This document shows positions 1 through 64,000 of a stretch of DNA of 64,000 nt, one piece after another. The notes under the pieces are model-generated. The model was not told the origin of the DNA, did not search any database, and saw only the letters and a list, made by a program, of their open reading frames with translations. The position numbers were made by a program, and so were the translations under genes. The stretch is from Spirochaetota bacterium. Its GTDB lineage: Bacteria > Spirochaetota > Spirochaetia > Treponematales > Rectinemataceae. Position 1 is the stretch's first letter. Every line of letters begins with the position of its first letter. Where the stretch lies: positions 62,001-126,000 of the forward strand of contig JAKLFE010000002.1 in the NCBI GenBank assembly GCA_022711355.1, written 5' to 3'.

Positions 1-1
1 T

Positions 2-676
2 ATGCCACGAAAACCGGTCAAGCCTTCTTTGCTGGTTAAGGCAGAGAATCGCCACCTCCCGCCCATCTGCCGCCTGCCCCTGACTGGGGGGCGAGCCTGC
101 CTCGACTTCGTCAACACGATCGACTGGCGCCTCGCGCCGGATCGCTTCCGCGATACTCTCCTCGAGTACGCCGACCTCCTCGCCTTCGCGCTTCGCCTCA
201 AGCTCATCGATGCGGAGGAGGAGGCGCGGCTGAGCGCCGAGGCACGGGCCGACCCCGAAGGCGCAGCCCGTGCCCTGCACCGGGCGCGCGACTTCCGCGA
301 GACCTGCAGCTCGCTGATCGATACCATAGCGGGCAGGCCGGGGAGCCCCCCAGGACTCGCAGCTCGATCCGAGGATCTCGCCCAGTTCGGGGGGGCTCGG
401 AGACAGGCGCGCTCCTCCGAGCGGCTCTGCTGGGAGGAAGGCCGCCTCGTCTCCCGTCCCCAGGTCGAGCTCGAGGGCCTCGACCGGCCCTGGCTCTGCC
501 TCGTGCGCGATGCCGAGGACCTTCTCTTCTCGGCCTTGGCGAGCCGGATCCGCGTCTGCGCCGCCGAGGGCTGCGGCTGGGCCTACCTCGACACTTCGAA
601 AAACGGCTCACGGCGCTGGTGCTCGATGCGGCTCTGCGGAAATCGCGAGAAGGCGAAGCGCTTCAAGACCAAATGA
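2..676 (+). CDS. CGNR zinc-finger protein with ABATE-like N-terminal domain
   Basis: A 224-residue soluble protein. The C-terminus carries a CGNR zinc finger with cysteines at about 186, 191, 207 and 212, the last being the C of the CGNR motif itself. The N-terminal part (about 25-170) matches the ABATE (stress-induced transcription regulator-like) arrangement, with a G-x-x-CLDFVNT-type segment near residues 30-40. Members of this family are presumed DNA-binding regulators; no target is known and none is suggested here. The ATG lies at the window edge, so upstream signals cannot be seen. It converges on gyrA. Confidence 0.8.
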   Translation: MPRKPVKPSLLVKAENRHLPPICRLPLTGGRACLDFVNTIDWRLAPDRFRDTLLEYADLLAFALRLKLIDAEEEARLSAEARADPEGAARALHRARDFRETCSSLIDTIAGRPGSPPGLAARSEDLAQFGGARRQARSSERLCWEEGRLVSRPQVELEGLDRPWLCLVRDAEDLLFSALASRIRVCAAEGCGWAYLDTSKNGSRRWCSMRLCGNREKAKRFKTK

Positions 677-703
677 AGTGAGGCAGGAGCTTCCCATCTC
701 CAT

Positions 704-719
704 TGTTTCACGTGGAACA
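704..719. promoter_or_regulatory. parS-like ParB binding site (one mismatch)
   Basis: The 16-mer TGTTTCACGTGGAACA differs at one base from the perfect palindrome 46 bases downstream. This is the well-known parS consensus bound by chromosomal ParB/Spo0J. It lies about 5 kb from dnaA, where parS sites are expected. parA and parB are not in the window. Confidence 0.85.
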
Positions 720-747
720 AAAAAGGCCGCCCTCGCCGGGCGGCCTT
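719..747 (-). terminator. Rho-independent terminator of gyrA
   Basis: Stem GGCCGCCC (725-732) pairs with GGGCGGCC (738-745) across a 5-base loop. On the minus strand it is followed by six T (719-724), a classical intrinsic terminator 27 bases past the gyrA stop. It may also stop plus-strand transcription of the CGNR gene, with a weaker U tract. Confidence 0.85.
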
Positions 748-749
748 CG

Positions 750-765
750 TGTTTCACGTGAAACA
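750..765. promoter_or_regulatory. parS site (perfect palindrome)
   Basis: TGTTTCACGTGAAACA is a perfect 16-base palindrome identical to the Bacillus subtilis parS consensus. It sits between the gyrA stop and the gyrA terminator, so it would be transcribed as part of the gyrA 3' end. Confidence 0.9.
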
Positions 766-773
766 GGTTGGGG

Positions 774-3353
<2,580 letters not shown>

Positions 3354-3365
3354 CGAGCTCTGTCC

Positions 3366-5567
<2,202 letters not shown>

Positions 5568-5652
5568 TTACTACTACATGAAAATGGGGTATCGAAGGGG
5601 AATTTTGGAGAATTTTGTCCTTTCACGACTCCTGCGAGATGAGGAGAGCTCC

Positions 5653-5682
5653 TTGATATACTGTGGATAACTTGTGTATACA
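5653..5682 (+). promoter_or_regulatory. Predicted dnaA promoter overlapping DnaA boxes
   Basis: -35 TTGATA (5653-5658) and -10 TATACA (5677-5682) are 18 bases apart. The DnaA box TGTGGATAA (5662-5670) lies in the spacer and the box-like TGTGTATAC (5673-5681) overlaps the -10. This geometry suggests autorepression by DnaA, which is inference. An alternative -10, TATACT, is at 5657-5662. Confidence 0.5.
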
Positions 5683-5705
5683 GGACGCTTCACGAGGGGT
5701 AGTCG

Positions 5706-7103
5706 ATGGGCAGCTGGAACTATAGCGTATTCTTCAACGAGGCCATGAACCAGGCCAAGGCCGAGCTCGGCGAGCACGAGTTCGCCATGTGGTTCAACAT
5801 CGAGTACGATTCCTCGAGCGAGAGCTCCATAGTCGTCCGCGTGCCTTCCAGCTTCTACCGGGACCAGCTCATCCGCCAATACCAGAAGTACCTCGAGGGC
5901 AAGCTCTTCGACCTGACCGGCAAGCACCTGGGCCTGGAATTCGTCGTAGTCAAGCCGAGCGGCCAGGCCTCCGTCCCGGGCGAGACCGCTCCCGCGCCAG
6001 CGCCCGGCCCAGCACCCTCGCTGGAGGCGAGCCCGACAAAGCCGGTCGAGCGGGTCAAGGTCAAGCACCACCAGCTCAGGACGGATTACACGTTCGAAAA
6101 TTTCGTCATAGGCGACAATAACGGCTTCGCGGCCAACGCCGCCCTGGCCATCTCCAAGAATCCCGGCACCTCGTATAATCCTTTCCTAATATACGGTGGC
6201 GTCGGCCTCGGAAAAACCCACCTCATGCAGTCGATCGGCAACCGGGTCTGGGCCGAGAACTCCAAGGCTCGGGTCATCTGCATCACGGCCGAGGAGTTCA
6301 CGAACGAGTTCATCCAATCGATCCACGACAAGACGGCCCAGAACTTCAAGAACAAGTACCGCTTCGTCGACGTCCTCCTCATCGACGATATCCACTTCCT
6401 CCAGAACAAGATGGGCAGCCAGGAGGAGCTCTTCCACACCTTCAACGCCCTCTATGACGCCAACAAGCAGATGGTCTTCACCTGCGACCGCCCCGTTTCC
6501 GAGCTCAAGAACCTCAACGACCGCCTCCGCAGCCGCTTCGAGCGGGGCCTCAACGTCGACCTCCAGCCCCCCAACTTCGAGACCCGCTGCGCCATCCTGA
6601 AGAAGAAGGTCGAGGCGGGCCGCGTCGCGGTCCCCGACGAGGTGGTGGAGATCATCGCCAAGAACATCTCCACCAACGTCCGCGACCTCGAGGCCGCCCT
6701 GACCAAGCTCCTGGCCTACTCGGAGCTCGTGCGCAAGGACATCACCCTCGAGATAGCCCAGCACCAGCTCAAGGACATCTTCAGCCAGTCCAAGCACGGC
6801 AACGTCACTATCGAAGGCATCCTCCGGGCCGTGGCCGACCAGTACAAGCTCTCCTTCTCGGACCTCAAGGGAAAGAAGCGGACGAAGAACATAGCCTTTC
6901 CCCGGCAGGTAGCCATGTATATAGCCCGGGAGATCACCGAGTACTCGACGACGGAGCTCGGCTTCGAATTCGGGGGCAGGGACCATACGACGGTCATGCA
7001 CGCCTGCCAGAAGATAGAGGAAAGGCTCAAGCTCGATCCGAATCTCGAGAGCTCCATCCAAAGCCTCGTGCGGACCATCAAGGAATACAGCTCGAAGGCA
7101 TAA
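5706..7103 (+). CDS. dnaA: Chromosomal replication initiator protein DnaA
   Basis: 465 residues. Domain I at the N-terminus (WF-type fold, residues 1-85) is followed by a Pro/Ala-rich linker. The AAA+ domain carries Walker A GGVGLGKT at about 164-171 and Walker B LLIDDIHF with the acidic pair near 227-228. The C-terminal helix-turn-helix domain has the DnaA signature GGRDHTTVMHAC. The ATG is preceded by GAGGGG at a normal distance. DnaA binds the 9-mer boxes seen on both sides of its gene and melts the origin. It is read away from gyrB toward dnaN. Confidence 0.98.
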   Translation: MGSWNYSVFFNEAMNQAKAELGEHEFAMWFNIEYDSSSESSIVVRVPSSFYRDQLIRQYQKYLEGKLFDLTGKHLGLEFVVVKPSGQASVPGETAPAPAPGPAPSLEASPTKPVERVKVKHHQLRTDYTFENFVIGDNNGFAANAALAISKNPGTSYNPFLIYGGVGLGKTHLMQSIGNRVWAENSKARVICITAEEFTNEFIQSIHDKTAQNFKNKYRFVDVLLIDDIHFLQNKMGSQEELFHTFNALYDANKQMVFTCDRPVSELKNLNDRLRSRFERGLNVDLQPPNFETRCAILKKKVEAGRVAVPDEVVEIIAKNISTNVRDLEAALTKLLAYSELVRKDITLEIAQHQLKDIFSQSKHGNVTIEGILRAVADQYKLSFSDLKGKKRTKNIAFPRQVAMYIAREITEYSTTELGFEFGGRDHTTVMHACQKIEERLKLDPNLESSIQSLVRTIKEYSSKA

Positions 7104-7396
7104 GCGTCCTGAAACTAGGTCCTTTTTGTGGACAGTCCCCGCTCCTGTGGGAATGTGGACGCCGCGGTAGCGGGTACGCAGACTTTTCCACAAGTACTAA
7201 GTATATAAATAATAAACAATTATCTGTATTATTAACATATAGTATTCCCTTATTACTATTGTTACTGTTTATATAAAAAGGTTAATGGAGATAAAGAGAG
7301 AAGCATGGAAGATACGGAGCCCGAGCAACGGGTTTTTCGCTTTCCTACTCGATGGATGGCGGCAGTTCTGATACTATGCCCTATGGGGGGAAACCT
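7104..7396. other. dnaA-dnaN intergenic region, right half of candidate oriC with AT-rich unwinding element
   Basis: 293 bases without a gene. The first part is GC-rich with DnaA-box-like 9-mers TGTGGACAG (7127-7135), TGTGGGAAT (7146-7154), TGTGGACGC (7154-7162) and TTTTCCACA (7184-7192). It is followed by an abrupt AT-rich stretch at about 7193-7290, highly unusual for this GC-rich DNA, which fits a duplex unwinding element. The minus strand of 7250-7267 reads as six triplets of the N-A-A/G type (CAG TAA CAA TAG TAA TAA), resembling DnaA-trios in the expected orientation, though about 58 bases from the nearest box. The dnaN promoter is probably in here too. Confidence 0.75.
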
Positions 7397-8500
7397 ATGA
7401 AGTTCACCTGTGAAAAGAACGCCTTCGCCCGGGAAATCTCCTTCGCCCAGGAGATCATAGCCTCGAAGAACGCGCTTTCCATCATGTCCAACGTCCTCCT
7501 CGAGGCGCAGGAAGGCTCTCTTTCGATTAAGGCGACCGATATCAAGGTGAGCTTCGAGACGACCATACCCGTCGATACGAGCGAGCCGGGCTCCATCACC
7601 GTCTTCTGCGACAAGCTCTCCGGCATCCTCTCCTCGATTCCCGAGGGAGATATAGCGATCGAGCAGGACGACTCCAAGGTCGTCGTCAAGCCGACCTTCA
7701 AGAAGGTCCGCTTCCAGCTCAAGACCATCTCGAGCGAGAAATTCCCCGAGCTCCCCGCCGCCCCCGAGGAGGCCTTCTTCTCCATCCCCGCCAAAGAGTT
7801 CAAGGAGATGATCTCCCAGACGGTATTCGCCGTCTCCGACGACGAGACCCGCTACTTCATGAACGGCGTCTACATGGAGCGGGTCGAGGGAGGCCTGGTC
7901 CTCGTGGCGACCGACGGCCGCCGCCTCTCCTACGTGAAGCGGGAGTTCGACGCGGTCATTCCCGAGTTCAAGGGAATCATCGTGCCGCCCAAGGTCCTCT
8001 CCCTGGTGCAGAAGCGGGCCCCCGACGAGGGCCTGGTCGAGCTCGCCGTCACCGACAAGAGCCTCTTCCTCCGCTTCGGCTCCTACCGGGTCTCCTCGGT
8101 CCTCATCGAGGGGCAGTTCCCGAACTACCAGAAGGTCATACCCGAGTCGCAGAAGAACAGCGTCTCCCTCAAGCGCTCCGACCTCCTCGACGCCCTCAGG
8201 CGCGTCTCCATCTTCGTCGAGCAGAAGTCCCGCAGGACCTTCTTCGGCCTCTCGAACGGCTCCCTCGTCCTCTCCTCCGAGGAGAGCGAGATCGGCACCG
8301 CCCGCGAGGAGCTGCCCTGCGCCTACGAGGGTCCGGAGGCGACGATCGCCCTCAACTACAAGTACGTCGAGGAGCCCCTCAAGGTCATCGATACCGAGGA
8401 TATCCTCATCGAGTTCACCGAGCCCAACCGGGCCATCACCGTCTCGCCCTCCCCGCGCTCCGATTACTTCCACATCGTGATGCCGATGCAGATCGAGTAG
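7397..8500 (+). CDS. dnaN: DNA polymerase III beta sliding clamp
   Basis: 367 residues, the family length, starting at the ATG of MKFTCEKNAF. A more upstream in-frame ATG at 7352 would add 15 unrelated residues; the chosen ATG has a GGGGGG Shine-Dalgarno-like run six bases before it. The three-fold repeated clamp fold is recognisable, with the family-typical C-terminal end HIVMPMQIE. The clamp encircles DNA and tethers polymerase III. It is the first gene of a dnaN-recF-DUF721 cluster. Confidence 0.96.
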   Translation: MKFTCEKNAFAREISFAQEIIASKNALSIMSNVLLEAQEGSLSIKATDIKVSFETTIPVDTSEPGSITVFCDKLSGILSSIPEGDIAIEQDDSKVVVKPTFKKVRFQLKTISSEKFPELPAAPEEAFFSIPAKEFKEMISQTVFAVSDDETRYFMNGVYMERVEGGLVLVATDGRRLSYVKREFDAVIPEFKGIIVPPKVLSLVQKRAPDEGLVELAVTDKSLFLRFGSYRVSSVLIEGQFPNYQKVIPESQKNSVSLKRSDLLDALRRVSIFVEQKSRRTFFGLSNGSLVLSSEESEIGTAREELPCAYEGPEATIALNYKYVEEPLKVIDTEDILIEFTEPNRAITVSPSPRSDYFHIVMPMQIE

Positions 8501-8524
8501 GGCCGCCGGCCGCGCAGGGCCGCC

Positions 8525-9622
8525 ATGCCGTTCATCAGCCTGAGCCTTTCCTCGTTCCGGAACCTCGCGGACGACGAGATCCCGGTCGAGGCGGACCGGG
8601 TCTTCCTCGTGGGCGAGAACGGCCAGGGCAAGACGAACTTCCTCGAGGCCCTGTACTACCTCTCCTACGGCTCGAGCTTCCGCGGCCCGGTGGACGGGGA
8701 AGCCTCGCGGCGGGGCGGCGAGGGCTTCTGCCTCCGCGGCACCTCCCTCGAGCGAGGCGCCGCCGCGGGCCTGCCCCCGAGCGAGGTACGCGTGGCCTGG
8801 GACGGCAGGTCCAAGGCCATTTCCCTGAACGGCAAGGCCCTCCGCGACCGCAAGGAGCTGGTGGAGCTCAATCCCTCGGTGGTCTTCTGCCACGAGGACT
8901 ACGCCTTCGCGGCCGGCGAGCCAGAGCGGCGGCGCTTCTTCTTCGACCAGACCGCCAGCCTCGTGGCCCTGGGCTACATCGACGCGCTCCGCGACTACCG
9001 GCGGGCCCTCAAGCAGCGGAACAGCATCCTGAAAGGCGGCCAGGGCCGGGAGGAGATCCTCGATCTCCTGGACCAGCAGTTCGCCGCCCTCGGCCTCGCC
9101 CTCATGGAGGCGCGGTCCCGGCTCCAGGCCGAGTTCGACGGCCGCTTCGCCCTCCGCTACGAGGCCGTCTCCCTCCTGGGCAAGGAAGTGCGGCTCCGCT
9201 ACCGGCCGAGCTGGCCGGACGAGGGCGGCCTCGACGCCGTCCTGGCGAAGCTCCGCGCGAAGCGGCCCGAGGAGTACGCCCTGGGCACGAGCCTCTCCGG
9301 ACCCCACCGCGACCGCTGGAGCTTCGTCTCCGAGGGGGTCGACTTCGCCTCCACCGCCTCGACCGGACAGCTCCGCCTCCTCTCGCTGACCCTCCGCATG
9401 GTCCAGGCCGAGCACTACACCGCCCTCACCGGGCGGCTCCCGGTCCTCCTCCTCGACGACGTCCTCCTCGAGCTGGACCGGGGCAAGCGCAAGCGCTTCC
9501 TCGAGCTCCTGCCCGAGGCCGCCCAGGCCTTCTTCACGTTCCTCCCGGGCGAGCCCTGGGAGGACTACCGGACGAGCTCCACCCTGGTCTACGAGGTGCG
9601 CGATGGGCGATTCGCGAGTTAA
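8525..9622 (+). CDS. recF: DNA replication and repair protein RecF
   Basis: 365 residues, an SMC/ABC-type ATPase that loads RecA at gaps with RecO and RecR. Walker A GENGQGKT is at residues 30-37. The signature-like segment STGQLRLLSLTLRMVQAEH and Walker B LLLDDVLLELD lie in the C-terminal third, in the right order and spacing for RecF. It begins 24 bases after dnaN and its 3' end overlaps the next gene by 20 bases, so the genes are probably co-translated. Confidence 0.95.
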   Translation: MPFISLSLSSFRNLADDEIPVEADRVFLVGENGQGKTNFLEALYYLSYGSSFRGPVDGEASRRGGEGFCLRGTSLERGAAAGLPPSEVRVAWDGRSKAISLNGKALRDRKELVELNPSVVFCHEDYAFAAGEPERRRFFFDQTASLVALGYIDALRDYRRALKQRNSILKGGQGREEILDLLDQQFAALGLALMEARSRLQAEFDGRFALRYEAVSLLGKEVRLRYRPSWPDEGGLDAVLAKLRAKRPEEYALGTSLSGPHRDRWSFVSEGVDFASTASTGQLRLLSLTLRMVQAEHYTALTGRLPVLLLDDVLLELDRGKRKRFLELLPEAAQAFFTFLPGEPWEDYRTSSTLVYEVRDGRFAS

Positions 9623-10115
9623 GGACGTCTCCGCCCTCCTCGCCGCCTACTTCGACGAGGACAAGCTGCGCAAGGGCGGGCAGTACGCCGAGCTTTTCCG
9701 CGGCTGGGAGCGGATAGCCGGGGAGCGGCTCTCCGCCCATTCGAAGGTCAGGGACATCGAGAACGGGATCCTCGTGATCCAGGCCGAGCATCCCGGCTGG
9801 ATCCAGCTCCTCCAGTTCAGGCAGGCCCAGATGCTCGAGGAGGCCAAGGCCCTCTTCCCCGAGCTGGGGCTCCGGGGCATCTCCTTCCGCCTCGGCTCGG
9901 CCGGCGAAGGCGCCGGCCCCTCGGGGGAGGGAAGGCGCCCGGGGCCCTTCGGCCCCCAGGGCAGGGCCCCCGCCGAGGGTCCCGAGCCCCCGGCGGTGCA
10001 GGCGGAGGAGGGGGAAGGGCCGGGAGCGGCCCCCGCTCCCTCCCTCGAGGACATCGCCGATCCCCGGCTGCGGGCCCTCCTCGGCGAGCTGAAGAAGACC
10101 GTCGAGGGCGAGTAG
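9603..10115 (+). CDS. DUF721 (DciA-like) protein
   Basis: 170 residues. Residues 1-100 form the DUF721 fold, with a conserved W-x-x-IAGERLSAHSK segment and the hydrophobic LVIQAEHPGWIQLLQ stretch. The last 70 residues are Gly/Pro/Glu-rich and probably disordered. DciA proteins of this family help load the replicative helicase in bacteria lacking DnaC, and the location directly after recF near oriC fits that role. Assignment to helicase loading is by family, not shown by the sequence alone. Confidence 0.85.
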   Translation: MGDSRVKDVSALLAAYFDEDKLRKGGQYAELFRGWERIAGERLSAHSKVRDIENGILVIQAEHPGWIQLLQFRQAQMLEEAKALFPELGLRGISFRLGSAGEGAGPSGEGRRPGPFGPQGRAPAEGPEPPAVQAEEGEGPGAAPAPSLEDIADPRLRALLGELKKTVEGE

Positions 10116-10131
10116 GGGACCTGGGGATCCG

Positions 10132-10160
10132 TTGACGAAGGGGGGCCGAATCCGTATACT
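10132..10160 (+). promoter_or_regulatory. Strong sigma-70 type promoter of rpmH
   Basis: -35 TTGACG (10132-10137) and -10 TATACT (10155-10160) with a 17-base spacer, each one mismatch from consensus. Transcription would start near 10167, about 80 bases before rpmH. Confidence 0.85.
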
Positions 10161-10246
10161 TCCACGGAATACCTATCGAACCGACCGGCCGCCCCGAGCC
10201 CTTGCCCGGAGCGACCGTCGCCCATACGACCGAAGGAGTCTGGACC

Positions 10247-10402
10247 ATGAAGCGCACCTACCAGCCCAGCAAGACCCGCCGAACGAGGAAGTTCGGCTTC
10301 CGCGCCCGCATGAAGACCAAGGGCGGCCGCCTCGTCCTCAAGAGGCGCCGGGCCAAGGGGCGGCTCAAGCTGACCGCCTCCGACGAGAAGAAGCCGTACT
10401 GA
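10247..10402 (+). CDS. rpmH: 50S ribosomal protein L34
   Basis: 51 residues, highly basic, with the invariant N-terminus [12 protein letters not shown] and the GF-x-x-RM segment. A longer reading from 10202 is rejected because the family always begins MKRT. A GAAGGAGT Shine-Dalgarno lies at 10232-10239. L34 is part of the large ribosomal subunit. It heads the conserved rpmH-rnpA-yidD-yidC-jag cluster. Confidence 0.97.
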
Positions 10403-10430
10403 GCGGTCCCGCGGGGGACGAGGCATCGAG

Positions 10431-10775
10431 ATCCCCGGGCACGGCTTTTCCAAGGACGAGCGGATCCGAAAGCGCGCCGAGATCGAGAGGATCTTCGGCG
10501 CGGGGGCCCGGTTCTCCTGCAAGGGCATGCGGTTGCACGTTCTGCCGAACGCCCTCGCGGTAAACCGGGCCGTTTTCGTTCCGGTCCGCTCCTATCCCGA
10601 TTCGGTCTCGCGGAATCGGGCGAGGCGGCTGGCCAGGGAGTGCTGGCGCCTGGGCAAGGAGCTGCTCTCGCCCGGGCACGACGTCGTCGTCGTCCTCTAT
10701 CCCGGCACCGACGAATTCCGTTCCCGCCGTTCCCAGCTCGAACGACTCCTCCGCCAGGCGGGGCTCTATGCCTAG
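10431..10775 (+). CDS. rnpA: Ribonuclease P protein component, apparent non-canonical AUC start
   Basis: About 114 residues if read from ATC 10431, the usual RnpA length. The protein subunit of RNase P helps the RNA subunit process tRNA precursors. The conserved elements are [17 protein letters not shown] near the N-terminus and the RNR-type signature [13 protein letters not shown]. The frame is open from 10374, yet contains no ATG, GTG or TTG before the internal ATG at 10527. Starting there would remove 32 residues including the conserved N-terminal region. A GGGGACGAGG purine tract (10414-10423) sits about seven bases before ATC 10431; ATC 10425 is closer and less likely. The 3' end overlaps yidD by 8 bases. 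A base error is the main alternative. Confidence 0.85.
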
Positions 10776-11004
10776 GGCCGCGTCGCGGCGACTCCTCGCC
10801 GTCCCGCTGATCGCCCTGGTCAAGGCGTACCGCGCCTTCATATCCCCGCTCAAGCCTCCGTCCTGCCGCTTCTATCCGACCTGCTCCGCCTACGCGATAG
10901 AGGCTTTGACGAAATACGGGCCCTGCAAGGGCCTGCGGCTCAGCCTGAAGCGGATACTCCGCTGCCATCCATTCAATCCGGGAGGCTTTGACCCAGTACC
11001 ATGA
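10768..11004 (+). CDS. yidD: YidD family membrane protein insertion factor
   Basis: 78 residues. The family core is clear: [21 protein letters not shown], the CSAYAIEAL segment and the C-terminal [14 protein letters not shown]. YidD proteins are small membrane-associated proteins thought to help YidC-dependent insertion. Overlaps rnpA by 8 bases and yidC by 4 (ATGA), so translation is probably coupled through the cluster. Confidence 0.95.
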
Positions 11005-12884
11005 GTAACATCTACGACAACAACCCCAAGGGCGATAAGCGGACCCTCATCGCGGTCGTGCTCTCGGTCATCGTCATCACCGCGGGCTTCATGATCCAGG
11101 GCGCCCTCTTCCCGCCCGCGGCCAAGACCGCCGCCCCCGCGGCTCCGGCTGCCGCGGCGAGCCCCCAGCCGGCCCAGGCTCCGGCGGCCGCCCCGGCCGC
11201 CGCGTCCGCGGTCAGGGCGGCCCAGGCCAGCCCGGCGGCCGCCAAGGATCCCGCGTCCGCGGCCATCGAGGCTCCCCTCGCCGAGCGGAGCTACACGATC
11301 TCCACGGACCTCCTCGAGGCGGTCTTCACGAACAGGGGCGGCGACCTCGTCTCGCTCAAGCTCAAGAAGCACAAGGACAAGAACGGGGCCGTCGATCTCG
11401 TCGTGGCCGGCGACGCCGGCTCGGGCGGGCTCTCGGTGGCCTTCGGGCCCTACGGGACCGCGCCCGTCTCCGAGCTCATGAACGCCCGCATGATCGACGA
11501 GAAGACCATCGAGTTCTCGCGGACCTTCGTCGCGGAGCTGCCCGGGAAGCCCGAGGGCCAGAGCTTCGTCTACAAGAAGGCCTACTCCCTGCGGGACGGC
11601 GAGTACCTCTTCGGCATGGCGATCACCCTCGAGAACTCGGTCAACGAGTACCTGCCCCTGGATCGGGCCGGTGCCGCCTATACGGTGACGATGGGCCCCC
11701 AGATCGGGCCTCGGCTCAGCGACCTGTCCAAGAACGCCCGCGCCGATTTCCGCAAGTACATAACCTACTCGGGCGGGAAGAAGCGCGAGGAGAAGGTCAA
11801 GCCCGGCATAGCCTTCGTGCCAAAGGAGCAGCCGACCTGGGTGGCCCTCTCCGGCAAGTACTTCAGCTTCGTCGCGGTGCCCGAGCTCGCCGGCTTCACG
11901 CCGACCTTCCTCACCGAGGCCGATCCCGCGGTGGTCCAGAAGAACCTGGTCGCCCTCTCCCGGCCCGCGATCAAGGCCAGCGCCCAGACCGACTCGTACT
12001 ACTTCTACTTCGGGCCCAAGACCAACGCCGAGCTGTCGAAGTACGACTACGCGGACCGGAACGCCTTCGGGCGCTCGGGCTTCAACCTCGAGCAGGCCAT
12101 GGACAGCTCGGGCATGCTGACCTGGCTCGAGAACATCCTCAAGTTCTGCCTCAAGATCTTCTACAAGCTCACGCCGAACTACGGCGTGGCGATCATCCTG
12201 GTCACCATCCTCGTCAAGGCGGTCATGTTCCCCCTCACGAAGAAGGGCTCGATCGCCTCGGCCAAGATGCAGGAGTACCAGCCCCAGATCCAGGAGCTCC
12301 AGGCCAAGTACAAGGCGAATCCGCAGAAGCTGAACATGGAGATGGCGGAGTTCTACAAGCGGGAAGGCTACAACCCCATGTCGGGCTGCCTCCCCCTCCT
12401 CATCCAGTTCCCCATCTTCATCGCCATGTACAACCTCTTCAACAACCACTTCGACCTGCGCGGCGCCCTGTTCATACCCGGCTGGATCCCCGACCTCTCC
12501 CAGCCCGAGGCGATCTATAGCTTCGCGCCGATCAACCTCTTCGTCTTCAAGCTGAGCGCCATCCGCGTCCTGCCGGTGATCTACCTCCTGTCGCAGCTCT
12601 TCTACGGCAAGTTCACCCAGACCCAGGCCTCGGGCCAGACCGCCGCGCAGATGAAGTTCATGATGTACGGCATGCCGATCATGTTCTTCTTCATCCTCTA
12701 CGACGTGCCCTCCGGCCTCTTGATCTACTGGATATTCTCGAACCTCATCCAGATCGCCCAGCAGGTCGTCATCAACGACATCTTGAAGAAGCGCAAGCTC
12801 GAGCTGGCCGCGGCCGGCGGAGCGCCCGCCGGGGCCAAGCTCAACAAGATCGCCCCCAACAAGGGCAAGGGAAAGAAGAAGTAA
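11001..12884 (+). CDS. yidC: Membrane protein insertase YidC
   Basis: 627 residues. An N-terminal membrane anchor (about 16-36) is followed by a long Ala/Pro linker, a periplasmic beta-rich domain (about 90-350) of the Gram-negative type, and the conserved five-helix insertase core (about 370-600) with [23 protein letters not shown]-like and [17 protein letters not shown]-like segments. The tail is Lys-rich, as expected for ribosome contact. The large periplasmic domain implies a two-membrane cell envelope. It inserts and folds inner-membrane proteins alone or with SecYEG. Confidence 0.97.
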
Positions 12885-12917
12885 GCGAAGCGCAATCACT
12901 CTCTCAGGAGAAAAGAT

Positions 12918-13613
12918 ATGGTGTATGAGTTCGAAGGGCGGAGCGAGAAGGAAGCCATCGACGCCGCGGCCGAGGAGCTCGGCCTCGAGCGCGACGGCTT
13001 CGACGTCGAGATCCTCGAATCGCAGTCGGGCGGCATCTTCAAGAAGGGCAAGGTGCGCATCCGCGTCCATACCCGCGACGCCGCCCCCTCCCCGGCCCGG
13101 GCTCCCTCGCCCGCGGCCCCGCGCCGAGAGGTCCTCGACAATCCCCCGCCCGCCGACGAGTTCGAGGCGAAGGTCCTCGAGTTCACGAAGAAGCTGATCG
13201 AGGGCATGGGCTATACCTGCGAGGTGGCCATCCTCTTCCGCGAGGAGAAGAAGGTCGGCGTCCGGATCGACAGCGAGCACGCCTCGATCATCATCGGGAA
13301 GAAGGGCAAGAACCTCGACGCCCTCCAGCTCCTGGTCAACGTCTACGCGGGCCGCCTCGGCCGGGAGGACACCCGGGTCATCCTCGACTCGGAGAACTAC
13401 CGGATCCGCCGCGAGGAGTCCCTCGTGCGCCTGGCCTACGAGACGGCCGAGCAGGTGCGCCGCAACCGGCAGTCGGTCCTCCTCGAGCCGATGAACCCCT
13501 TCGAGCGCCGCATCATCCACACGACCCTCAACGACATCGTGGACATCGAGACGAAGAGCGAGGGCGAGGGCCTGTACAAGCAGGTCCGCGTGAGCTTCCG
13601 CGGCAGGGCTTGA
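12918..13613 (+). CDS. jag: Jag/KhpB RNA-binding protein
   Basis: 231 residues with the three expected parts: a Jag-N domain (1-50, KEAIDAAAEELGL and GIFKKGKVRIRV), a Pro-rich linker, a KH domain (about 85-150, with the loop IIGKKGKNLDALQ) and an R3H domain (about 165-230, with the R-x-x-x-H signature in ERRIIHTTL). The start is set by AGGAG six to eight bases upstream. Family members bind RNA and affect cell division and elongation. It is the last gene before a strong terminator. Confidence 0.95.
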   Translation: MVYEFEGRSEKEAIDAAAEELGLERDGFDVEILESQSGGIFKKGKVRIRVHTRDAAPSPARAPSPAAPRREVLDNPPPADEFEAKVLEFTKKLIEGMGYTCEVAILFREEKKVGVRIDSEHASIIIGKKGKNLDALQLLVNVYAGRLGREDTRVILDSENYRIRREESLVRLAYETAEQVRRNRQSVLLEPMNPFERRIIHTTLNDIVDIETKSEGEGLYKQVRVSFRGRA

Positions 13614-13640
13614 GCCCTAAGCCTTCCCCGGAGGAAGGCC

Positions 13641-13680
13641 GCCCCCGAGCAGCGCCCGCGCCGCTCGGGGGCCATTTTTA
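13641..13680 (+). terminator. Intrinsic terminator after jag
   Basis: A perfect 10-bp stem GCCCCCGAGC / GCTCGGGGGC (13641-13650 with 13663-13672) is followed by CATTTTTA. A smaller hairpin GCCTTCC/GGAAGGC precedes it at 13621-13639. Confidence 0.85.
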
Positions 13681-13762
13681 TGAGGCGGTTGAAGGGATGG
13701 CAGAGCCAGCTTCCGGGTAGTACAGTCGTAGCAGGGCGCGGTGAGGCGCCCGCGGAGGATGC

Positions 13763-15016
13763 ATGGAGAAGACCCTCGAGCCCGGCAGGGCGAGGCGGCT
13801 GGCGATCGAGCTCATCCTCATCTTCGGCGTGGTGAGCCTGGTAGGCGACGTCATGTACGAGGGAGCCCGGGCGGTCAACGGGCCCTACCTGAAGACCCTC
13901 GGGGCGAGCGCCGCCCTCGTGGGCCTCGTCGCCGGCCTCGGGGAGCTCCTCGGCTACGCGACGCGGCTCGCCTCGGGCTATTTCGCCGACAAGTCCAAGG
14001 CCTACTGGGTCTTCACCTTCATAGGCTACGGCTTCCTGGCCTCGGTGCCCCTCCTGGCCTTGGCGGGGACCTGGCAGGCCGCGGCCCTCTTCATGGTGCT
14101 CGAGCGCTTCGGAAAGGCCCTCCGCGCCCCCGCCAAGGACACTATCCTGTCCACGGCCACGAAGCAGATCGGCACGGGCCTCGGCTTCGGCCTCCACGAG
14201 GCCATGGACCAGGCCGGCGCCCTCCTCGGCCCCCTCGTGTTCACGGCGGTCTTCGCCTTCGGCCGCAAGGCCGACGACCTGTCCTCCTACCAAGCCGGCT
14301 ACGCCTGGATGTGGCTGCCCTTCGGCATCCTCATGCTGAGCGTCCTCCTCGCTTTTCTCCGGGTTCCCGACCCGGAGAAGCTCGAGGCCATAATCCCGAA
14401 GAAGGTCGAGGGCGAGACCCTCTCCCGCACCTTCTGGCTCTATACGGCCTTTACCTTCGTCACGACCCTCGGCTTCGTGGGCTGGCCCCTCCTCTCCTTC
14501 CACTACGCGAAGACGGGCGTCCTTCCCGGGGCCGAGATAGCCCTGTTCTACGCGGTGGCCATGGGCGTGGACGGGCTCGTCGCCCTCCTCGTCGGCCTGG
14601 CCTACGACAAGGCGAAGAAGCTGAAGGGCTCGGAGCGGGGCGGCCTCGCCACTCTCGTCGTCATTCCCCTCGTCTCCATCGCCATACCCTTCGTCGGCTT
14701 CCGCGAGACCAAGGCCGCGGCCATCGCCGCTGCGATGCTCTGGGGCGTGGTCATGGGGACGCATGAAACCATCATGAAGAGCGCCATCGCCGACATCACG
14801 CCGATCAAGAAGCGGGGCACTGGCTACGGCATCTTCAACACGGCCTACGGGCTCGCGGTCTTCGCCTCGAGCGCCCTCATGGGGCTCCTGTACGAAGGCG
14901 GCATCGCCGCCGTCCTCGTCCTCGCCGCTATCGCCGAGCTCGTCGCCCTGCCCCTCTTCCTCGTCATGAGGAAGGAGGCGCTGAGGCCGGGAAGATCCGA
15001 GGAGGAAGCGAAATGA
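13763..15016 (+). CDS. MFS family transporter
   Basis: 417 residues with about 11-12 predicted transmembrane segments in two halves joined by a charged central loop (PDPEKLEAIIPKKVEGE, about residues 195-215). The motif-A-like loop is GYFADKSKAYW. A Glu-Asp-containing first helix region (LVGDVMYEGARAVNGPYL) and DKAKKLKGSER loop are seen. Major facilitator proteins move solutes with ions; the substrate cannot be told. GGAGG lies seven bases upstream of the ATG. Overlaps the next gene by 4 bases. Confidence 0.85.
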   Translation: MEKTLEPGRARRLAIELILIFGVVSLVGDVMYEGARAVNGPYLKTLGASAALVGLVAGLGELLGYATRLASGYFADKSKAYWVFTFIGYGFLASVPLLALAGTWQAAALFMVLERFGKALRAPAKDTILSTATKQIGTGLGFGLHEAMDQAGALLGPLVFTAVFAFGRKADDLSSYQAGYAWMWLPFGILMLSVLLAFLRVPDPEKLEAIIPKKVEGETLSRTFWLYTAFTFVTTLGFVGWPLLSFHYAKTGVLPGAEIALFYAVAMGVDGLVALLVGLAYDKAKKLKGSERGGLATLVVIPLVSIAIPFVGFRETKAAAIAAAMLWGVVMGTHETIMKSAIADITPIKKRGTGYGIFNTAYGLAVFASSALMGLLYEGGIAAVLVLAAIAELVALPLFLVMRKEALRPGRSEEEAK

Positions 15017-15438
15017 AGAAGTCCTACCGCAGCAGGCCGGTGCCCCTGGTAGCCGCCCCGGTCTTCGCGGCCCTGCCTTTCCTCGGCGCGGCCGTCGGAG
15101 GGAGCCTCGACGCCGGGACCGCCCTGGCCGCGGCTGCCAGCTTCGTCCTGGCCCTGGCCCTGCATCTCTCGGCCCGCCGCCTCGTGGCGAGGGTCGAGGG
15201 CGGCGTGCTCCGCCTCTACGCGGGCATCGGGCTGGCCGAGGTCGACCGCCTCGAGCTCTCCAGCATCGGCTCGGTCGAGCGCGCGAGCACCCGCTTCCTG
15301 ACGATCCGCTACGGCGAGGGCAAGGCGATCGGCCTCGAGGCCGACAAGGCAGTGCTGAACGAGCTCGCGCGGGACCTCGCCATCTTCGTCGGGAAGCGGG
15401 CCGGGCAGGTCGAGGCCCGGCCGAGCGCCGCTCCCTAA
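15013..15438 (+). CDS. Small membrane protein with PH-like domain, unknown function
   Basis: 141 residues. Two hydrophobic helices (about 12-30 and 35-52) are followed by a soluble beta-rich part (RVEGGVLRLYAGIGLAEVDRLELSSIG..., 58-130) resembling small bacterial PH-like membrane proteins. No catalytic motif is seen. Translationally coupled to the MFS gene by ATGA, so it may act with that transporter; this is inference. Confidence 0.6.
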   Translation: MKKSYRSRPVPLVAAPVFAALPFLGAAVGGSLDAGTALAAAASFVLALALHLSARRLVARVEGGVLRLYAGIGLAEVDRLELSSIGSVERASTRFLTIRYGEGKAIGLEADKAVLNELARDLAIFVGKRAGQVEARPSAAP

Positions 15439-15531
15439 GGTACGCACGAGGGTTTTTCCTTAATCCTCAATAAATTAGCTCACGGCTGACTCCAGCTCGA
15501 AGCTTGTTTTACACGACGGTTTAAAAAAGGT

Positions 15532-15560
15532 TTGACAAATCATTCATTGAATCATAAGAT
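15532..15560 (+). promoter_or_regulatory. Promoter of the sugar ABC operon
   Basis: -35 TTGACA (15532-15537) and -10 TAAGAT (15555-15560), 17-base spacer. The spacer contains ATTCATTGAAT, an 11-base inverted repeat that is a candidate operator. Its ATTCA half-site also occurs in the spacer of the ROK regulator promoter at 21193-21221. Confidence 0.75.
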
Positions 15561-15593
15561 GGCGCAGCGAAAATCTACCAGGGAGAGAAGCGC

Positions 15594-16490
15594 ATGATCT
15601 CCTCACGCAGTCGACGGCGATGGAAGGATTGCGGCTGGGCCGCGCTCTTCATCGCCCCCACCGTCATCGGGCTGTACGTCTTCTTCATCTTCCCGATGCT
15701 GAGCTCGGTGTACATATCGCTGACGAAATGGAATAGCCTCACCGCGCCCGAGTTCGTCGGGCTGGCGAACTACCTCCGCCTCTTCCAGGATCCGACCGTC
15801 TACAAGGAACTCCTTAATACGGTCATCTTCACGCTGTCGGCGGTGCCGCTGATCATCGCCTGCGCCCTTCTCCTCGCCAACTCCTTCAACCGGAGCGGCA
15901 TCGGCAAAGGCTATTTCAGGACCGTCTTCTTCCTTCCCTATATCGTGCTGCCCGTCGTCACGGCGCAGATCGGCATGACCCTCTTCAACTCGCGCTTCGG
16001 CCTCGTGAACCGGATCCTCGCCCTCGCCGGCGCGGCGCCGATCCAGTGGCTGACCGATCCTTGGCTCGTCCGCGGCGTCATCGTGGCGATCTGCCTCTGG
16101 GCGAGCGTCGGCTACTACGCGATCATCCTCCTCGCGGGCCTCCAGAACATCCCGAAGCACTACTACGAGGCCTGCGAGCTCGACGGCGGCGGGGCCTGGC
16201 AGAAGCTGCGGCACATAACGATCCCCCTCGTGACGCCCCAGCTCTTCTTCGGGCTGGTGATGGCGACGATCGGCATCCTCAAGATGTTCGATTACGTCTT
16301 CATCTTCGGCAAGAGCAACCTCTACGCCCGCGAAAGCCTGCGGACGATGGCCTACGGCATCTACGAGCTCGGATTCACCGCCATGGAGATGGGCTACGCC
16401 TCGGCCGAGGCCATGCTCCTGTGCGCCCTCACCCTAGGGATCACCATCTTCCAAAACGTGGCGCAAAAACGCTGGGTCCACTACAGCTGA
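15594..16490 (+). CDS. Sugar ABC transporter permease (MalF/UgpA type)
   Basis: 298 residues, six predicted transmembrane helices. The permease coupling (EAA) loop is YYEACELDGGGAWQKLRHIT, about residues 193-213, contacting an ATPase. N-terminal helix and SLTKWNSLTAPEFVGLANY are typical of CUT1 sugar permeases. GGGAGAG precedes the ATG. It begins an operon with a second permease, a binding protein and a dehydrogenase. No ATPase gene is present in the cassette, so a shared MsmK/UgpC-like ATPase encoded elsewhere is likely. Confidence 0.92.
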   Translation: MISSRSRRRWKDCGWAALFIAPTVIGLYVFFIFPMLSSVYISLTKWNSLTAPEFVGLANYLRLFQDPTVYKELLNTVIFTLSAVPLIIACALLLANSFNRSGIGKGYFRTVFFLPYIVLPVVTAQIGMTLFNSRFGLVNRILALAGAAPIQWLTDPWLVRGVIVAICLWASVGYYAIILLAGLQNIPKHYYEACELDGGGAWQKLRHITIPLVTPQLFFGLVMATIGILKMFDYVFIFGKSNLYARESLRTMAYGIYELGFTAMEMGYASAEAMLLCALTLGITIFQNVAQKRWVHYS

Positions 16491-16501
16491 GGCGGGAACG
16501 A

Positions 16502-17335
16502 ATGATGAGCAGCTCGCGTCCGAATCGCTTCTCCTTCTGGTTCATGGCCTTGCTCCTGGTTTCCCTCGTCTGGCTCCTGCCCTTCGCCTGGGTCCTCCTC
16601 TCCTCCCTCAAAACCTACAGGGAGACGGTGAAGCTCCCGATCGACTTCCTGCCCGCGAGCTTCACCAATCTCGCCAACTACCGCGAGCTCCTCGTGCGGC
16701 TCAACTTCATCGCGTACTACAAGAACAACCTGATCGTGACGGCCGGCATCCTCCTGCCCCAGCTCTTCTTCTCCTCCTTGGCCGCCTACGCCTTCGCCCG
16801 CATCGAGTTCCCCTTCCGGGACGCCATATTCGTCTCCCTGCTCGTGGCGCTCATGGTCCCCATCCAGATGATCCTCATGCCCCGATACAACATGATGATC
16901 AAGTTCGGATGGTTCGATACCTACTGGGCGGTGATCGTGCCGAGCATACCGAGCGTGACGACCACCTTCTTCATACGGCAGCAGATACTCTCCCTGCCCA
17001 AGTCCCTCGACGAGTCGGCCTACATGGACGGGGCCGGCCACTTCCGGATCTACTGGTCGATCATCATGCCCCTGTGCAAGAGCGCCCTCCTCGCGATGGG
17101 CATCATGTGCGTCGTCTTCGCCTGGAACGATTTCCTCTGGCCCCTCGTCGTCATCAACAAGGAATCCCGGTACGTGCTCTCGATAGCCGTCGCGAACCTG
17201 CAGGGGCAGAACCTCACGCGCGACAACCTCCTGCTCACGGCCGCGGTCCTCGTATCCGCCCCGATCGTGACGCTCTTCCTCTGCCTCCAGCGCAACTTCG
17301 TGGAAGGCGTGGCGATGTCGGGGATCAAGGAATAG
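16502..17335 (+). CDS. Sugar ABC transporter permease (MalG/UgpE type)
   Basis: 277 residues from ATG 16502 (a second ATG follows immediately at 16505). Six transmembrane helices; the EAA loop is DESAYMDGAGHFRIYWSIIM. The C-terminus QRNFVEGVAMSGIKE is the standard ending of CUT1 MalG-like permeases. It pairs with the preceding permease, 11 bases upstream, to form the membrane pore. Confidence 0.93.
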   Translation: MMSSSRPNRFSFWFMALLLVSLVWLLPFAWVLLSSLKTYRETVKLPIDFLPASFTNLANYRELLVRLNFIAYYKNNLIVTAGILLPQLFFSSLAAYAFARIEFPFRDAIFVSLLVALMVPIQMILMPRYNMMIKFGWFDTYWAVIVPSIPSVTTTFFIRQQILSLPKSLDESAYMDGAGHFRIYWSIIMPLCKSALLAMGIMCVVFAWNDFLWPLVVINKESRYVLSIAVANLQGQNLTRDNLLLTAAVLVSAPIVTLFLCLQRNFVEGVAMSGIKE

Positions 17336-17395
17336 GGTTCGAGCCGGGGGCCCATCCTCACGGCAGACGCATCTCAGAACTCATGGAGGTAGAAG

Positions 17396-18631
17396 GTGAA
17401 AAGGAATCACAAGGCGCTGGCCCTCCTGGGCCTGTTCCTGCTATCCGCCGCGGCCGGCTTCGCCGCCGGGCCGAAGCAGGCGGTCCTGAATTTCTGGTAC
17501 TGGGACCAGAACGGGGAAGAGGTCTACAAGCAGCTGATAGCCGAGTTCGAGAAGGCGAACCCGAACATCAAGATCAACATGGCGATCACGCCCTGGTCCA
17601 GCTATTGGACCAAGCTCCAGACCGCCCTTCCCTCGGGCTCGGGGCCCGACGTCTTCTGGCTCAACCATCCGAACGCCGTCACCTACATCCCTACCGGGCT
17701 GCTTCGGAGCCTCGAGCCCAGCGCCGCGAAGATCGGCTTCGACAACTTCGATAAGGGCTTCTACGAGCCCTACGCGAAGGACGGGAAGCGCTACGGCGTG
17801 CCCCTGTTCTACGACTCCATCGTGCTGTTCTACAACAAGGCGCTCTTCGACAAGGCCGGCCTCAAGTATCCGACGGCGGCTTGGACCTGGAAGGAGTATT
17901 TCGAGGCCGCGCAGAAGCTGACCGTCAAGAGCGGCGGCAAGACGGTCCAGTACGGGACCCTCGTCGATTCCGATCCGCAGAGCGGCGCCCCCAATTTCAT
18001 CTACCAGAACGGCGGCGAGATCTTCTCCAAGGACCGCATGAAGTGCGTGATCGACTCGCCCGAGAGCCGCGAGGCCGTCCAGGCCCAGCTCGACCTGATG
18101 TACAAGTACGGCTACGCCCCGACCATCCAGGAGGTCCGCGAGTCCAACGCGGCCAACATGTTCCAGACCGGGCTCGTCGCCATGATGCCCGACATCTCCG
18201 CCAACCTGAAGCAGTACGCCGAGGTCCTCGGCAAGGATCTGGGCGTCGCCCCCATGGCGAAGCAGAAGCGTAGCGCGAGCGTGTACCACAACCTCGCCTA
18301 CGTGGCCTCGGCGAAGACGCGCTACCCCGAGGAGGCCGATACCTTCCTCGCCTTCCTCGCCTCGAAGCGCCACGCGGAGCTCCTGGCCAAGGTGTGGACT
18401 CCCTGCTTCAAGGGCGGGACCGAGATCTATTTCAAGGAGTACGGCTGGCTCGATTGCCGCTACATCTCCGAGGCGATGACCTATGGCCACCCCCTGCCGA
18501 TCTCCGGCAAGAACGCGGGCCAGGTCTACCGGATCCTCACCAACGAGCTCGGGAAGATCTACATGAATCCCCAGGTCGGCGGGAGCCTCGCCGAGCTCGA
18601 GCGCACGATCAACGCCGAGATCGCGAAGTAA
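17396..18631 (+). CDS. Sugar ABC transporter substrate-binding protein
   Basis: 411 residues with a GTG start preceded by GGAGG (17385-17389). A signal peptide (residues 1-24, ending in AAAGFAAG) shows export. Family 1 solute-binding fold: VLNFWYWDQNGEEVYKQLIAEFEKANPNI at the start of the mature protein, GPDVFWLNH, and GVPLFYDSIVLFYNKALFDKAG. It captures a sugar in the periplasm for the two upstream permeases. The binding-protein gene being third, after the permeases, is less common. A strong hairpin directly follows it. Confidence 0.93.
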   Translation: MKRNHKALALLGLFLLSAAAGFAAGPKQAVLNFWYWDQNGEEVYKQLIAEFEKANPNIKINMAITPWSSYWTKLQTALPSGSGPDVFWLNHPNAVTYIPTGLLRSLEPSAAKIGFDNFDKGFYEPYAKDGKRYGVPLFYDSIVLFYNKALFDKAGLKYPTAAWTWKEYFEAAQKLTVKSGGKTVQYGTLVDSDPQSGAPNFIYQNGGEIFSKDRMKCVIDSPESREAVQAQLDLMYKYGYAPTIQEVRESNAANMFQTGLVAMMPDISANLKQYAEVLGKDLGVAPMAKQKRSASVYHNLAYVASAKTRYPEEADTFLAFLASKRHAELLAKVWTPCFKGGTEIYFKEYGWLDCRYISEAMTYGHPLPISGKNAGQVYRILTNELGKIYMNPQVGGSLAELERTINAEIAK

Positions 18632-18641
18632 GGCATGAGCG

Positions 18642-18665
18642 GGGGCGCCTCGCGCGAGGCGCCCC
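18642..18665. repeat. Perfect 24-bp palindrome downstream of the binding-protein gene
   Basis: GGGGCGCCTCGC (18642-18653) is followed at once by its exact reverse complement (18654-18665). In RNA it would form a very stable hairpin between the binding protein and the dehydrogenase. Such hairpins commonly protect binding-protein mRNA and reduce read-through. The short GATTT that follows is a poor U tract, so partial termination is possible. Confidence 0.85.
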
Positions 18666-18686
18666 GATTTCGAGGGAGAACTACGT

Positions 18687-19943
18687 ATGGAACCTGTCAG
18701 GGCGATCTTGCTCGGCGCCGGAAGCCGAGGCAAGGATACCTACGCCGAATTCGCCAAGAAGAACCCGGGCTCGCTCAAGATCGTCGCCGTGGCCGAGCCG
18801 AATCCCGAGCGGCGCAAGGCGGTCCAGGAGGAGCACGGCATCCCGGACGCGCTGTCGGTCGGCCGCTGGGAGGAGGCGCTCCGCGCCCCGTCGGGCGCCG
18901 AGGCCGTCATCGTGGCCACCCAGGACAAGATGCACGTCGAGCCGGTCGTCGCGAGCATCGGCAAGGACCTGCATATCCTCTGCGAGAAGCCCATCGCGCC
19001 GACCGCCCAGGAGTGCCTGCGCATCGAGGCCGCCGCCGCGCGCTACGACAAGGTCTTCCTCGTCGGCCACGTGCTGCGCTACACGAATTTCTTCTCCAAG
19101 GTGAAGGAGCTCCTCGACGCGGGTAGGATAGGTTCCCTCGTCGGCATCGAGCATTCCGAGAACGTCGGCCATATCCATATGTCGCACAGCTTCGTGCGGG
19201 GCAATTGGAGGAGGATGGAGGAATCCTCCCCGATGATCCTCGCGAAGAGCTGCCACGACATGGACATCCTCCTCTGGCTCGCGGGCTCGGATTGCCAGTC
19301 CCTGAGCTCGTACGGGGATTTGAACTACTTCAAGAGCGGGCACGCGCCCGCCGGGGCGCCCGCGCGCTGCCTCGACGGCTGCCCCGCGGCCGAGTCCTGC
19401 CCCTACAACGTCCAGAAGATCTACCTGACGGACAAGACGAGGTGGCCGGTGAACGTCATCACCACCGACCTCTCCATGGAAGGGCGCATCCGCGCGCTCG
19501 AGACGGGCCCCTACGGGCGCTGCGTCTTCCGCTGCGACAACGACGTGGTCGATCACCAGGTCGTCGCGCTCAAGTTCGCGAACGGCGTGACCGCCACCTT
19601 CACCATGACCGGCTTCTCGATGACGACCCATCGCACGATCAGGCTCATGGGGACGGAAGGCGAGATCCTCGGCGAGATGGAGGACAGCAGCGTCACGGTC
19701 CGGCATTTCCCCTCCGGGAGCATCGAGCGGACCGAGATCGCCCACCTCGAATCCGGGCATGCCGGCGGCGATCCCAACCTAATCGCCGACTTCACGCGTC
19801 TCGTGCGCTCCGGCTCAGGCGGCGGGCGCACCTCCGCGGTCCATTCCATCCAGAGCCACCTCATGGCCTTCGCCGCCGAGGAGTCCCGGCTCCGCGGCGG
19901 AGCGCTCGTGGGGATGGCCGACTTCAGGAAAGGCCTCGCCTGA
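18687..19943 (+). CDS. Gfo/Idh/MocA family oxidoreductase
   Basis: 418 residues. The N-terminal Rossmann domain has AILLGAGSRGKDTYAEF, and the family CEKPIAPT motif is near residue 99 with its Lys. The C-terminal alpha/beta domain includes SCHDMDILLWLAG, the usual catalytic region. A cysteine cluster (RCLDGCPAAESCPYN, about 232-246) is seen in a subgroup of these enzymes. These enzymes oxidise or reduce sugars, inositols or sugar acids with NAD(P). Placement after the sugar ABC genes suggests it acts on the imported substrate or a derivative. Confidence 0.9.
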   Translation: MEPVRAILLGAGSRGKDTYAEFAKKNPGSLKIVAVAEPNPERRKAVQEEHGIPDALSVGRWEEALRAPSGAEAVIVATQDKMHVEPVVASIGKDLHILCEKPIAPTAQECLRIEAAAARYDKVFLVGHVLRYTNFFSKVKELLDAGRIGSLVGIEHSENVGHIHMSHSFVRGNWRRMEESSPMILAKSCHDMDILLWLAGSDCQSLSSYGDLNYFKSGHAPAGAPARCLDGCPAAESCPYNVQKIYLTDKTRWPVNVITTDLSMEGRIRALETGPYGRCVFRCDNDVVDHQVVALKFANGVTATFTMTGFSMTTHRTIRLMGTEGEILGEMEDSSVTVRHFPSGSIERTEIAHLESGHAGGDPNLIADFTRLVRSGSGGGRTSAVHSIQSHLMAFAAEESRLRGGALVGMADFRKGLA

Positions 19944-19953
19944 GCAGGGAGCG

Positions 19954-19990
19954 AGGGCGCGGGAGCCCCGGGCGGGCTTCCCGCGCCCCT
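19954..19990. terminator. Bidirectional hairpin between convergent genes
   Basis: AGGGCGCGGGAGCCC (19954-19968) pairs with GGGCTTCCCGCGCCCCT (19974-19990) with one G-T wobble. It fills the gap between the convergent dehydrogenase and ROK genes. There is no U tract, so strength as an intrinsic terminator is uncertain. Confidence 0.5.
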
Positions 19991-21162
19991 CAGCCCTCGG
20001 CGGAGGCGAAGAGCGAGTCCCAATCGAGGCTCGAGGGGCTCGAGCCGATGGCCGGGATGCTGTAGATCGAGGAAAGGACCCGGGCGCAGGCGCCGAAGGC
20101 CGCGTCGAGCCGGGCTTCCTCCGAGAGGAGTATCCGGCAGGCGCTGATCTGCGGGTACCTGCCGCGGAGGTCGAGATCCTGGTCGATGACGCTCGAGAGC
20201 CAGGCCGCGTCGAAGGGGATGTCCCCGCCGAAGTACAGCTCGTTCGGGTTCAGGGCGATGAGGAGGAAGGCGATGTTGGAGAGGATCTCCCGCATGGCCT
20301 CCCGCCGGACTTCCTCGTCGGAGCCGAAGCTCGCCAGGACCTCGTTCGGGATGCTCAGCTGGCCCTTGCCCTCGTGCGGGGGGAAGATGCTGCGGAACTC
20401 GCCCGCGAAGTCCGAGGCGCCCCGGTAGACGGAGCCGTTGACGACGATGCTCATCCCGACGCTGAGGGGGAGCTGCCGGTCGCCGGGCCGCCAGGGCGAC
20501 TGCCTGAGCAGGAGGTAGATGAAGGAGGCGCGGGCGGAGGAATCCGGCTCCTTCCAGAGCCTCGCGTAGGCGCAGCACTTGGCGTCGTTCTCGACGACCA
20601 GGGGATGCCGCATCTTCGGGGATAGGCGCTTGGCGATGTCGAAGCCGGTCAGGCCTTCCGCCCAGCTGCGCTTGATGATCCCGTTGGCGGAGTCCACCAC
20701 GCCCGAGACGGAGAGCCCCACGGCGAGCAGGCGGAAGCCGAGCTTCTCGGCCTTGGCCGCGGCGTAGCGGTAGCAGGCCAGGAAGCGATCCTCGAAGCCC
20801 TCGATCCCCCGCCCGTCGAAATCCTCCGAGCAGCGGACCCGCCCTAGTATGTCGCATATCGCGAAGCTGCAGCTCGCCCGGCAGAGGTCGATGCCGATCA
20901 CGAAGCCGTAGGAGTCGTCGATGGCGACGGGAATGGGCCGCTGGCCCCGCTTGACCGAAGGGGGCGCCGCGTCGATCTCCTTGACGACGCCGCGCTCGAT
21001 GAGCCTGCCGATGATGTAGGTGAGGGTCGACTGCCTGAGGCCCGTCGCGCCCGCCAGCTCGAGGCGCGAGGCGGGGCCCCGTTTCCTGAGCATGTCGAGG
21101 ACGAGGGCATCGTTCGCTTTTTTTTGGAAGCTGGTGTTGCCCACGGACTTCTTCTCGTTCAT
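19990..21162 (-). CDS. ROK family transcriptional regulator (XylR/NagC type)
   Basis: 390 residues from ATG 21162; a TTG five codons upstream is possible. An N-terminal winged helix (about 15-80, LELAGATGLRQSTLTYIIGRLIERG) precedes the ROK sugar-kinase-like domain (about 90-380) with FVIGIDL at the phosphate-loop position and AVGLSVSGVVDSANGII. The usual zinc Cys cluster and the ExGH motif of active ROK kinases are not seen, so it is a regulator. It converges on the sugar ABC operon and probably represses it; its promoter resembles that operon's promoter. Confidence 0.88.
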   Translation of the reverse strand: MNEKKSVGNTSFQKKANDALVLDMLRKRGPASRLELAGATGLRQSTLTYIIGRLIERGVVKEIDAAPPSVKRGQRPIPVAIDDSYGFVIGIDLCRASCSFAICDILGRVRCSEDFDGRGIEGFEDRFLACYRYAAAKAEKLGFRLLAVGLSVSGVVDSANGIIKRSWAEGLTGFDIAKRLSPKMRHPLVVENDAKCCAYARLWKEPDSSARASFIYLLLRQSPWRPGDRQLPLSVGMSIVVNGSVYRGASDFAGEFRSIFPPHEGKGQLSIPNEVLASFGSDEEVRREAMREILSNIAFLLIALNPNELYFGGDIPFDAAWLSSVIDQDLDLRGRYPQISACRILLSEEARLDAAFGACARVLSSIYSIPAIGSSPSSLDWDSLFASAEG

Positions 21163-21192
21163 CGGCGCGCGCTCCAAGGACGATGATGGCTC

Positions 21193-21221
21193 AATGTATC
21201 AACACGTGAATCAATTGTCAA
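21193..21221 (-). promoter_or_regulatory. Promoter of the ROK regulator gene
   Basis: Minus-strand -35 TTGACA (21221-21216), 17-base spacer, -10 TACATT (21198-21193). The -35 overlaps the stop codon of the upstream ycaQ-like gene. The spacer contains TGATTCA, similar to the ABC operon promoter. Confidence 0.75.
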
Positions 21222-22498
21222 TTTTCCTCGAGCCGCGCTTCCAGCGCGGGCTCGAAGCGAGCGTCCTCGGCCTCGACCTTGCCGAGCTCGACCCGAGCGG
21301 CGCCGTTGAAGGCGGCGAAGCGCCGGAGCTCGGCCGCAATGGCCGAGGCGAGGGCGCTCGCGCTCGGGCGGCGCCGCCCCGCCCAGGCTCCGGGCGCGGC
21401 GACGGCAAGGCGGCAGAGGCGCAGGAGGCCCTCCTCGCGCTCGGCTTTCGCGTCCGCGAGGCCGACGAAGCCGGAGCCGCCGGAGCCGTCGACATAGAGG
21501 ATGGGGAGGGCGAAGTAGCCGAAGCGCCGCTTGGCCTCGGGGAGGTAGCATTCGAGCTGGTAGTCCAGGCCGAGGAGGCGGGCGGCCCGCTTGCGGTCGA
21601 TGATGGCCGGGTCGAAGGGCGAGAGGATGCGGGCCCGGGGCCGCGTCGCGGGGGGCGCCGCGGCGGCTTCGAGGGCGGCGGGCTCGGCGAGGAGCTCCAG
21701 AGGCCGCCCCGAGCGTTCGGCCAGGCCCTCGACCTCGACTCGGACCAGGCTGCCCGACTCGAGCCGCGCCTCGATCTCCTCGGGGATGCCCGCCACGCCA
21801 TCCTTGCGCAGATAGGCGACCTCGCGGGGGGCGAAGATGCCGAGGCTCGCGGCCGCCCGGTCGACGTGGCGGGCCGCCTGCTCCCGCGCGTCCGGGAAGG
21901 CGAGCTCGAGGCTCGGGGGCAGGGAGCGCTCCGCGAGGTCGTAGAGCTTCTGGAAGCCCACGCGTCGCAGGCAGAAGAGCTCGCCCGCGTGGAAGAGGTA
22001 CTCGAGGGCTATCTTGGCCGGCTTCCAGTCCCACCAGCCCCGGGCGCCCTTCATCGGCTCGGCGAAGTCCTGGGCGCGGAGGGGACCCTCGGCGCGGATC
22101 CGGTCGCGGACGTAGGCGACCGCCTTCTGGTCGGCGCGGAACCACTGGTGCCCCTCGGCCCTGATGCGATCCATGCGGGGCAGGCAGAAGCGATACTCGC
22201 CCAAGGGCAGGTAGGCGGCGGCGTGGGACCAGTACTCGAAGACGAGGCGGGGCTCGCCTTCCAGGCGGGGGATCGCGTCGAGGCGGTAGCCCGGTACCCG
22301 CGACCAGAGGACGTGGTGGTGGGCCCGCTCCACCACGCTGATCGTGTCGATCTGGACCGAGCCGAGGCGCCCGATGGCGGCCGCCGCTCCCGCGGCGCCG
22401 CGCGGGAAGGCCTCGCCGCCGGCCGAGGCCTGCGGAAGGAGGCCGGAGGCTCCCAGGGCGAGCCTCCGCGCGGTCGCCAGGTCGATGGACTCGGACAT
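21218..22498 (-). CDS. YcaQ-like winged-helix DNA glycosylase
   Basis: 426 residues of the HTH_42/YcaQ family. Conserved elements are the QID motif in LGSVQIDTISVVERAHHHVLW (about 46-66, the Q-x-D catalytic motif of the YcaQ/AlkX branch), FEYWSHAAAYLP and the C-terminal ILSPFDPAIIDRKR. YcaQ (AlkX) enzymes unhook interstrand crosslinks and remove N7-alkylated bases; that activity is inferred from family. The start has no Shine-Dalgarno, but a -10 hexamer lies eight bases upstream, so the mRNA is almost leaderless. Confidence 0.88.
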   Translation of the reverse strand: MSESIDLATARRLALGASGLLPQASAGGEAFPRGAAGAAAAIGRLGSVQIDTISVVERAHHHVLWSRVPGYRLDAIPRLEGEPRLVFEYWSHAAAYLPLGEYRFCLPRMDRIRAEGHQWFRADQKAVAYVRDRIRAEGPLRAQDFAEPMKGARGWWDWKPAKIALEYLFHAGELFCLRRVGFQKLYDLAERSLPPSLELAFPDAREQAARHVDRAAASLGIFAPREVAYLRKDGVAGIPEEIEARLESGSLVRVEVEGLAERSGRPLELLAEPAALEAAAAPPATRPRARILSPFDPAIIDRKRAARLLGLDYQLECYLPEAKRRFGYFALPILYVDGSGGSGFVGLADAKAEREEGLLRLCRLAVAAPGAWAGRRRPSASALASAIAAELRRFAAFNGAARVELGKVEAEDARFEPALEARLEEN

Positions 22499-22506
22499 AC
22501 CTAACG

Positions 22507-22535
22507 AATGTAGGGGTAAGGCGCGAAGAGTGCAA
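22507..22535 (-). promoter_or_regulatory. Promoter of the ycaQ-like gene, near-leaderless
   Basis: Minus-strand -35 TTGCAC (22535-22530), 17-base spacer, -10 TACATT (22512-22507), then eight bases to the ATG. Confidence 0.65.
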
Positions 22536-22616
22536 GGGCCTTAGGGGGGAAGGCGAGCGCGTCAGGATAAAAAATGAGAATTAATTATCGATATACTAAG
22601 TAGATAATGGCCGATC

Positions 22617-22645
22617 TTGACCAGACTATAGATCGGGAGTAGGAT
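22617..22645 (+). promoter_or_regulatory. Promoter of the rnf operon
   Basis: -35 TTGACC (22617-22622), 17-base spacer, -10 TAGGAT (22640-22645). The predicted leader is about 90 bases and contains hairpins CTCGCG/CGCGAG (22686-22702) and CCGCG/CGCGG (22707-22723), the latter just before the AAAGGAG Shine-Dalgarno of rnfC. A second -10-like TATACT is at 22592-22597. Confidence 0.65.
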
Positions 22646-22743
22646 GGCACGGTTTACTCCCCACAGAGCCACTAGGTCCACGCCTCTCGCGATTCCCGCG
22701 AGTAGACCGCGGGACTCACGCGGAAAAGGAGATCCCTTTTACC

Positions 22744-24087
22744 ATGATCGCCAAGACATTCAAGGGCGGCGCCCATCCGCCCGAGCGGAAGGAGCGGACG
22801 AGCGAGCTGCCGATCGAGCGGGTAAGCCCGGTCAAGCAGGTCGTCATCCCGATCAACCAGCACTTCGGCGCGCCGATCCAGAGCCTCGTGAAAGTCGGTG
22901 AGCAGGTGCGCCGCGGCCAGAAGATCGCGGACGCCGAGGGCCGGATGACGGTCCCCCTCCACGCCTCGGTCTCCGGGACCGTGGCGAAGATCGAGAGCCG
23001 CCCCCTCGCGAACAACCTCGAGGGGCCCTGCATCGTCATCGAGGCCGGCGAGGTTCCCGGGGGCGACGCCTTCCTCCCCCCCCTCGATCCCTTCGCCTGC
23101 TCCAAGGAGGAGGCCCTCGCGCGGGTGCGCGAGGCCGGCATCGTCGGCATGGGCGGGGCCGGCTTCCCCACCCACGTCAAGCTCGCGCCCACGAAGCCCA
23201 TCGCGGTGGTCATCGCCAACGCCGCCGAGTGCGAGCCCTTCCTCACGGTGGACGAGCGCACGATGATCGAGCGGCCCGGCGACTTCGTCGAGGGCCTGGC
23301 GATCACGATGCGGATCGTCGGCGCCCCCGCGGGCCTCATCGGGCTCGAGGAGAACAAGGCCTCCGTGATCCCCGGCCTCGAGAAGGCCATCGCCGAGCGC
23401 GGCCGGGGCATGGACATCCAGGTCAAGCTCCTCAAGACCAAGTACCCCCAGGGCGGCGAGAAGATGCTCATCGTCGCGCTCACGGGCAAGGAAGTGCCCT
23501 CCGGCGGCCTGCCCATGGACGTCGGCTGCGTCGTGCAGAACGTCGGCACCCTCGTCGCCATGACCGAGGCCTTCCGCGAGGGCAAGCCCCTCGTCGAGCG
23601 GGCCCTCACGATCACCGGCGGGGCCTGCAGCCAGCCTAAGAACCTCCTCGCCCCCATCGGGACCCTGGTCTCGGACATCGTGGCCTCCGGGGCGGTGCGG
23701 ATAGCCGAGGAGGAGCTCGGGCGGGTGGTCTTCGGCGGTCCCATGATGGGCGTCGCCGTCCCCGGCTACGCGATACCCCTGCAGAAGAACAGCTCGGGCG
23801 TCCTGTTCATGTCGAGGAAGGAGGCGGCCTACTTCGCCGAGGGCCCCTGCATCCGCTGCGGCCGCTGCATGCGGGCCTGCTCCTGCAAGCTCTCCCCCGC
23901 CCTCCTCAACGGCGCCCTCAAGTCGGGGAACCTCGACGAGGCCGAGGCCATCGGGGTCCTCGACTGCGTCGAGTGCGGGACCTGCTCCTTCGTCTGCCCC
24001 GCGCACATCCAGCTCGTGCAGCGCTTCCGCGTCGGCAAGCAGCTCGTGCGCGCCAAGAAGCAGAAGGAGGCCAAGAATGCCCGCTAA
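22744..24087 (+). CDS. rnfC: Electron transport complex subunit RnfC
   Basis: 447 residues. RnfC is the peripheral NADH-oxidising or reducing, FMN-binding subunit of the Rnf ion pump. Seen here: the barrel-sandwich N-terminus (PINQHFGAPIQSLVKVGEQVRRGQK-like), the nucleotide-binding GIVGMGGAGFPTHVK, the AAECEPFLT segment and KYPQGGEKMLI. Two 4Fe-4S motifs lie near the C-terminus, CIRCGRCMRAC and CVECGTCSFVCP. AAAGGAG lies 12 bases before the ATG. It is the first gene of rnfCDGEAB and overlaps rnfD by 11 bases. Confidence 0.97.
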   Translation: MIAKTFKGGAHPPERKERTSELPIERVSPVKQVVIPINQHFGAPIQSLVKVGEQVRRGQKIADAEGRMTVPLHASVSGTVAKIESRPLANNLEGPCIVIEAGEVPGGDAFLPPLDPFACSKEEALARVREAGIVGMGGAGFPTHVKLAPTKPIAVVIANAAECEPFLTVDERTMIERPGDFVEGLAITMRIVGAPAGLIGLEENKASVIPGLEKAIAERGRGMDIQVKLLKTKYPQGGEKMLIVALTGKEVPSGGLPMDVGCVVQNVGTLVAMTEAFREGKPLVERALTITGGACSQPKNLLAPIGTLVSDIVASGAVRIAEEELGRVVFGGPMMGVAVPGYAIPLQKNSSGVLFMSRKEAAYFAEGPCIRCGRCMRACSCKLSPALLNGALKSGNLDEAEAIGVLDCVECGTCSFVCPAHIQLVQRFRVGKQLVRAKKQKEAKNAR

Positions 24088-25078
24088 GCCCCTGCTCCTC
24101 TCCTCGAGCCCCCACCTCTTCTCGGCCGTCACGACGAGGCGGATCATGCTCGCCGTAGTGCTGGCCCTCCTCCCGGCCACGGTCTTCGGCGTCTACCTCT
24201 ACGGCTCCCGGGGGCTCTTCCTCGTGGCCGCGACGATCGCCGCGGCCGTCGCCTCCGAGTGGCTCTTCCGCCTCGCCCTGAAGCGGGAGCCGAGCGTCGG
24301 CGACTGCTCGGCCCTCGTCACCGGCCTCCTCCTCGCCCTGACCCTCCCGCCCTCCACCCCCTTGTGGATGGCCGCCCTGGGCGCCGTCATGGCGATCGTC
24401 GTGGCCAAGGAGTTCTTCGGCGGCCTCGGGGCCAATCCCTTCAACCCCGCCCTGATCGGCCGAGCCTTCCTCCTCATGAGCTTCCCCGCGGCGATGACGA
24501 GCTGGCACCGGCCCTTCGCCGGCATCGTCGACGCCGCCAGCTCGGCGACCCCCCTCAACCTGGTCAAGCAGGGCGCTCCCCTCGCCGAGCTCTTCGCCTC
24601 GGTCGGGGCCCAGGACCAGGGCAGCTTCTACTGGCAGCTCTTCCTCGGCAACCGCTCGGGCTCCCTGGGAGAATCCTCGATCCTCCTCGTCCTGGCGGGC
24701 GGCCTCCTCCTCCTGGCCCTCGGCGTGATCCAGCTCTGGATCCCCCTGACGGTCCTCGGCTCGACGGCCCTCTTCTCCTGGCTCCTGGGCATGGACCCCC
24801 TCTTCGCCCTCCTCTCCGGCGGCGTGGTCTTCGGCGCCTTCTTCATGGCGACCGACTACGCGACGAGCCCGCTGACGACCAAGGGCAAGCTGATCTACGG
24901 CCTGGCCATCGGCCTCGTCATCGCCCTCATCCGCAAGCTCGGCGGCTTCCCCGAGGGCGTCACCTACGGGATCCTCGTCATGAACATGATCTCTCCCTTC
25001 CTCGACAGGCTCCGGATGAAGAAGTACGGCTACGTCGCTCCCAAGAAGCCGGCCGCCGCCAAGGAGGCCGCGAAATGA
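24077..25078 (+). CDS. rnfD: Electron transport complex subunit RnfD
   Basis: 333 residues, integral membrane with about 8-10 helices. The covalent FMN site is the Thr in SSATPLNLVKQ (about residue 157), matching the S-x-T-P-L pattern of RnfD/NqrB. FFGGLGANPFNPALIGR is a further family signature. It carries electrons through the membrane arm of Rnf. Overlaps rnfC by 11 bases and rnfG by 4 (ATGA). ApbE, which would attach the flavin, is encoded at 52.8-53.9 kb. Confidence 0.96.
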   Translation: MPAKPLLLSSSPHLFSAVTTRRIMLAVVLALLPATVFGVYLYGSRGLFLVAATIAAAVASEWLFRLALKREPSVGDCSALVTGLLLALTLPPSTPLWMAALGAVMAIVVAKEFFGGLGANPFNPALIGRAFLLMSFPAAMTSWHRPFAGIVDAASSATPLNLVKQGAPLAELFASVGAQDQGSFYWQLFLGNRSGSLGESSILLVLAGGLLLLALGVIQLWIPLTVLGSTALFSWLLGMDPLFALLSGGVVFGAFFMATDYATSPLTTKGKLIYGLAIGLVIALIRKLGGFPEGVTYGILVMNMISPFLDRLRMKKYGYVAPKKPAAAKEAAK

Positions 25079-25668
25079 TCAAGCAGTTCGCCAAGCTCGG
25101 CCTGATCCTGGCCGCCTTCGCCGGCGTCGCCTGCGCGGGCCTCGCCGTCGTCTACGTGGCCACGAAGGACCAGATCGCCGCCAACGCCGGCAAGCAGCTC
25201 AACGAGTCCCTCAAGGATCTCTTCGCCGAGGCCGAGGAGTTCGCGCCGGAGAGCCTCGAGTCCCCCGACCCCGCGGTGGCCTTCCAGGCCGCCTACGTCG
25301 CCCGGCGCGGGGGCTCCCCACTCGGCATCGCGATCAAGGCGAGCGGCCCATCCTACGGGGGGGACTCGGTCCTCCTGGTAGGCGTGGGGCTCGACCGGCG
25401 ACTCGTCGGCGTCCGCGTCCTCGAGAACAAGGACACCCCCGGCCTCGGTGCCAACGCCGCCTCGCCGACCTCCTACGTCGACAAGGCCGCGAAGACCACC
25501 TTCCCCGGCCAGTTCGCGGGCAAGCCGATCTCGGAGGCCTTCGAGGTCAAGAAGGACGTCCAGGCCATCACGGCGTCCACCATCACCTCGCGCGCCCTGA
25601 CCAAGATCGTCAAGGCCGCGGGCGGCGCGGCCGGCTCCTGGCTCGAGCGTCTCGCGGGAGGCAAGTGA
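25075..25668 (+). CDS. rnfG: Electron transport complex subunit RnfG
   Basis: 197 residues from an ATG overlapping the rnfD stop. One N-terminal membrane helix (8-28) anchors a periplasmic FMN-binding domain. The flavinylation motif reads ITASTITS near the C-terminus, aligning with S-G-A-T-x-T-S; the first Thr after the Ser is the predicted phosphoester acceptor. ENKDTPGLGA is the other conserved loop. A large part of an adjacent frame upstream is open but is a shadow of rnfD. Confidence 0.95.
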   Translation: MIKQFAKLGLILAAFAGVACAGLAVVYVATKDQIAANAGKQLNESLKDLFAEAEEFAPESLESPDPAVAFQAAYVARRGGSPLGIAIKASGPSYGGDSVLLVGVGLDRRLVGVRVLENKDTPGLGANAASPTSYVDKAAKTTFPGQFAGKPISEAFEVKKDVQAITASTITSRALTKIVKAAGGAAGSWLERLAGGK

Positions 25669-26310
25669 ATGAAGCGGCTCTGGAACATATTCAAGCAGGG
25701 GATCATCTTCGAGAATCCCCTGCTCATGCTCATGATCGGCCTCTGCTCGGCCCTCGCGGTGACGACCTCCGTGTCCAACGCGGTCGGCATGGGCGTGGCC
25801 ATGACCTTCGTCATGCTCTGCTCCGAGATCATGATCTCCGCCTTCCGCAAGGTGATCCCGAACTCGGTGCGCATCCCGATTTTCATCGTCATCATCGCCG
25901 CCTTCACGACGATCATCGACTACGTCATGCAGGCCTACTTCCCCGAGCTCTCCAAGTCGATGGGCGTCTTCATCCCCCTCATCGTCGTCAACTGCATCAT
26001 CATGGGCCGCGTCGAGGCCTTCGCCTACAAGCAGAAGGTGCCCGACGCCATCGTCGACTCCCTCGGCATGGGCCTGGGCTACACCTGGGTCATGGTCGGC
26101 ATCGCGGCGCTGCGCGAGCTCCTCGGGAACGGCACTCTGGCCGGGACCCAGGTCATGCCCGCCTCCTTCCAGCCTATCCTCTTCTTCACCATGTCCCCGG
26201 GCGGCTTCCTCGTCTTCGCCCTCTTCATCTCGTTCAATATCTGGCTCAAGGGCAGGATGGCGAAGGCCCAGGCGGCCAAGGCCGGCGCTGCCCAGGAGGA
26301 CGCGGCATGA
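25669..26310 (+). CDS. rnfE: Electron transport complex subunit RnfE
   Basis: 213 residues, six membrane helices. Family segments: ENPLLMLMIGLCSALAVTTSV-like N-terminus, PNSVRIPIFIVIIAAF, VNCIIMGRVEAFA with its conserved Cys, and an LRELLGNGTL loop. RnfE and RnfA form the inverted pair that binds an intramembrane iron-sulfur centre through such cysteines. The ATG directly follows the rnfG stop and the 3' end overlaps rnfA by 4 bases. Confidence 0.96.
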   Translation: MKRLWNIFKQGIIFENPLLMLMIGLCSALAVTTSVSNAVGMGVAMTFVMLCSEIMISAFRKVIPNSVRIPIFIVIIAAFTTIIDYVMQAYFPELSKSMGVFIPLIVVNCIIMGRVEAFAYKQKVPDAIVDSLGMGLGYTWVMVGIAALRELLGNGTLAGTQVMPASFQPILFFTMSPGGFLVFALFISFNIWLKGRMAKAQAAKAGAAQEDAA

Positions 26311-26882
26311 CCCTTCTGAAGATCTTCGTAATAGCCCTCCTCATCAACAACGTCGTCCTCATGCGCTACCTGGCGCTCTGCTCCTATATCGGGATGACGA
26401 GCGACGTCGGCCAGTCCATCGGCATGGGCTTCGCGGTGACCTTCGTCACCGTCCTCGCCACCGCCGCCACCTGGCCGATCTACAACCTGATCCTCCTCCC
26501 CCTCCACCTCGAGTTCCTGAAGATCCTCGTCTTCATACTCGTGATCGCCTCGCTCGTGCAGCTCGTCGAGTTCTACCTGAAGAAGAACGTGCCGGGCCTC
26601 TACGCGGCCATGGGCATCTACCTGCCCCTGATCACGACGAACTGCGCCATCCTCGCGGTGACCTTCGAGAACATCTCGAACGGCTACAGCTTCATCGAGT
26701 CCGTCGTGTACTCGGTCGCCGTGTCCCTGGGCTACCTCCTCGCGATGGTCCTCCTCGCGGGCGTGCGGATCAGGATCAAGAACAGCCCCGTGCCGAAGTT
26801 CGTGCAGGGCACGCCGATCCTCTTCGTGGCGACGAGCCTCATCGCCCTGGCCTTCGGCGGCTTCGCCGGCCTCATAAAGTAG
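26307..26882 (+). CDS. rnfA: Electron transport complex subunit RnfA
   Basis: 191 residues, six membrane helices, related in sequence and inverted in topology to RnfE. Conserved parts include INNVVLMRYLALCSYIGM and the TTNCAILAVTF helix with its Cys. The start ATG overlaps the rnfE stop (ATGA). Together with RnfE it holds the membrane 2Fe-2S centre on the electron path. Confidence 0.96.
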   Translation: MTLLKIFVIALLINNVVLMRYLALCSYIGMTSDVGQSIGMGFAVTFVTVLATAATWPIYNLILLPLHLEFLKILVFILVIASLVQLVEFYLKKNVPGLYAAMGIYLPLITTNCAILAVTFENISNGYSFIESVVYSVAVSLGYLLAMVLLAGVRIRIKNSPVPKFVQGTPILFVATSLIALAFGGFAGLIK

Positions 26883-26895
26883 GGAGCGACGCACC

Positions 26896-27708
26896 ATGCT
26901 GACCATCATCCTGATAACCCTCGGCTTCTCCCTCGCCCTGGCCTTCGTCCTCGGCTTCGCCCTGGGCTGGTTCCAGGAGATCTTCAAGATCGTGCGGGAC
27001 CCCCTCATAGACGAGGTCCGGGCGGCCCTGCCCGGGGCCAACTGCGGCGGCTGCGGCTACCCCGGCTGCGACGGCTACGCCGAGGCCGTGGCCTCGCGGA
27101 GGGCCCCGCCGAACAAGTGCACGGCCGGAGGCTCCTCCACGGCCGAGGCCGTCGCCAAGATCGTCGGCAGCGAGGCCAAGGCCGAGGACCTCGTCTCGGT
27201 CCTGCGCTGCGTCGGGACCAAGGAGAAGGCCCTCGCCAAGGGCGAGTACGTGGGCATCCCCACCTGCCGCGGCGCCAAGCTCTCGGCCGGCGGGGTGAAG
27301 GCCTGCGCCTGGGGCTGCCAGGGCTTCGGCGACTGCGTCGCGGTCTGCAAGTTCGACGCCCTCTCCATGGGCGACCAGGGCCTGCCCGTGGTCGACTACG
27401 CGAAGTGCTCCGGCTGCGGCATGTGCGAGGCCGAGTGCCCCCAGAAGCTCTTCGCCCTCGTGCCGAAGAGCAGGGTCGGCTCCATCGTGCTCTGCTCGAA
27501 CCGCAACCCGGTCAAGGCGGCGGTCATCAAGAGCTGCAAGGCGGGCTGCATCAAGTGCGAGGCCTGCGTCCGCGAGTGCCCCGAGAAGTGCATCGCCATG
27601 GTCGACGGCATCCCGGTCACCGACTACGCGAAGTGCACGAGCTGCGGCAAGTGCGTCGAGAAATGCCCGACGAAGTGCTACCGCCTCCTCCAGACCGTCG
27701 AGGCCTGA
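26896..27708 (+). CDS. rnfB: Electron transport complex subunit RnfB
   Basis: 270 residues. An N-terminal membrane helix (3-26) is followed by a 4Fe-4S motif CGGCGYPGCDGYAEA (about 50-65) and three further Cys-rich segments, including CSGCGMCEAECP, CIKCEACVRECP and CTSCGKCVEKCP. It is the ferredoxin-facing entry of Rnf. The order C-D-G-E-A-B is that of anaerobic, often sodium-pumping, complexes. GGAG precedes the ATG. The operon ends at an intrinsic terminator 26 bases downstream. Confidence 0.96.
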   Translation: MLTIILITLGFSLALAFVLGFALGWFQEIFKIVRDPLIDEVRAALPGANCGGCGYPGCDGYAEAVASRRAPPNKCTAGGSSTAEAVAKIVGSEAKAEDLVSVLRCVGTKEKALAKGEYVGIPTCRGAKLSAGGVKACAWGCQGFGDCVAVCKFDALSMGDQGLPVVDYAKCSGCGMCEAECPQKLFALVPKSRVGSIVLCSNRNPVKAAVIKSCKAGCIKCEACVRECPEKCIAMVDGIPVTDYAKCTSCGKCVEKCPTKCYRLLQTVEA

Positions 27709-27734
27709 GTCTCGAGCGGCGCCGCCAGGCGAGA

Positions 27735-27765
27735 GGCCGGCCCCCCGGGGCCGGCCTTTTCGTTT
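27735..27765 (+). terminator. Intrinsic terminator of the rnf operon
   Basis: GGCCGGCCC pairs with GGGCCGGCC (27735-27756) across a small C/G loop and is followed by TTTTCGTTT. It overlaps the stop codon of the convergent nth-like gene. Confidence 0.9.
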
Positions 27766-28468
27766 ACCGGCCGAGGATCGCGCCTGGGCAGCCGAGGCCC
27801 GCCGCGACGGGGCAGGCGCCGCAGCGAGGCTCGCCCGAGGGGCAGAACTCCCGGCCGAAGCGGATGAGGTTCACGTGGAGCGAGAGGATGTCCCGCGAGC
27901 CTCGGGCCAGCTCCTGGAGGAGGTCGGCGCCGCGCTCCGAGGGGGCCTCGCCGGGCAGCGAGTGCCAGCCGAGGCGCCGCGTTACGCGCCATATGTGCGC
28001 GTCGACCGCGAAGGAGGGGCGGGCGAGGCCGAAGGCCAGGACGCAGCGGGCCACCTTGAGGCCCACGCCCGGCAGGGAGCGGAGGAAGGCCTCGCATTCG
28101 GCGTCGGTCCAGGAGCGCAGCTCCTCGAGGCTCTCGGAGCCGAAGCGCTCCCGGATGGCGGCGAGCGAGGAGCGGAGGTTCGCGGCGCGCGTCTTCCACA
28201 GGCCCGCGGGCCTGAGGCACTCGCCGAGGTACTCGGGCGGGGCCTCGGCAGCGGCCGCCCAGGTCGGGTAGCGCTCGCGGAGGGCGCCGTAGGCCGCGTC
28301 GCAGTTCTCCACCGTCGTGCGCGTGCTGAGGAGGAACCAGACGAGCTGGTCGAGGACCGGGCCCGAGCTCTCGTCGGGGTACTTCCCGTAGCGGCGCTCG
28401 AGGAGGGCCTCCACCGACCGAGGCGAGGGGGCCCTGGGCGGGCGGCGCGTTCGAGGGGCTTGGGCCAT
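27764..28468 (-). CDS. Endonuclease III-like DNA glycosylase/AP lyase
   Basis: 234 residues of the HhH-GPD superfamily. The helix-hairpin-helix reads LRSLPGVGLKVARCVLAF and retains the Lys of bifunctional Nth enzymes; the catalytic Asp is in AVDAHIWRV. Four cysteines near the C-terminus (C-x6-C-x2-C-x7-C) form the 4Fe-4S loop, with a slightly longer last spacing than the usual x5. It excises oxidised pyrimidines in base excision repair. The ATG has no Shine-Dalgarno; a promoter -10 lies seven bases upstream. Confidence 0.9.
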   Translation of the reverse strand: MAQAPRTRRPPRAPSPRSVEALLERRYGKYPDESSGPVLDQLVWFLLSTRTTVENCDAAYGALRERYPTWAAAAEAPPEYLGECLRPAGLWKTRAANLRSSLAAIRERFGSESLEELRSWTDAECEAFLRSLPGVGLKVARCVLAFGLARPSFAVDAHIWRVTRRLGWHSLPGEAPSERGADLLQELARGSRDILSLHVNLIRFGREFCPSGEPRCGACPVAAGLGCPGAILGR

Positions 28469-28475
28469 GGGGGGG

Positions 28476-28504
28476 ATACTGCGGCGCGGCGGCCGCCCCG
28501 TCAA
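28476..28504 (-). promoter_or_regulatory. Leaderless promoter of the nth-like gene
   Basis: Minus-strand -35 TTGACG (28504-28499), 17-base spacer, -10 CAGTAT (28481-28476), then seven C and the ATG. Predicted transcript start is at the start codon. Confidence 0.65.
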
Positions 28505-28563
28505 GCGGAGCCGCTGGACCCGCGCCCGCGGGGGCTGCCCTGGCGCGGCCGCGCCGCATCTGC

Positions 28564-28569
28564 TATCTT
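28564..28569 (+). promoter_or_regulatory. -10 element of a leaderless promoter for the HIT gene
   Basis: TATCTT preceded by TGC (extended -10) lies exactly six bases before the ATG. The -35 is weak. No Shine-Dalgarno is present. Confidence 0.55.
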
Positions 28570-28575
28570 CGCGGC

Positions 28576-28917
28576 ATGAGCGATTGCCTGTTCTGCAAGA
28601 TCGTCGCGGGCCAGATCCCCTCCAAGAAGGTCTACGAGGACGAGGAGCTCCTGGCCTTCCACGACATCGGACCCAAGGCCCCGGTCCACTTCCTCGTCGT
28701 GCCCAAGAAGCACGTCCCGAGCCTCTACGAGCTCGAGAAGGCCGACGCGGCCCTGCTCGGGCGCCTGGTGTACAAGGCCCAGGAGCTCGCCCGGGAGCTC
28801 GGCTGCGAGAAGGGCGCCCGCTTCGTCCTCAACTGCAAGTCCGACGGCGGCCAGACCGTGGAGCACCTCCATCTCCACGTCCTCGGCGGCCGGGCCATGG
28901 GCTGGCCGCCGGGCTGA
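28576..28917 (+). CDS. HIT family (HINT-type) nucleotide hydrolase
   Basis: 113 residues, normal for HinT proteins. The N-terminal CLFCKIVAGQIPSKKVYED and the histidine triad VEHLHLHVLGG (about 95-105) are diagnostic. These proteins hydrolyse adenosine phosphoramidates and related nucleotides. It sits between the nth-like gene (divergent) and the deformylase gene, 11 bases upstream of the latter. Confidence 0.93.
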   Translation: MSDCLFCKIVAGQIPSKKVYEDEELLAFHDIGPKAPVHFLVVPKKHVPSLYELEKADAALLGRLVYKAQELARELGCEKGARFVLNCKSDGGQTVEHLHLHVLGGRAMGWPPG

Positions 28918-28928
28918 GGGGGCCTTCC

Positions 28929-29483
28929 ATGACCGACGCCGTCCTCCTCCTCGGCGACCCGCGGCTCCGCGCGGCCTGCGCGGCGGTGAGCGACTTCGCC
29001 GATCCCGGCCTCGCCGCCGACCGCGCGCGCCTCATGCGGGCCCTCGAGGAATTCCGGGCCGAGAAGGGCTTCGGCCGGGGCATCGCGGCGCCCCAAATCG
29101 GTATACCCCGGCGCCTGGTCGCCCTCGATCTGGGGGAGGGGGCCCTCTGCCTCGCCAACCCTCGGATCACCTGGAGGAGCGAGGAGCGGTTCAGCCTCTG
29201 GGACGATTGCATGTCCTTCCCCGATCTCCTGGTACGCCTCTACCGGCACGAATCCCTCAGCCTCGCGTACGAGGACGAGGGAGGCTCGACCCGCGAGTGG
29301 CCAAAGCTCGAGCGGAGCCTCGCGGAGCTCCTCCAGCACGAGATCGACCACCTCGACGGGATCCTGGCCATCGACCGGGCCGAGGGGCGCGAGGGCATCG
29401 TGTACCGCCAGGCCTTCGAGGCGAACCGCCCCTACTTCGAGGCCCAGGTCGACTACCCGATCGCGCCGACGGCGAAGCCCTGA
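28929..29483 (+). CDS. Peptide deformylase-like protein with variant motif II
   Basis: 184 residues. Motif I is GIAAPQIGIPRRL and motif III is QHEIDHLDG with the HExxH metal ligands. Motif II, normally EGCLS, reads DDCMS, which keeps the cysteine ligand but changes the two residues before it. Deformylase removes the formyl group from new proteins. The changed motif could mean altered substrate range or a second, specialised deformylase. It is probably co-transcribed with the HIT gene. Confidence 0.85.
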   Translation: MTDAVLLLGDPRLRAACAAVSDFADPGLAADRARLMRALEEFRAEKGFGRGIAAPQIGIPRRLVALDLGEGALCLANPRITWRSEERFSLWDDCMSFPDLLVRLYRHESLSLAYEDEGGSTREWPKLERSLAELLQHEIDHLDGILAIDRAEGREGIVYRQAFEANRPYFEAQVDYPIAPTAKP

Positions 29484-29640
29484 GGGGCCCATCCCGGGAA
29501 TTCCGCTTCGGCTTCAGGCTTTTTCTAGTCATTCCTTCCCCGTCGAGCTGCCCGCGACCTAACGGTCGCTGGATCATGCCTTCCAGAGGGACTCCTCCTC
29601 ACTCCCCCAACAGGCTTCGAGGCACAGAAGAAGGATTTCC

Positions 29641-29668
29641 TTGACAAGGCGGGAAAGCGGCGCATACT
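29641..29668 (+). promoter_or_regulatory. Promoter of the LacI-controlled ABC operon
   Basis: -35 TTGACA (29641-29646) and -10 CATACT (29663-29668) with a 16-base spacer. The predicted start is near 29675, just before the operator. Confidence 0.75.
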
Positions 29669-29682
29669 GAAAAGGCTACAAA

Positions 29683-29700
29683 TGTGAGAGCGATTACACA
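29683..29700. promoter_or_regulatory. LacI-family operator
   Basis: TGTGAGAGCGATTACACA is an imperfect inverted repeat (TGTG..A.CG.T..CACA) with the central CG typical of LacI-family sites. It lies about eight bases past the predicted start, a repressing position. The operon's last gene encodes a LacI-family regulator. Confidence 0.75.
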
Positions 29701-29730
29701 ATGTAGCAATCCTGTTCGAAGGAGAGCCAT

Positions 29731-30888
29731 ATGCGAAAGCCGAGTCTCGGTAAGGTCTTTCTCCTCTGCGCCTTCCTCGCCCTAGCCCTGGCGCTGCCCC
29801 TTTCCGCCCAGAAGGCGCGGCTCGTGTTCATGACGGCCGGCGACGTGAACATGCTCGCCCTCGGGCAGAACGTCTTCTCGCCCGGCTTCACCGCCAAGAA
29901 TCCCAAGATCTCGGTGATGACGATCCACACCGGGCCGGGAGACGCCGGCTCCCAGCAGATCTTCGAGAAGCTCAACGCGGAGAAGGACGCGAAGCGGAAG
30001 GTCAGCGACGTCGACGTGGCCCTGGTCCACGAGATTTTCATGAAGTGGGCCATGGAGAAGGACCTCCTCCAGCCCTACGCGAAGAAGGCCGCGACCTCCA
30101 AGTACGTCACCTCGCCCTTCGCCAAGCGGGCCCTCGGCGTCAACGTCGAGGACTACGTGATGCCCCTCTTCCACAGCCAGACGGCCCTCGCCTACAACCC
30201 CGAGTTCGTCAAGAACCCGCCCAAGACCTACGAGGAGCTCAAGGCCTGGGTCAAGGCGAATCCCGGGAAGTTCGGCTACAACGGCATCAAGGGCGGGGCC
30301 TCCGGGGTCTCCTTCGTGACCGGCTGGGTCTACGCGGCCACGGGCAAGTACCAGAAGTACGCGGTCACCGGGCCCTTCGACAAGGCCGAGGTCGCTTCCT
30401 GGGAGCCGGCCTTCAAGGAGCTCAAGGAGTTCAACAAGAGCGTCGTCATCACCGGCGGCAACGTCGGCACCCTCGACGCCCTCAACCGCGGCGAGATCTG
30501 GATGGGGCCGGTCTGGGTCGACATGTTCTTCACCTTCATGAACGAGGGCAAGCTCGACCCGAAGACCAAGCTCCTCCTCCCCGAGCCCGGCATGCCCGGC
30601 CAGGCCATGTACTTCGTCATCCCGAAGACCGCCGCCAACCCCGAGCTCTCCCGGAAGTTCATCGAGTACGTGACGAGCCCCGAGGTCCAGGCCCGCGATA
30701 TCGTGCAGAAGTTCAACTGGTACCCTGGCATCGACGGCTCCTTCATCAAGGCCTCTATCCCCCAGGCCACCTTCGACAAGATCTACGGCGACGTCACCCC
30801 GGCCGACCTCGTGAAGAAGGGCCTGTCCTTCCCCCTGGCCGACTATAAGCTCGCCATCGCCGAGGCCTACGAGAAGTGGGCGCAGTGA
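29731..30888 (+). CDS. ABC transporter extracellular solute-binding protein
   Basis: 385 residues with a signal peptide (1-26, ending LPLSAQ). The fold is the two-lobed periplasmic binding type used for polyamines, iron, phosphonates and some sugars; FMTAGDVNMLALGQ begins the mature domain and GRGEIWMGPVWVDM-like (about 250-265) is in the C-lobe. Substrate is not evident. GAAGGAGAG lies six bases before the ATG. It is the first gene of a six-gene operon under a LacI-type operator. Confidence 0.88.
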   Translation: MRKPSLGKVFLLCAFLALALALPLSAQKARLVFMTAGDVNMLALGQNVFSPGFTAKNPKISVMTIHTGPGDAGSQQIFEKLNAEKDAKRKVSDVDVALVHEIFMKWAMEKDLLQPYAKKAATSKYVTSPFAKRALGVNVEDYVMPLFHSQTALAYNPEFVKNPPKTYEELKAWVKANPGKFGYNGIKGGASGVSFVTGWVYAATGKYQKYAVTGPFDKAEVASWEPAFKELKEFNKSVVITGGNVGTLDALNRGEIWMGPVWVDMFFTFMNEGKLDPKTKLLLPEPGMPGQAMYFVIPKTAANPELSRKFIEYVTSPEVQARDIVQKFNWYPGIDGSFIKASIPQATFDKIYGDVTPADLVKKGLSFPLADYKLAIAEAYEKWAQ

Positions 30889-31760
30889 GCTCCGCGGCCC
30901 TGCCTAGGAGGGGGGAGCTCCGGCTCCCCCCGTACCTCCCCCTCCTCTTCCCCGCGGTGGCCTTCATGCTCGCCATGTACGGCTGGCCCTTCCTCTCCTC
31001 CTTCTACCAGAGCTTCTCGGTGGCGGCCCGGGAGGGGGCCCTCGGCCTGGACAACTACGCGAAGGCCTGGGAGCTCTATCGGAAGGACATCGCCTTCACC
31101 TTCGCGGCCACCATCCTCAACACCTTCCTGGCGGGGGTCGTCGCGGTCCTCTTCTCGGTCTACTTCCGGCTCAGGCAGAACAGGGTGAGCGCGATCCTCG
31201 CGGCCCTCTTCAAGCTGCCCATCTTCATCCCCTTCGTCGTCGTCTCCCAGATGATGACCAGCTTCCTGGCCCCCCACGGCCTTCTGAACATCGCCCTGGC
31301 CCAGCTCGGGCTCGTCGACCTCGAGCGGCCCCTCCAGCTCTTCAACTTCGCGGGCCTCTCCTTCGGCTTCGCCTGGAAGCAGGTGCCCTTCGCCGTCCTC
31401 ATCATCCACGGCGGATTCCAGATGATCGACAACAGCTACATCGAGGCCGCGCGGAGCTCGGGCGCGGGCATGCTCAAGGTGATCCTCCGGGTCCTCGTCC
31501 CGATGAACAAGTCGAGCATCGTGGCGGCCCTCGTCCTGGTCTACTCCTCGATCGTCGGCACCTTCACCCTGCCCTACATGATCATAGGCGGGAAGACCCC
31601 CACGACGATCACCGTCGATATCGCCCACCGCGTCAACTATTTCAGGGACTTCGGGGTGGCCAACGCCCTCGGGGTCTGCTCCTACGTGATGGTCATATTC
31701 ACCGCGGCCTACTACCTGAAGAGCCGGATCCGCGAGGCCAGGCAGGAGGCGGCGCGATGA
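30885..31760 (+). CDS. ABC transporter permease (PotB/CysW-like type)
   Basis: 291 residues from the GTG that overlaps the previous stop (GTGA); a GTG three codons earlier is also possible. Six membrane helices; the coupling loop is YIEAARSSGAGMLKVILRVLVP (about 180-200). It forms half of the membrane channel with the next gene, to which it is joined by an ATGA overlap. Confidence 0.88.
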   Translation: MSSAALPRRGELRLPPYLPLLFPAVAFMLAMYGWPFLSSFYQSFSVAAREGALGLDNYAKAWELYRKDIAFTFAATILNTFLAGVVAVLFSVYFRLRQNRVSAILAALFKLPIFIPFVVVSQMMTSFLAPHGLLNIALAQLGLVDLERPLQLFNFAGLSFGFAWKQVPFAVLIIHGGFQMIDNSYIEAARSSGAGMLKVILRVLVPMNKSSIVAALVLVYSSIVGTFTLPYMIIGGKTPTTITVDIAHRVNYFRDFGVANALGVCSYVMVIFTAAYYLKSRIREARQEAAR

Positions 31761-32578
31761 GGAGCGTCCTCAAGAAGTCGGGGGAGCTCGCCCTCCTCGT
31801 CGTCGTCTTCCTGGCCGTGGTCGGGCCCATGGCGAGCCTGGTCATCTGGTCCGTGGCCCAGAAGTGGTACTGGCCCAATCTCCTGCCCCAGGAGATCAGC
31901 TTCGACTACTGGCGCCAGGCCCTCGGCCTCCAGACGAGCATGGCGATAGGCGCCGTGAGCATCGTGTCGGCCTTCCTCCTCTCCCTGGGCATAGCCCTGG
32001 CCACGGTCGTGGCCTCGATGGCCATCTCCATCCCCGCGGGCTACGCCCTGGCCAAGTACAAGATCCCCTTCGGGACGGCGATCATGTTCCTCTTCCTCCT
32101 GCCGAACGCCTTCCCCCAGCAGCCGGTCTTCGTCAACATCCTGCGCATCTTCACCAAGGCGGGGCTGGCCGGCACGATCCCCGGGGTTATGCTGATCCAC
32201 ATCCTCGTAGGCCTGGTCTTCGGGGTCTGGATCACGAGCGCGACCTTCCGCGCGATCCCCCCGAGCCTCGAGGAGGCCGCCCGGAGCGTCGGCGCCTCGG
32301 CCTTCGTGGCCTTCTACCGGATCGCCCTCCCCCTCGCCGCGCCGGGCCTCCTGTCGAGCGCGGTCTTCGTCTTCCTCACCTCCCTCGACGAATTCACGGG
32401 CACCTTCTTCGTCGGCCTGCCCTTCGTCAACACCCTGCCGCTCACCCTCTACTCCTCGAGCGGCTACAACCTCCAGTTCGCTTCCGTCATCGCCCTCATC
32501 CTCCTGGTGCCGAGCGTGGTCTTCATGCTCCTCATCCAGAAGGTGCTCAAGGCGGAGTACGTCGGCGGCATGGGCTGA
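31757..32578 (+). CDS. ABC transporter permease (PotC-like type)
   Basis: 273 residues, six membrane helices, coupling loop LEEAARSVGASAFVAFYRIAL (about 172-192). AGYALAKYKIPFGTAIMFLFLLP is typical of the second permease in polyamine/iron-type transporters. Coupled to the preceding permease by ATGA. Confidence 0.88.
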   Translation: MRSVLKKSGELALLVVVFLAVVGPMASLVIWSVAQKWYWPNLLPQEISFDYWRQALGLQTSMAIGAVSIVSAFLLSLGIALATVVASMAISIPAGYALAKYKIPFGTAIMFLFLLPNAFPQQPVFVNILRIFTKAGLAGTIPGVMLIHILVGLVFGVWITSATFRAIPPSLEEAARSVGASAFVAFYRIALPLAAPGLLSSAVFVFLTSLDEFTGTFFVGLPFVNTLPLTLYSSSGYNLQFASVIALILLVPSVVFMLLIQKVLKAEYVGGMG

Positions 32579-32600
32579 TCATCGGAAAGGAGCAGCGACG

Positions 32601-33701
32601 ATGTCGGAACTGGTATTGAAGGATCTCGAGATACGCTACGGGAAGGTGACGGCCCTCGACCGGCTCAACCTCAGCATCAAGGACGGCGAGCTCGTCACCC
32701 TCCTCGGGCCCTCGGGCTGCGGGAAGACGACGACCCTGCGCGCCGTCTCGGGCTTCCTCGCGCCCCAGGGCGGGGACATCTTCATAGGCGGCCGCCGCAT
32801 CACCGACATCCCGCCGGAGAAGCGGGGGATCGGCCTGGTCTTCCAGAACTACGCGCTCTGGCCCCACATGACCGTCTTCAAGAACCTCGCCTTCGGCCTC
32901 GAGATGCGGAAGATCCCGGCCGAGGAGATCAAGCGCCGCGTGGCCGCGGTCCTGGCCTCGGTGCAGCTTTCGGAGTACGCCGACCGCCTGCCCCGCCAGC
33001 TTTCCGGCGGCCAGCAGCAGCGCATCGCCCTCGCGCGGGCCATCGTCCTCGAGCCGGACATCCTCCTCCTGGACGAGCCCTTGTCGAACCTGGACGCCCT
33101 CCTGCGCGAGCAGATGCGCTTCGAGATCGCGGCCATCCACGACAGGCTCGGGATCACGACGATGTACGTCACCCACGACCAGACCGAGGCCATGGTGATC
33201 TCGGACCGCATCGTGATCATGCGCAAGGGCCTGGTGATGCAGGACGGGCCGCCCGAGGAGATCTACCGCAGGCCCGCGAACAAGTTCGTGGCCGGCTTCA
33301 TGGGCACGACGAGCTTCGTCCCCGGCGCCGTGGTCGGGGTCGAGGGCGAGCGCTGCGAGATCGAGACGGCCGAGGGCCTCCGCCTCGTCGGCCTGGGCTC
33401 GGGCCTCAAGCTCGGCGACCGGGCCTGCGCCGCGGTCCGGCCGGAGGCCGTCCTCCTGGGCAAGCGCGGCGCCGAGGAGCCCGAGGGCCGGGGCGCGAAC
33501 CGCTTCGAGGCGGTCGTGCAGCGCTCCAACTTCACCGGCGAGCTCGTGGACTACCAGCTCAAGGTCGGTTCCTGCTTCCTCCGCGCCAAGGAGCCGGAGA
33601 CGAGGAAGGTCCACGGCTGCGGGGAGCGCGTCGAGCTGCGGATCAGCGCCGAGCGCCTCCCCATCGTCGCCGACGCGGACGCCGAGCCCCGCGCGGTATG
33701 A
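32601..33701 (+). CDS. ABC transporter ATP-binding protein with TOBE domain
   Basis: 366 residues. Walker A GPSGCGKTTT (about 36-45), Q-loop FQNYALWPHMTV, signature LSGGQQQRIALARA, Walker B ILLLDEPLSNLD and the switch His in THDQTEAM are all intact. The C-terminal third (about 240-366) is a TOBE regulatory domain as in PotA, UgpC and FbpC. AAAGGAGCAGCG precedes the ATG. It powers the two permeases upstream. Confidence 0.95.
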   Translation: MSELVLKDLEIRYGKVTALDRLNLSIKDGELVTLLGPSGCGKTTTLRAVSGFLAPQGGDIFIGGRRITDIPPEKRGIGLVFQNYALWPHMTVFKNLAFGLEMRKIPAEEIKRRVAAVLASVQLSEYADRLPRQLSGGQQQRIALARAIVLEPDILLLDEPLSNLDALLREQMRFEIAAIHDRLGITTMYVTHDQTEAMVISDRIVIMRKGLVMQDGPPEEIYRRPANKFVAGFMGTTSFVPGAVVGVEGERCEIETAEGLRLVGLGSGLKLGDRACAAVRPEAVLLGKRGAEEPEGRGANRFEAVVQRSNFTGELVDYQLKVGSCFLRAKEPETRKVHGCGERVELRISAERLPIVADADAEPRAV

Positions 33702-34450
33702 GGCTCTGCTTCCTCGGGACGGGCAGCGCCATACCCTCGGCCGGGGACGGCTTCACCTCCTTCCTCGCCGAGGAGGGTGGCTCCCTCGTCCTGGTCGACT
33801 GCGGGGACGACGCCTACCGCTCCCTCCTCGAGGCGGGCCGGGATCCCCTCGCCCTCGACGCCCTCGTCCTCACCCACGAGCACGCCGACCACCTCGGGGG
33901 GCTACCGGCCTTCGTCGCCGCCCTGGACTGCGCGCGGCGCGCGAAGCCCCTGGCCCTCGCGGCGGCCCCCGCCCTGGCGGGGAAGGCCCAGGCCCTCCTC
34001 GGGGCCTTCGGCCTCGATCCGGGGAACCTCTCCTTCGAGCCGCGCTTCTCCCGAGGCTGGGAAGCCGCGGGCCTCCGCGTCGAGCTGATCGAGGGCAGGC
34101 ACAGCGTGCCGACCTCCATGGTCCTCTTCTCTTCAGGGCGGGGGGGGAGGCTCCTGTATAGCTCCGACAGCAGGTACGAGCCGGGCTTCCTCGCCTCCGG
34201 GTCGGGGCATTGCGCAACGCTGATCCATGAGGCTACATATCCTCATGACCGATTGCCGGCTAGCACGGGGCACAGCTCGGCCCTCGAGGCGGGGCTCGCC
34301 GCCCGCGAGATCGGGGCCGAGCGCCTCTTCCTCTGCCACTTCCAGGAGAGCGCCTTCCCGGCCGGCTTCGACCCGGCGGCCGAGGCCGCCTCGTCCTTCG
34401 GCGGCGAGGCTATCCGCCCCGAGCTCCTGCGCTGGTACGAAGTAGCGTGA
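33698..34450 (+). CDS. Metallo-beta-lactamase-fold hydrolase (RNase Z/PhnP-like)
   Basis: 250 residues. The metal motif is THEHADHLGG (H-x-H-x-D-H) near residue 60, with further ligands in EGRHSVPTSMV, SDSRYEP and GHSSALEA. The start CFLGTGSAIP is typical of the RNase Z/PhnP branch, which cleaves phosphodiesters. Being inside the ABC operon (ATGA overlap with the ATPase, GTGA overlap with lacI) it probably acts on the imported compound rather than on tRNA; this is inference. Confidence 0.82.
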   Translation: MRLCFLGTGSAIPSAGDGFTSFLAEEGGSLVLVDCGDDAYRSLLEAGRDPLALDALVLTHEHADHLGGLPAFVAALDCARRAKPLALAAAPALAGKAQALLGAFGLDPGNLSFEPRFSRGWEAAGLRVELIEGRHSVPTSMVLFSSGRGGRLLYSSDSRYEPGFLASGSGHCATLIHEATYPHDRLPASTGHSSALEAGLAAREIGAERLFLCHFQESAFPAGFDPAAEAASSFGGEAIRPELLRWYEVA

Positions 34451-35493
34451 GCGACCAGGTCACGATCGAGGACGTCGCGAGGGCCTGCGGGGTCTCCCGC
34501 GCCACGGTCTCGCGGGTCATCAATGGCGAATCCCGGGTCCGGCCCCAGACCATCGAGAAGGTGAACGAGGCCATCCGCGCCCTGGGCTACCACCCGAACC
34601 TCCACGCCAAGGCCCTCTCCGGAGGGGGGACCGACACCGTGGCCCTCATGCTGCCGGGGGTCTGGCGCTCCTACCACGCCATCCTCATCGAGGGCGTCGA
34701 GGAGGTCGCCTCCCGCGAGGGCTTCCACGTCCTGGTCCGGACCAAGGACTACCTCGAGGAGGCCGAGCGGCTCTTCGACGAGGGCCGGGTCGAGGGCTTC
34801 ATCTTCCGCAACATGGACCGGGCCGAGGAGCACGCCAAGCTCTTCTCGCGCCTGGCCCGGCGTGGCATACCCTTCCTCCTCATCGGCAATCCCTTGGGCG
34901 ACTATCCCGCCATCGCGATCGACAACGTGGGCGGGGGGAGGATGGTCGCGCGGCACTTCCTCGAGCACGGCTTCCGCCGGATGCTCTACCTCTCGGGGCC
35001 GGCCGACCACGCGGACTCCCAGGACCGCTACTTCGGCTTCCGCGTCGGCCTCGAGGAGGGCGGGCTGGGGCCCGAGGCCATCCTCCGCGCCGAGGGGGAC
35101 TACACGACGAGGAGCGGCTTCGAGGCCGCGGCGAGGCTCATCCCCGAGCTCGAGCCGGAGGCCGTCTTCGCCGCGAACGACCGGATGGCCCTCGGCGTCC
35201 TCCTGTACCTGAGGAAGCGGGGCCTCGGGGTCCCCGGAGACATGGCCGTCGTCGGCTTCGACGACGCCTTCTTCTCCGAGTACCTCTCCCCGCCCCTGAC
35301 GACCGTGCGCCCGCCGATCCACGAGATGGGCACGACGGCCATGAAGACCATGGCCTCCATCCTCCGCAAGCCCGGCTCCCTGACGGGCAAGATCATCCTG
35401 CCGACGAGCCTCGTGGTCCGCGCCTCCTGCGGCTGCCCCTTCGCGCCGGGCGAGGGCTCGCCCCTCTTCGACGGGAGCTTCAACAGCGAGTGA
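34447..35493 (+). CDS. LacI family transcriptional regulator
   Basis: 348 residues with a GTG start overlapping the previous stop. The N-terminal helix-turn-helix is TIEDVARACGVSRATVSRVIN and the hinge RALGYHPNLHAKAL follows. The ligand-binding domain (about 60-335) has the normal order ending in VVGFDDAFFSEYLSPPLTTVRPP. It most likely represses its own operon through the operator at 29683-29700. Confidence 0.93.
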   Translation: MSDQVTIEDVARACGVSRATVSRVINGESRVRPQTIEKVNEAIRALGYHPNLHAKALSGGGTDTVALMLPGVWRSYHAILIEGVEEVASREGFHVLVRTKDYLEEAERLFDEGRVEGFIFRNMDRAEEHAKLFSRLARRGIPFLLIGNPLGDYPAIAIDNVGGGRMVARHFLEHGFRRMLYLSGPADHADSQDRYFGFRVGLEEGGLGPEAILRAEGDYTTRSGFEAAARLIPELEPEAVFAANDRMALGVLLYLRKRGLGVPGDMAVVGFDDAFFSEYLSPPLTTVRPPIHEMGTTAMKTMASILRKPGSLTGKIILPTSLVVRASCGCPFAPGEGSPLFDGSFNSE

Positions 35494-35520
35494 GCCGCCG
35501 CGCGCCGGCGTCCCGGCCGC

Positions 35521-38500
35521 TCAGAAGAGCCCGAGCTGGGGATCGCGCGGCCTAGGGGGCCCGGCCTCGACGAGGGGCACGAGCCCGGCGAGGCCGGCGA
35601 GGAAGCGGCTCGGGGGAAGCTCGAGCTCGCGGCCGCGGAAGGAGCGCGAGCGGGCCCAGGAGAGGCGCAGGCCGATCCGCGCCCGGGTCATCGCCACGTA
35701 GAGGAGGCGCCGCTCCTCCTCTACGCGCTCGGCCGGGAAGTCGCCGCCCTCCTCGCGCTCGTCGTAGAGGGTGAAGGGGAGGATGCCCTCCTCGAGGCCC
35801 GCGACGAAGACCTGGTCGAACTCGAGACCCTTGGCCGCGTGCATCGTCATGATCCAGACCCGCTCGGTGCGGGGCTCGTAGCCCTCCTGGCTGGGCTCGC
35901 CGACGAGGCGGCAGGGGATGCCGTGGTCGGCGAGGGCCTTCTCGAGGGGCGGGGCCAGGGCGGCCGCCCTGACGAGGATAGCGCACTCGCCGAGGCTCCG
36001 GAGCTCGCCCTCCTGGGCCCCCGCGACCCCCGAGTCCCGGGCGAAGAAGCCCGTGCCCCCGACGAGGCGGTCGATCTCCCGCGCTATGCCCTCCGCCTCG
36101 GACTTGCCGCTCGGGTACTCGCTGCGGTAGAGGGCGACCTCGCCCGCCGGGCCGCGCGAGCCCGGCGCCGGGGCGCCTTCGATCCGGGAGCCGACGAGGC
36201 TGCCGGCCGCCCCGACGATGGGCGCGGCGCAGCGGAAGCTCCGCGTTAGGCGATATTCCTTCGCGTCCGGGTAGTCCGCGCGGAAGCGCTCGATGAAGCG
36301 CCGGTCCGAGCCGCGGAAGCCGTAGATGGCCTGGTCCGGATCGCCGATGACGAAGAGCTCGGGAGCCGCGCCGGCCTCGGGCTCCGGCGAGGGGGCGAGG
36401 AGGCGCATGAGGGCGTACTGGGCGAAGTTGAGGTCCTGGTACTCATCGACGAAGAGGGCGCGGACGCGGGCGCGGAGGGCGGCCAAGGCCTCGGGCCTCG
36501 CCGCGAGGAGGCGGGCGGCCCCGGCCACGAGGTCCTCGAAGTCGAGGCAGCCGGTCGCCTTGAGCTCGGCGCGATAGGCGGCGTAGCCGGGCTCGAGCTC
36601 GGGCTCGAGGGCCGGGAGGCCGAGCTCCTCGGCGAGCTCGGGAAGGCCGGCCGGGGCGCCGGCGCCCAGGCGCGGGCGGGCCTCGCCGGGGAGGAGGAGG
36701 AAGCGCTTGCGCGTCTCGATGTAGTCGCCGAGGCGGCGGGCGCCGCGGGCCTTGCCGGCGAGGCGTCCCAGGATCGCGTCGCGCTCCTCCTCGCCGAGGA
36801 TAGCGAAAGCCGGGTCGAGGCCGGCCTCGGCCGCCCGCTCGGCCAGGAGGGAGCGGCAGAAGGCGTGGAAGGTCGAGGCCGCGACGCGCGCGGCCCGCTC
36901 GGGGCCGGCCGCCCGCCCGAGGCGCTCGCGGAGGGACTCGGCGGCCTTGTTCGTGAAGGTGAGGGCGAGGATGGACTCGGGCTCGAGGCCCGCGTCGAGG
37001 AGGCGGGCGGCGCGGAGTGCGAGGAGGGCGGTCTTGCCCGTGCCCGGCCCCGCGATCACGAGGGCGGGCCCGCCCGGATGGGCGAGAGCGGCCGCCTGGG
37101 CCGGGTCGAGGGCGAGGGGGGCCTCGGGGAGGCGCGGCCGGCCTTCCGGGGCAGGGGCGAGTGGGGTCCCGGGAGCACCGGCCGGCGCCGGCCGCCGCAG
37201 CCGTCGGGGCAGGGACCGCGCCCGGGGTTCCGGCTTCGCGGGGGCGAGCCCCGCGCCCTCCCCGCCGAAGAGCCCGGCCGCGCCTTCCGCCTCCCGGTCC
37301 TCGCCCGGGGCGAGGGTGCGGACGGATCCGTACTCCCCGTCGTAGCCGGGCTCGAGGGAGACGAGGCCTCCGCGCATCCGCCCCAGGGCCCGGGCGAGGA
37401 GCTCGCCCGGGAGCCCCGGGCAGCCCAGCGCGGCGATCTCGCGCTCGGGGAGCTCCCTGAGGAGGCGAAGCTCGCTCCCGGCCTCGCGGACGAGGGCGTT
37501 ATAGGCGGCGGCCACCTTCTTCGAGCCGGTCCCCGCGCCGAGGAGCTCGGCGAGGACCTCGTCCAGGGGCACCAGGGATTCGTAGGGCTTCTGGTTCGCG
37601 CGGGGTCCCGGGGCCTCGCCGGGACGGGGGCAGGGAGCGGCCTCGTCCACCGGCCGGTCGGCGAGCACGGCCACGCGGCCCATGACGCCCGGGGTCAGGG
37701 CCTTGCCGCAGGCCGGGCAGAGCCCGCCCCGGGCCGCGCTCTCCTCGGGCGGGAGGACAACGCCGCAGGCGCGGTGGCCGTCGTAGTGGTACTTGCCCTC
37801 CTGGGGGAAGAACTCGATCGTGCCGAGGATCGAGCCCCGCGGGCCTCCGCCCGCGAGGGCCTCGGCGAGGCCGGCGAAGCCGGGCTCGAGCTCGAGGACC
37901 GTGGCCTCGCGGCCGAGCTTCTCCGGCGAGTGGGCGTCCGAGTTCGAGACGATGGCGAAGCGGTCGAGGGAGGAGAGGGCCCAGTTCATGGGCGGGTTCG
38001 AGGAGAGTCCCGTCTCGATCGCGCCGATCCGGGGAGCCAGGTCGCCGTAGCACTCGTCGATGGAGTCGAAGCCCGAGCGGGCGCCGAGGGCCGAGAACCA
38101 GGGGGTCCAGATATGGGCCGGCACGAGGATCGAGCGCTCGTCGGCCTCGAGGAGGAGGGCGTACAGGTCCCGCGAGTCCAGGCCGAGGATGGGCCTGCCG
38201 TCGGAGGCGACGTTGCCGACGCGCGTTAGGCGCTCTTGGAAGGCCTCGGCCGCCGCGAAGCCGGGCAGGAGGACGAGGTGGTGGACCTTCCTCGTGCGGC
38301 CGCCGCGGCTGTAGATCGTGCTGATCTCGCCCGAGAGGACGAAGCGGGCCTCCGAGCCTTCCGCCGGCTCGGGGAGGGACTCGGCCAGGGCCTCGCCCCG
38401 GTCGAAGGGGAGGCGCGCGTCGGCCTTGAGGCGGAACAGGCCCTCCTCGGCGGGATCGAGGGCCGCGCGCAGCTCGGCGAGCCAGGCCGGGTGGGTGCAG

Positions 38501-38625
38501 TCCCCCGTGCCGACGAGGCCGAGGCCCTTGATCCGCGCCCAGCGCTCGATCCGCGCCGGCCCGAGCTTGGGGCTCGTCGCCCGGGAGTAGCGGGAATGGA
38601 TGTGGAGGTCGGCGACGAGGCGCAT
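35521..38625 (-). CDS. EndoQ-like PHP nuclease fused to UvrD/Rep-type helicase
   Basis: 1034 residues. The N-terminal part (1 to about 430) matches endonuclease Q/TIGR00375: PHP metal motif DLHIHSRYS at 6-14, GTGDCTHP, an AHIWTPWFS segment, NSDAHSPEKLG and a zinc site formed by the Cys of RACG and CPACGK (about 290-310). The C-terminal part (about 505-1030) is a superfamily 1 helicase: Walker A GPGTGKT near 525, motif II VDEYQD near 728, GDPDQAIYGFRG, TMHAAKGLEFDQVF and YVAMTRAR near 978. EndoQ nicks 5' of deaminated bases; the fused helicase could open the DNA around the nick. The middle (about 430-505) is Pro/Ala/Arg-rich linker. It has no Shine-Dalgarno and a -10 six bases before the ATG. 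Confidence 0.9.
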   Translation of the reverse strand: MRLVADLHIHSRYSRATSPKLGPARIERWARIKGLGLVGTGDCTHPAWLAELRAALDPAEEGLFRLKADARLPFDRGEALAESLPEPAEGSEARFVLSGEISTIYSRGGRTRKVHHLVLLPGFAAAEAFQERLTRVGNVASDGRPILGLDSRDLYALLLEADERSILVPAHIWTPWFSALGARSGFDSIDECYGDLAPRIGAIETGLSSNPPMNWALSSLDRFAIVSNSDAHSPEKLGREATVLELEPGFAGLAEALAGGGPRGSILGTIEFFPQEGKYHYDGHRACGVVLPPEESAARGGLCPACGKALTPGVMGRVAVLADRPVDEAAPCPRPGEAPGPRANQKPYESLVPLDEVLAELLGAGTGSKKVAAAYNALVREAGSELRLLRELPEREIAALGCPGLPGELLARALGRMRGGLVSLEPGYDGEYGSVRTLAPGEDREAEGAAGLFGGEGAGLAPAKPEPRARSLPRRLRRPAPAGAPGTPLAPAPEGRPRLPEAPLALDPAQAAALAHPGGPALVIAGPGTGKTALLALRAARLLDAGLEPESILALTFTNKAAESLRERLGRAAGPERAARVAASTFHAFCRSLLAERAAEAGLDPAFAILGEEERDAILGRLAGKARGARRLGDYIETRKRFLLLPGEARPRLGAGAPAGLPELAEELGLPALEPELEPGYAAYRAELKATGCLDFEDLVAGAARLLAARPEALAALRARVRALFVDEYQDLNFAQYALMRLLAPSPEPEAGAAPELFVIGDPDQAIYGFRGSDRRFIERFRADYPDAKEYRLTRSFRCAAPIVGAAGSLVGSRIEGAPAPGSRGPAGEVALYRSEYPSGKSEAEGIAREIDRLVGGTGFFARDSGVAGAQEGELRSLGECAILVRAAALAPPLEKALADHGIPCRLVGEPSQEGYEPRTERVWIMTMHAAKGLEFDQVFVAGLEEGILPFTLYDEREEGGDFPAERVEEERRLLYVAMTRARIGLRLSWARSRSFRGRELELPPSRFLAGLAGLVPLVEAGPPRPRDPQLGLF

Positions 38626-38631
38626 GGGGGG

Positions 38632-38660
38632 ATTCTAGTGGCCCCGGACCCGGGGGGCAA
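38632..38660 (-). promoter_or_regulatory. Leaderless promoter of the EndoQ-UvrD gene
   Basis: Minus-strand -35 TTGCCC (38660-38655), 17-base spacer, -10 TAGAAT (38637-38632), then six C and the ATG. Confidence 0.7.
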
Positions 38661-38799
38661 TGCGTCGCCAGGCTGCGGGCTCCGGCTGGAGGCGCCTATT
38701 GTAACGCCGTGTAATACGCGTAGCCCCGCGAGCGTTTCCCCTGTTGCCGCCCCGGGCTCGAGGCTGTTTCCCTGGCATCCGAGTCTCAAGGAGAAACCG

Positions 38800-39432
38800 A
38801 TGGCGATGTGCGGTGACAAGCGCGGGCGCCGGGCCTCCCCGGCCCTGGCGGCCTTCGGGCTGCTGATCCTCGCGGCGGCGAGCTTGGCGGCCTGCCAAAG
38901 CTCCCAGGCCGCGCGTCCGGGGGGCAACGAGGAGCGCTCCGGAGGGCCCGGAGGCGGGCAGGGTATGCCGCCGGGGCCGCCTCCGGGCGGGCGGAGCGTC
39001 TCGGGGGAGCGCGGCGCCCAGCCGGGAGGGGCTGCTAAGCCCGAGAAGCCGGCGGCGGAATACGGCCTCCTCGCGGGGAAGGGAGGCAGCTCCCTCCTCG
39101 AGGTCGATGGCCAGAGCGTCGCCTGCGACTTCGCCGCCGACCGCTCGAGCTCGATTTCCATCCTCCTGCGCGGGGGCGCCTCCCTGACCGGCTCGATCAA
39201 CGCCGACGGCGCCGCCAAGTTCGCCTCCCTCGTCGTCGAGGCCGGCAGCGTCTGGATCGTCAGCGCCGACTCATGCCTGGACTCCCTGTCCGCGGAGATC
39301 GGGGCGGGCGGGAAGAGCGTCGTCAATATCAGGGGCAACGGGCATCGGGTCAGCTACGACGCGAAGAGCAATCCCGGGCTCGGCGGGAAGAGCTACCAGC
39401 TCTCGGGAGGGGGGAGCCTCGTTCCCGAGTGA
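38800..39432 (+). CDS. Lipoprotein with repetitive beta-rich C-terminal domain, unknown function
   Basis: 210 residues from an ATG preceded by AAGGAG. A signal sequence with lipobox LAAC places the lipidated Cys at residue 32. A Gly/Pro-rich spacer (about 40-80) leads to a beta-rich domain whose segments (ISILLRGGASLTGSINADG, VEAGSVWIVSADSCLDSL, VVNIRGNGHRVSYD) resemble beta-helix or carbohydrate-binding adhesin-like units. No catalytic residues are recognisable. Probably a cell-surface or periplasmic lipoprotein. It converges with the MATE gene. Confidence 0.65.
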   Translation: MAMCGDKRGRRASPALAAFGLLILAAASLAACQSSQAARPGGNEERSGGPGGGQGMPPGPPPGGRSVSGERGAQPGGAAKPEKPAAEYGLLAGKGGSSLLEVDGQSVACDFAADRSSSISILLRGGASLTGSINADGAAKFASLVVEAGSVWIVSADSCLDSLSAEIGAGGKSVVNIRGNGHRVSYDAKSNPGLGGKSYQLSGGGSLVPE

Positions 39433-39467
39433 GCGGCCGAGGGGTGGGGCCGGGCCCCGCCCCCGGC

Positions 39468-40880
39468 TCAGGGAAGCTCGACCTCGAAGCCGCCGGGGAT
39501 AGGCCTCGCCGGCTCCGCCGCCCCGGCCCGGCCGAGGTGCCGCAGCTCTCGCGCGAGGAGGGCGATCGTGATCGTCGCGGCGACGAGGTCGGCGAGGGGG
39601 AAGGCCCACCATATGCCGTCGATCCCGAGGAGGAGGGGGAGGAGGAGGACCAGGGGGATGAGGACGAGGAACTGCCGCGAGATGCCGAGGATCAGGGCCT
39701 GGGTCCGCTTCCCGATGGCCTGGAAGTAGGTCGAGCCGAGGATCTGGAGGGCGGCGAGGGGGATGAAGAGGGCCATCTTCCGGAGCACGCCGGCGGCCTT
39801 GGCGACGAGCCGGTCGTCGGTCGAGAAGAGGCCCATGGCGGCCTCGGGGAAGAGCATGAGGACCGCGTAGCAGGCGAAGGCGATCGCAAGCACCGTCAGG
39901 ACGGCGACCCTGATCGCGCCGCGGACCCGCGCGAAGTCGCGGGCCCCGTAGTTGTAGCCCACGATGGGCTGGAAGCCTTGGGCGATGCCGAGTATCGGGA
40001 ATATGACGAGGGTGTTGAGCTTGTGGGTCATCCCGTAGATCGAGATGGGCTCGTCCCCGCCCATCCGCCCGAGCCCGGTGTTCACCAGGAGGGCGAGGAG
40101 GCTCATGCCCGCGGATTGGATGAAGGCGGGCGTCCCGAGGAGGGCGCAGTCGGCGAGGATCCGCGGCCTGATCCGGAAGTCGGCGGGGCTCAAGCGCACA
40201 TGGGTCTTCTTGCCCAGGTAGAGCGAGAGGAGGTAGGCGCAGGAGGCGACCTGGCTGATCACGGTCGCGAGGGCCGCGCCCCAGACGCCCCAGCCGAAGC
40301 CGAGGATGAAGAGGGGGTCGAGGGCGCAGTTGAGGAGGGCGCCGATGAGCATGCCCGTCATCGAGGCCTTGGCGTTTCCCTCGGCGCGGACCAGGGCGCT
40401 CGCCGCCATGGAGGCCGCGAAGAAGAAGAAGCCCGGGGCGACCACGCCGAGGTACTCGCGGGCGTAGGGCATGACCTCCCCGCTGGCGCCGAAGAAGGCG
40501 AGGACCGGATCCATGAAGGCCATGAGGAGGAGGACGAGGGCGAGCGTGACGAGGCCGACGGCGGCGTAGGTCGTGCCGATGGTCCTGGCGGCCTCCTCCT
40601 CGCGCCGCTCGCCGAGCTTGCGGGAGACGATGGAGGCCGCCCCGACGCCGAGGCCCTGGGCCAGGGCGGAGACGATCATCTGGATCGGGAAGACGATGGT
40701 AAGGGCGGCGATGGCGAGGGGGCCGACGCCCTGGCCGACGAAGATGGTGTCCACGATGTTGTAAAGCGCGTTGACGAGCATGGCGATCGCGGCGGGGAGG
40801 CCCATCTTCAGGAGGAGGGGGAAGAGGGCCTCGCTGCCGAGGAAGGCGGTGCGGGAGCGGGTAGCGGTCGATGTATCCAT
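39468..40880 (-). CDS. MATE family efflux protein
   Basis: 470 residues, 12 predicted membrane helices in two similar halves. Typical segments are ALYNIVDTIFVGQGVGPLAIAALTI near the N-terminus and GIAQGFQPIVGYNYGARDFARV in the second half. MATE proteins export drugs or metabolites with sodium or proton exchange. It is divergent from a TetR regulator with a shared operator, so it is probably induced by its own substrates. The ATG directly follows a -10 element by six bases, with no Shine-Dalgarno. Confidence 0.93.
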   Translation of the reverse strand: MDTSTATRSRTAFLGSEALFPLLLKMGLPAAIAMLVNALYNIVDTIFVGQGVGPLAIAALTIVFPIQMIVSALAQGLGVGAASIVSRKLGERREEEAARTIGTTYAAVGLVTLALVLLLMAFMDPVLAFFGASGEVMPYAREYLGVVAPGFFFFAASMAASALVRAEGNAKASMTGMLIGALLNCALDPLFILGFGWGVWGAALATVISQVASCAYLLSLYLGKKTHVRLSPADFRIRPRILADCALLGTPAFIQSAGMSLLALLVNTGLGRMGGDEPISIYGMTHKLNTLVIFPILGIAQGFQPIVGYNYGARDFARVRGAIRVAVLTVLAIAFACYAVLMLFPEAAMGLFSTDDRLVAKAAGVLRKMALFIPLAALQILGSTYFQAIGKRTQALILGISRQFLVLIPLVLLLPLLLGIDGIWWAFPLADLVAATITIALLARELRHLGRAGAAEPARPIPGGFEVELP

Positions 40881-40886
40881 GAAGCG

Positions 40887-40949
40887 ATACTAGCAGGAAT
40901 GCCGCAATAGAAGCAAGTGCTTGCTTGCATGATGTATCCGTGGTATAGT
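40887..40949. promoter_or_regulatory. Symmetric divergent leaderless promoters with shared TetR operator
   Basis: The inverted repeat AGCAAG-TG-CTTGCT (40912-40925) holds both -35 hexamers: AAGCAA read as TTGCTT on the minus strand (40916-40911) and TTGCTT on the plus strand (40921-40926). Their -10 elements are TAGTAT (40892-40887, minus, 18-base spacer) and TATAGT (40944-40949, plus, 17-base spacer). Each -10 is exactly six bases from its ATG. A TetR dimer on the repeat would block both. Confidence 0.8.
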
Positions 40950-40955
40950 ACGCCC

Positions 40956-41531
40956 ATGTCGTCGGATGAGACGCGCGAGCGGATCCTCGCCGCCGCCCTC
41001 GATCTCTTCTCGAGATCGGGCTTCGCCGCCGTGGGGACCCGGGCCATAGCCCAGGCGGCGGGAGTGAACGAGGTGACCCTCTTCAGGATCTTCGGCTCGA
41101 AGCGGGAGCTGTATATCGAGGTGTTCCGGCGCTTCAGGCTCTCCCCGAGCGAGATATCCCTGCCCACGGCCTTCGGCGGCGACCTCGGCGCCGAGCTCGC
41201 CGCGGTCGGGGCAGGCATGGCCGCGCTGTTCCGGCACAACGGCAAGATCCTCCGCATGAGCATGAAGGACATGGAGCTCTTCCCGGAGATCAAGGCCGAG
41301 CTCCATGCCCAGCCCGCCAAGCTCACGGAGAGCATCGCCGGCTACTTCGCCGGGGTGAGCGAGGCGCTTCCCCTCGCCGCGCCGCCCAAGCGCCTGGCAA
41401 AGACCTTCGTCTCGGCCGTGATGGGGGCCACCCTCCACCTCCAGCGAGTCGCCCCGGAAGAGGCCATCGAGGAGTTCCTCGATGGCTTCTGCCCGGTCTT
41501 CGCGAGGGGCATGGTCGCGATTCCGGGTTGA
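40956..41531 (+). CDS. TetR family transcriptional regulator
   Basis: 191 residues from ATG 40956. The N-terminal helix-turn-helix reads TRERILAAALDLFSRSGF and TRAIAQAAGVNEVTLFRIFGSKREL (residues 5-50), the standard TetR pattern. The ligand-binding domain is divergent, as usual. A longer reading from 40917 would run through the operator and -10 and is rejected. It very likely represses itself and the divergent MATE exporter. Confidence 0.92.
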   Translation: MSSDETRERILAAALDLFSRSGFAAVGTRAIAQAAGVNEVTLFRIFGSKRELYIEVFRRFRLSPSEISLPTAFGGDLGAELAAVGAGMAALFRHNGKILRMSMKDMELFPEIKAELHAQPAKLTESIAGYFAGVSEALPLAAPPKRLAKTFVSAVMGATLHLQRVAPEEAIEEFLDGFCPVFARGMVAIPG

Positions 41532-41556
41532 TGGGACGGGGCCGAGCCGTTATCTT
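41528..41556 (+). promoter_or_regulatory. Predicted promoter of the antiporter gene
   Basis: -35 TTGATG (41528-41533), 17-base spacer, -10 TATCTT (41551-41556). The -35 overlaps the tetR stop codon. Confidence 0.5.
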
Positions 41557-41614
41557 TCCGGGAGGGAGGATTCCGTCCGCGCCGCCCTCCCCATCCTGAA
41601 CGCCGAGGCCGCCC

Positions 41615-43102
41615 GTGATCTTCCTCTTCGCGGCGATGATCGTCGCAGCCGTGTTCTCCACCAAGCTCAGCTCCCGCTTCGGGGTACCCGTCCTCATCGC
41701 CTTCATCGGCCTCGGGATCCTCGTGGGCAGCGACGTCCTCAACTTCTTCTACTTCGACGACGCCCTCCTGACCAAGCGGCTCGCGGACGGCCTCCTGGTC
41801 TTCATCATCTTCGTGGGGGGCTTCCAGACCAAGCGCTCGGCCCTCCGCTCCGTGGCCAAGCCGGCCCTCGGCCTCGCTACGGTCGGGGTCCTCGCGACGG
41901 CCGGCCTCCTCGGCCTCCTCGTCCATTTCGTCGGGCATTACTCCCTCGCCCAATCGCTCATGATCGCCTCGATCATCTCCTCGACGGACGCCGCGGCCGT
42001 CATGCTCATCACCCGCCAGAACCCGATACGGGAACGGGTGGCCGCGACCCTCGACGTCGAGTCCGCGGCCAACGACCCCATGGCCATCCTCCTCACCCTC
42101 GCCTGCGTCCAGCTCGCCGCGGGCTCCGGGCGGAGCCCGGCCCTCCTCGGGCTCGAGCTCGTCTGGCAGCTCGGCGGCGGGGTCCTCGTCGGCTACGCGG
42201 TGAGCCGGGCGAGCGTCTTCCTCTTCGACCGCCTCGAGTCGGAGAACCGGGGCTACTACTACGTCCTCGTCATCGGCGTCATCCTCCTCGCCTACGGCCT
42301 CGCCTCGATAGCGCGGGCCAACGGCATCATCGCCGTCTTCTTCATGGGCTACTGGCTCGGAAACGCCGAGTTCGTGGGCAAGCGCGGCGTGAGCAACTTC
42401 CTCGAGGGCATCTCGGCCTTCTCGAACCTGAGCCTCTTCCTCATGCTCGGCCTCCTGGCCTTCCCCAGCCGCTTCCCCTCGGTGTGGCGGGAAGGCCTCG
42501 CCATCGCCTGCCTCCTGATATTCATCGTCCGGCCCCTCGTCGTCCTCGCCTGCGCCATGCCTTTCAAGTACGAGGCGCGGGAGCTCGCCCTGATCGCCTG
42601 GGGAGGGATCAAGGGGGCGGTGCCCATCGTCCTGGCCACCTACCCCGCGGCCTACGGCCTGGATCCCGAGGGAGAGATCTTCAACATCATTTTCTTCGCG
42701 GTCCTCCTCTCCTGCCTCGTCCAGGGGCTCAGCATGGGCCCCCTGGCGCGGCGCCTCGGCCTGACCCTGCCGGCCAAGCCCCACTCGCCCCATTCGGTGG
42801 AGCTCCACAGCCTCCGCAAGAGCGACATCGATATGTTCGAGCTCCGCGTCGAGGCGGGCTCTATCGCCGACGGCCTGCGGATCCGGGACCTCGTCCTCCC
42901 CGCGGACCTCCTCATCAGCTCGATCGTCCGCGACAAGAAGATCGTGCCGCCCCGAGGCGCCACGATCCTCCGCGCGCAAGACCTCCTGTTCATCCTCGCC
43001 CCGGCCGCCAAGATCGAGGAGGTCTCGGCCTCGCTCAACGCGCGCCGGGCCGATCTCGATCCCGAGCAGGAGCGCGAGCGGGAGATCGAGGAGCGGCGCT
43101 AG
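41615..43102 (+). CDS. CPA1 cation/proton antiporter (NhaP2/CvrA type)
   Basis: 495 residues, GTG start. About 12 membrane helices (1-385), with the ion-binding SIISSTDAAAVMLI and DVESAANDPMAI segments carrying the Asp pair of CPA1 exchangers. The C-terminal part (about 400-480, FELRVEAGSIADGLRIRDL) is a TrkA-C/RCK-C domain as in potassium/proton antiporters NhaP2 and YcgO. It exchanges K+ or Na+ for protons at the inner membrane. The Shine-Dalgarno is weak (GAGG). Confidence 0.9.
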   Translation: MIFLFAAMIVAAVFSTKLSSRFGVPVLIAFIGLGILVGSDVLNFFYFDDALLTKRLADGLLVFIIFVGGFQTKRSALRSVAKPALGLATVGVLATAGLLGLLVHFVGHYSLAQSLMIASIISSTDAAAVMLITRQNPIRERVAATLDVESAANDPMAILLTLACVQLAAGSGRSPALLGLELVWQLGGGVLVGYAVSRASVFLFDRLESENRGYYYVLVIGVILLAYGLASIARANGIIAVFFMGYWLGNAEFVGKRGVSNFLEGISAFSNLSLFLMLGLLAFPSRFPSVWREGLAIACLLIFIVRPLVVLACAMPFKYEARELALIAWGGIKGAVPIVLATYPAAYGLDPEGEIFNIIFFAVLLSCLVQGLSMGPLARRLGLTLPAKPHSPHSVELHSLRKSDIDMFELRVEAGSIADGLRIRDLVLPADLLISSIVRDKKIVPPRGATILRAQDLLFILAPAAKIEEVSASLNARRADLDPEQEREREIEERR

Positions 43103-43176
43103 GAGGGGTCCGCCAGGGAGCCGGCGCGGGTACGGCCGAGCGCGGCCAAGGCCCTTACTTCCGCGACGAATACCGC

Positions 43177-43205
43177 TTGCCAAGCGTCCTTCTCCGGTGT
43201 ATAAA
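43177..43205 (+). promoter_or_regulatory. Promoter of the rubrerythrin-perR operon
   Basis: -35 TTGCCA (43177-43182), 17-base spacer, -10 TATAAA (43200-43205). The predicted start falls inside the operator that follows. Confidence 0.75.
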
Positions 43206-43207
43206 GA

Positions 43208-43222
43208 TTGTACCAAGTACAA
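43208..43222. promoter_or_regulatory. Candidate PerR/Fur operator
   Basis: TTGTACCAAGTACAA is an inverted repeat of six bases either side of CAA, placed at the transcription start of the rubrerythrin gene. The Fur/PerR-family gene two places downstream is the natural candidate for its regulator. Confidence 0.7.
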
Positions 43223-43248
43223 ACTTGAAATAAACTCAAGGAGACCCC

Positions 43249-43797
43249 ATGAAAACCTTCGTCTGCTCGGTCTGCGGCTACGTCTACGTCGGCGACGAGC
43301 CTCCCCTCCAGTGCCCCCAGTGCAAGGCGCCCCGCGAGAAGTTCGTCGAGAAGAAGCTCGATGCCCAGGCTCCCTTCGCGGACGAGCACAAGATCGGCGT
43401 CGCCCAGGGCCTGGATCCCCAGGTGGTCCAGGGCCTCCGCGACAACTTCTACGGCGAGTGCAGCGAGGTGGGCATGTACCTCGCGATGAGCCGCCAGGCC
43501 GAGCGCGAGGGCTACCCCGAGGTGGCCGAGGCCTACCGCCGCTACGCCTTCGAGGAGGCCGACCACGCCTCCCGCTTCGCCGAGCTCCTCGGCGAGGTGG
43601 TCTATCCCGACACGAGGAAGAACCTCGGTCTCAGGGCCGAGGCCGAGTTCGGCGCCTGCGAGGGCAAGCTCATGCTCGCCAAGCGGGCCAAGGAGCTCGG
43701 CTACGACGCCATCCACGACACGGTCCACGAGATGTGCAAGGACGAGGCCCGGCACGGCGCCGGCTTCCGGGGCCTGCTCGCGCGCTACTTCAAGTAA
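43249..43797 (+). CDS. Reverse rubrerythrin (NADH/rubredoxin peroxidase)
   Basis: 182 residues. A rubredoxin domain comes first ([20 protein letters not shown], residues 6-25, two C-x2-C pairs), followed by a four-helix diiron domain (about 50-180) with [26 protein letters not shown] and MCKDEARHG supplying Glu and His ligands. The rubredoxin-first order marks reverse rubrerythrins, which reduce hydrogen peroxide in anaerobes. AAGGAG precedes the ATG. Regulated by the palindrome just upstream, probably by the PerR-like product of the next gene. Confidence 0.93.
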
Positions 43798-43862
43798 GCC
43801 CGGCCGCCCCGTGCCGCGGCCCCTCGAAGGGGCGGCGCGGGGCGCTGTATCATGGGAGGACG

Positions 43863-44273
43863 ATGAAGCACACGGCCGAGTTCCTGCGCGAGCGGGGCAT
43901 CCAGCCCTCGCAGCAGCGGATAGCCATCTACGAGGCCCTCGCCTCGACCAAGGCCCACCCCTCGGCGGACCTCATCCACGGCGCCCTCGCGCCCGGCATG
44001 CCCACCCTCTCCCGCACGACCGTCTACTCGACCCTCGAGCTCCTCGTCGAGCGGGGCCTGGCCCAGAGGCTCGCCCTCACGGGCAGCGAGCTCCGCTACG
44101 ACGCCGACGTCTCGCCCCACCTCCATTTCCGCTGCCGCGCCTGCGGCTCCGTCTCCGACCTGCCCGGCCAGGCCCCTTCCCCGCCCGAGCTTCCCGCGGG
44201 CTACCTCGCGGAGCGGGTCCAGCTCTACGCCGAGGGGCTCTGCCCCGCCTGCTCGGCCGGGCTTCGCTCCTAG
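43863..44273 (+). CDS. Fur family regulator (PerR-like)
   Basis: 136 residues from an ATG with GGGAGG upstream. The winged helix (LRERGIQPSQQRIAIYEALAS ... SRTTVYSTLELLVERGLAQ) and the dimerisation part with HLHFRCRACGSVSDL and a second C-x2-C (CPAC) for structural zinc are present. The link with rubrerythrin favours a peroxide sensor over an iron regulator. Its stop codon overlaps that of the convergent QueG-like gene. Confidence 0.9.
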   Translation: MKHTAEFLRERGIQPSQQRIAIYEALASTKAHPSADLIHGALAPGMPTLSRTTVYSTLELLVERGLAQRLALTGSELRYDADVSPHLHFRCRACGSVSDLPGQAPSPPELPAGYLAERVQLYAEGLCPACSAGLRS

Positions 44274-45235
44274 TCGGCTCCCCCGTCGCTCCCCGACCGC
44301 GCGGCCCCCAGCCCCCGCAGCCGCTCCGCCTCGATGAAGGCCGCGAGATTCCTCCGCATGACCGGCCGCTCGGCCGCGAGGCTTTCCTCGTCCTCCTCCG
44401 AGAGGAGCCGCGCCAGGACCGCGTCCGAGGCCGGGTCGGCCGCCCCTCGGAGGAGGGAGGCGAGCTCCGCCTCGCCGAAGGGGCCGTGCCGGAGCCGCCG
44501 CTCCCGGAAGGGGGCGTCCTCGGGGCAGGCCTCCTGGCAGCGCGCGCAGCCCTTGAGGGCGTTGTGCGACGCGGGATCGAGCCAGGCGGGGAACTCGCCC
44601 TCGATCTCGTTGTAGAGGGGGAGGCAGCGGGCGGCGTCGATGCCGCCGAGGACGGGGGGGATGGCCCCGGTCGGACAGGCCCGGGCGCAGGCCTCGCAGG
44701 AGGAGCAGCGCTTCAGGAAGGCAGGGCCCGGGGGCGGGGGGAGGCTCCGGCCCGCGAGGCCGGCCCAGAAGGCCGCGAGGTTCGCCGAGCTGCCCATGCC
44801 CTCGACGTAGATGATGGTGTTCCGGCCGTAGCGCCCGAGGCCGGACCAGGCCGCGAGGGTCTTCAGGGGGAGGGCCGAGGCGAGCTCGACCCGGCAGCCG
44901 AGCTCACGGGCGAGGGCGGCGCGGATCGCCTCGCGCGAGGCGGGCCAGGGAATGTAGTTCGGGGGCTGGAGGAGGCGGAGCTCCCCGCCGGGCAGGGAGA
45001 ACTCCACCACGCGCCCGGGCGAGAAGAGGGCGGCTATGACGAGGGCCCCGGCCCATTCAAGGCCGGCCGGCCTCGCGGCGCGGAAGCCCTCGATGTAGCC
45101 TCGGAAGACGGGGTGCCGGCTGAGCCCGGGCGAGGCCGCTCGCGCGCTCCAGGCCTCGTCGATGGCGCCGAGATGCTCCGCGCCGATCAGCTCGTAGCGC
45201 AGCTCCGAACCCGAGACCTCGATGCGCGCGGCCAT
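44270..45235 (-). CDS. QueG-like 4Fe-4S double-cluster protein
   Basis: 321 residues from ATG 45235, which has a consensus AGGAGGT; a longer frame upstream is ignored. Two 4Fe-4S motifs: CSSCEACARACPTGA and CARCQEACPED. The segment LAAWSGLGRYGRNTIIYVEGMGS matches the conserved loop of epoxyqueuosine reductase relatives. True QueG uses cobalamin to reduce epoxyqueuosine in tRNA, but this protein is a divergent relative with a different N-terminal half, so a QueG function is not claimed. It is 14 bases downstream of a MarR gene and probably under its control. Confidence 0.75.
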   Translation of the reverse strand: MAARIEVSGSELRYELIGAEHLGAIDEAWSARAASPGLSRHPVFRGYIEGFRAARPAGLEWAGALVIAALFSPGRVVEFSLPGGELRLLQPPNYIPWPASREAIRAALARELGCRVELASALPLKTLAAWSGLGRYGRNTIIYVEGMGSSANLAAFWAGLAGRSLPPPPGPAFLKRCSSCEACARACPTGAIPPVLGGIDAARCLPLYNEIEGEFPAWLDPASHNALKGCARCQEACPEDAPFRERRLRHGPFGEAELASLLRGAADPASDAVLARLLSEEDEESLAAERPVMRRNLAAFIEAERLRGLGAARSGSDGGAD

Positions 45236-45249
45236 GGCGGACCTCCTTG

Positions 45250-45687
45250 CTAGGCTTCTTCCCGCAGCGAGCCGAGCATCCTCTCGAGGAGGCGGAGGAG
45301 GGTCTGCTTCTCGTCCTCGCCGAAGCCCCGCCAAGCCCGCTGTATGAGGAGCCTCGATATCGCCGTGAAATCCCCCTCGATATCGTAGGCCTTGGGGCGG
45401 AGCTCGAGGACCACGCCCCTGCTGTCCTCGGGGTCGGGAACCCGGCGCAGGTAGCCCTGCTTCTCGAGCTTGTTGGCCATCTCGGTGAGCGTGGATTTCT
45501 TGCGGCCGCTCGAGCGGAGCAGCTCCTTCATGCCGGCCCTTCCCCGCCGCCCGTAGAGCGAGGCGAGGAGGGCGCCGTGCGAGGGCTTGAGGTCGCGGAT
45601 GCCCCTGGCCCGGAGCTCGCGCTCGATGAGCTCGACGCCCTGGTAGCGGATCGCGCTGACGAGGGCTATGACGCTGTCGCTCCTCAT
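45250..45687 (-). CDS. MarR family transcriptional regulator
   Basis: 145 residues from ATG 45687, chosen because a consensus -10 TATAAT lies six bases upstream; a TTG at 45705 would lie inside the operator. Winged helix: GMKELLRSSGRKKSTLTEMANKLEKQGYLRRVPDPEDSR-type recognition helix and wing (about 52-92). MarR proteins respond to small ligands or oxidants. It probably controls itself and the QueG-like iron-sulfur protein. Confidence 0.92.
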   Translation of the reverse strand: MRSDSVIALVSAIRYQGVELIERELRARGIRDLKPSHGALLASLYGRRGRAGMKELLRSSGRKKSTLTEMANKLEKQGYLRRVPDPEDSRGVVLELRPKAYDIEGDFTAISRLLIQRAWRGFGEDEKQTLLRLLERMLGSLREEA

Positions 45688-45693
45688 GGGGTC

Positions 45694-45713
45694 ATTATAG
45701 TTCAAAATTGAAC
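45694..45713 (-). promoter_or_regulatory. Leaderless promoter and MarR operator
   Basis: On the minus strand -10 TATAAT (45699-45694) is a full consensus match, six bases before the ATG. Immediately upstream is GTTCAA-N2-TTGAAC (45713-45700), an inverted repeat in the -10/-35 spacer that is a natural MarR site. Confidence 0.75.
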
Positions 45714-45754
45714 AAAAGTCGAGCTGTTTCGCACGGCGGCGGGATCGGGCGGGC

Positions 45755-46486
45755 CTAGAGGAGTAGCCTAATGCCGCCTAACGCGGCGAGGGCGCGGGCG
45801 GCGGCGTCGAAGGCCTTCTGCGGCAGCTTGCGGAACAGGTACAGCCCGACGAGCTCCCCGGCGAGGAGGGCGGGCAGGAGGCAGAGGTCGGCCAGCAGGG
45901 AATCCGGGCCGATGAGGCCTAAGCCCAGGCTGAAGGGCCATTTCACGAGGTTGACGACGAGGAAGAACCAGGCCTGGGTCCCGATGAAGTCCTCCTTGGA
46001 CAGGCCCATCGCGAGGAGGTAGAGGGCCATGAGGGGGCCGGCCGCGTTCGCCATCATGGTGCAGAAGCCCGCGAGGATCCCCGCCGCGGCGGCGGCCGCT
46101 GGCTGGCCGGGGGGGATCGAGAAGCCCTTGGCCTTGCGGTAGAGGTCGAGGGCGAGGAGGCCGAGGATGAGGCCGCCCAGGATCCGGCGGAAGGCCTCGT
46201 CGGAGACGCGGCCCAGGGCGAGGGCCCCCGCGACGATGCCGAGCAAGGTCCAGGGCAGGAGGCGGCGGAGGATGGGCCAGCGGGCGCGCCGCGATAGGAG
46301 GATGACGGCGCCGAGGTCCCCCGCGCTGAGCAGGGGGAGGATGAAGCCCGTCGCCGCCTTTGCCGGGAGGGCGAGGGTCGCGAGGAGGGTGGAGAGCATG
46401 CCCAGGCCGGGCATGCCGGTCTTGGAGATGCCCGCGACGAGGGCCGCGCCGCCCAGGGCGGCCCATCCGGCGAGGTCGAAGCCCAT
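45755..46486 (-). CDS. TauE/SafE (TSUP) family permease
   Basis: 243 residues, about eight membrane helices in two halves. N-terminal ALVAGISKTGMPGLGMLSTLLA and the second-half AGFCTMMANAAGPLMALYLL are the TSUP repeat signatures. The family exports sulfite, sulfoacetate or related anions; the substrate is unknown. It starts 21 bases after methylglyoxal synthase with GGAAGG upstream and is probably in the same operon. Confidence 0.88.
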   Translation of the reverse strand: MGFDLAGWAALGGAALVAGISKTGMPGLGMLSTLLATLALPAKAATGFILPLLSAGDLGAVILLSRRARWPILRRLLPWTLLGIVAGALALGRVSDEAFRRILGGLILGLLALDLYRKAKGFSIPPGQPAAAAAAGILAGFCTMMANAAGPLMALYLLAMGLSKEDFIGTQAWFFLVVNLVKWPFSLGLGLIGPDSLLADLCLLPALLAGELVGLYLFRKLPQKAFDAAARALAALGGIRLLL

Positions 46487-46507
46487 GCGCCACCTTCCCG
46501 CGCCGGC

Positions 46508-46978
46508 CTAGCGGGGGATCGAGCGGGCGAGGTAGCTCGAGTAGTCCTCGACCCGCTGGTGGTACTCGCGGCCGAGGAGCTCGCTCGAGATGACGAAGTC
46601 CGCGCTCGAGCGGTTGCAGGCCATCGGGATGTTGTACAGGACGGCGATGCGGAGGAGGGCCTTCACGTCAACGTCGTGGGGCTGGGGCGACATCGGGTCC
46701 CAGAAGAAGATCACGATGTCGACCTCGCCCTCAGCGATGAGGGCCCCGAGCTGCTGGTCCCCGCCCAGTGGGCCCGACTTCAGGCGCCTGACCTGGAAGC
46801 CCTGCGGCAGCTTTGCCTCGGCCTTTGCCCGGATCGTCTCCTCGACCATCTTGCCCGTGGTCCCCGTGCAGACGAGCTCGTGGCCCATGAGGGTGCCCCA
46901 GTTGTACTGGACCCACTCGGCCAGGTCCCGCTTCTTGTTGTCGTGCGCTACGAGGGCGATGCGCTTGCGCTTTTCCAT
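46508..46978 (-). CDS. mgsA: Methylglyoxal synthase
   Basis: 156 residues from the ATG of MEKRKRIALVAHD with GGAGG upstream. The enzyme turns dihydroxyacetone phosphate into methylglyoxal and phosphate, a bypass used when sugar phosphates accumulate. The conserved HD in ALVAHDNKK, GPLGGDQQLGA with the catalytic Asp, and FFWDPMSPQPHDVDVKALLR are all present. Promoter TTCACC-17-TATAGT (47029-47001, minus strand) overlaps the -35 of the divergent acetyltransferase. Confidence 0.96.
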   Translation of the reverse strand: MEKRKRIALVAHDNKKRDLAEWVQYNWGTLMGHELVCTGTTGKMVEETIRAKAEAKLPQGFQVRRLKSGPLGGDQQLGALIAEGEVDIVIFFWDPMSPQPHDVDVKALLRIAVLYNIPMACNRSSADFVISSELLGREYHQRVEDYSSYLARSIPR

Positions 46979-47000
46979 GGCTTGCCTCCGGGATGCCAAG

Positions 47001-47051
47001 ACTATAGCGCCGGGCCGCTCCTTGGTGAATCCGTCGGCGCCGGTGTAGGAT
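47001..47051. promoter_or_regulatory. Overlapping divergent promoters of mgsA and the GNAT gene
   Basis: Minus strand: -35 TTCACC (47029-47024), -10 TATAGT (47006-47001), 17-base spacer, for mgsA. Plus strand: -35 TTGGTG (47022-47027), -10 TAGGAT (47046-47051), 18-base spacer, seven bases from the GNAT start codon. The two -35 elements occupy nearly the same bases, so the promoters may compete. Confidence 0.65.
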
Positions 47052-47058
47052 CGGGGGC

Positions 47059-47919
47059 ATGGACATCCGCAGCCTCGAGGGCGAGCCGCCCCAACGGATC
47101 TACGAAGCCTTCATGGAGGCCTTCGCCGACTACCAGGTCCCGGTCGCCTGGAGCCGGGAGGACTTCGAGGCGAACAAGGCGCGCCGGGGCTTCGAGGCCT
47201 CGATCTCGGTCGGGGCTTACGAGGACGGGCGCCTCGTAGGCTTCTCGCTGAACGGGCGGGGGAGCTGGGGAGGGGCGCCGACGGCCTACGACCTTGGCAC
47301 GGGCGTGGCGCCCGCGGCCCGGGGCTCGGGCCTGGCGGGCCGCCTCGCCGAGGCCGCGAAGGAGCTCCTGCCCCGGGCGGGGATCCGCCGCTACCTCCTC
47401 GAGGTCCTGCGGGACAACGCGCCCGCGATCAGGACCTACGAGCGGGCCGGGTTTCGCGTAACGCGCCTTTTCGAGTGCCCCGGCGGGACCTTCATCCCCC
47501 CGGGCGGGGCGGCGGCGACGCCTGGCCTCTCGATCGAGGAGCTCTCCTCCTTCCCCGCGGCCGAGGCCGCCGCGATACGCGACTGGGAGCCTTCCTGGCA
47601 GAACTCCGACGAGGCGATCGCCCGGATGCCCGGCCCCCTGGTCCTCCTGGGCGCGAGGGAGGGAGCGCGGCTCGCGGGCTTCCTGGTCGCCCAGCCGAGC
47701 GGGACGATCTGGCAGCTCGCGGTGGCCCGGGAGGCGCGGCGCCGGGGCCTCGGCTCGGCCCTCCTCGCCGCCCTGGCCGCGCGCTCGGGAGGCGCCCTCC
47801 GCTACGTCAACGTCCAGGCGGACGACGCGGCCAGCCTGGGCCTCCTCGCCCGGTGCGGGGCGGCCCAGGGGCCGGGCCAGTACGAGATGCTGCTCGAGCT
47901 CTCGGCCGCGCGCCCCTAG
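47059..47919 (+). CDS. Tandem GNAT acetyltransferase
   Basis: 286 residues with two GNAT folds. The first (1-145) has VAPAARGSGLAGRLAEAAKELL as its acetyl-CoA loop, and the second (about 150-286) has VAREARRRGLGSALLAALAA. The region NAPAIRTYERAGFRVTRLF is the usual beta-bulge end of the first domain. Substrate unknown. It appears to be leaderless (-10 seven bases before the ATG). Its 3' end overlaps the convergent peptidase gene by 4 bases. Confidence 0.85.
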   Translation: MDIRSLEGEPPQRIYEAFMEAFADYQVPVAWSREDFEANKARRGFEASISVGAYEDGRLVGFSLNGRGSWGGAPTAYDLGTGVAPAARGSGLAGRLAEAAKELLPRAGIRRYLLEVLRDNAPAIRTYERAGFRVTRLFECPGGTFIPPGGAAATPGLSIEELSSFPAAEAAAIRDWEPSWQNSDEAIARMPGPLVLLGAREGARLAGFLVAQPSGTIWQLAVAREARRRGLGSALLAALAARSGGALRYVNVQADDAASLGLLARCGAAQGPGQYEMLLELSAARP

Positions 47920-48962
47920 CTCGCGACGAAGCGGGCGAGGAGGGCCAGGGTGTTGGCCATCGCGTCGCGGTGGGTCCGCTCGTAGCCGTGGCTCGCGTAG
48001 ACGCCGGGCCCGAGGATGGCGTGGCGGAGGTCGTAGCCCGCGCGCAGGGCCACGTCGGCGTCGGCCCCGTAGTCCGGGTAGACGTCGACCGCGTAGTCGC
48101 AGCCCGCGGCCTTCGCCGCCTCGACGAGGGCCGTGGTGAGGTCCCAGTCGCAGGGGCCCTGGGAGTCCTTCGCGCAGATGGACACCCGGTACTCGTCGCA
48201 GCCGAGGTCGTCGCCGACCGCGCCCATGTCGACCGAGACGAGGTCCTCGGCGCCGGGCGGGAGGACGGCGCCGCCGTGCCCGACCTCCTCGTAGGTCGTG
48301 AACAGGAGCCACAGCTCCCGCCCGGCGCGGATCTCCCCCGAGCGTAGCCCCTCGGCGAGGGCGAGGAGGATGCCCGCCGAGGCCTTGTCGTCGAGGTGCC
48401 GGCTCTTCAGGAAGCCGCTCGGGGTGAGGACGGGACGCGCGTCGATCGAGACGATGTCGCCGGGCGAGAGGCCGAGCTCGAGGAGCTCGGCCTTGTCCTT
48501 CGCGCGCTCGTCCACGAGGATCTCGAGGTTCTCGTCCGTGAGCTTGGCCTCGCCGAGCTTCTTGTTCACGTGGGCCGAGGCGTCGACGGGCTGGAAGGTG
48601 CCCGTGAAGCTCTTCCCGCCGCGGCAATGGACGACGCAAGTCTCGGTCACGAGGTTCAGGTCGGGATAGCCGCCGATCTTGGAGTAGCGGAGGCGGCCCC
48701 GGTCCTTGAGCGCGCGCACGACTGCCCCCAAGGTGTCGATGTGGGCCGCGAGGACGAGGGGCCGGCCCGAGCCCCCGAGCCGGCAGAGCACCGAGCCCTT
48801 GGCCGACCTCGAGGGCGAGAAGCCGGCGGCGGCGAGGGCCGACTCGACGTAGGCCTCGGCCGCCTTGGTGAAGCCCGTCGGGCTCGGGATGCGGCAGAGC
48901 GCGAGGGCGTGCTCGACGGAGCGGGCGACGAGGGCCTCGAAGGCTTTCGATGCGGCTTTCAT
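47916..48962 (-). CDS. M42 family metallo-aminopeptidase
   Basis: 348 residues from ATG 48962. The two-zinc M42 signature is complete: AAHIDTLG (first His and Asp), the bridging HLDDKASAG, the EE pair in TTYEEVGHGG, VSVDMG, and the final His in GVYASHGYERTH. These cytosolic, often dodecameric enzymes remove N-terminal residues from peptides. It begins 12 bases before the stop of the upstream von Willebrand gene region and is likely co-transcribed with it. Confidence 0.93.
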   Translation of the reverse strand: MKAASKAFEALVARSVEHALALCRIPSPTGFTKAAEAYVESALAAAGFSPSRSAKGSVLCRLGGSGRPLVLAAHIDTLGAVVRALKDRGRLRYSKIGGYPDLNLVTETCVVHCRGGKSFTGTFQPVDASAHVNKKLGEAKLTDENLEILVDERAKDKAELLELGLSPGDIVSIDARPVLTPSGFLKSRHLDDKASAGILLALAEGLRSGEIRAGRELWLLFTTYEEVGHGGAVLPPGAEDLVSVDMGAVGDDLGCDEYRVSICAKDSQGPCDWDLTTALVEAAKAAGCDYAVDVYPDYGADADVALRAGYDLRHAILGPGVYASHGYERTHRDAMANTLALLARFVAS

Positions 48963-48973
48963 CGGGCGGGCCC

Positions 48974-50572
48974 TCACTTCGCGAGGGCGGCGGCCCTGTC
49001 GACGAGGCCGAGGAACTCGGCCCTGCGGCCCGAGGCGTCCGCGCCCGAGGCTCCGCGCGCGAGGGACGAGACCAGCTTCCAGTCCGCGGCGCCCTTGTGG
49101 GGCGACTGCCGCAGCAGCATGCCGTAGGCCGCGACCGAGGCCGCGAAGCGCAGGTCGTCGGAGGCCGACTCGTAGCCGCCGCCCCCGCCCGCCAGGGGGA
49201 AGGTCAGGAGGGAGCTCTGGTCCTCGGCGGGCTTCTTGTAGCGGACGCGGACTTCGCCGAGGCTCGCCGCGCCCGAGCCGGCAGCGGGCTCGATCTCGTA
49301 CAGGGCCGTGACGCGGTGGCCGGCGCCCATCTCGCCGGCGTCCTTCTTGTCGTCGGCGAAGTCCTCGGCCGCGAGGAGGCGGTTCTCGTAGCCGATGAGG
49401 CGCCAGGAGGCGACGGCCGACTTGTCGAACTCGACCTGGACCTTCACGTCCTTGGCCACGGCGAGGAGGGTGGCGCCCATCTCCTCGACGAGGAGCTTGC
49501 GCGCCTCGGCGACCGAGTCGATGTAGCCGAAGTTGCCGTTGCCCTTGTCGGCCAGGGCCTCCATCTGCGCGTCCTTGAAGTTGCCCGTGCCGAAGCCGAG
49601 GACCGAGAGGAAGACGCCCTTGCTGCGGTAGGACTCGATCAGCTTGACCAGGCCCTCCTCGCTGGAGACCCCGACGTTGAAGTCCCCGTCGGTGGCGAGG
49701 ATGACCCGGTTGTTGCCGCCCTTGCGGAGGTTCTGGAGGGCGGTCTCGTAGGCGAGGACGATGCCCTCGCCGCCCGCGGTGGAGCCGCCGGCCGAGAGCT
49801 CCTCGAGGGAGGCGAGGATCCTCGCCTTGTCGCTGCCGGGGGTGGGGGGGAGGACGAGGCCGGCCGAGCCGGCGTAGGCGACGATGGCGACGCGGTCCTG
49901 GGGGCGGAGGGACTCGGCGAGGAGGGAGAAGGCGCGCTTGACGAGGGGGAGCTTGTCCGGGCTGCCCATCGATCCCGAGCTGTCGACGAGGAAGACGAGG
50001 TTGGAGGGCGGGAGGTTGTCGGCCGAGACGCTCCTCGTGCGCAGGCCGATCGCGAGGAGGCGGTGGCTCGGCTCCCAGGGGCAGGAGGCTGCCTCGCTCG
50101 TGACCGCGATCGGCTCGCCGCGAGCGGGCTCCTTCCAGCCGTAGTCGAAGTAGTTGACGAGCTCCTCGATGCGGACCGCGTCGGGAGGAGGGAGCCGGCC
50201 CTCGTTGAGGAAGCGGCGCAGGTTGGCGTAGGAGGCCGTGTCCACGTCGACCGCGAAGGTCGAGACCGCCTCCTCGGCGCTCTTCTTGAAGCGATTCTCG
50301 ACGATGCCCTTGTACTCCTCGCCGGAGGCGGCATCCCTCGATTGGTCGGCCGCCTGGGCCGGGGCGGGGGCCGGGGCGCCCGCGGCCAGGGAGGGCGAGG
50401 GTGCCAGGGCCATCTTAGCCCGGGGCGCGTATTCCCGCTCGGCTATGATCGATTCCTCCGGCCGGGCCAGGTCCTTCGAGGCGCCTCGAGGCGCCGAGCC
50501 CGCGCAGGCCGCGAGGAGGGCGAGGGCGGCCGCGGCCGCGACGAGGGCGATGCGATTCGTTCGGATCTTCAT
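48974..50572 (-). CDS. Von Willebrand factor type A domain lipoprotein
   Basis: 532 residues. Signal sequence with lipobox LLAAC, lipid Cys at 23. After a variable Ala/Pro-rich stretch comes a conserved N-terminal YfbK-like region (about 90-185, STFAVDVDTASYANLRRFLNEG), a VWA domain (about 190-370) with the metal site DSSGSM, and a C-terminal DUF3520-like part (about 400-520). Such proteins are cell-envelope lipoproteins of unknown partner. The ATG has GGGAGG ten bases upstream. Confidence 0.9.
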   Translation of the reverse strand: MKIRTNRIALVAAAAALALLAACAGSAPRGASKDLARPEESIIAEREYAPRAKMALAPSPSLAAGAPAPAPAQAADQSRDAASGEEYKGIVENRFKKSAEEAVSTFAVDVDTASYANLRRFLNEGRLPPPDAVRIEELVNYFDYGWKEPARGEPIAVTSEAASCPWEPSHRLLAIGLRTRSVSADNLPPSNLVFLVDSSGSMGSPDKLPLVKRAFSLLAESLRPQDRVAIVAYAGSAGLVLPPTPGSDKARILASLEELSAGGSTAGGEGIVLAYETALQNLRKGGNNRVILATDGDFNVGVSSEEGLVKLIESYRSKGVFLSVLGFGTGNFKDAQMEALADKGNGNFGYIDSVAEARKLLVEEMGATLLAVAKDVKVQVEFDKSAVASWRLIGYENRLLAAEDFADDKKDAGEMGAGHRVTALYEIEPAAGSGAASLGEVRVRYKKPAEDQSSLLTFPLAGGGGGYESASDDLRFAASVAAYGMLLRQSPHKGAADWKLVSSLARGASGADASGRRAEFLGLVDRAAALAK

Positions 50573-50716
50573 GTTGCCTCCCGGCCGGGGCGCGCCATGG
50601 GGCGTCGGGCCCGGGCCACGGCTACAAGCATAGCGCAGCCGGGGCCTCGGCGCCTCGCTCCCGTCGCGGCCCTTGAGCCCCTAGCCTCGGGAGCCGCCGA
50701 GGGTTTACCCTGCGCC

Positions 50717-51436
50717 ATGCGCGTCCTCCAGGTCCTGCATCGGAAACCCGCCTTCGAGCTCAACAACGCCGGCTTCTTCTCGCGCCGCGGCGACGAGGTT
50801 TCGAGCTTCCTCTGCTTCGCGGGGGAGCCCGCCCCCGATCCGCGGGAGCTCGACGCGGTCATCGTCTACGGCGGCTTTATGAGCGCCTACGACGACGCGG
50901 GCCATCCCTGGATCGCCAGCGAGCTGCGCTTCCTCGAGCAATGCATGGACGCGGGCCTCCCGATCCTCGGCATCTGCCTGGGGAGCCAGCTCCTCGCCCG
51001 CCTCCTTGGCGCCCGGGTCTACGCGAGCCCGGCGCCGGAGTTCGGCTTCAAGCGCATCTCCCTGACCCCCGAGGGGCTCGCGGATCCCGTCCTCGGCGCC
51101 CTCGGCCGAGACCCGGCCTCTCCCGGCTCCTTCCTCGGCCTCGAGTGGCATTCGGACGCCTGGGACCTGCCCGCGGGGGCGGCCCGGCTCGCGCGGAGCG
51201 GGGCCTGGGAGAACGAGGCCTTCCGCTACGGGCCCGGGGTCCTGGCGATCCAGTTCCATCTCGAGTACACGCAGCTGCAGATAGCCGCGAACCTGGCCAA
51301 GGGCGGGAGCGACCTGCCCGCCGACCCCGAGGCTGAGGATCCGGCGAGCTTCGCCGCCCCGGGCCCGCGCTACGACGAGATCAAGCGGAGCATGGAGCGC
51401 CTCCTCGAGGGCTTCCTCGCGGGGGCCGGGCGCTAG
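50717..51436 (+). CDS. Class I glutamine amidotransferase-like protein
   Basis: 239 residues. The nucleophile elbow GICLGSQL gives the catalytic Cys, and QFHLEY near residue 180 supplies His and Glu. It resembles GuaA-like stand-alone amidotransferase domains (GMP synthase-related). No synthetase domain is attached. A -10-like TACCCT sits five bases before the ATG, so a leaderless mRNA is possible but the -35 is not evident. Divergent from the VWA lipoprotein. Confidence 0.85.
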   Translation: MRVLQVLHRKPAFELNNAGFFSRRGDEVSSFLCFAGEPAPDPRELDAVIVYGGFMSAYDDAGHPWIASELRFLEQCMDAGLPILGICLGSQLLARLLGARVYASPAPEFGFKRISLTPEGLADPVLGALGRDPASPGSFLGLEWHSDAWDLPAGAARLARSGAWENEAFRYGPGVLAIQFHLEYTQLQIAANLAKGGSDLPADPEAEDPASFAAPGPRYDEIKRSMERLLEGFLAGAGR

Positions 51437-51437
51437 C

Positions 51438-51701
51438 TCAGGGGGCGGTCAGGCGCTCGAGCCGGGCGAGGTAGGCGAGGGCCTCCTCGCGCGAGGAGCC
51501 GCACATCTCGGGATCGGGCCTGAGGGAGGCGCAGACCGCGGGCCGCTCGGGCCGGCCGTAGAGGCGGCACAGGCCCTCGGGATCGAGCTGGACGCAGGGG
51601 ACGCCCGCGGGCTTGCCCCCCGGCATGCCCGGGATGGGCGAGGAGATCGAGGGGGCGACGCAGCAGGCGGCGCAGCCGGGCCGGCAGGCGCTGGCTTCCA
51701 C
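51438..51701 (-). CDS. YkgJ family cysteine cluster protein
   Basis: 87 residues from GTG 51701, chosen because a -10 TATACT lies six bases before it; another GTG five codons upstream is within the -10. Seven cysteines in the YkgJ pattern: CRPGCAACC at the N-terminus, then [12 protein letters not shown] and [13 protein letters not shown]. The family is thought to bind zinc or an iron-sulfur cluster; function unknown. Confidence 0.8.
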
Positions 51702-51707
51702 GGGGCG

Positions 51708-51713
51708 AGTATA
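51708..51713 (-). promoter_or_regulatory. -10 element of a leaderless promoter for the YkgJ gene
   Basis: Minus-strand TATACT (51713-51708), then CGCCCC, then GTG. The -35 (TAGTCC) is weak and lies just past the 3' end of the tRNA gene. Confidence 0.5.
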
Positions 51714-51736
51714 CACGCGGGATCCGTGCGGGACTA

Positions 51737-51819
51737 TGCCGGCAGAGGGACTTGAACCCTCAAGCCATCGCTGGCAGCAGATTTTGAGTCTGCCGTGTAT
51801 GCCATTTCACCATGCCGGC
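51737..51819 (-). tRNA. tRNA-Leu (CAA)
   Basis: 83 bases on the minus strand. Acceptor arms GCCGGCA and TGCCGGC pair, the anticodon arm GCAGA-CTCAAAA-TCTGC gives anticodon CAA, a long variable arm (class II) is present and the T arm contains GGTTCAAGTCC. The 3' CCA is not encoded and must be added by an enzyme. Confidence 0.95.
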
Positions 51820-51920
51820 GCGGGATGGGACGTTTCTACTACGCGGGGGGACGAGCGTCAAGCCGGGCGCTTGCGGAGCGCCCGGGCGGGCGCTACAGTT
51901 GGCGCGAGGGGGCAAGCCCG

Positions 51921-52811
51921 ATGAACGACGTACTCGCCTGGGGTCTCGACGTGGTCAGGTTCGCGCAACGCTGCGTCAGCCCGGGCCTCACGCCCCTCGT
52001 CAAGGCCATCACCTTCCTGGGTACCGAGTGGTTCTTCCTGGCCGCCCTGCCACTGGTTTACTGGTGCGTCGACCGGCGCCGCGGGGCCCGGCTGGGGCTC
52101 CTCGTCTTCGTCTCGACCTTCTTCAACGCCTGGCTCAAGGTCCTCTGGGCCCAGCCCCGTCCCTACCAGCTCGATCCCTCCCTCGGCCTCGCCTTCGAGA
52201 CGAGCTACGGCCTGCCCTCGGGCCACGCCCAGTCGAGCGCGACCTTCTGGGGCGGGGCGGCCCCCCTCTTCCGCAGGCCCTGGGGCCTCCTCCTCGCCCT
52301 GGCCCTGCCCCTGGCCATCGGCTGGACCCGGCTCTACCTCGGCGTGCACTTCCCCACGGACCTGGCGGCCGGCTGGGCCCTCGGGGCCCTCTTCGTCGCC
52401 GCCGAGCGCCTCCTCGGGGACCGGATCGAGGCCTTCCTCGCTGGGCTGCGGCCCCAGCTCAAGCTCGCCGCCGCGGCCGCGGTCGCCTTGGCCATGAACG
52501 CCCTGTTCATGAAGGACACCTCGCTCTCCGGGGCCTTCTTCGGCTTCTCCGCCGGCCTGATCTACGCCCCGGCGGCCGCGCCCTTCAGCGCCGAGGGCCC
52601 GGCGGCCAAGCGCGCGGCCCGCTACCTCCTCGGCTTGGCGACGGTCGGCCTGGTCTACGGGGCGCCCAAGCTCCTCCTCGGGGCCGCGGGCTCGGAGCCC
52701 CTAGTCCGCTTCCTGCGCTACGCCGCGGTGGCCTCCTGGGCCGCCCTGGGGGCGCCCTGGCTCTTCTTGAAGCTCGGGCTCGCGGAGCGGGAAGGGGAGG
52801 CGGGGGCCTGA
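51921..52811 (+). CDS. PAP2 family membrane phosphatase
   Basis: 296 residues. The three phosphatase motifs are present: KVLWAQPRP (K-x6-RP), PSGHAQ, and RLYLGVHFPTD (R-x5-H-x3-D). Membrane helices surround them and an additional hydrophobic half (about 175-290) follows. Such enzymes dephosphorylate lipids such as undecaprenyl pyrophosphate or phosphatidic acid. GAGGGGG lies upstream of the ATG. A frame extending upstream through the tRNA is not translated. Confidence 0.9.
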   Translation: MNDVLAWGLDVVRFAQRCVSPGLTPLVKAITFLGTEWFFLAALPLVYWCVDRRRGARLGLLVFVSTFFNAWLKVLWAQPRPYQLDPSLGLAFETSYGLPSGHAQSSATFWGGAAPLFRRPWGLLLALALPLAIGWTRLYLGVHFPTDLAAGWALGALFVAAERLLGDRIEAFLAGLRPQLKLAAAAAVALAMNALFMKDTSLSGAFFGFSAGLIYAPAAAPFSAEGPAAKRAARYLLGLATVGLVYGAPKLLLGAAGSEPLVRFLRYAAVASWAALGAPWLFLKLGLAEREGEAGA

Positions 52812-52839
52812 CGCCGGAGGGGGCCCTCCGGCCCGAGGC

Positions 52840-53934
52840 TCAATCGGCTAACGTGTACGCCGCGCTGGTGAGGGTGAAGACCTTGCTCGCCCCGGGGCTC
52901 AGGTAGACCTTGCCCGCGGCGTCCACCATGACGACGCTCAAGCCCGGGAGCTTGGCGGCCAGGGCCATGCCCCGTTCCCGCCCCATGGTGAAGAGGGTGG
53001 TCGAGAGGGCGTCGGCGTCGATGCTCGAGCCGGTCGCGATGGTGACGGAGACCAGGCCGTTCTCGACGGGGTAGCCCGTGGCCGGGTCGAGGATGTGGTG
53101 GTAGCGCTTACCGCCCGCCTCGAGGAAGCGCTCGTAGACCCCCGAGGTGACGACGGTCATGTCCAGGCCCTCGACGATGCCGAGGTACTCGCCGCGGCCC
53201 GCCTGGGGATCGGGGACCTGCACGCCGATGCGCCAGTTCCCGCCGCCGCGCTTGGCGCCGAGGGCGTAGACGTTGCCGCCCAGGTCGACGATGGCCGCCT
53301 TGACCCCGCCCGCCGCGAGGAGGCGCTTGAGCTCGTCGGCGGCGTAGCCCTTGGCGATGGCGCCGAGGTCGAGGCGCATCCCCGGCCTGGCCAGGCGGAC
53401 CGTCTTGGCCGCCTCGTCGAGCTCGACGGCCCTCCAGTCGATCAGGCGCCGCGCCGCCTCGATCTCGGAGCGGGCGGGGAGCCGCGCCGCGTCGCTGCCG
53501 ATGCCCCAGAGCTTGACCAGGGGGCCGATGCTCGGATCGAAGGCCCCGCCGGAGAGCCGGGCGTACTCGAGGGCCTTGCCGAGGACGAGGCGGAGCTCGT
53601 CGGAGGCGGGGAGAGCGGCGCGGCCCGCCGCCTCGTTGATCCGGGCCAGCTCCGTGCCCTCCTTGTTGGCGCTCAGCCGCTCCTCGATGGCGCGGAGGCG
53701 GGCGAAGGCCCCGTCCAGGAGCTTCTCGGCCTTGGCGCCTTTCGGCCCCTCGACGATGCGCACCGTGCAGAGGGTGCCGAGGACGAAGTCCGTGCGCGAG
53801 GTCTCGGCCGAGGCCCGGGAGGAGGAGCAGCCGAGGAAGAGGGACAGGAAGGCGAGGAGGGCGCCGAAGGCGGCGCCGCGGCGAGTGGGCGTGGTCACGG
53901 GAGAAGTATGGCCCGGGAAGGGGCTCTCCTTCAA
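52840..53934 (-). CDS. apbE: FAD:protein FMN transferase, lipoprotein
   Basis: 364 residues if started at the TTG that overlaps the previous stop (TTGA); a GTG at 53898 gives 352. Lipobox LFLGC. ApbE motifs: LGTLCTVRI, LRLDLGAIAKGYAADEL, IVDLGGNVYALG, YHHILDPATGYPVENGLVSVTI and the metal-binding DADALSTTLF. It attaches FMN to Thr of RnfG and RnfD in the periplasm. The rnf operon is about 26 kb away in the same window, which gives it clear partners. Confidence 0.94.
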   Translation of the reverse strand: MKESPFPGHTSPVTTPTRRGAAFGALLAFLSLFLGCSSSRASAETSRTDFVLGTLCTVRIVEGPKGAKAEKLLDGAFARLRAIEERLSANKEGTELARINEAAGRAALPASDELRLVLGKALEYARLSGGAFDPSIGPLVKLWGIGSDAARLPARSEIEAARRLIDWRAVELDEAAKTVRLARPGMRLDLGAIAKGYAADELKRLLAAGGVKAAIVDLGGNVYALGAKRGGGNWRIGVQVPDPQAGRGEYLGIVEGLDMTVVTSGVYERFLEAGGKRYHHILDPATGYPVENGLVSVTIATGSSIDADALSTTLFTMGRERGMALAAKLPGLSVVMVDAAGKVYLSPGASKVFTLTSAAYTLAD

Positions 53935-54608
53935 TCGTCCCCGAAGGAGAAGCTCGGGGCCTCCCGGCCGATGGTCGTGGGCTCGCCGTGGCCGGGGAGG
54001 ACCTCGGTGGAGGGGGGCAGGGCCATGAGGCGGCGGATGCTCCTGCCGAGGGCGGCGCCGTCGGAGTCGGGGCCGTCGCTGCGGCCGATCCCGTCGCGGA
54101 AGAGGGTGTCCCCCGAGACGAGGATGCCCGCCGCCTCGTCGTAGAGGCAGATCGAGCCGGCCGTGTGGCCCGGGCTATGGATGACGCGGAAGCCGGTGCC
54201 CGGGACGAGGGAGCCCTCCTCGAGGAGGAGGGTGGGGGCCGGCAAGGGGCGCCAGTAGCTCTTGAAGAAGCCCAGGGCGCGGATCGCGGCGAAGGTCGAG
54301 CGGTTCGTGGCCTCGCCCCCCTCGCCGAGGTAGGAGGCGTCGAGGGCATGTATGGCCAGGCCCGGGGAGCCGCCGCGGGCGGCGTAGGCGGCGAAGAGCT
54401 CGGGGATGGCGGCGCTGTGGTCGAGGTGGCCGTGGCTGAGGACGACGAGGTCGGGCGTGAGGCCCCGCGAGTCGAGGAAGGAGAGGATGCGCGCCGCCTC
54501 GTCGCCCGGGTCGACGAGGACGCAGCGGCCCTCCTGGCCCCCGGGGCCGCGGGAGGGCAGGACGTAGACGTTCTCGCCGAGGGGTCCTACACTGAGCCTT
54601 CCGAGCAT
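53931..54608 (-). CDS. Metallo-beta-lactamase fold hydrolase (glyoxalase II-like)
   Basis: 225 residues. The metal motif is LSHGHLDHSAAIP (H-x-H-x-D-H), with further ligands HSPGHTAGS, SGDTLF and PGHGEPT. Glyoxalase II-like enzymes cleave thioesters, fitting loosely with the methylglyoxal synthase elsewhere in the window, but this is only suggestive. It is coupled to apbE by a TTGA overlap. The ATG is about three bases from the predicted transcript start. Confidence 0.88.
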   Translation of the reverse strand: MLGRLSVGPLGENVYVLPSRGPGGQEGRCVLVDPGDEAARILSFLDSRGLTPDLVVLSHGHLDHSAAIPELFAAYAARGGSPGLAIHALDASYLGEGGEATNRSTFAAIRALGFFKSYWRPLPAPTLLLEEGSLVPGTGFRVIHSPGHTAGSICLYDEAAGILVSGDTLFRDGIGRSDGPDSDGAALGRSIRRLMALPPSTEVLPGHGEPTTIGREAPSFSFGDD

Positions 54609-54617
54609 GGTATCGTG

Positions 54618-54646
54618 ACTCTACCTTCGCCACCGAGGATGGGCAA
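54618..54646 (-). promoter_or_regulatory. Near-leaderless promoter of the MBL-apbE operon
   Basis: Minus-strand -35 TTGCCC (54646-54641), 17-base spacer, -10 TAGAGT (54623-54618), nine bases before the ATG. Confidence 0.65.
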
Positions 54647-54649
54647 GCG

Positions 54650-55576
54650 GTGCTCCTTCCCTTCTACGCGGCCCTGGCGGTCGTCTCCGTCTTCTACCTC
54701 GCCCTGCCCCTCGTGGGCGCGATCCTGGTCAGGCGGCAGTGGCGCCGCTTCCGCTCCCGGGCCGAGGAGCTCCGCTCGGCGCCGATCCTCCGCTACCGCG
54801 ACGTCGCCGGCGGGGGCGACCGCGGCCTCGGCCGCTTCAGGCTCTACGGCAGCGTCGAGGCCCTCGAGGGGCGGGACCGGCTCTGGCTCAGGGGCGAGGG
54901 CGTGTCCGCCCTCGTGGACCTCTCCCGCTCCCCGCTTTACGTCCTCGAGCCCGGCTCGGGGGAGCCCGGCTCGGTGTCGCGGACGCCCTGGCGCTCCGTC
55001 ACCTCCCTCGCCGAGGGCACGAGGATGCTGGCCGCCGGCTTCCTCGTCCTGGAAGGGGGGAAGCCGGTCTTCGTCGAGGCCCCGGGGGAGAGCCTCCTCG
55101 CGGTCAGCTACGATTGCGAGGAAGCCGAGCTCGCCTCGCGGCTCGTCTCGGGCGGAAGGGCGGCGAACGAGTACTGGACGGCCCTCTCGCAGCTCTCCTT
55201 CGCCCTCGGCATCGTCGCGACGAGCGCGGTCCTCGTCCTTTCCTGGAGGCAGATACGCTTCCCGACGGTGCGGGCCATGACCTTCCTGGCCGGGATGCTC
55301 CCGGTCCTGCCCTTCATCCCGCCGGGGCTCTTCTTCTTCCTGCTCTACCGGCTGCTCTGGCGGAAGGCCCTGGCCTCCCGCGTCTCGCGGGATCTCAGCC
55401 GGATGCCCCGAGCCGAGGCGGCGGCCGGCGCAGATCCTCCCGCCGAGCCCGGGGATCCCGGCGCCGCGGCGGCGAGGAGGGCGATAGCTGCGGCGGCGGG
55501 AGCCGGCCTTTCGGTCGGCCTGGCCGCCCTCCTGAACTACGCCATCGGCATCCTGCTCTGGCGCCGCCTCTTCTAG
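54650..55576 (+). CDS. Membrane protein of unknown function
   Basis: 308 residues, GTG start. An N-terminal helix (4-27), a soluble beta-rich part (about 35-165), two helices (about 180-225) and a C-terminal helix (about 280-305). Residues 37-160 (ILRYRDVAGGGDRGLGRFRLYGSVEALEG) suggest an OB-like or NfeD-like soluble domain, but no clear family was recognised. Convergent with the next gene, overlapping 4 bases. Confidence 0.65.
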   Translation: MLLPFYAALAVVSVFYLALPLVGAILVRRQWRRFRSRAEELRSAPILRYRDVAGGGDRGLGRFRLYGSVEALEGRDRLWLRGEGVSALVDLSRSPLYVLEPGSGEPGSVSRTPWRSVTSLAEGTRMLAAGFLVLEGGKPVFVEAPGESLLAVSYDCEEAELASRLVSGGRAANEYWTALSQLSFALGIVATSAVLVLSWRQIRFPTVRAMTFLAGMLPVLPFIPPGLFFFLLYRLLWRKALASRVSRDLSRMPRAEAAAGADPPAEPGDPGAAAARRAIAAAAGAGLSVGLAALLNYAIGILLWRRLF

Positions 55577-56253
55577 TCCGGGGACTGCTCCCCGTCCCGC
55601 TTCTTCGCCGGGTTCGCCGAGAGCTTGCGCCCGCGGAACTCGTAGCCGTCGAGGGCGCTCACCACGGCGCCCGCCTTGGCGGGGGCCACGTCGGCGAAGG
55701 TGTAGTTGTCGAAGGAGCGGACCTCCCCGATCTCCTCGAGCCCGAGGCCGGCGCGCTCGACGATGAGGTCGATGACGAGGCGAGGATAAAGGCGCTGGCG
55801 CTTGCCCATCGAGAGGAAGATGGTCGAGCCCTCGCCCGAGAGCCGGGGCCGGGTGGGCGAGTCCCCGCGCTGCGAGCCCTCCTTGGGGGTCTCGGGCCGG
55901 CGGCCCTTGTCGGGAGCGCCCCTGCCCCCCTGCTGCTGGCCCGCCGGGGCCTGGCCCTTGGGCTGCTTGGCCCTGCCCTGGCGCTGCTCGGCCCGCGAGG
56001 CCTGGCGCGGCTCGGAGGCGGGGAGGGGGGCGGCGGGTCCCCGACCGCCGGGCCTGGAGAGCCCGGCCGCGCGGAGGATCATGGCCGCGGCGGCGTAGGA
56101 GCGGAGCCGGAAGGGGACCCTGCGGCGGAAGGCGGCCCTGACCTCGTCGAGGGCCTCGGGATCGGCGGGGTCGCGGAGCTCGATGAGGATGCCGTCGAGG
56201 AAGGCATCGAGTGCGTCGGACGGAAGCTTCGGCGCGTTGGGATCGCTGGACAC
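55573..56253 (-). CDS. DbpA-like RNA-binding domain protein
   Basis: 226 residues, GTG start with AAGGAG upstream. The N-terminal helical part (1-65) is followed by a Gln/Gly/Pro-rich linker (about 70-145) and a C-terminal RRM-like DbpA domain (about 145-215; IFLSMGKRQRLYPRLVIDLIVERAGL, VRSFDNYTFADVAPAKAGAVVSALDGYEFRGRKL). DbpA helicases use this domain to bind rRNA; here no helicase domain is attached, so it is a stand-alone RNA-binding protein. Confidence 0.82.
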   Translation of the reverse strand: MSSDPNAPKLPSDALDAFLDGILIELRDPADPEALDEVRAAFRRRVPFRLRSYAAAAMILRAAGLSRPGGRGPAAPLPASEPRQASRAEQRQGRAKQPKGQAPAGQQQGGRGAPDKGRRPETPKEGSQRGDSPTRPRLSGEGSTIFLSMGKRQRLYPRLVIDLIVERAGLGLEEIGEVRSFDNYTFADVAPAKAGAVVSALDGYEFRGRKLSANPAKKRDGEQSPD

Positions 56254-56398
56254 GTATCGCTCCTTAGCGATGGGATGGGCGCCTCGAGCCGCGGAAGGAC
56301 ATCGCGCGGCATCGCGGCGCCGGATCGAGGATAGCCGCTATTTTGTACGAAGTGCGGCCTCCGTCGCAAGCCAGGGCCGCTCGGCCCCGGCCGAGCGA

Positions 56399-56427
56399 TG
56401 GACAGCCGAGGGGGCTTCGGGTAGAGT
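56399..56427 (+). promoter_or_regulatory. Near-leaderless promoter of the secreted-protein/aroDE/era gene set
   Basis: -35 TGGACA (56399-56404), 17-base spacer, -10 TAGAGT (56422-56427), nine bases before the ATG. Confidence 0.6.
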
Positions 56428-56436
56428 CGCATCCGT

Positions 56437-56967
56437 ATGCGGTCCTTCGCCCTCCTCCTCGCCGCCTTCCTCGGCCTCGTCCCCCTCAATGCCCAGGCGC
56501 CCTCCCCGCCCGCGGCCCGGGCGGCCCTGCCGGGTCCCTCTCCCGCCGCCGCCTCTCCCGCCGAGGCGGCCCCCGCCCGGCTCGAGGACGATCCGGCGCC
56601 CCTCCTCGGCCTGGGCCTCTCCGAGGCCCTCGCCCGCTGCGGCTCCCCCGCCTCCGTCCTGCCGGTCCGGGGCGAGGAGGCCTGGCAGGACGACGTGGCC
56701 TTCCGCTATCGCGAGGGCTACACCCTCTTCATCTTCGGCGACCGCCTCTGGCAGCTGCGCTTCGTCCCGCCCTACGCAGGCTCGGTCTACGGCCTCTTCC
56801 TCGGCGATCCCGCCGACAAGGCCTACTCCCTCCTCGGCGAGCCCTACGAGCGCTCCGCCGACTCCCTGGTCTACCGCATGCCCTTCCGCGGGTACCCCGT
56901 CCGCCTCAGGCTCGACCTGAGGGACGGGTCCATCTCCGATATCTACGTGTATCGGGCCGATTTCTAG
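56437..56967 (+). CDS. Exported protein of unknown function
   Basis: 176 residues with a signal peptide (1-20, LGLVPLNAQA). After an Ala/Pro-rich stretch (21-50) a small domain of about 125 residues follows with alternating short strands (LGLGLSEALARCGSPASVLPVRG ... FIFGDRLWQLRF ... SLLGEPYERSADSLVYRMP). This looks like a small SmpA/BamE-like or PepSY-sized fold, but no family is assigned. It is eight bases upstream of aroDE and probably co-transcribed. Confidence 0.65.
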   Translation: MRSFALLLAAFLGLVPLNAQAPSPPAARAALPGPSPAAASPAEAAPARLEDDPAPLLGLGLSEALARCGSPASVLPVRGEEAWQDDVAFRYREGYTLFIFGDRLWQLRFVPPYAGSVYGLFLGDPADKAYSLLGEPYERSADSLVYRMPFRGYPVRLRLDLRDGSISDIYVYRADF

Positions 56968-56975
56968 GAGCCGCC

Positions 56976-58472
56976 ATGCCCCTCGTGTGCCTCTGCCTGA
57001 CCGGCAAGACGATCGCCGAGGACCTCGCCGCCCTCGACCGCTACCGCGGCCGGGTGGATATCGCCGAGCTCCGCGCCGACCTCCTCGATCCCTCCGAGAG
57101 CGCCGCCGTCCGCTCCTTCCCCGAGAAGGCCGGCCTGCCCTGCATCCTGACCATCCGGCGCAAGGCGGACGGCGGGGCCTTCGCCGAGGGCGAGGGGGTC
57201 CGCCTCGTCGCCATGGCCAAGGCCCTGGTCTACGCCCGGCCCGACGCGGGCGCCAACTTCGCCTACGTCGACCTCGAGAGCGACTTCCGCGTCCCCGCGG
57301 TCGAGGAGGCCTGCCGGACCTACGGGACCAGGATCATCCGCTCGCGCCACCGCCTCGCCGCCCTGCCCGCCGATCTCGACGCGGCCTGGGCCGAGGTCTC
57401 GGCCGAGCCCGGCGAGATACCCAAGCTCGTCGTGATGCCGAGCGGCGCCGACCAGCTCGCGCGCTTCTTCTCCTGGTCGCGGGCCCTGCCCGCGGCGGAG
57501 CGCATACTCGTGGCCGCGGGCGACTTCGGCATGCCCTCGAGGATCCTCTCCGAGCGCCTCGGCTCCTCGGTCGCCTACGCGAGCCCCCTGGGCATCGGCA
57601 TGCCCGGCGCTGCCCCGGGCCAGCTCGATCCCGCCAACCTCGAGGAGGTCTTCCGGATCCGCGAGATCGGGAGGGACACGGCGGTCTACGGCCTCGGCGG
57701 CGGGCGCTCCGTCATCGGCTCCCGCTCCCCCTCCCTCCACAACCGGGCCTTCCGCGCCGCGGGGATCGACGCGGTCTACCTCCCCCTGCCCTCGGCCGAG
57801 GTCGGCGGCTTCATGTCCCTCCTCGAGGCGACCGGGGCACGGGGCGCGGCGGTCACGGTCCCCCACAAGGAGGCCGTCCTCCCCTACCTCTCGTCGAGGT
57901 CCCCCGAGGTCGAGGACATCGGCGCCTGCAACACCATCGTCCACGGGATCGAGGGCTGGGCGGGCTACAACACCGACGCGATCGGCTTCGAGCGCAGCCT
58001 CCTCGAGTTCCTCGGCCGCTCCGATCTCCACGGCCTCCGGGCGACCCTCCTCGGGGCCGGCGGCTCGGCCAAGGCCGTGGCCCACGTCCTGGCCCGGCTC
58101 GGCGCCGCCGTCCTCGTGCTCAACCGCAACGCGGCCAAGGCCAAGGCCCTCGCCCGGCGCTACGCCTTCGCCTGGGGCTCGAACGACGAGCGCTCTACCG
58201 AGGTCATCTCGGACCACGCCGACCTCATCGTCCAGGCCACGCCCGTGGGCATGGAGGGGGGCCTGGGCGGGGATCCCCTCGACTGGTACGATTTCAGCGG
58301 GCGCGAGGCCGTCTTCGACCTTATCTACCGGCCCGAGCGCACCGCCTTCCTCGAGCGCGCGGCCGCTGCCGGCTGCCCCGTCTGCAACGGCTGGTCCATG
58401 CTCCGCTACCAGGCGGCGGCCCAGTTCAAGCTCTGGACCGGCCGCGAGCCCCCGTCCGCGTATTTCGAGTGA
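56976..58472 (+). CDS. aroDE: Bifunctional 3-dehydroquinate dehydratase / shikimate dehydrogenase
   Basis: 498 residues, AGGAG five bases before the ATG. The N-terminal type I dehydratase (1 to about 215) has the Schiff-base Lys in PKLVVMP and the catalytic His in IIRSRHRLA. The C-terminal shikimate dehydrogenase (about 228-498) has SRSPSLHN, the catalytic Lys in TVPHK, ACNTIV, NTDAIGF and the NADP loop LGAGGSAKAV. It carries out steps three and four of aromatic amino acid synthesis. The same fusion is known from plants and several bacteria, including chlamydiae. Nine bases before era. Confidence 0.95.
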   Translation: MPLVCLCLTGKTIAEDLAALDRYRGRVDIAELRADLLDPSESAAVRSFPEKAGLPCILTIRRKADGGAFAEGEGVRLVAMAKALVYARPDAGANFAYVDLESDFRVPAVEEACRTYGTRIIRSRHRLAALPADLDAAWAEVSAEPGEIPKLVVMPSGADQLARFFSWSRALPAAERILVAAGDFGMPSRILSERLGSSVAYASPLGIGMPGAAPGQLDPANLEEVFRIREIGRDTAVYGLGGGRSVIGSRSPSLHNRAFRAAGIDAVYLPLPSAEVGGFMSLLEATGARGAAVTVPHKEAVLPYLSSRSPEVEDIGACNTIVHGIEGWAGYNTDAIGFERSLLEFLGRSDLHGLRATLLGAGGSAKAVAHVLARLGAAVLVLNRNAAKAKALARRYAFAWGSNDERSTEVISDHADLIVQATPVGMEGGLGGDPLDWYDFSGREAVFDLIYRPERTAFLERAAAAGCPVCNGWSMLRYQAAAQFKLWTGREPPSAYFE

Positions 58473-58480
58473 GGTCCCCC

Positions 58481-59356
58481 ATGCCCAAGTCAGCCTTCGT
58501 CGCCATCGTCGGACGCCCCTCCGCGGGCAAGTCCACCCTCGTCAACGCCCTCTGCGGCGCCAAGGTCTCCATCGTCTCGCCCGTGCCCCAGACCACGCGC
58601 AACGCGGTGCGCGGCATCGTCAACCGCCCCGAGGGCCAGCTCGTCTTCCTGGACACGCCGGGCTTCCACCTCTCCGACAAGCGCCTGAACCTCAAGCTGC
58701 GCGAGGTCACCGTCGACGCCTTCGCCGACGCCGACCTCGTGCTCTACCTCGTCGACGCCACGCGCAAGCCCGGGCCCGAGGAGGAGGCGGTGGCGGCCGC
58801 CCTCGCCCCGGCGTCGGGACGGCTCCTGGCCGCGGTCAACAAGATCGACTCGCCCGAGGCCGACGCGGCGAGGGCCAGGCTCTTCCTCTCGGCACATTTC
58901 CCGGAGGCCCCGGTCTTCGACCTCTCCGCGCTCAAGGGGATCGGCCTCGAGGCCCTCCTCGCGGGCCTCTACTCCCGCTCCCCCGAGGGCCCGGCCTGGT
59001 ATCCGGAGGAGTACTACACCGACCAGGAGCCCGTGTTCCGCATCGCCGAGATCATCCGCGAGAAGATCATGCTCCACACCCGCGACGAGCTGCCCCACGC
59101 CGTCTACGTCTCCTACGAGGACTCCTCCCGCGAGGAGGACGGAACCCTCCGCGCCGGCTTCGACCTCGTCGTGGAGCGGGACTCGCAGAAGGGCATCCTC
59201 ATCGGGAAGGCGGGCTCCATGATCCGCCGCATCCGCGAGGAGGCCGAGGCCGACCTGGCCGAGATCTTCGACTACGCGATCAGGCTCAAGCTCCAGGTCC
59301 GCGTCGATCCCGACTGGAAGAAGGATCCCAAGAAGCTCGAGAGCCTCATATTCTGA
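58481..59356 (+). CDS. era: GTPase Era
   Basis: 291 residues. G1 GRPSAGKST, G3 DTPG, G4 NKID and G5 SALKG are in order in the first 170 residues. The effector-region segment PVPQTTRNAVRG precedes G3. A C-terminal KH domain (about 205-285) has ILIGKAGSMIRRIREEA. Era binds 16S rRNA and helps mature the 30S subunit. ATG follows the aroDE stop by eight bases. Confidence 0.95.
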   Translation: MPKSAFVAIVGRPSAGKSTLVNALCGAKVSIVSPVPQTTRNAVRGIVNRPEGQLVFLDTPGFHLSDKRLNLKLREVTVDAFADADLVLYLVDATRKPGPEEEAVAAALAPASGRLLAAVNKIDSPEADAARARLFLSAHFPEAPVFDLSALKGIGLEALLAGLYSRSPEGPAWYPEEYYTDQEPVFRIAEIIREKIMLHTRDELPHAVYVSYEDSSREEDGTLRAGFDLVVERDSQKGILIGKAGSMIRRIREEAEADLAEIFDYAIRLKLQVRVDPDWKKDPKKLESLIF

Positions 59357-59376
59357 CCGCTGGCCCCCTCCCTCCC

Positions 59377-59405
59377 TTGCCCCGAGTCCCGCCGGCGGGT
59401 AGCAT
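59377..59405 (+). promoter_or_regulatory. Leaderless promoter of the second TSUP permease
   Basis: -35 TTGCCC (59377-59382), 17-base spacer, -10 TAGCAT (59400-59405), then CGTCCC and the GTG. Confidence 0.7.
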
Positions 59406-59411
59406 CGTCCC

Positions 59412-60179
59412 GTGAGCTTCGCCCCGACCTGGCTGACCTACGCCCTCCTCGTGCCCGCGGCCGGCGCGGCCGGCTTCGTCGACGCGATCGCCGGCGGCGG
59501 CGGGATCATCACCATCCCCGCCCTCCTGGCCGCGGGCCTGCCCCCCCACCTGGCCCTGGGCACGAACAAGGTCCAATCCGTCCTCGGGACGCTCTCGGCT
59601 ACCATAGGCTATCGCCGGGCGGGGCTCTTCACCTTCCGGGAGCTCCTGCCCGGCATCGCCGCGACGGCGGCCGGAGCGGCCCTCGGCGCCGCCGCGGTCG
59701 GGGCCGTGGACACGGGCTTCCTCAAGCTCCTCATCCCCCTCCTCCTCGTCGGCATCCTCGTCTTCCTGGCCCTGAAGCCGCGCTTCGGCCTCGAGGGCTC
59801 GGGACGGAAGCTGCCCCTCCTCCCCTTCTGGCTGGGCTCCGGCCTCGTCTTGGGCTTCTACGACGGCTTCTTCGGCCCGGGCACGGGGACCTTCTGGACC
59901 ATGGCCCTCGTGGGGCTCGCCGGCTTCGGGCTCAAGGAGGCCACGGGGCGGACCAAGGTGGCCAACCTTACTTCCGGCCTCTTCTCCCTCGGCGTCTTCC
60001 TCGCCGCGGGGAGCGTCCTCCCGGCCCTCGGCCTGGCCATGGGCGCGGCCCAGGCCTTGGGCGCGTGGCTCGGCAGCAGGATGGTCGTGGCGAGGGGGGC
60101 GCTCTTCGTGCGCGCCGTCCTCATCGGCGCGACGGCGGCGATGATCGCCTACATCGTGCTCAGGTACTGGGTCCTCTAG
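59412..60179 (+). CDS. TauE/SafE (TSUP) family permease
   Basis: 255 residues, GTG start, about eight membrane helices. The TSUP repeats are seen as AAGFVDAIAGGGGIITIPALLAAGLPPHLALGTNK-like at the N-terminus and FYDGFFGPGTGTFWTMALV in the second half, the standard YfcA-like pattern. Predicted anion exporter of unknown substrate. It is not closely similar to the TSUP protein at 45.8 kb, which lacks the glycine-rich GGGG loop. Confidence 0.92.
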   Translation: MSFAPTWLTYALLVPAAGAAGFVDAIAGGGGIITIPALLAAGLPPHLALGTNKVQSVLGTLSATIGYRRAGLFTFRELLPGIAATAAGAALGAAAVGAVDTGFLKLLIPLLLVGILVFLALKPRFGLEGSGRKLPLLPFWLGSGLVLGFYDGFFGPGTGTFWTMALVGLAGFGLKEATGRTKVANLTSGLFSLGVFLAAGSVLPALGLAMGAAQALGAWLGSRMVVARGALFVRAVLIGATAAMIAYIVLRYWVL

Positions 60180-60185
60180 GCGAGG

Positions 60186-60214
60186 TTCCCGAGCGAGGCG
60201 CCCCGTGCTACCCT
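60186..60214 (+). promoter_or_regulatory. Possible leaderless promoter of the caspase-family gene
   Basis: -10 TACCCT (60209-60214) preceded by TGC (extended -10) and seven bases before the ATG. The -35, TTCCCG (60186-60191), is weak at 17-base spacing. Confidence 0.45.
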
Positions 60215-60221
60215 CGAGCTC

Positions 60222-63200
60222 ATGCCCGCCATCCGACATTCCCGGCTCCTCCCTTCCCTGCTGCTCGCCCTCGCCCGCCTCGCCGCCGGCCCAGGCCCCG
60301 CGGCCCAGGCCGCCGAGCCCTCCGTCGTCTTCCAGCGCGGCCACTCCGAGCAGCCCGCCTTCATGGCCTTCCTCGACGAGGGCCACCTCGTCACCTGCGC
60401 CCCCGGCGAGCTCTTCCTGTGGAGCTACCCCGAGGGCAAGCTCCTCGCCGTCCACGAGGGCCTCGGCCGCCCGCCCGCCCTCGCGGTCGAGGAGGGGGGC
60501 CGGACCTGCCTGGTCATGTCGGACCGGGGCCTCGTGCTCGTCGATCCCGCGGCCGGCCGGGTCCTCAGGCGCCTCGCCTCCTCCAAGGCCGAATCCCGTT
60601 TCCTCCTGCCGAGCCCCGATCGCCGCCTCCTCGCCGCGACCATGACGGACGGGAGCCTCCATCTCCTCGAGCTCGCGAGCGGGAAGGCCATCCTCGCCCT
60701 CGAGGGGGAGAAGGCCTACGGGATCGCCTTCTCGCCCGACGGCCGCGTCCTGGCCTCGGCCGGGCCCAAGAAGCTCCGCCTGTGGGAGGCGCGGACGGGC
60801 CGCCTCCTCGGCGAGCACGCGACGAGGCTCAGCCGCGGCGAGGGGCCCTTCTTCATCGGCTGCCGCCCCGCCGGCTCGCCCGGCTGGGAAAGCGTCGAGG
60901 CCGAGGGCTTCTCCTGGACGGTCGAGGACGGCCAGCGAGCCCAGCTGGCCGAATCGCGCGACGGCTCCCTCCAAGCCCGCTTCGGCGGCCAGGGAATCCG
61001 CCTCTACCGCTCCGCCGAGACGGAGCCCTTCCGCGAGCTCGAGCTCGGGGCGGGCTTCCGAGGCAAGGCGCTCGCCCTCAGCCCCGACGGCTCTCGCCTC
61101 CTCACGGCCGACGACGAGGATGCCATCCGATCCTGGGACGTCGGCAGCCTCGCGGAGCTGCCCTTCGGCTCCGCCGGGCCGGGCCCCGTCGACGAGCTCC
61201 AGGTCTCGCCCGACGGCCGCTGGCTCTTCGTCCATTACCAGGCCTACGGACCCAATGCCGAGAGCCTCTCCGCGGTCTGGGACCTCCGCGCCGGCCGTCT
61301 CCAGCGCCGCATCGTTTCCCGCGAGCGGCTCGCGGGCAGCTGGGGCTTCCTGCCGGACGGCGCGCGCTACATCTCGGCCGAGGGCGGCGGGCTCGGGGGG
61401 GAGAGCCTCAGCCTCCGCGATACAGCCACGGGCAAGAGCATCCGCGAGTTCCGCTACCGCCACCCCAAGGGCTACGGCCGCGACTGGCTCGTCGACTGGG
61501 CCTTCCTTCCGGGGGGCAAGCGCTTCATCACGGTGAGCGACGTCTCGGTAGTGCTCTGGGACGTCGATTCTGACAAGCCGATCGAGGTCCTGACCGGCAA
61601 GATCCCCCCGCCCCTCTACGCGGGCGGGGCCCTGGCCGTCTCGTCGAAGGGCGACCGGATCGCGCTGCGGGGCGAGGACGGCTTCTACGCGGTGTATTCG
61701 ACGGACGACTGGAAGAAGGTGGCGCGGATCGAGAACGAGGACCGACGATCCAGCGGCCTAGCCTTCGTCGACGGCGACCGGAAGCTCCGCGTCGAGACCT
61801 ACTTCTCGGATGGCACGCCGAGCATATGGGTCTACGACATCGCGACCGGGAAGTACGTCAAAGGGGGAGCCGAGTCCTTCCCCGATCCCCTTCGCGCCGC
61901 GGCCTCGGCCCTCATCGCCGCCGGAGGCTTCGGGCCGCGGCTCCTGGGCCGCGCCTTCTTCGCCGAGCGCCCCGGCGCAGGGCTCCTGTATGTCGGGAGC
62001 CGCGACGGCCTGGCGCGGATCCTCGACCCCTCGCGGAAGACCTGGTGCGGCCTCTACCTCGGCGCCTCCTTCGGGAAGGCCAAGGCGCCCGAGGCCTGGA
62101 TAGCCTTCGACGGGAAGGGCTATTGGGACGGCTCGGCGGAGGGAGCCGGCCTCGTGGCCATGAGCGACGGCTGGCGCTCCTTCGGGCTCGAGCAGTTCGC
62201 CGTCCGCAACAACCGGCCCGACCTCCTCCTCGCCCAGCTCGGCTGCCCCGATCCCGAGGCGATCGGGCACTATCGCCAGGCCTATGCGAAGCGCCTGGCG
62301 CGGCTCGGCCTGGCCGAGGCCGACCTGGCCTCCCCGGCCGAGCCCCCCGCCGCCCGCGTCTCGAGCCACGCCGAGTCCGGGGCCTCGAGCTCCCTCGTCG
62401 CCGAGTTCGCCCCCTCGGGCCCCGGCCGGCCCCTCGCCGGCTACCGGATCTACGCGAACGGGGCGCCCCTGGGCTCGGGCGCCTGGCAGGCCCTGCCGGC
62501 CTCGGGGGGGAGGATCGAGGCCGAGCTTCCCCTCGTCCCGGGCCCGAACCTGATCGAGGTCTCCTGCCTCGACGCCGCGGGCGCCGAATCGGCCCGCGCC
62601 GGCTATCGCGTCCTCGGCCCCGCGAAGGCGGCTCGCCGCCTCTTCTTCGCCGGCTTCGGGGTCTCGCGCTACGCCGACCGGCGCCTCGACCTGCGCTACG
62701 CGGCCAAGGACGCCGAGGACCTCGCCGCGGCCTTCGCGGCGACGGCCGGGCGCGGGGGCTTCGACGAGGTCCGCGCCAAGACCTGGCTCGACGCGGCCGT
62801 GCGCCCCGAGGCCCTGGCCGAGGCCGCCGCCTTCCTGGGCGCCTCCCGGCCCGAGGACACGGTCGTCCTCTTCATCGCCGGCCACGGCGTGCACGACCGG
62901 GGCCCCGGCTCGGAATACTACTATCTATCGCATACCGCGAATCCCGCCGACCTCCCCGGCACGGCCATGCGCTTCGAGTCGATCGAGGGCCTCCTGTCCG
63001 GCATCCCGGCGCTGCAGAAGCTCTTCCTCATGGATACCTGCGAGTCCGGGGAGGCCGACGAGGCCGTGCTCCCGGCCGCCGCGGCGGGGCAAGGCGGCTC
63101 GAGGATAGCCTCGCGCGGCGCGGCCATCCTCGCCGACGGCAGCTTCTTCGGCGACGCGGCCGGGGGCCGCGGCCTGGCGGTGGCCTCGGCGAGGCCGCGG

Positions 63201-64000
63201 CCCTGGCTCCGCGAGCGGGACCGCTACATCGACGTCGACCTGCGCCGCAGGACCGGGGCCGTGGTCCTCTCGAGCTGCCGCGGCTCGGAGCTCTCCTACG
63301 AGAGCGCGGAGGCGGAGAACGGCTTCTTCACCGAGGCCCTCCTCGCGGGCCTGGGCGGGGCCGCCGACGAGGACAAGAACGGCGAGACGAGCGTCGACGA
63401 GCTGCGCGCCTACGCGGCCCGCGAGGTGGCCCGCCTTTCGGGAGGCTTGCAGAATCCCGTGGTCGACCGGGACAACGCCATCGTCTCTCGGCTCGCGAGC
63501 TTCCCCCTCCCGGCCGCGGCGCGGAGCGCGGCCTCGCTCAAGCCCCTGGACCTGCTGCGCTTCGGGCCGGGCTCCTTCGCCATGTCGGGCTCGAAGGGCG
63601 ACAAGGTCCACCCGTTCTACGCGAAGCACGAGTCGAAGCATAAGGTAGTGCTCACCCGGCCCTTCCTCCTGGCCACGGCCGAGACGACGGTGGAGGAGTT
63701 CGCCCTCGTCATGGAATGGGCCCGCTCCCGGGGCTACCTCGAGCGCTCCTCCTCCGGCACCGGCACGGCGATCGGCGCGAAGGTCAGGCTCTTCTCGAAC
63801 GAATTCCAGGGCCCCGGCTTCTCGCTCAAGGAGGGGCGCTACCTCCCCGACGCGGGAGAGGCGAAGCTGCCGGCCCGCTGCGTCTCCTGGTACGGGGCGG
63901 CGGCCTACTGCGCCTGGCGCAGCGAGATGGAGGGCCTGGAGCCGGCCTACGACCTGAACGACTGGAGCCTGAAGCCGGGCGCGAAGGGCTACCGCCTCCC
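60222..64000 (+). CDS. Exported WD40 / caspase-like (C14) / FGE-sulfatase-domain protein, 3' partial
   Basis: The frame is open from ATG 60222 to the window end (at least 1259 codons). A signal peptide (1-30) shows export. Residues about 40-560 form a WD40-like propeller with repeats such as AFSPDGRVLASAGPKKLRLWEA and ALSPDGSRLLTADDEDAIRSWD. A spacer with GKGYWDGSAEGAGLVAMSDG and an Ig-like segment follow. The caspase domain (about 805-1090) has catalytic His888 in FIAGHGVHD and Cys940 in LMDTCESG. From about 1135 an FGE/SUMF1 domain begins (FLLATAETTVEEFALVMEWA, VSWYGAAAYCAW) and continues past the window. Propeller and FGE-type domains are often used for binding; substrate unknown. Confidence 0.9.
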   Translation, partial: MPAIRHSRLLPSLLLALARLAAGPGPAAQAAEPSVVFQRGHSEQPAFMAFLDEGHLVTCAPGELFLWSYPEGKLLAVHEGLGRPPALAVEEGGRTCLVMSDRGLVLVDPAAGRVLRRLASSKAESRFLLPSPDRRLLAATMTDGSLHLLELASGKAILALEGEKAYGIAFSPDGRVLASAGPKKLRLWEARTGRLLGEHATRLSRGEGPFFIGCRPAGSPGWESVEAEGFSWTVEDGQRAQLAESRDGSLQARFGGQGIRLYRSAETEPFRELELGAGFRGKALALSPDGSRLLTADDEDAIRSWDVGSLAELPFGSAGPGPVDELQVSPDGRWLFVHYQAYGPNAESLSAVWDLRAGRLQRRIVSRERLAGSWGFLPDGARYISAEGGGLGGESLSLRDTATGKSIREFRYRHPKGYGRDWLVDWAFLPGGKRFITVSDVSVVLWDVDSDKPIEVLTGKIPPPLYAGGALAVSSKGDRIALRGEDGFYAVYSTDDWKKVARIENEDRRSSGLAFVDGDRKLRVETYFSDGTPSIWVYDIATGKYVKGGAESFPDPLRAAASALIAAGGFGPRLLGRAFFAERPGAGLLYVGSRDGLARILDPSRKTWCGLYLGASFGKAKAPEAWIAFDGKGYWDGSAEGAGLVAMSDGWRSFGLEQFAVRNNRPDLLLAQLGCPDPEAIGHYRQAYAKRLARLGLAEADLASPAEPPAARVSSHAESGASSSLVAEFAPSGPGRPLAGYRIYANGAPLGSGAWQALPASGGRIEAELPLVPGPNLIEVSCLDAAGAESARAGYRVLGPAKAARRLFFAGFGVSRYADRRLDLRYAAKDAEDLAAAFAATAGRGGFDEVRAKTWLDAAVRPEALAEAAAFLGASRPEDTVVLFIAGHGVHDRGPGSEYYYLSHTANPADLPGTAMRFESIEGLLSGIPALQKLFLMDTCESGEADEAVLPAAAAGQGGSRIASRGAAILADGSFFGDAAGGRGLAVASARPRPWLRERDRYIDVDLRRRTGAVVLSSCRGSELSYESAEAENGFFTEALLAGLGGAADEDKNGETSVDELRAYAAREVARLSGGLQNPVVDRDNAIVSRLASFPLPAAARSAASLKPLDLLRFGPGSFAMSGSKGDKVHPFYAKHESKHKVVLTRPFLLATAETTVEEFALVMEWARSRGYLERSSSGTGTAIGAKVRLFSNEFQGPGFSLKEGRYLPDAGEAKLPARCVSWYGAAAYCAWRSEMEGLEPAYDLNDWSLKPGAKGYRL

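Follow-up and report, generated by a model that had tools for sequence, protein, structure and literature searches.

The 64,000-nucleotide window (the whole stretch of spirochaete DNA analyzed here) carries an open reading frame that encodes an endonuclease Q (EndoQ)-UvrD fusion of 1034 amino acids (35521..38625, ATG start, stop codon at 35521-35523). The frame and all features described within it lie on the minus strand. It is uninterrupted, its start codon agrees with homologues in the alignment, and both halves are matched, in keeping with the first-pass annotation, which had read it as one 1034-residue frame joining EndoQ to a UvrD-type helicase. EndoQ occupies residues 1-437 and is followed by a linker (about 438-503), a UvrD/PcrA-type SF1A core (about 503-1012), and a clamp-type tail. 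That annotation also noted, correctly, that EndoQ is known chiefly as a stand-alone enzyme of archaea, and the archaeal enzymes compared here are indeed stand-alone. Bacterial EndoQ has so far been regarded as rare and likewise stand-alone.

The EndoQ half (37315..38625) comprises a PHP domain, a zinc ribbon, and a C-terminal domain. It matches PfuEndoQ from end to end in sequence (PDB 5zb8, E 8.8e-50) and also matches TIGR00375 (E 1.6e-35), and its AlphaFold2 model aligns with 5zb8_B over 386/398 residues (Z 42.5, rmsd 2.8). PfuEndoQ residues D6, H8, H10, H84, and H139 correspond to D6, H8, H10, H115, and H171 of the window protein, and E167, G169, and S171 correspond to E204, G206, and S208; roles as ligands or in the base pocket have been assigned to the PfuEndoQ residues (PMC8307549). 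The SDAH catalytic motif, named in earlier work on EndoQ (PMC4357722), lies at residues 229-232 (37930..37941). Across 100 homologues, the metal-ligand, pocket, and SDAH residues checked are conserved at 98-100%. The lesion-pocket residues H171, G206, and S208, whose counterparts H139, G169, and S171 shut out thymine and adenine in PfuEndoQ (PMC8307549), are each present in 100/100. The full-length sequence and fold match, with the checked ligands and pocket residues kept, upholds the earlier description of a complete PHP/zinc region.

Another zinc ligand of PfuEndoQ, E76, is expected to have its equivalent in E100, which lies in the segment EISTIY (residues 100-105, 38311..38328) and is invariant in 100/100 homologues. 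The equivalence is drawn from position because the matching stretch of PfuEndoQ is unaligned. The zinc ribbon, H284-x2-C287 ... C303-x2-C306 (37705..37776), has all four ligands; the first is a His that replaces the PfuEndoQ Cys in 99/100 homologues and is a signature of the fused clade. Metal and pocket residues of the PHP domain, the zinc ribbon, and the C-terminal domain are shared with archaeal EndoQ (PfuEndoQ PF1551, TkoEndoQ TK0887, and P. abyssi Pab0431). In contrast to the archaeal enzymes, the window protein has the Cys to His change, a longer loop between the positions of E76 and H84, and a fused helicase.

The linker (residues 438-503, 37117..37314) is disordered in the model, with pLDDT below 50 from residue 447 to 499. 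A QxxLF clamp-like motif just after the EndoQ domain is present in 18/59 aligned fusions (0.74 expected). In the window protein, the segment EGAAGLF (residues 447-453, 37267..37287) has kept the LF and lost the Gln, which suggests a remnant of this second motif.

The helicase half (residues 504-1012, 35590..37116) is an SF1A UvrD/PcrA core, as evidenced by matches to PF00580 (E 1.4e-58) and PF13361 (E 1e-26) and by the AlphaFold2 model, which resembles Deinococcus radiodurans UvrD with a Z score of 37.8. Motifs I-VI and the core fold are held in common with PcrA, UvrD, and Rep. The Walker A motif GPGTGKT (residues 526-532, 37030..37050) is invariant in the helicase alignment (A2), as are DE(Y)QD, the QxxY..RG and Arg of motifs III-IV, and the E..R..TR of motif VI. 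The first-pass claim of a complete superfamily 1 helicase therefore holds for the motor motifs, including a motif IV that it had not named, but it does not hold for the architecture, since the regulatory 2B subdomain is missing. In its place is a short loop (residues 908-922, 35860..35904), recognized from motif spacing and the model. Motifs IV and V are separated by 129 residues in the window protein; its nearest relatives have 236-266 residues there, and paralogues where the distance is measurable have 282-319. Relatives L010, L011, and L029 carry 2B where the window protein has the loop, and a KSB1 member aligns with PcrA along its whole length, 2B included (E 1.8e-125). Scores against the NCBIfam equivalogs are low: 256.8 bits for PcrA, far under the cut-off of 911.2, 215.1-232.7 bits for UvrD, and 230.8 bits for Rep, so that with cut-offs of at least 911 the protein falls short of the equivalog level. 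The window helicase thus differs from PcrA, UvrD, and Rep in the lack of 2B, in these scores, and in a clamp-motif end that is missing from the 19 paralogues examined.

The window protein is not alone in this respect: 2B is likewise missing from further spirochaete members, and it has been lost in other lineages as well. In the literature on related helicases, deletion of 2B activates Rep monomers (PMC13238157). Given the loss of this autoinhibitory subdomain, monomers of the spirochaete-branch helicase are expected to be active, with no need for a separate activator.

The last five residues of the protein, QLGLF (residues 1030-1034, 35524..35538), form a predicted β-clamp-binding motif that fits the β-sliding-clamp consensus QLxLF (PMC4549789). 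This is the most informative feature of the protein, and the first-pass annotation lacks it. Such a C-terminal motif is present in its strict form in 44/59 fusions and in strict or loose form in 55/59, compared with 0.14 expected. Paralogues, neighboring ORFs, and shuffled sequences served as controls. The motif is found in 0/19 paralogous UvrD/PcrA helicases, and among 381 neighboring ORFs it appears only in five UvrD pieces that adjoin EndoQ. At the level of sequence, the motif is therefore specific to the EndoQ-linked helicase, split forms included. Archaeal EndoQ likewise has a short motif beginning with Gln that ties it to the sliding clamp, and PCNA stimulates it through a C-terminal PIP box (PMC4858679), whereas in the fusion the clamp motif stands at the helicase end. 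β-Clamp motifs have also been remarked on in bacterial stand-alone EndoQ (PMC4858679). By analogy with clamp clients of the polymerase, MutS, MutL, and transposase types, the fusion protein is predicted to dock on the β clamp via its short C-terminal QLxLF-type peptide. It differs from these clients in that the motif sits on a nuclease-helicase fusion.

The fusion is not peculiar to the source genome. In the tree it forms one large bacterial clade spread over many phyla, and it is encoded as a single frame in at least 10 of them, where nearly all high-scoring matches are fused. A survey of fused versus split forms, which the earlier annotation had proposed, finds one-frame fusions at 70/80 best genome loci, a set biased towards fused relatives; at three of the remaining ten, UvrD is encoded nearby, so split forms exist. 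Distances for the EndoQ and helicase halves correlate in a mirror-tree comparison (r = 0.87), and the evolution of the halves is mostly correlated. The gene family tree mostly tracks phylum, and the family looks chromosomal. Stand-alone EndoQ of Bacillus pumilus and Bacillus subtilis and of Spirochaetota belongs to the same enzyme family. The Spirochaetota stand-alone frames (404-495 residues) are mostly low-scoring and lie outside the fused clade; unlike the fusions, these Spirochaetota frames lack a clear QLxLF at the C terminus.

The source genome is a 79%-complete draft in 96 contigs, and an assembly join had been named as a finding that would undo the fusion. Such a join, or a gene-calling artefact, now has a negligible probability because the same frame recurs in independent genomes and across these phyla, including single-contig genomes that encode it as one frame (G041, 1147 residues; G061, 1075 residues).

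The Nth-like and YcaQ/AlkZ-like genes that the first-pass annotation linked to a broad repair repertoire are real, but by themselves they do not bear on the fusion, whose immediate neighbors are LacI and MATE. An HhH-GPD (Nth-like) gene lies directly beside the fusion in six related loci, all of close relatives. Comparison of the fusion loci revealed no widely shared neighborhood, only small clade-level links. Upstream of the fusion, SMC is found in six loci and a biotin-synthase-like gene in four, both named from sequence only. No EndoQ relatives were found in phages, plasmids, or IMG/VR viral contigs, and a mobile or phage origin is rejected on these zero matches.

Other repair routes were surveyed in a sample of 149 genomes from the order. 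EndoV is absent from 149/149, leaving no EndoV route for hypoxanthine, while UDG is present in 139/149, so that uracil already has a route. UDG is missing from 3/30 genomes with the fusion and 7/119 without it, which is no enrichment (Fisher p = 0.42), and replacement of UDG by the fusion is rejected for lack of association. Neither the fusion nor EndoV is found in 119/149, and the function is therefore dispensable.

The best reading of these data, with a probability slightly above one half (about 0.55), is that the protein may be an excision-repair enzyme that acts on deaminated DNA, and probably also on abasic DNA, as a single clamp-tethered polypeptide, in line with the one-protein deamination-repair machine predicted by the first-pass annotation. 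The EndoQ half would flip out a hypoxanthine, uracil, xanthine, or abasic residue and cut the phosphodiester 5' of the lesion, a nicking specificity taken from the literature on relatives; the cut would expose a 3'-OH and leave the damaged nucleotide with a 5'-phosphate. Next, the UvrD-type half would load onto the nick and travel 3'→5' on the intact strand, with the polarity of its relatives, lifting off the lesion strand as a flap that starts at its 5' end. Docking of the C-terminal QLxLF on the β clamp, for which PCNA stimulation of archaeal EndoQ is the literature precedent, would place the protein where DNA has just been replicated or a gap is being filled, and would pass the 3'-OH on to a polymerase bound to the clamp; repair would be completed by a 5' nuclease and ligase. 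What is observed is the architecture, the conservation of residues and of the fusion itself across phyla, the clamp motif, the missing 2B, and the mostly correlated halves; the order of steps, the choice of strand, and clamp binding by the fusion protein are inferred. The existing UDG route for uracil, the dispensability noted above, and the shortness of the clamp motif weigh against this reading, and an EndoQ nick could also be handled by Pol I or UvrD with no helicase fused to the nuclease.

Other activities can be proposed for the same architecture. A clamp-tethered nick-and-unwind enzyme could act mainly on abasic sites, oxidized pyrimidines, or another lesion, with deamination secondary. 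PfuEndoQ also cleaves AP sites and some oxidized pyrimidines (PMC8307549), the common occurrence of UDG lowers the need for uracil incision, and the Nth-like enzymes encoded beside the six related loci yield AP sites or nicks. Nevertheless, this substrate preference is rather unlikely, given that the residues excluding thymine and adenine are invariant in the fused clade and that the Nth linkage is confined to close relatives. It is also doubtful that the protein is a replication-fork helicase, with clamp tag and nuclease clearing obstacles or resetting stalled forks without lesion specificity. The C-terminal clamp motif and kinship with Rep and PcrA point to replication, but lesion-pocket residues and a zinc ribbon would then not have to be conserved at 98-100%, and the genome has other UvrD/PcrA-type helicases. 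Furthermore, the loss of 2B, a subdomain that in Rep couples translocation to protein displacement (PMC6158625), speaks against the clearing of obstacles.

A role in defence against phage or plasmid DNA with uracil, hypoxanthine, or modified bases has a precedent in a proposal for Bacillus EndoQ (PMC8307549), and the helicase half matches GajB models in PADLOC. Those matches arise only from the shared UvrD fold. GajB has this fold in common with the window helicase, but the latter is fused to EndoQ rather than paired with GajA, and its gene is flanked by LacI and MATE, with no adjacent GajA or GajA-like partner; membership in Gabija is rejected. The absence of EndoQ relatives from the phages, plasmids, and IMG/VR contigs searched, the chromosomal appearance and mostly phylum-like tree of the family, and a clamp motif that suits housekeeping repair together make defence highly improbable. 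Of these alternative activities, least credit goes to the idea that two enzymes are fused merely for co-expression, or that one half is catalytically dead, with no functional coupling. The long disordered linker and the existence of split forms would fit such a view, but both active sites are conserved throughout, one clade retains the fusion across phyla with the correlated distances noted above, and the clamp motif is particular to helicases linked to EndoQ, those in split forms among them.

The component enzymes are known, and the fusion is seemingly undescribed: no published EndoQ-helicase fusion was found in the open-access literature searched. To our knowledge, the steps that follow the EndoQ nick have been proposed and apparently never demonstrated. 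The odds seem evenly balanced that the clamp-tethered excision-repair enzyme represents a dedicated and previously unrecognized bacterial deamination-repair pathway, a counterpart of archaeal EndoQ-PCNA present in many phyla, in which one clamp-docked protein would nick 5' to a deaminated base and unwind the damaged strand, and in which the absence of 2B would keep the spirochaete helicase constitutively active. That 2B has disappeared repeatedly in nature offers a test, beyond engineered Rep, of this subdomain as an autoinhibitory lid. Moreover, a fusion conserved this widely points to a 3'→5' SF1A helicase as the enzyme that follows EndoQ and to the β clamp as the meeting place, and therefore makes the downstream steps directly testable with one protein.

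The fusion of EndoQ to a UvrD-type helicase proposed in the first-pass annotation is borne out by an uninterrupted ORF of 1034 codons (35521-38625, minus strand, ATG start, no internal stop) and by family matches to both halves. Residues 1-437 are EndoQ over its entire length, matching TIGR00375 of NCBIfam (1.6e-35) and, by phmmer against the PDB, the stand-alone archaeal PfuEndoQ (5zb8, 8.8e-50), with an alignment in two segments (5-67 and 111-437). An SF1A helicase (PF00580, 1.4e-58; PF13361, 1e-26) occupies residues 503 to about 1012. UvrD, PcrA, and Rep are its top relatives of solved structure, and its scores fall far under the NCBIfam equivalog cut-offs for all three, marking it as a branch of its own within the group. 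The AlphaFold2 model calculated from 59 fused homologues has a mean pLDDT of 86; it is confident for both halves and disordered at 447-499 and at the extreme C-terminus. VIA-align matches the model to PfuEndoQ (Z 42.5, 386 residues) and D. radiodurans UvrD (Z 37.8, 456 residues).

Residues for catalysis and lesion recognition are retained. The zinc ligands of PfuEndoQ are E76, H84, and H139, and H139, G169, and S171 keep normal bases out of its pocket (PMC8307549). PfuEndoQ H84, H139, E167, G169, and S171 correspond to H115, H171, E204, G206, and S208 of the window protein, each present in 100 of 100 aligned homologues; D6, H8, H10, and the SDAH motif named in PMC4357722 are conserved at 98-100% in this alignment. 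E100, also unchanged in 100/100, sits at the expected place of E76, a pairing by position only because that stretch of PfuEndoQ is not aligned. The zinc ribbon reads H-x2-C ... C-x2-C rather than C-x2-C ... C-x2-C, and its first-ligand His, found in 99/100 homologues, therefore marks the fused clade. The helicase half retains GPGTGKT, VDEYQD, GDPDQAIYGFRG, LTRSFR, TMHAAKGLEF, and EEERRLLYVAMTRA, with key residues unchanged throughout the 59 fused homologues.

The fusion is widespread. The window's genome, a 96-contig draft at 79% completeness, has a single copy; its relatives are Treponema-type spirochaetes. About 30 of 149 order and family relatives carry the fusion, several in single-contig genomes. 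Scanning 84,980 species genomes yielded at least 579 relatives of the EndoQ half. Among the best 80 loci, 70 have UvrD sequence within the same ORF; the other ten comprise three that run off a contig end, three with UvrD encoded nearby, and four stand-alone forms. Carriers among the matches listed include Spirochaetota, Chloroflexota, Thermodesulfobacteriota, KSB1, Elusimicrobiota, Planctomycetota, Bacillota, Bacteroidota, Pseudomonadota, Melainabacteria, Binatota, Calditrichota, and Cloacimonadota. Searches of phage, plasmid, and viral collections found no relative.

Because the query is itself fused, the 80-locus set is skewed toward fused relatives. A less biased sample of EndoQ matches, from 296 genomes of the window's phylum, splits by score and frame length into two groups: matches above ~475 bits lie nearly all in frames of ~990-1210 aa, and matches of 160-340 bits in frames of 404-495 aa. 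Six of the low-scoring stand-alone frames form a separate tree group with full support; the root is unsure, since the branches are long. The fused clade also takes in a few stand-alone and split forms with high scores, which suggests that these are products of secondary fission or loss. Distances in the two halves correlate (r = 0.87), as expected from mostly joint inheritance. In loci L058, L106, and L108, EndoQ and UvrD are separate neighboring genes (with one gene between them in L108), and the UvrD proteins, only 513 aa long in L106, end in QLKLF, QMTLF, and QLNLF. A second stand-alone EndoQ-like subfamily of Spirochaetota (loci L122-L127, 413-434 aa) is distant from the fused clade, and a search of it for CxxC...CxxC or DGHRxC...CxxC ribbons gave no match.

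The window protein ends in ...RPRDPQLGLF, and Q1030, L1033, and F1034 are almost unchanged across the alignment. C-terminal QLxLF is a known β-clamp motif (PMC4549789). Q[LM]x[LMFI][FLM] lies within 3 residues of the stop in 51 of 67 complete, non-identical fused ORFs; among the 59 aligned homologues, 44 have the strict motif and 55 the strict motif or QxxLF, against 0.14 expected from shuffling the last 25 residues. It is found in 0/19 paralogous UvrD/PcrA helicases and in only 5 of 381 neighboring ORFs, all five being UvrD pieces adjoining an EndoQ gene. A second QxxLF follows the EndoQ domain in 18/59 fusions (0.74 expected), at the place where archaeal EndoQ has its PIP box; window-type spirochaetes retain just its LF. 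PCNA stimulates EndoQ through the PIP box, and clamp-motif sequences in bacterial EndoQ have been remarked on (PMC4858679). The clamp link thus appears to be retained, and often doubled, in the fused family; β-clamp binding itself is predicted.

The window helicase has lost the regulatory 2B subdomain. Motifs IV and V are 129 aa apart in the window, 236-266 aa in its nearest relatives (L010, L011, L029), and 282-319 aa in measurable paralogues, and the alignment displays a clean in-frame loss (relatives RFIGEQPWWEEEP...LALGSPQDGYE..., window RLVGEPSQEGYE...). The PcrA alignment of a KSB1 fusion extends through the whole 2B region, so the ancestral fused helicase probably had 2B, which was probably lost more than once. 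Spacing is ~120 aa in L036 and the L013-L015/L041 group and 149 aa in L012; within the Treponema-like order, 2B seems to have been lost or trimmed several times independently (L013-L015, L036, L040, L041, L012, and the window). Both 1B and 2B intervals are shorter in an Endomicrobium/Gastranaerophilales fusion group. In Rep, 2B is autoinhibitory, so its deletion activates the monomer as a helicase (PMC13238157). The window helicase would be expected to work with no activating partner.

No repair operon surrounds the fusion in the window, where a LacI regulator and a MATE transporter flank it. Start-to-stop beside the LacI gene is a metallo-β-lactamase-fold protein (33698-34447, plus strand) with a weak match to Anti-Pycsar Apyc1 (39.2 bits, under the 50-bit cut-off). 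An Nth-like HhH-GPD gene lies close beside the fusion in six related loci (L010, L011, L026-L029); in L029, an apparent methylglyoxal synthase gene sits between the two. Its window homologue (27767-28828, minus strand) is ~6.7 kb away, and the association of this base-excision enzyme with the fusion is a clade-level link. The YcaQ/AlkZ-like glycosylase also noted at first pass is confirmed at about 21308-22375 (minus strand; PF06224, 1.6e-61). EndoV (PF04493) was detected in 0/149 sampled genomes of the order (6 of 14 control genomes were positive) and UDG in 139/149, making hypoxanthine the likeliest unmet repair need. UDG absence shows no link to the fusion in these 149 genomes, and most relatives sampled lack both the fusion and EndoV.

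Cleavage by EndoQ yields a 3'-OH, and the damaged nucleotide is left with a 5'-phosphate (PMC4357722). The 3'→5' motor, seated on the intact strand, would travel away from the 3'-OH at the nick and displace the damaged strand into a 5' flap; repair could then be completed by a 5' nuclease together with a clamp-bound polymerase. In the archaeal proposal, by contrast, the polymerase displaces the strand, with Fen1 (PMC4357722). We infer strand choice, step order, and clamp loading from polarity and anatomy. Both halves are known families, and the architecture is surely listed, uncommented, in sequence databases; the open literature yielded no publication on an EndoQ-UvrD fusion, with two EndoQ structure papers and a Bacillus EndoQ paper lying outside that search. 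Interest in the fusion is raised by its clamp tag, its broad conservation, and the loss of 2B.
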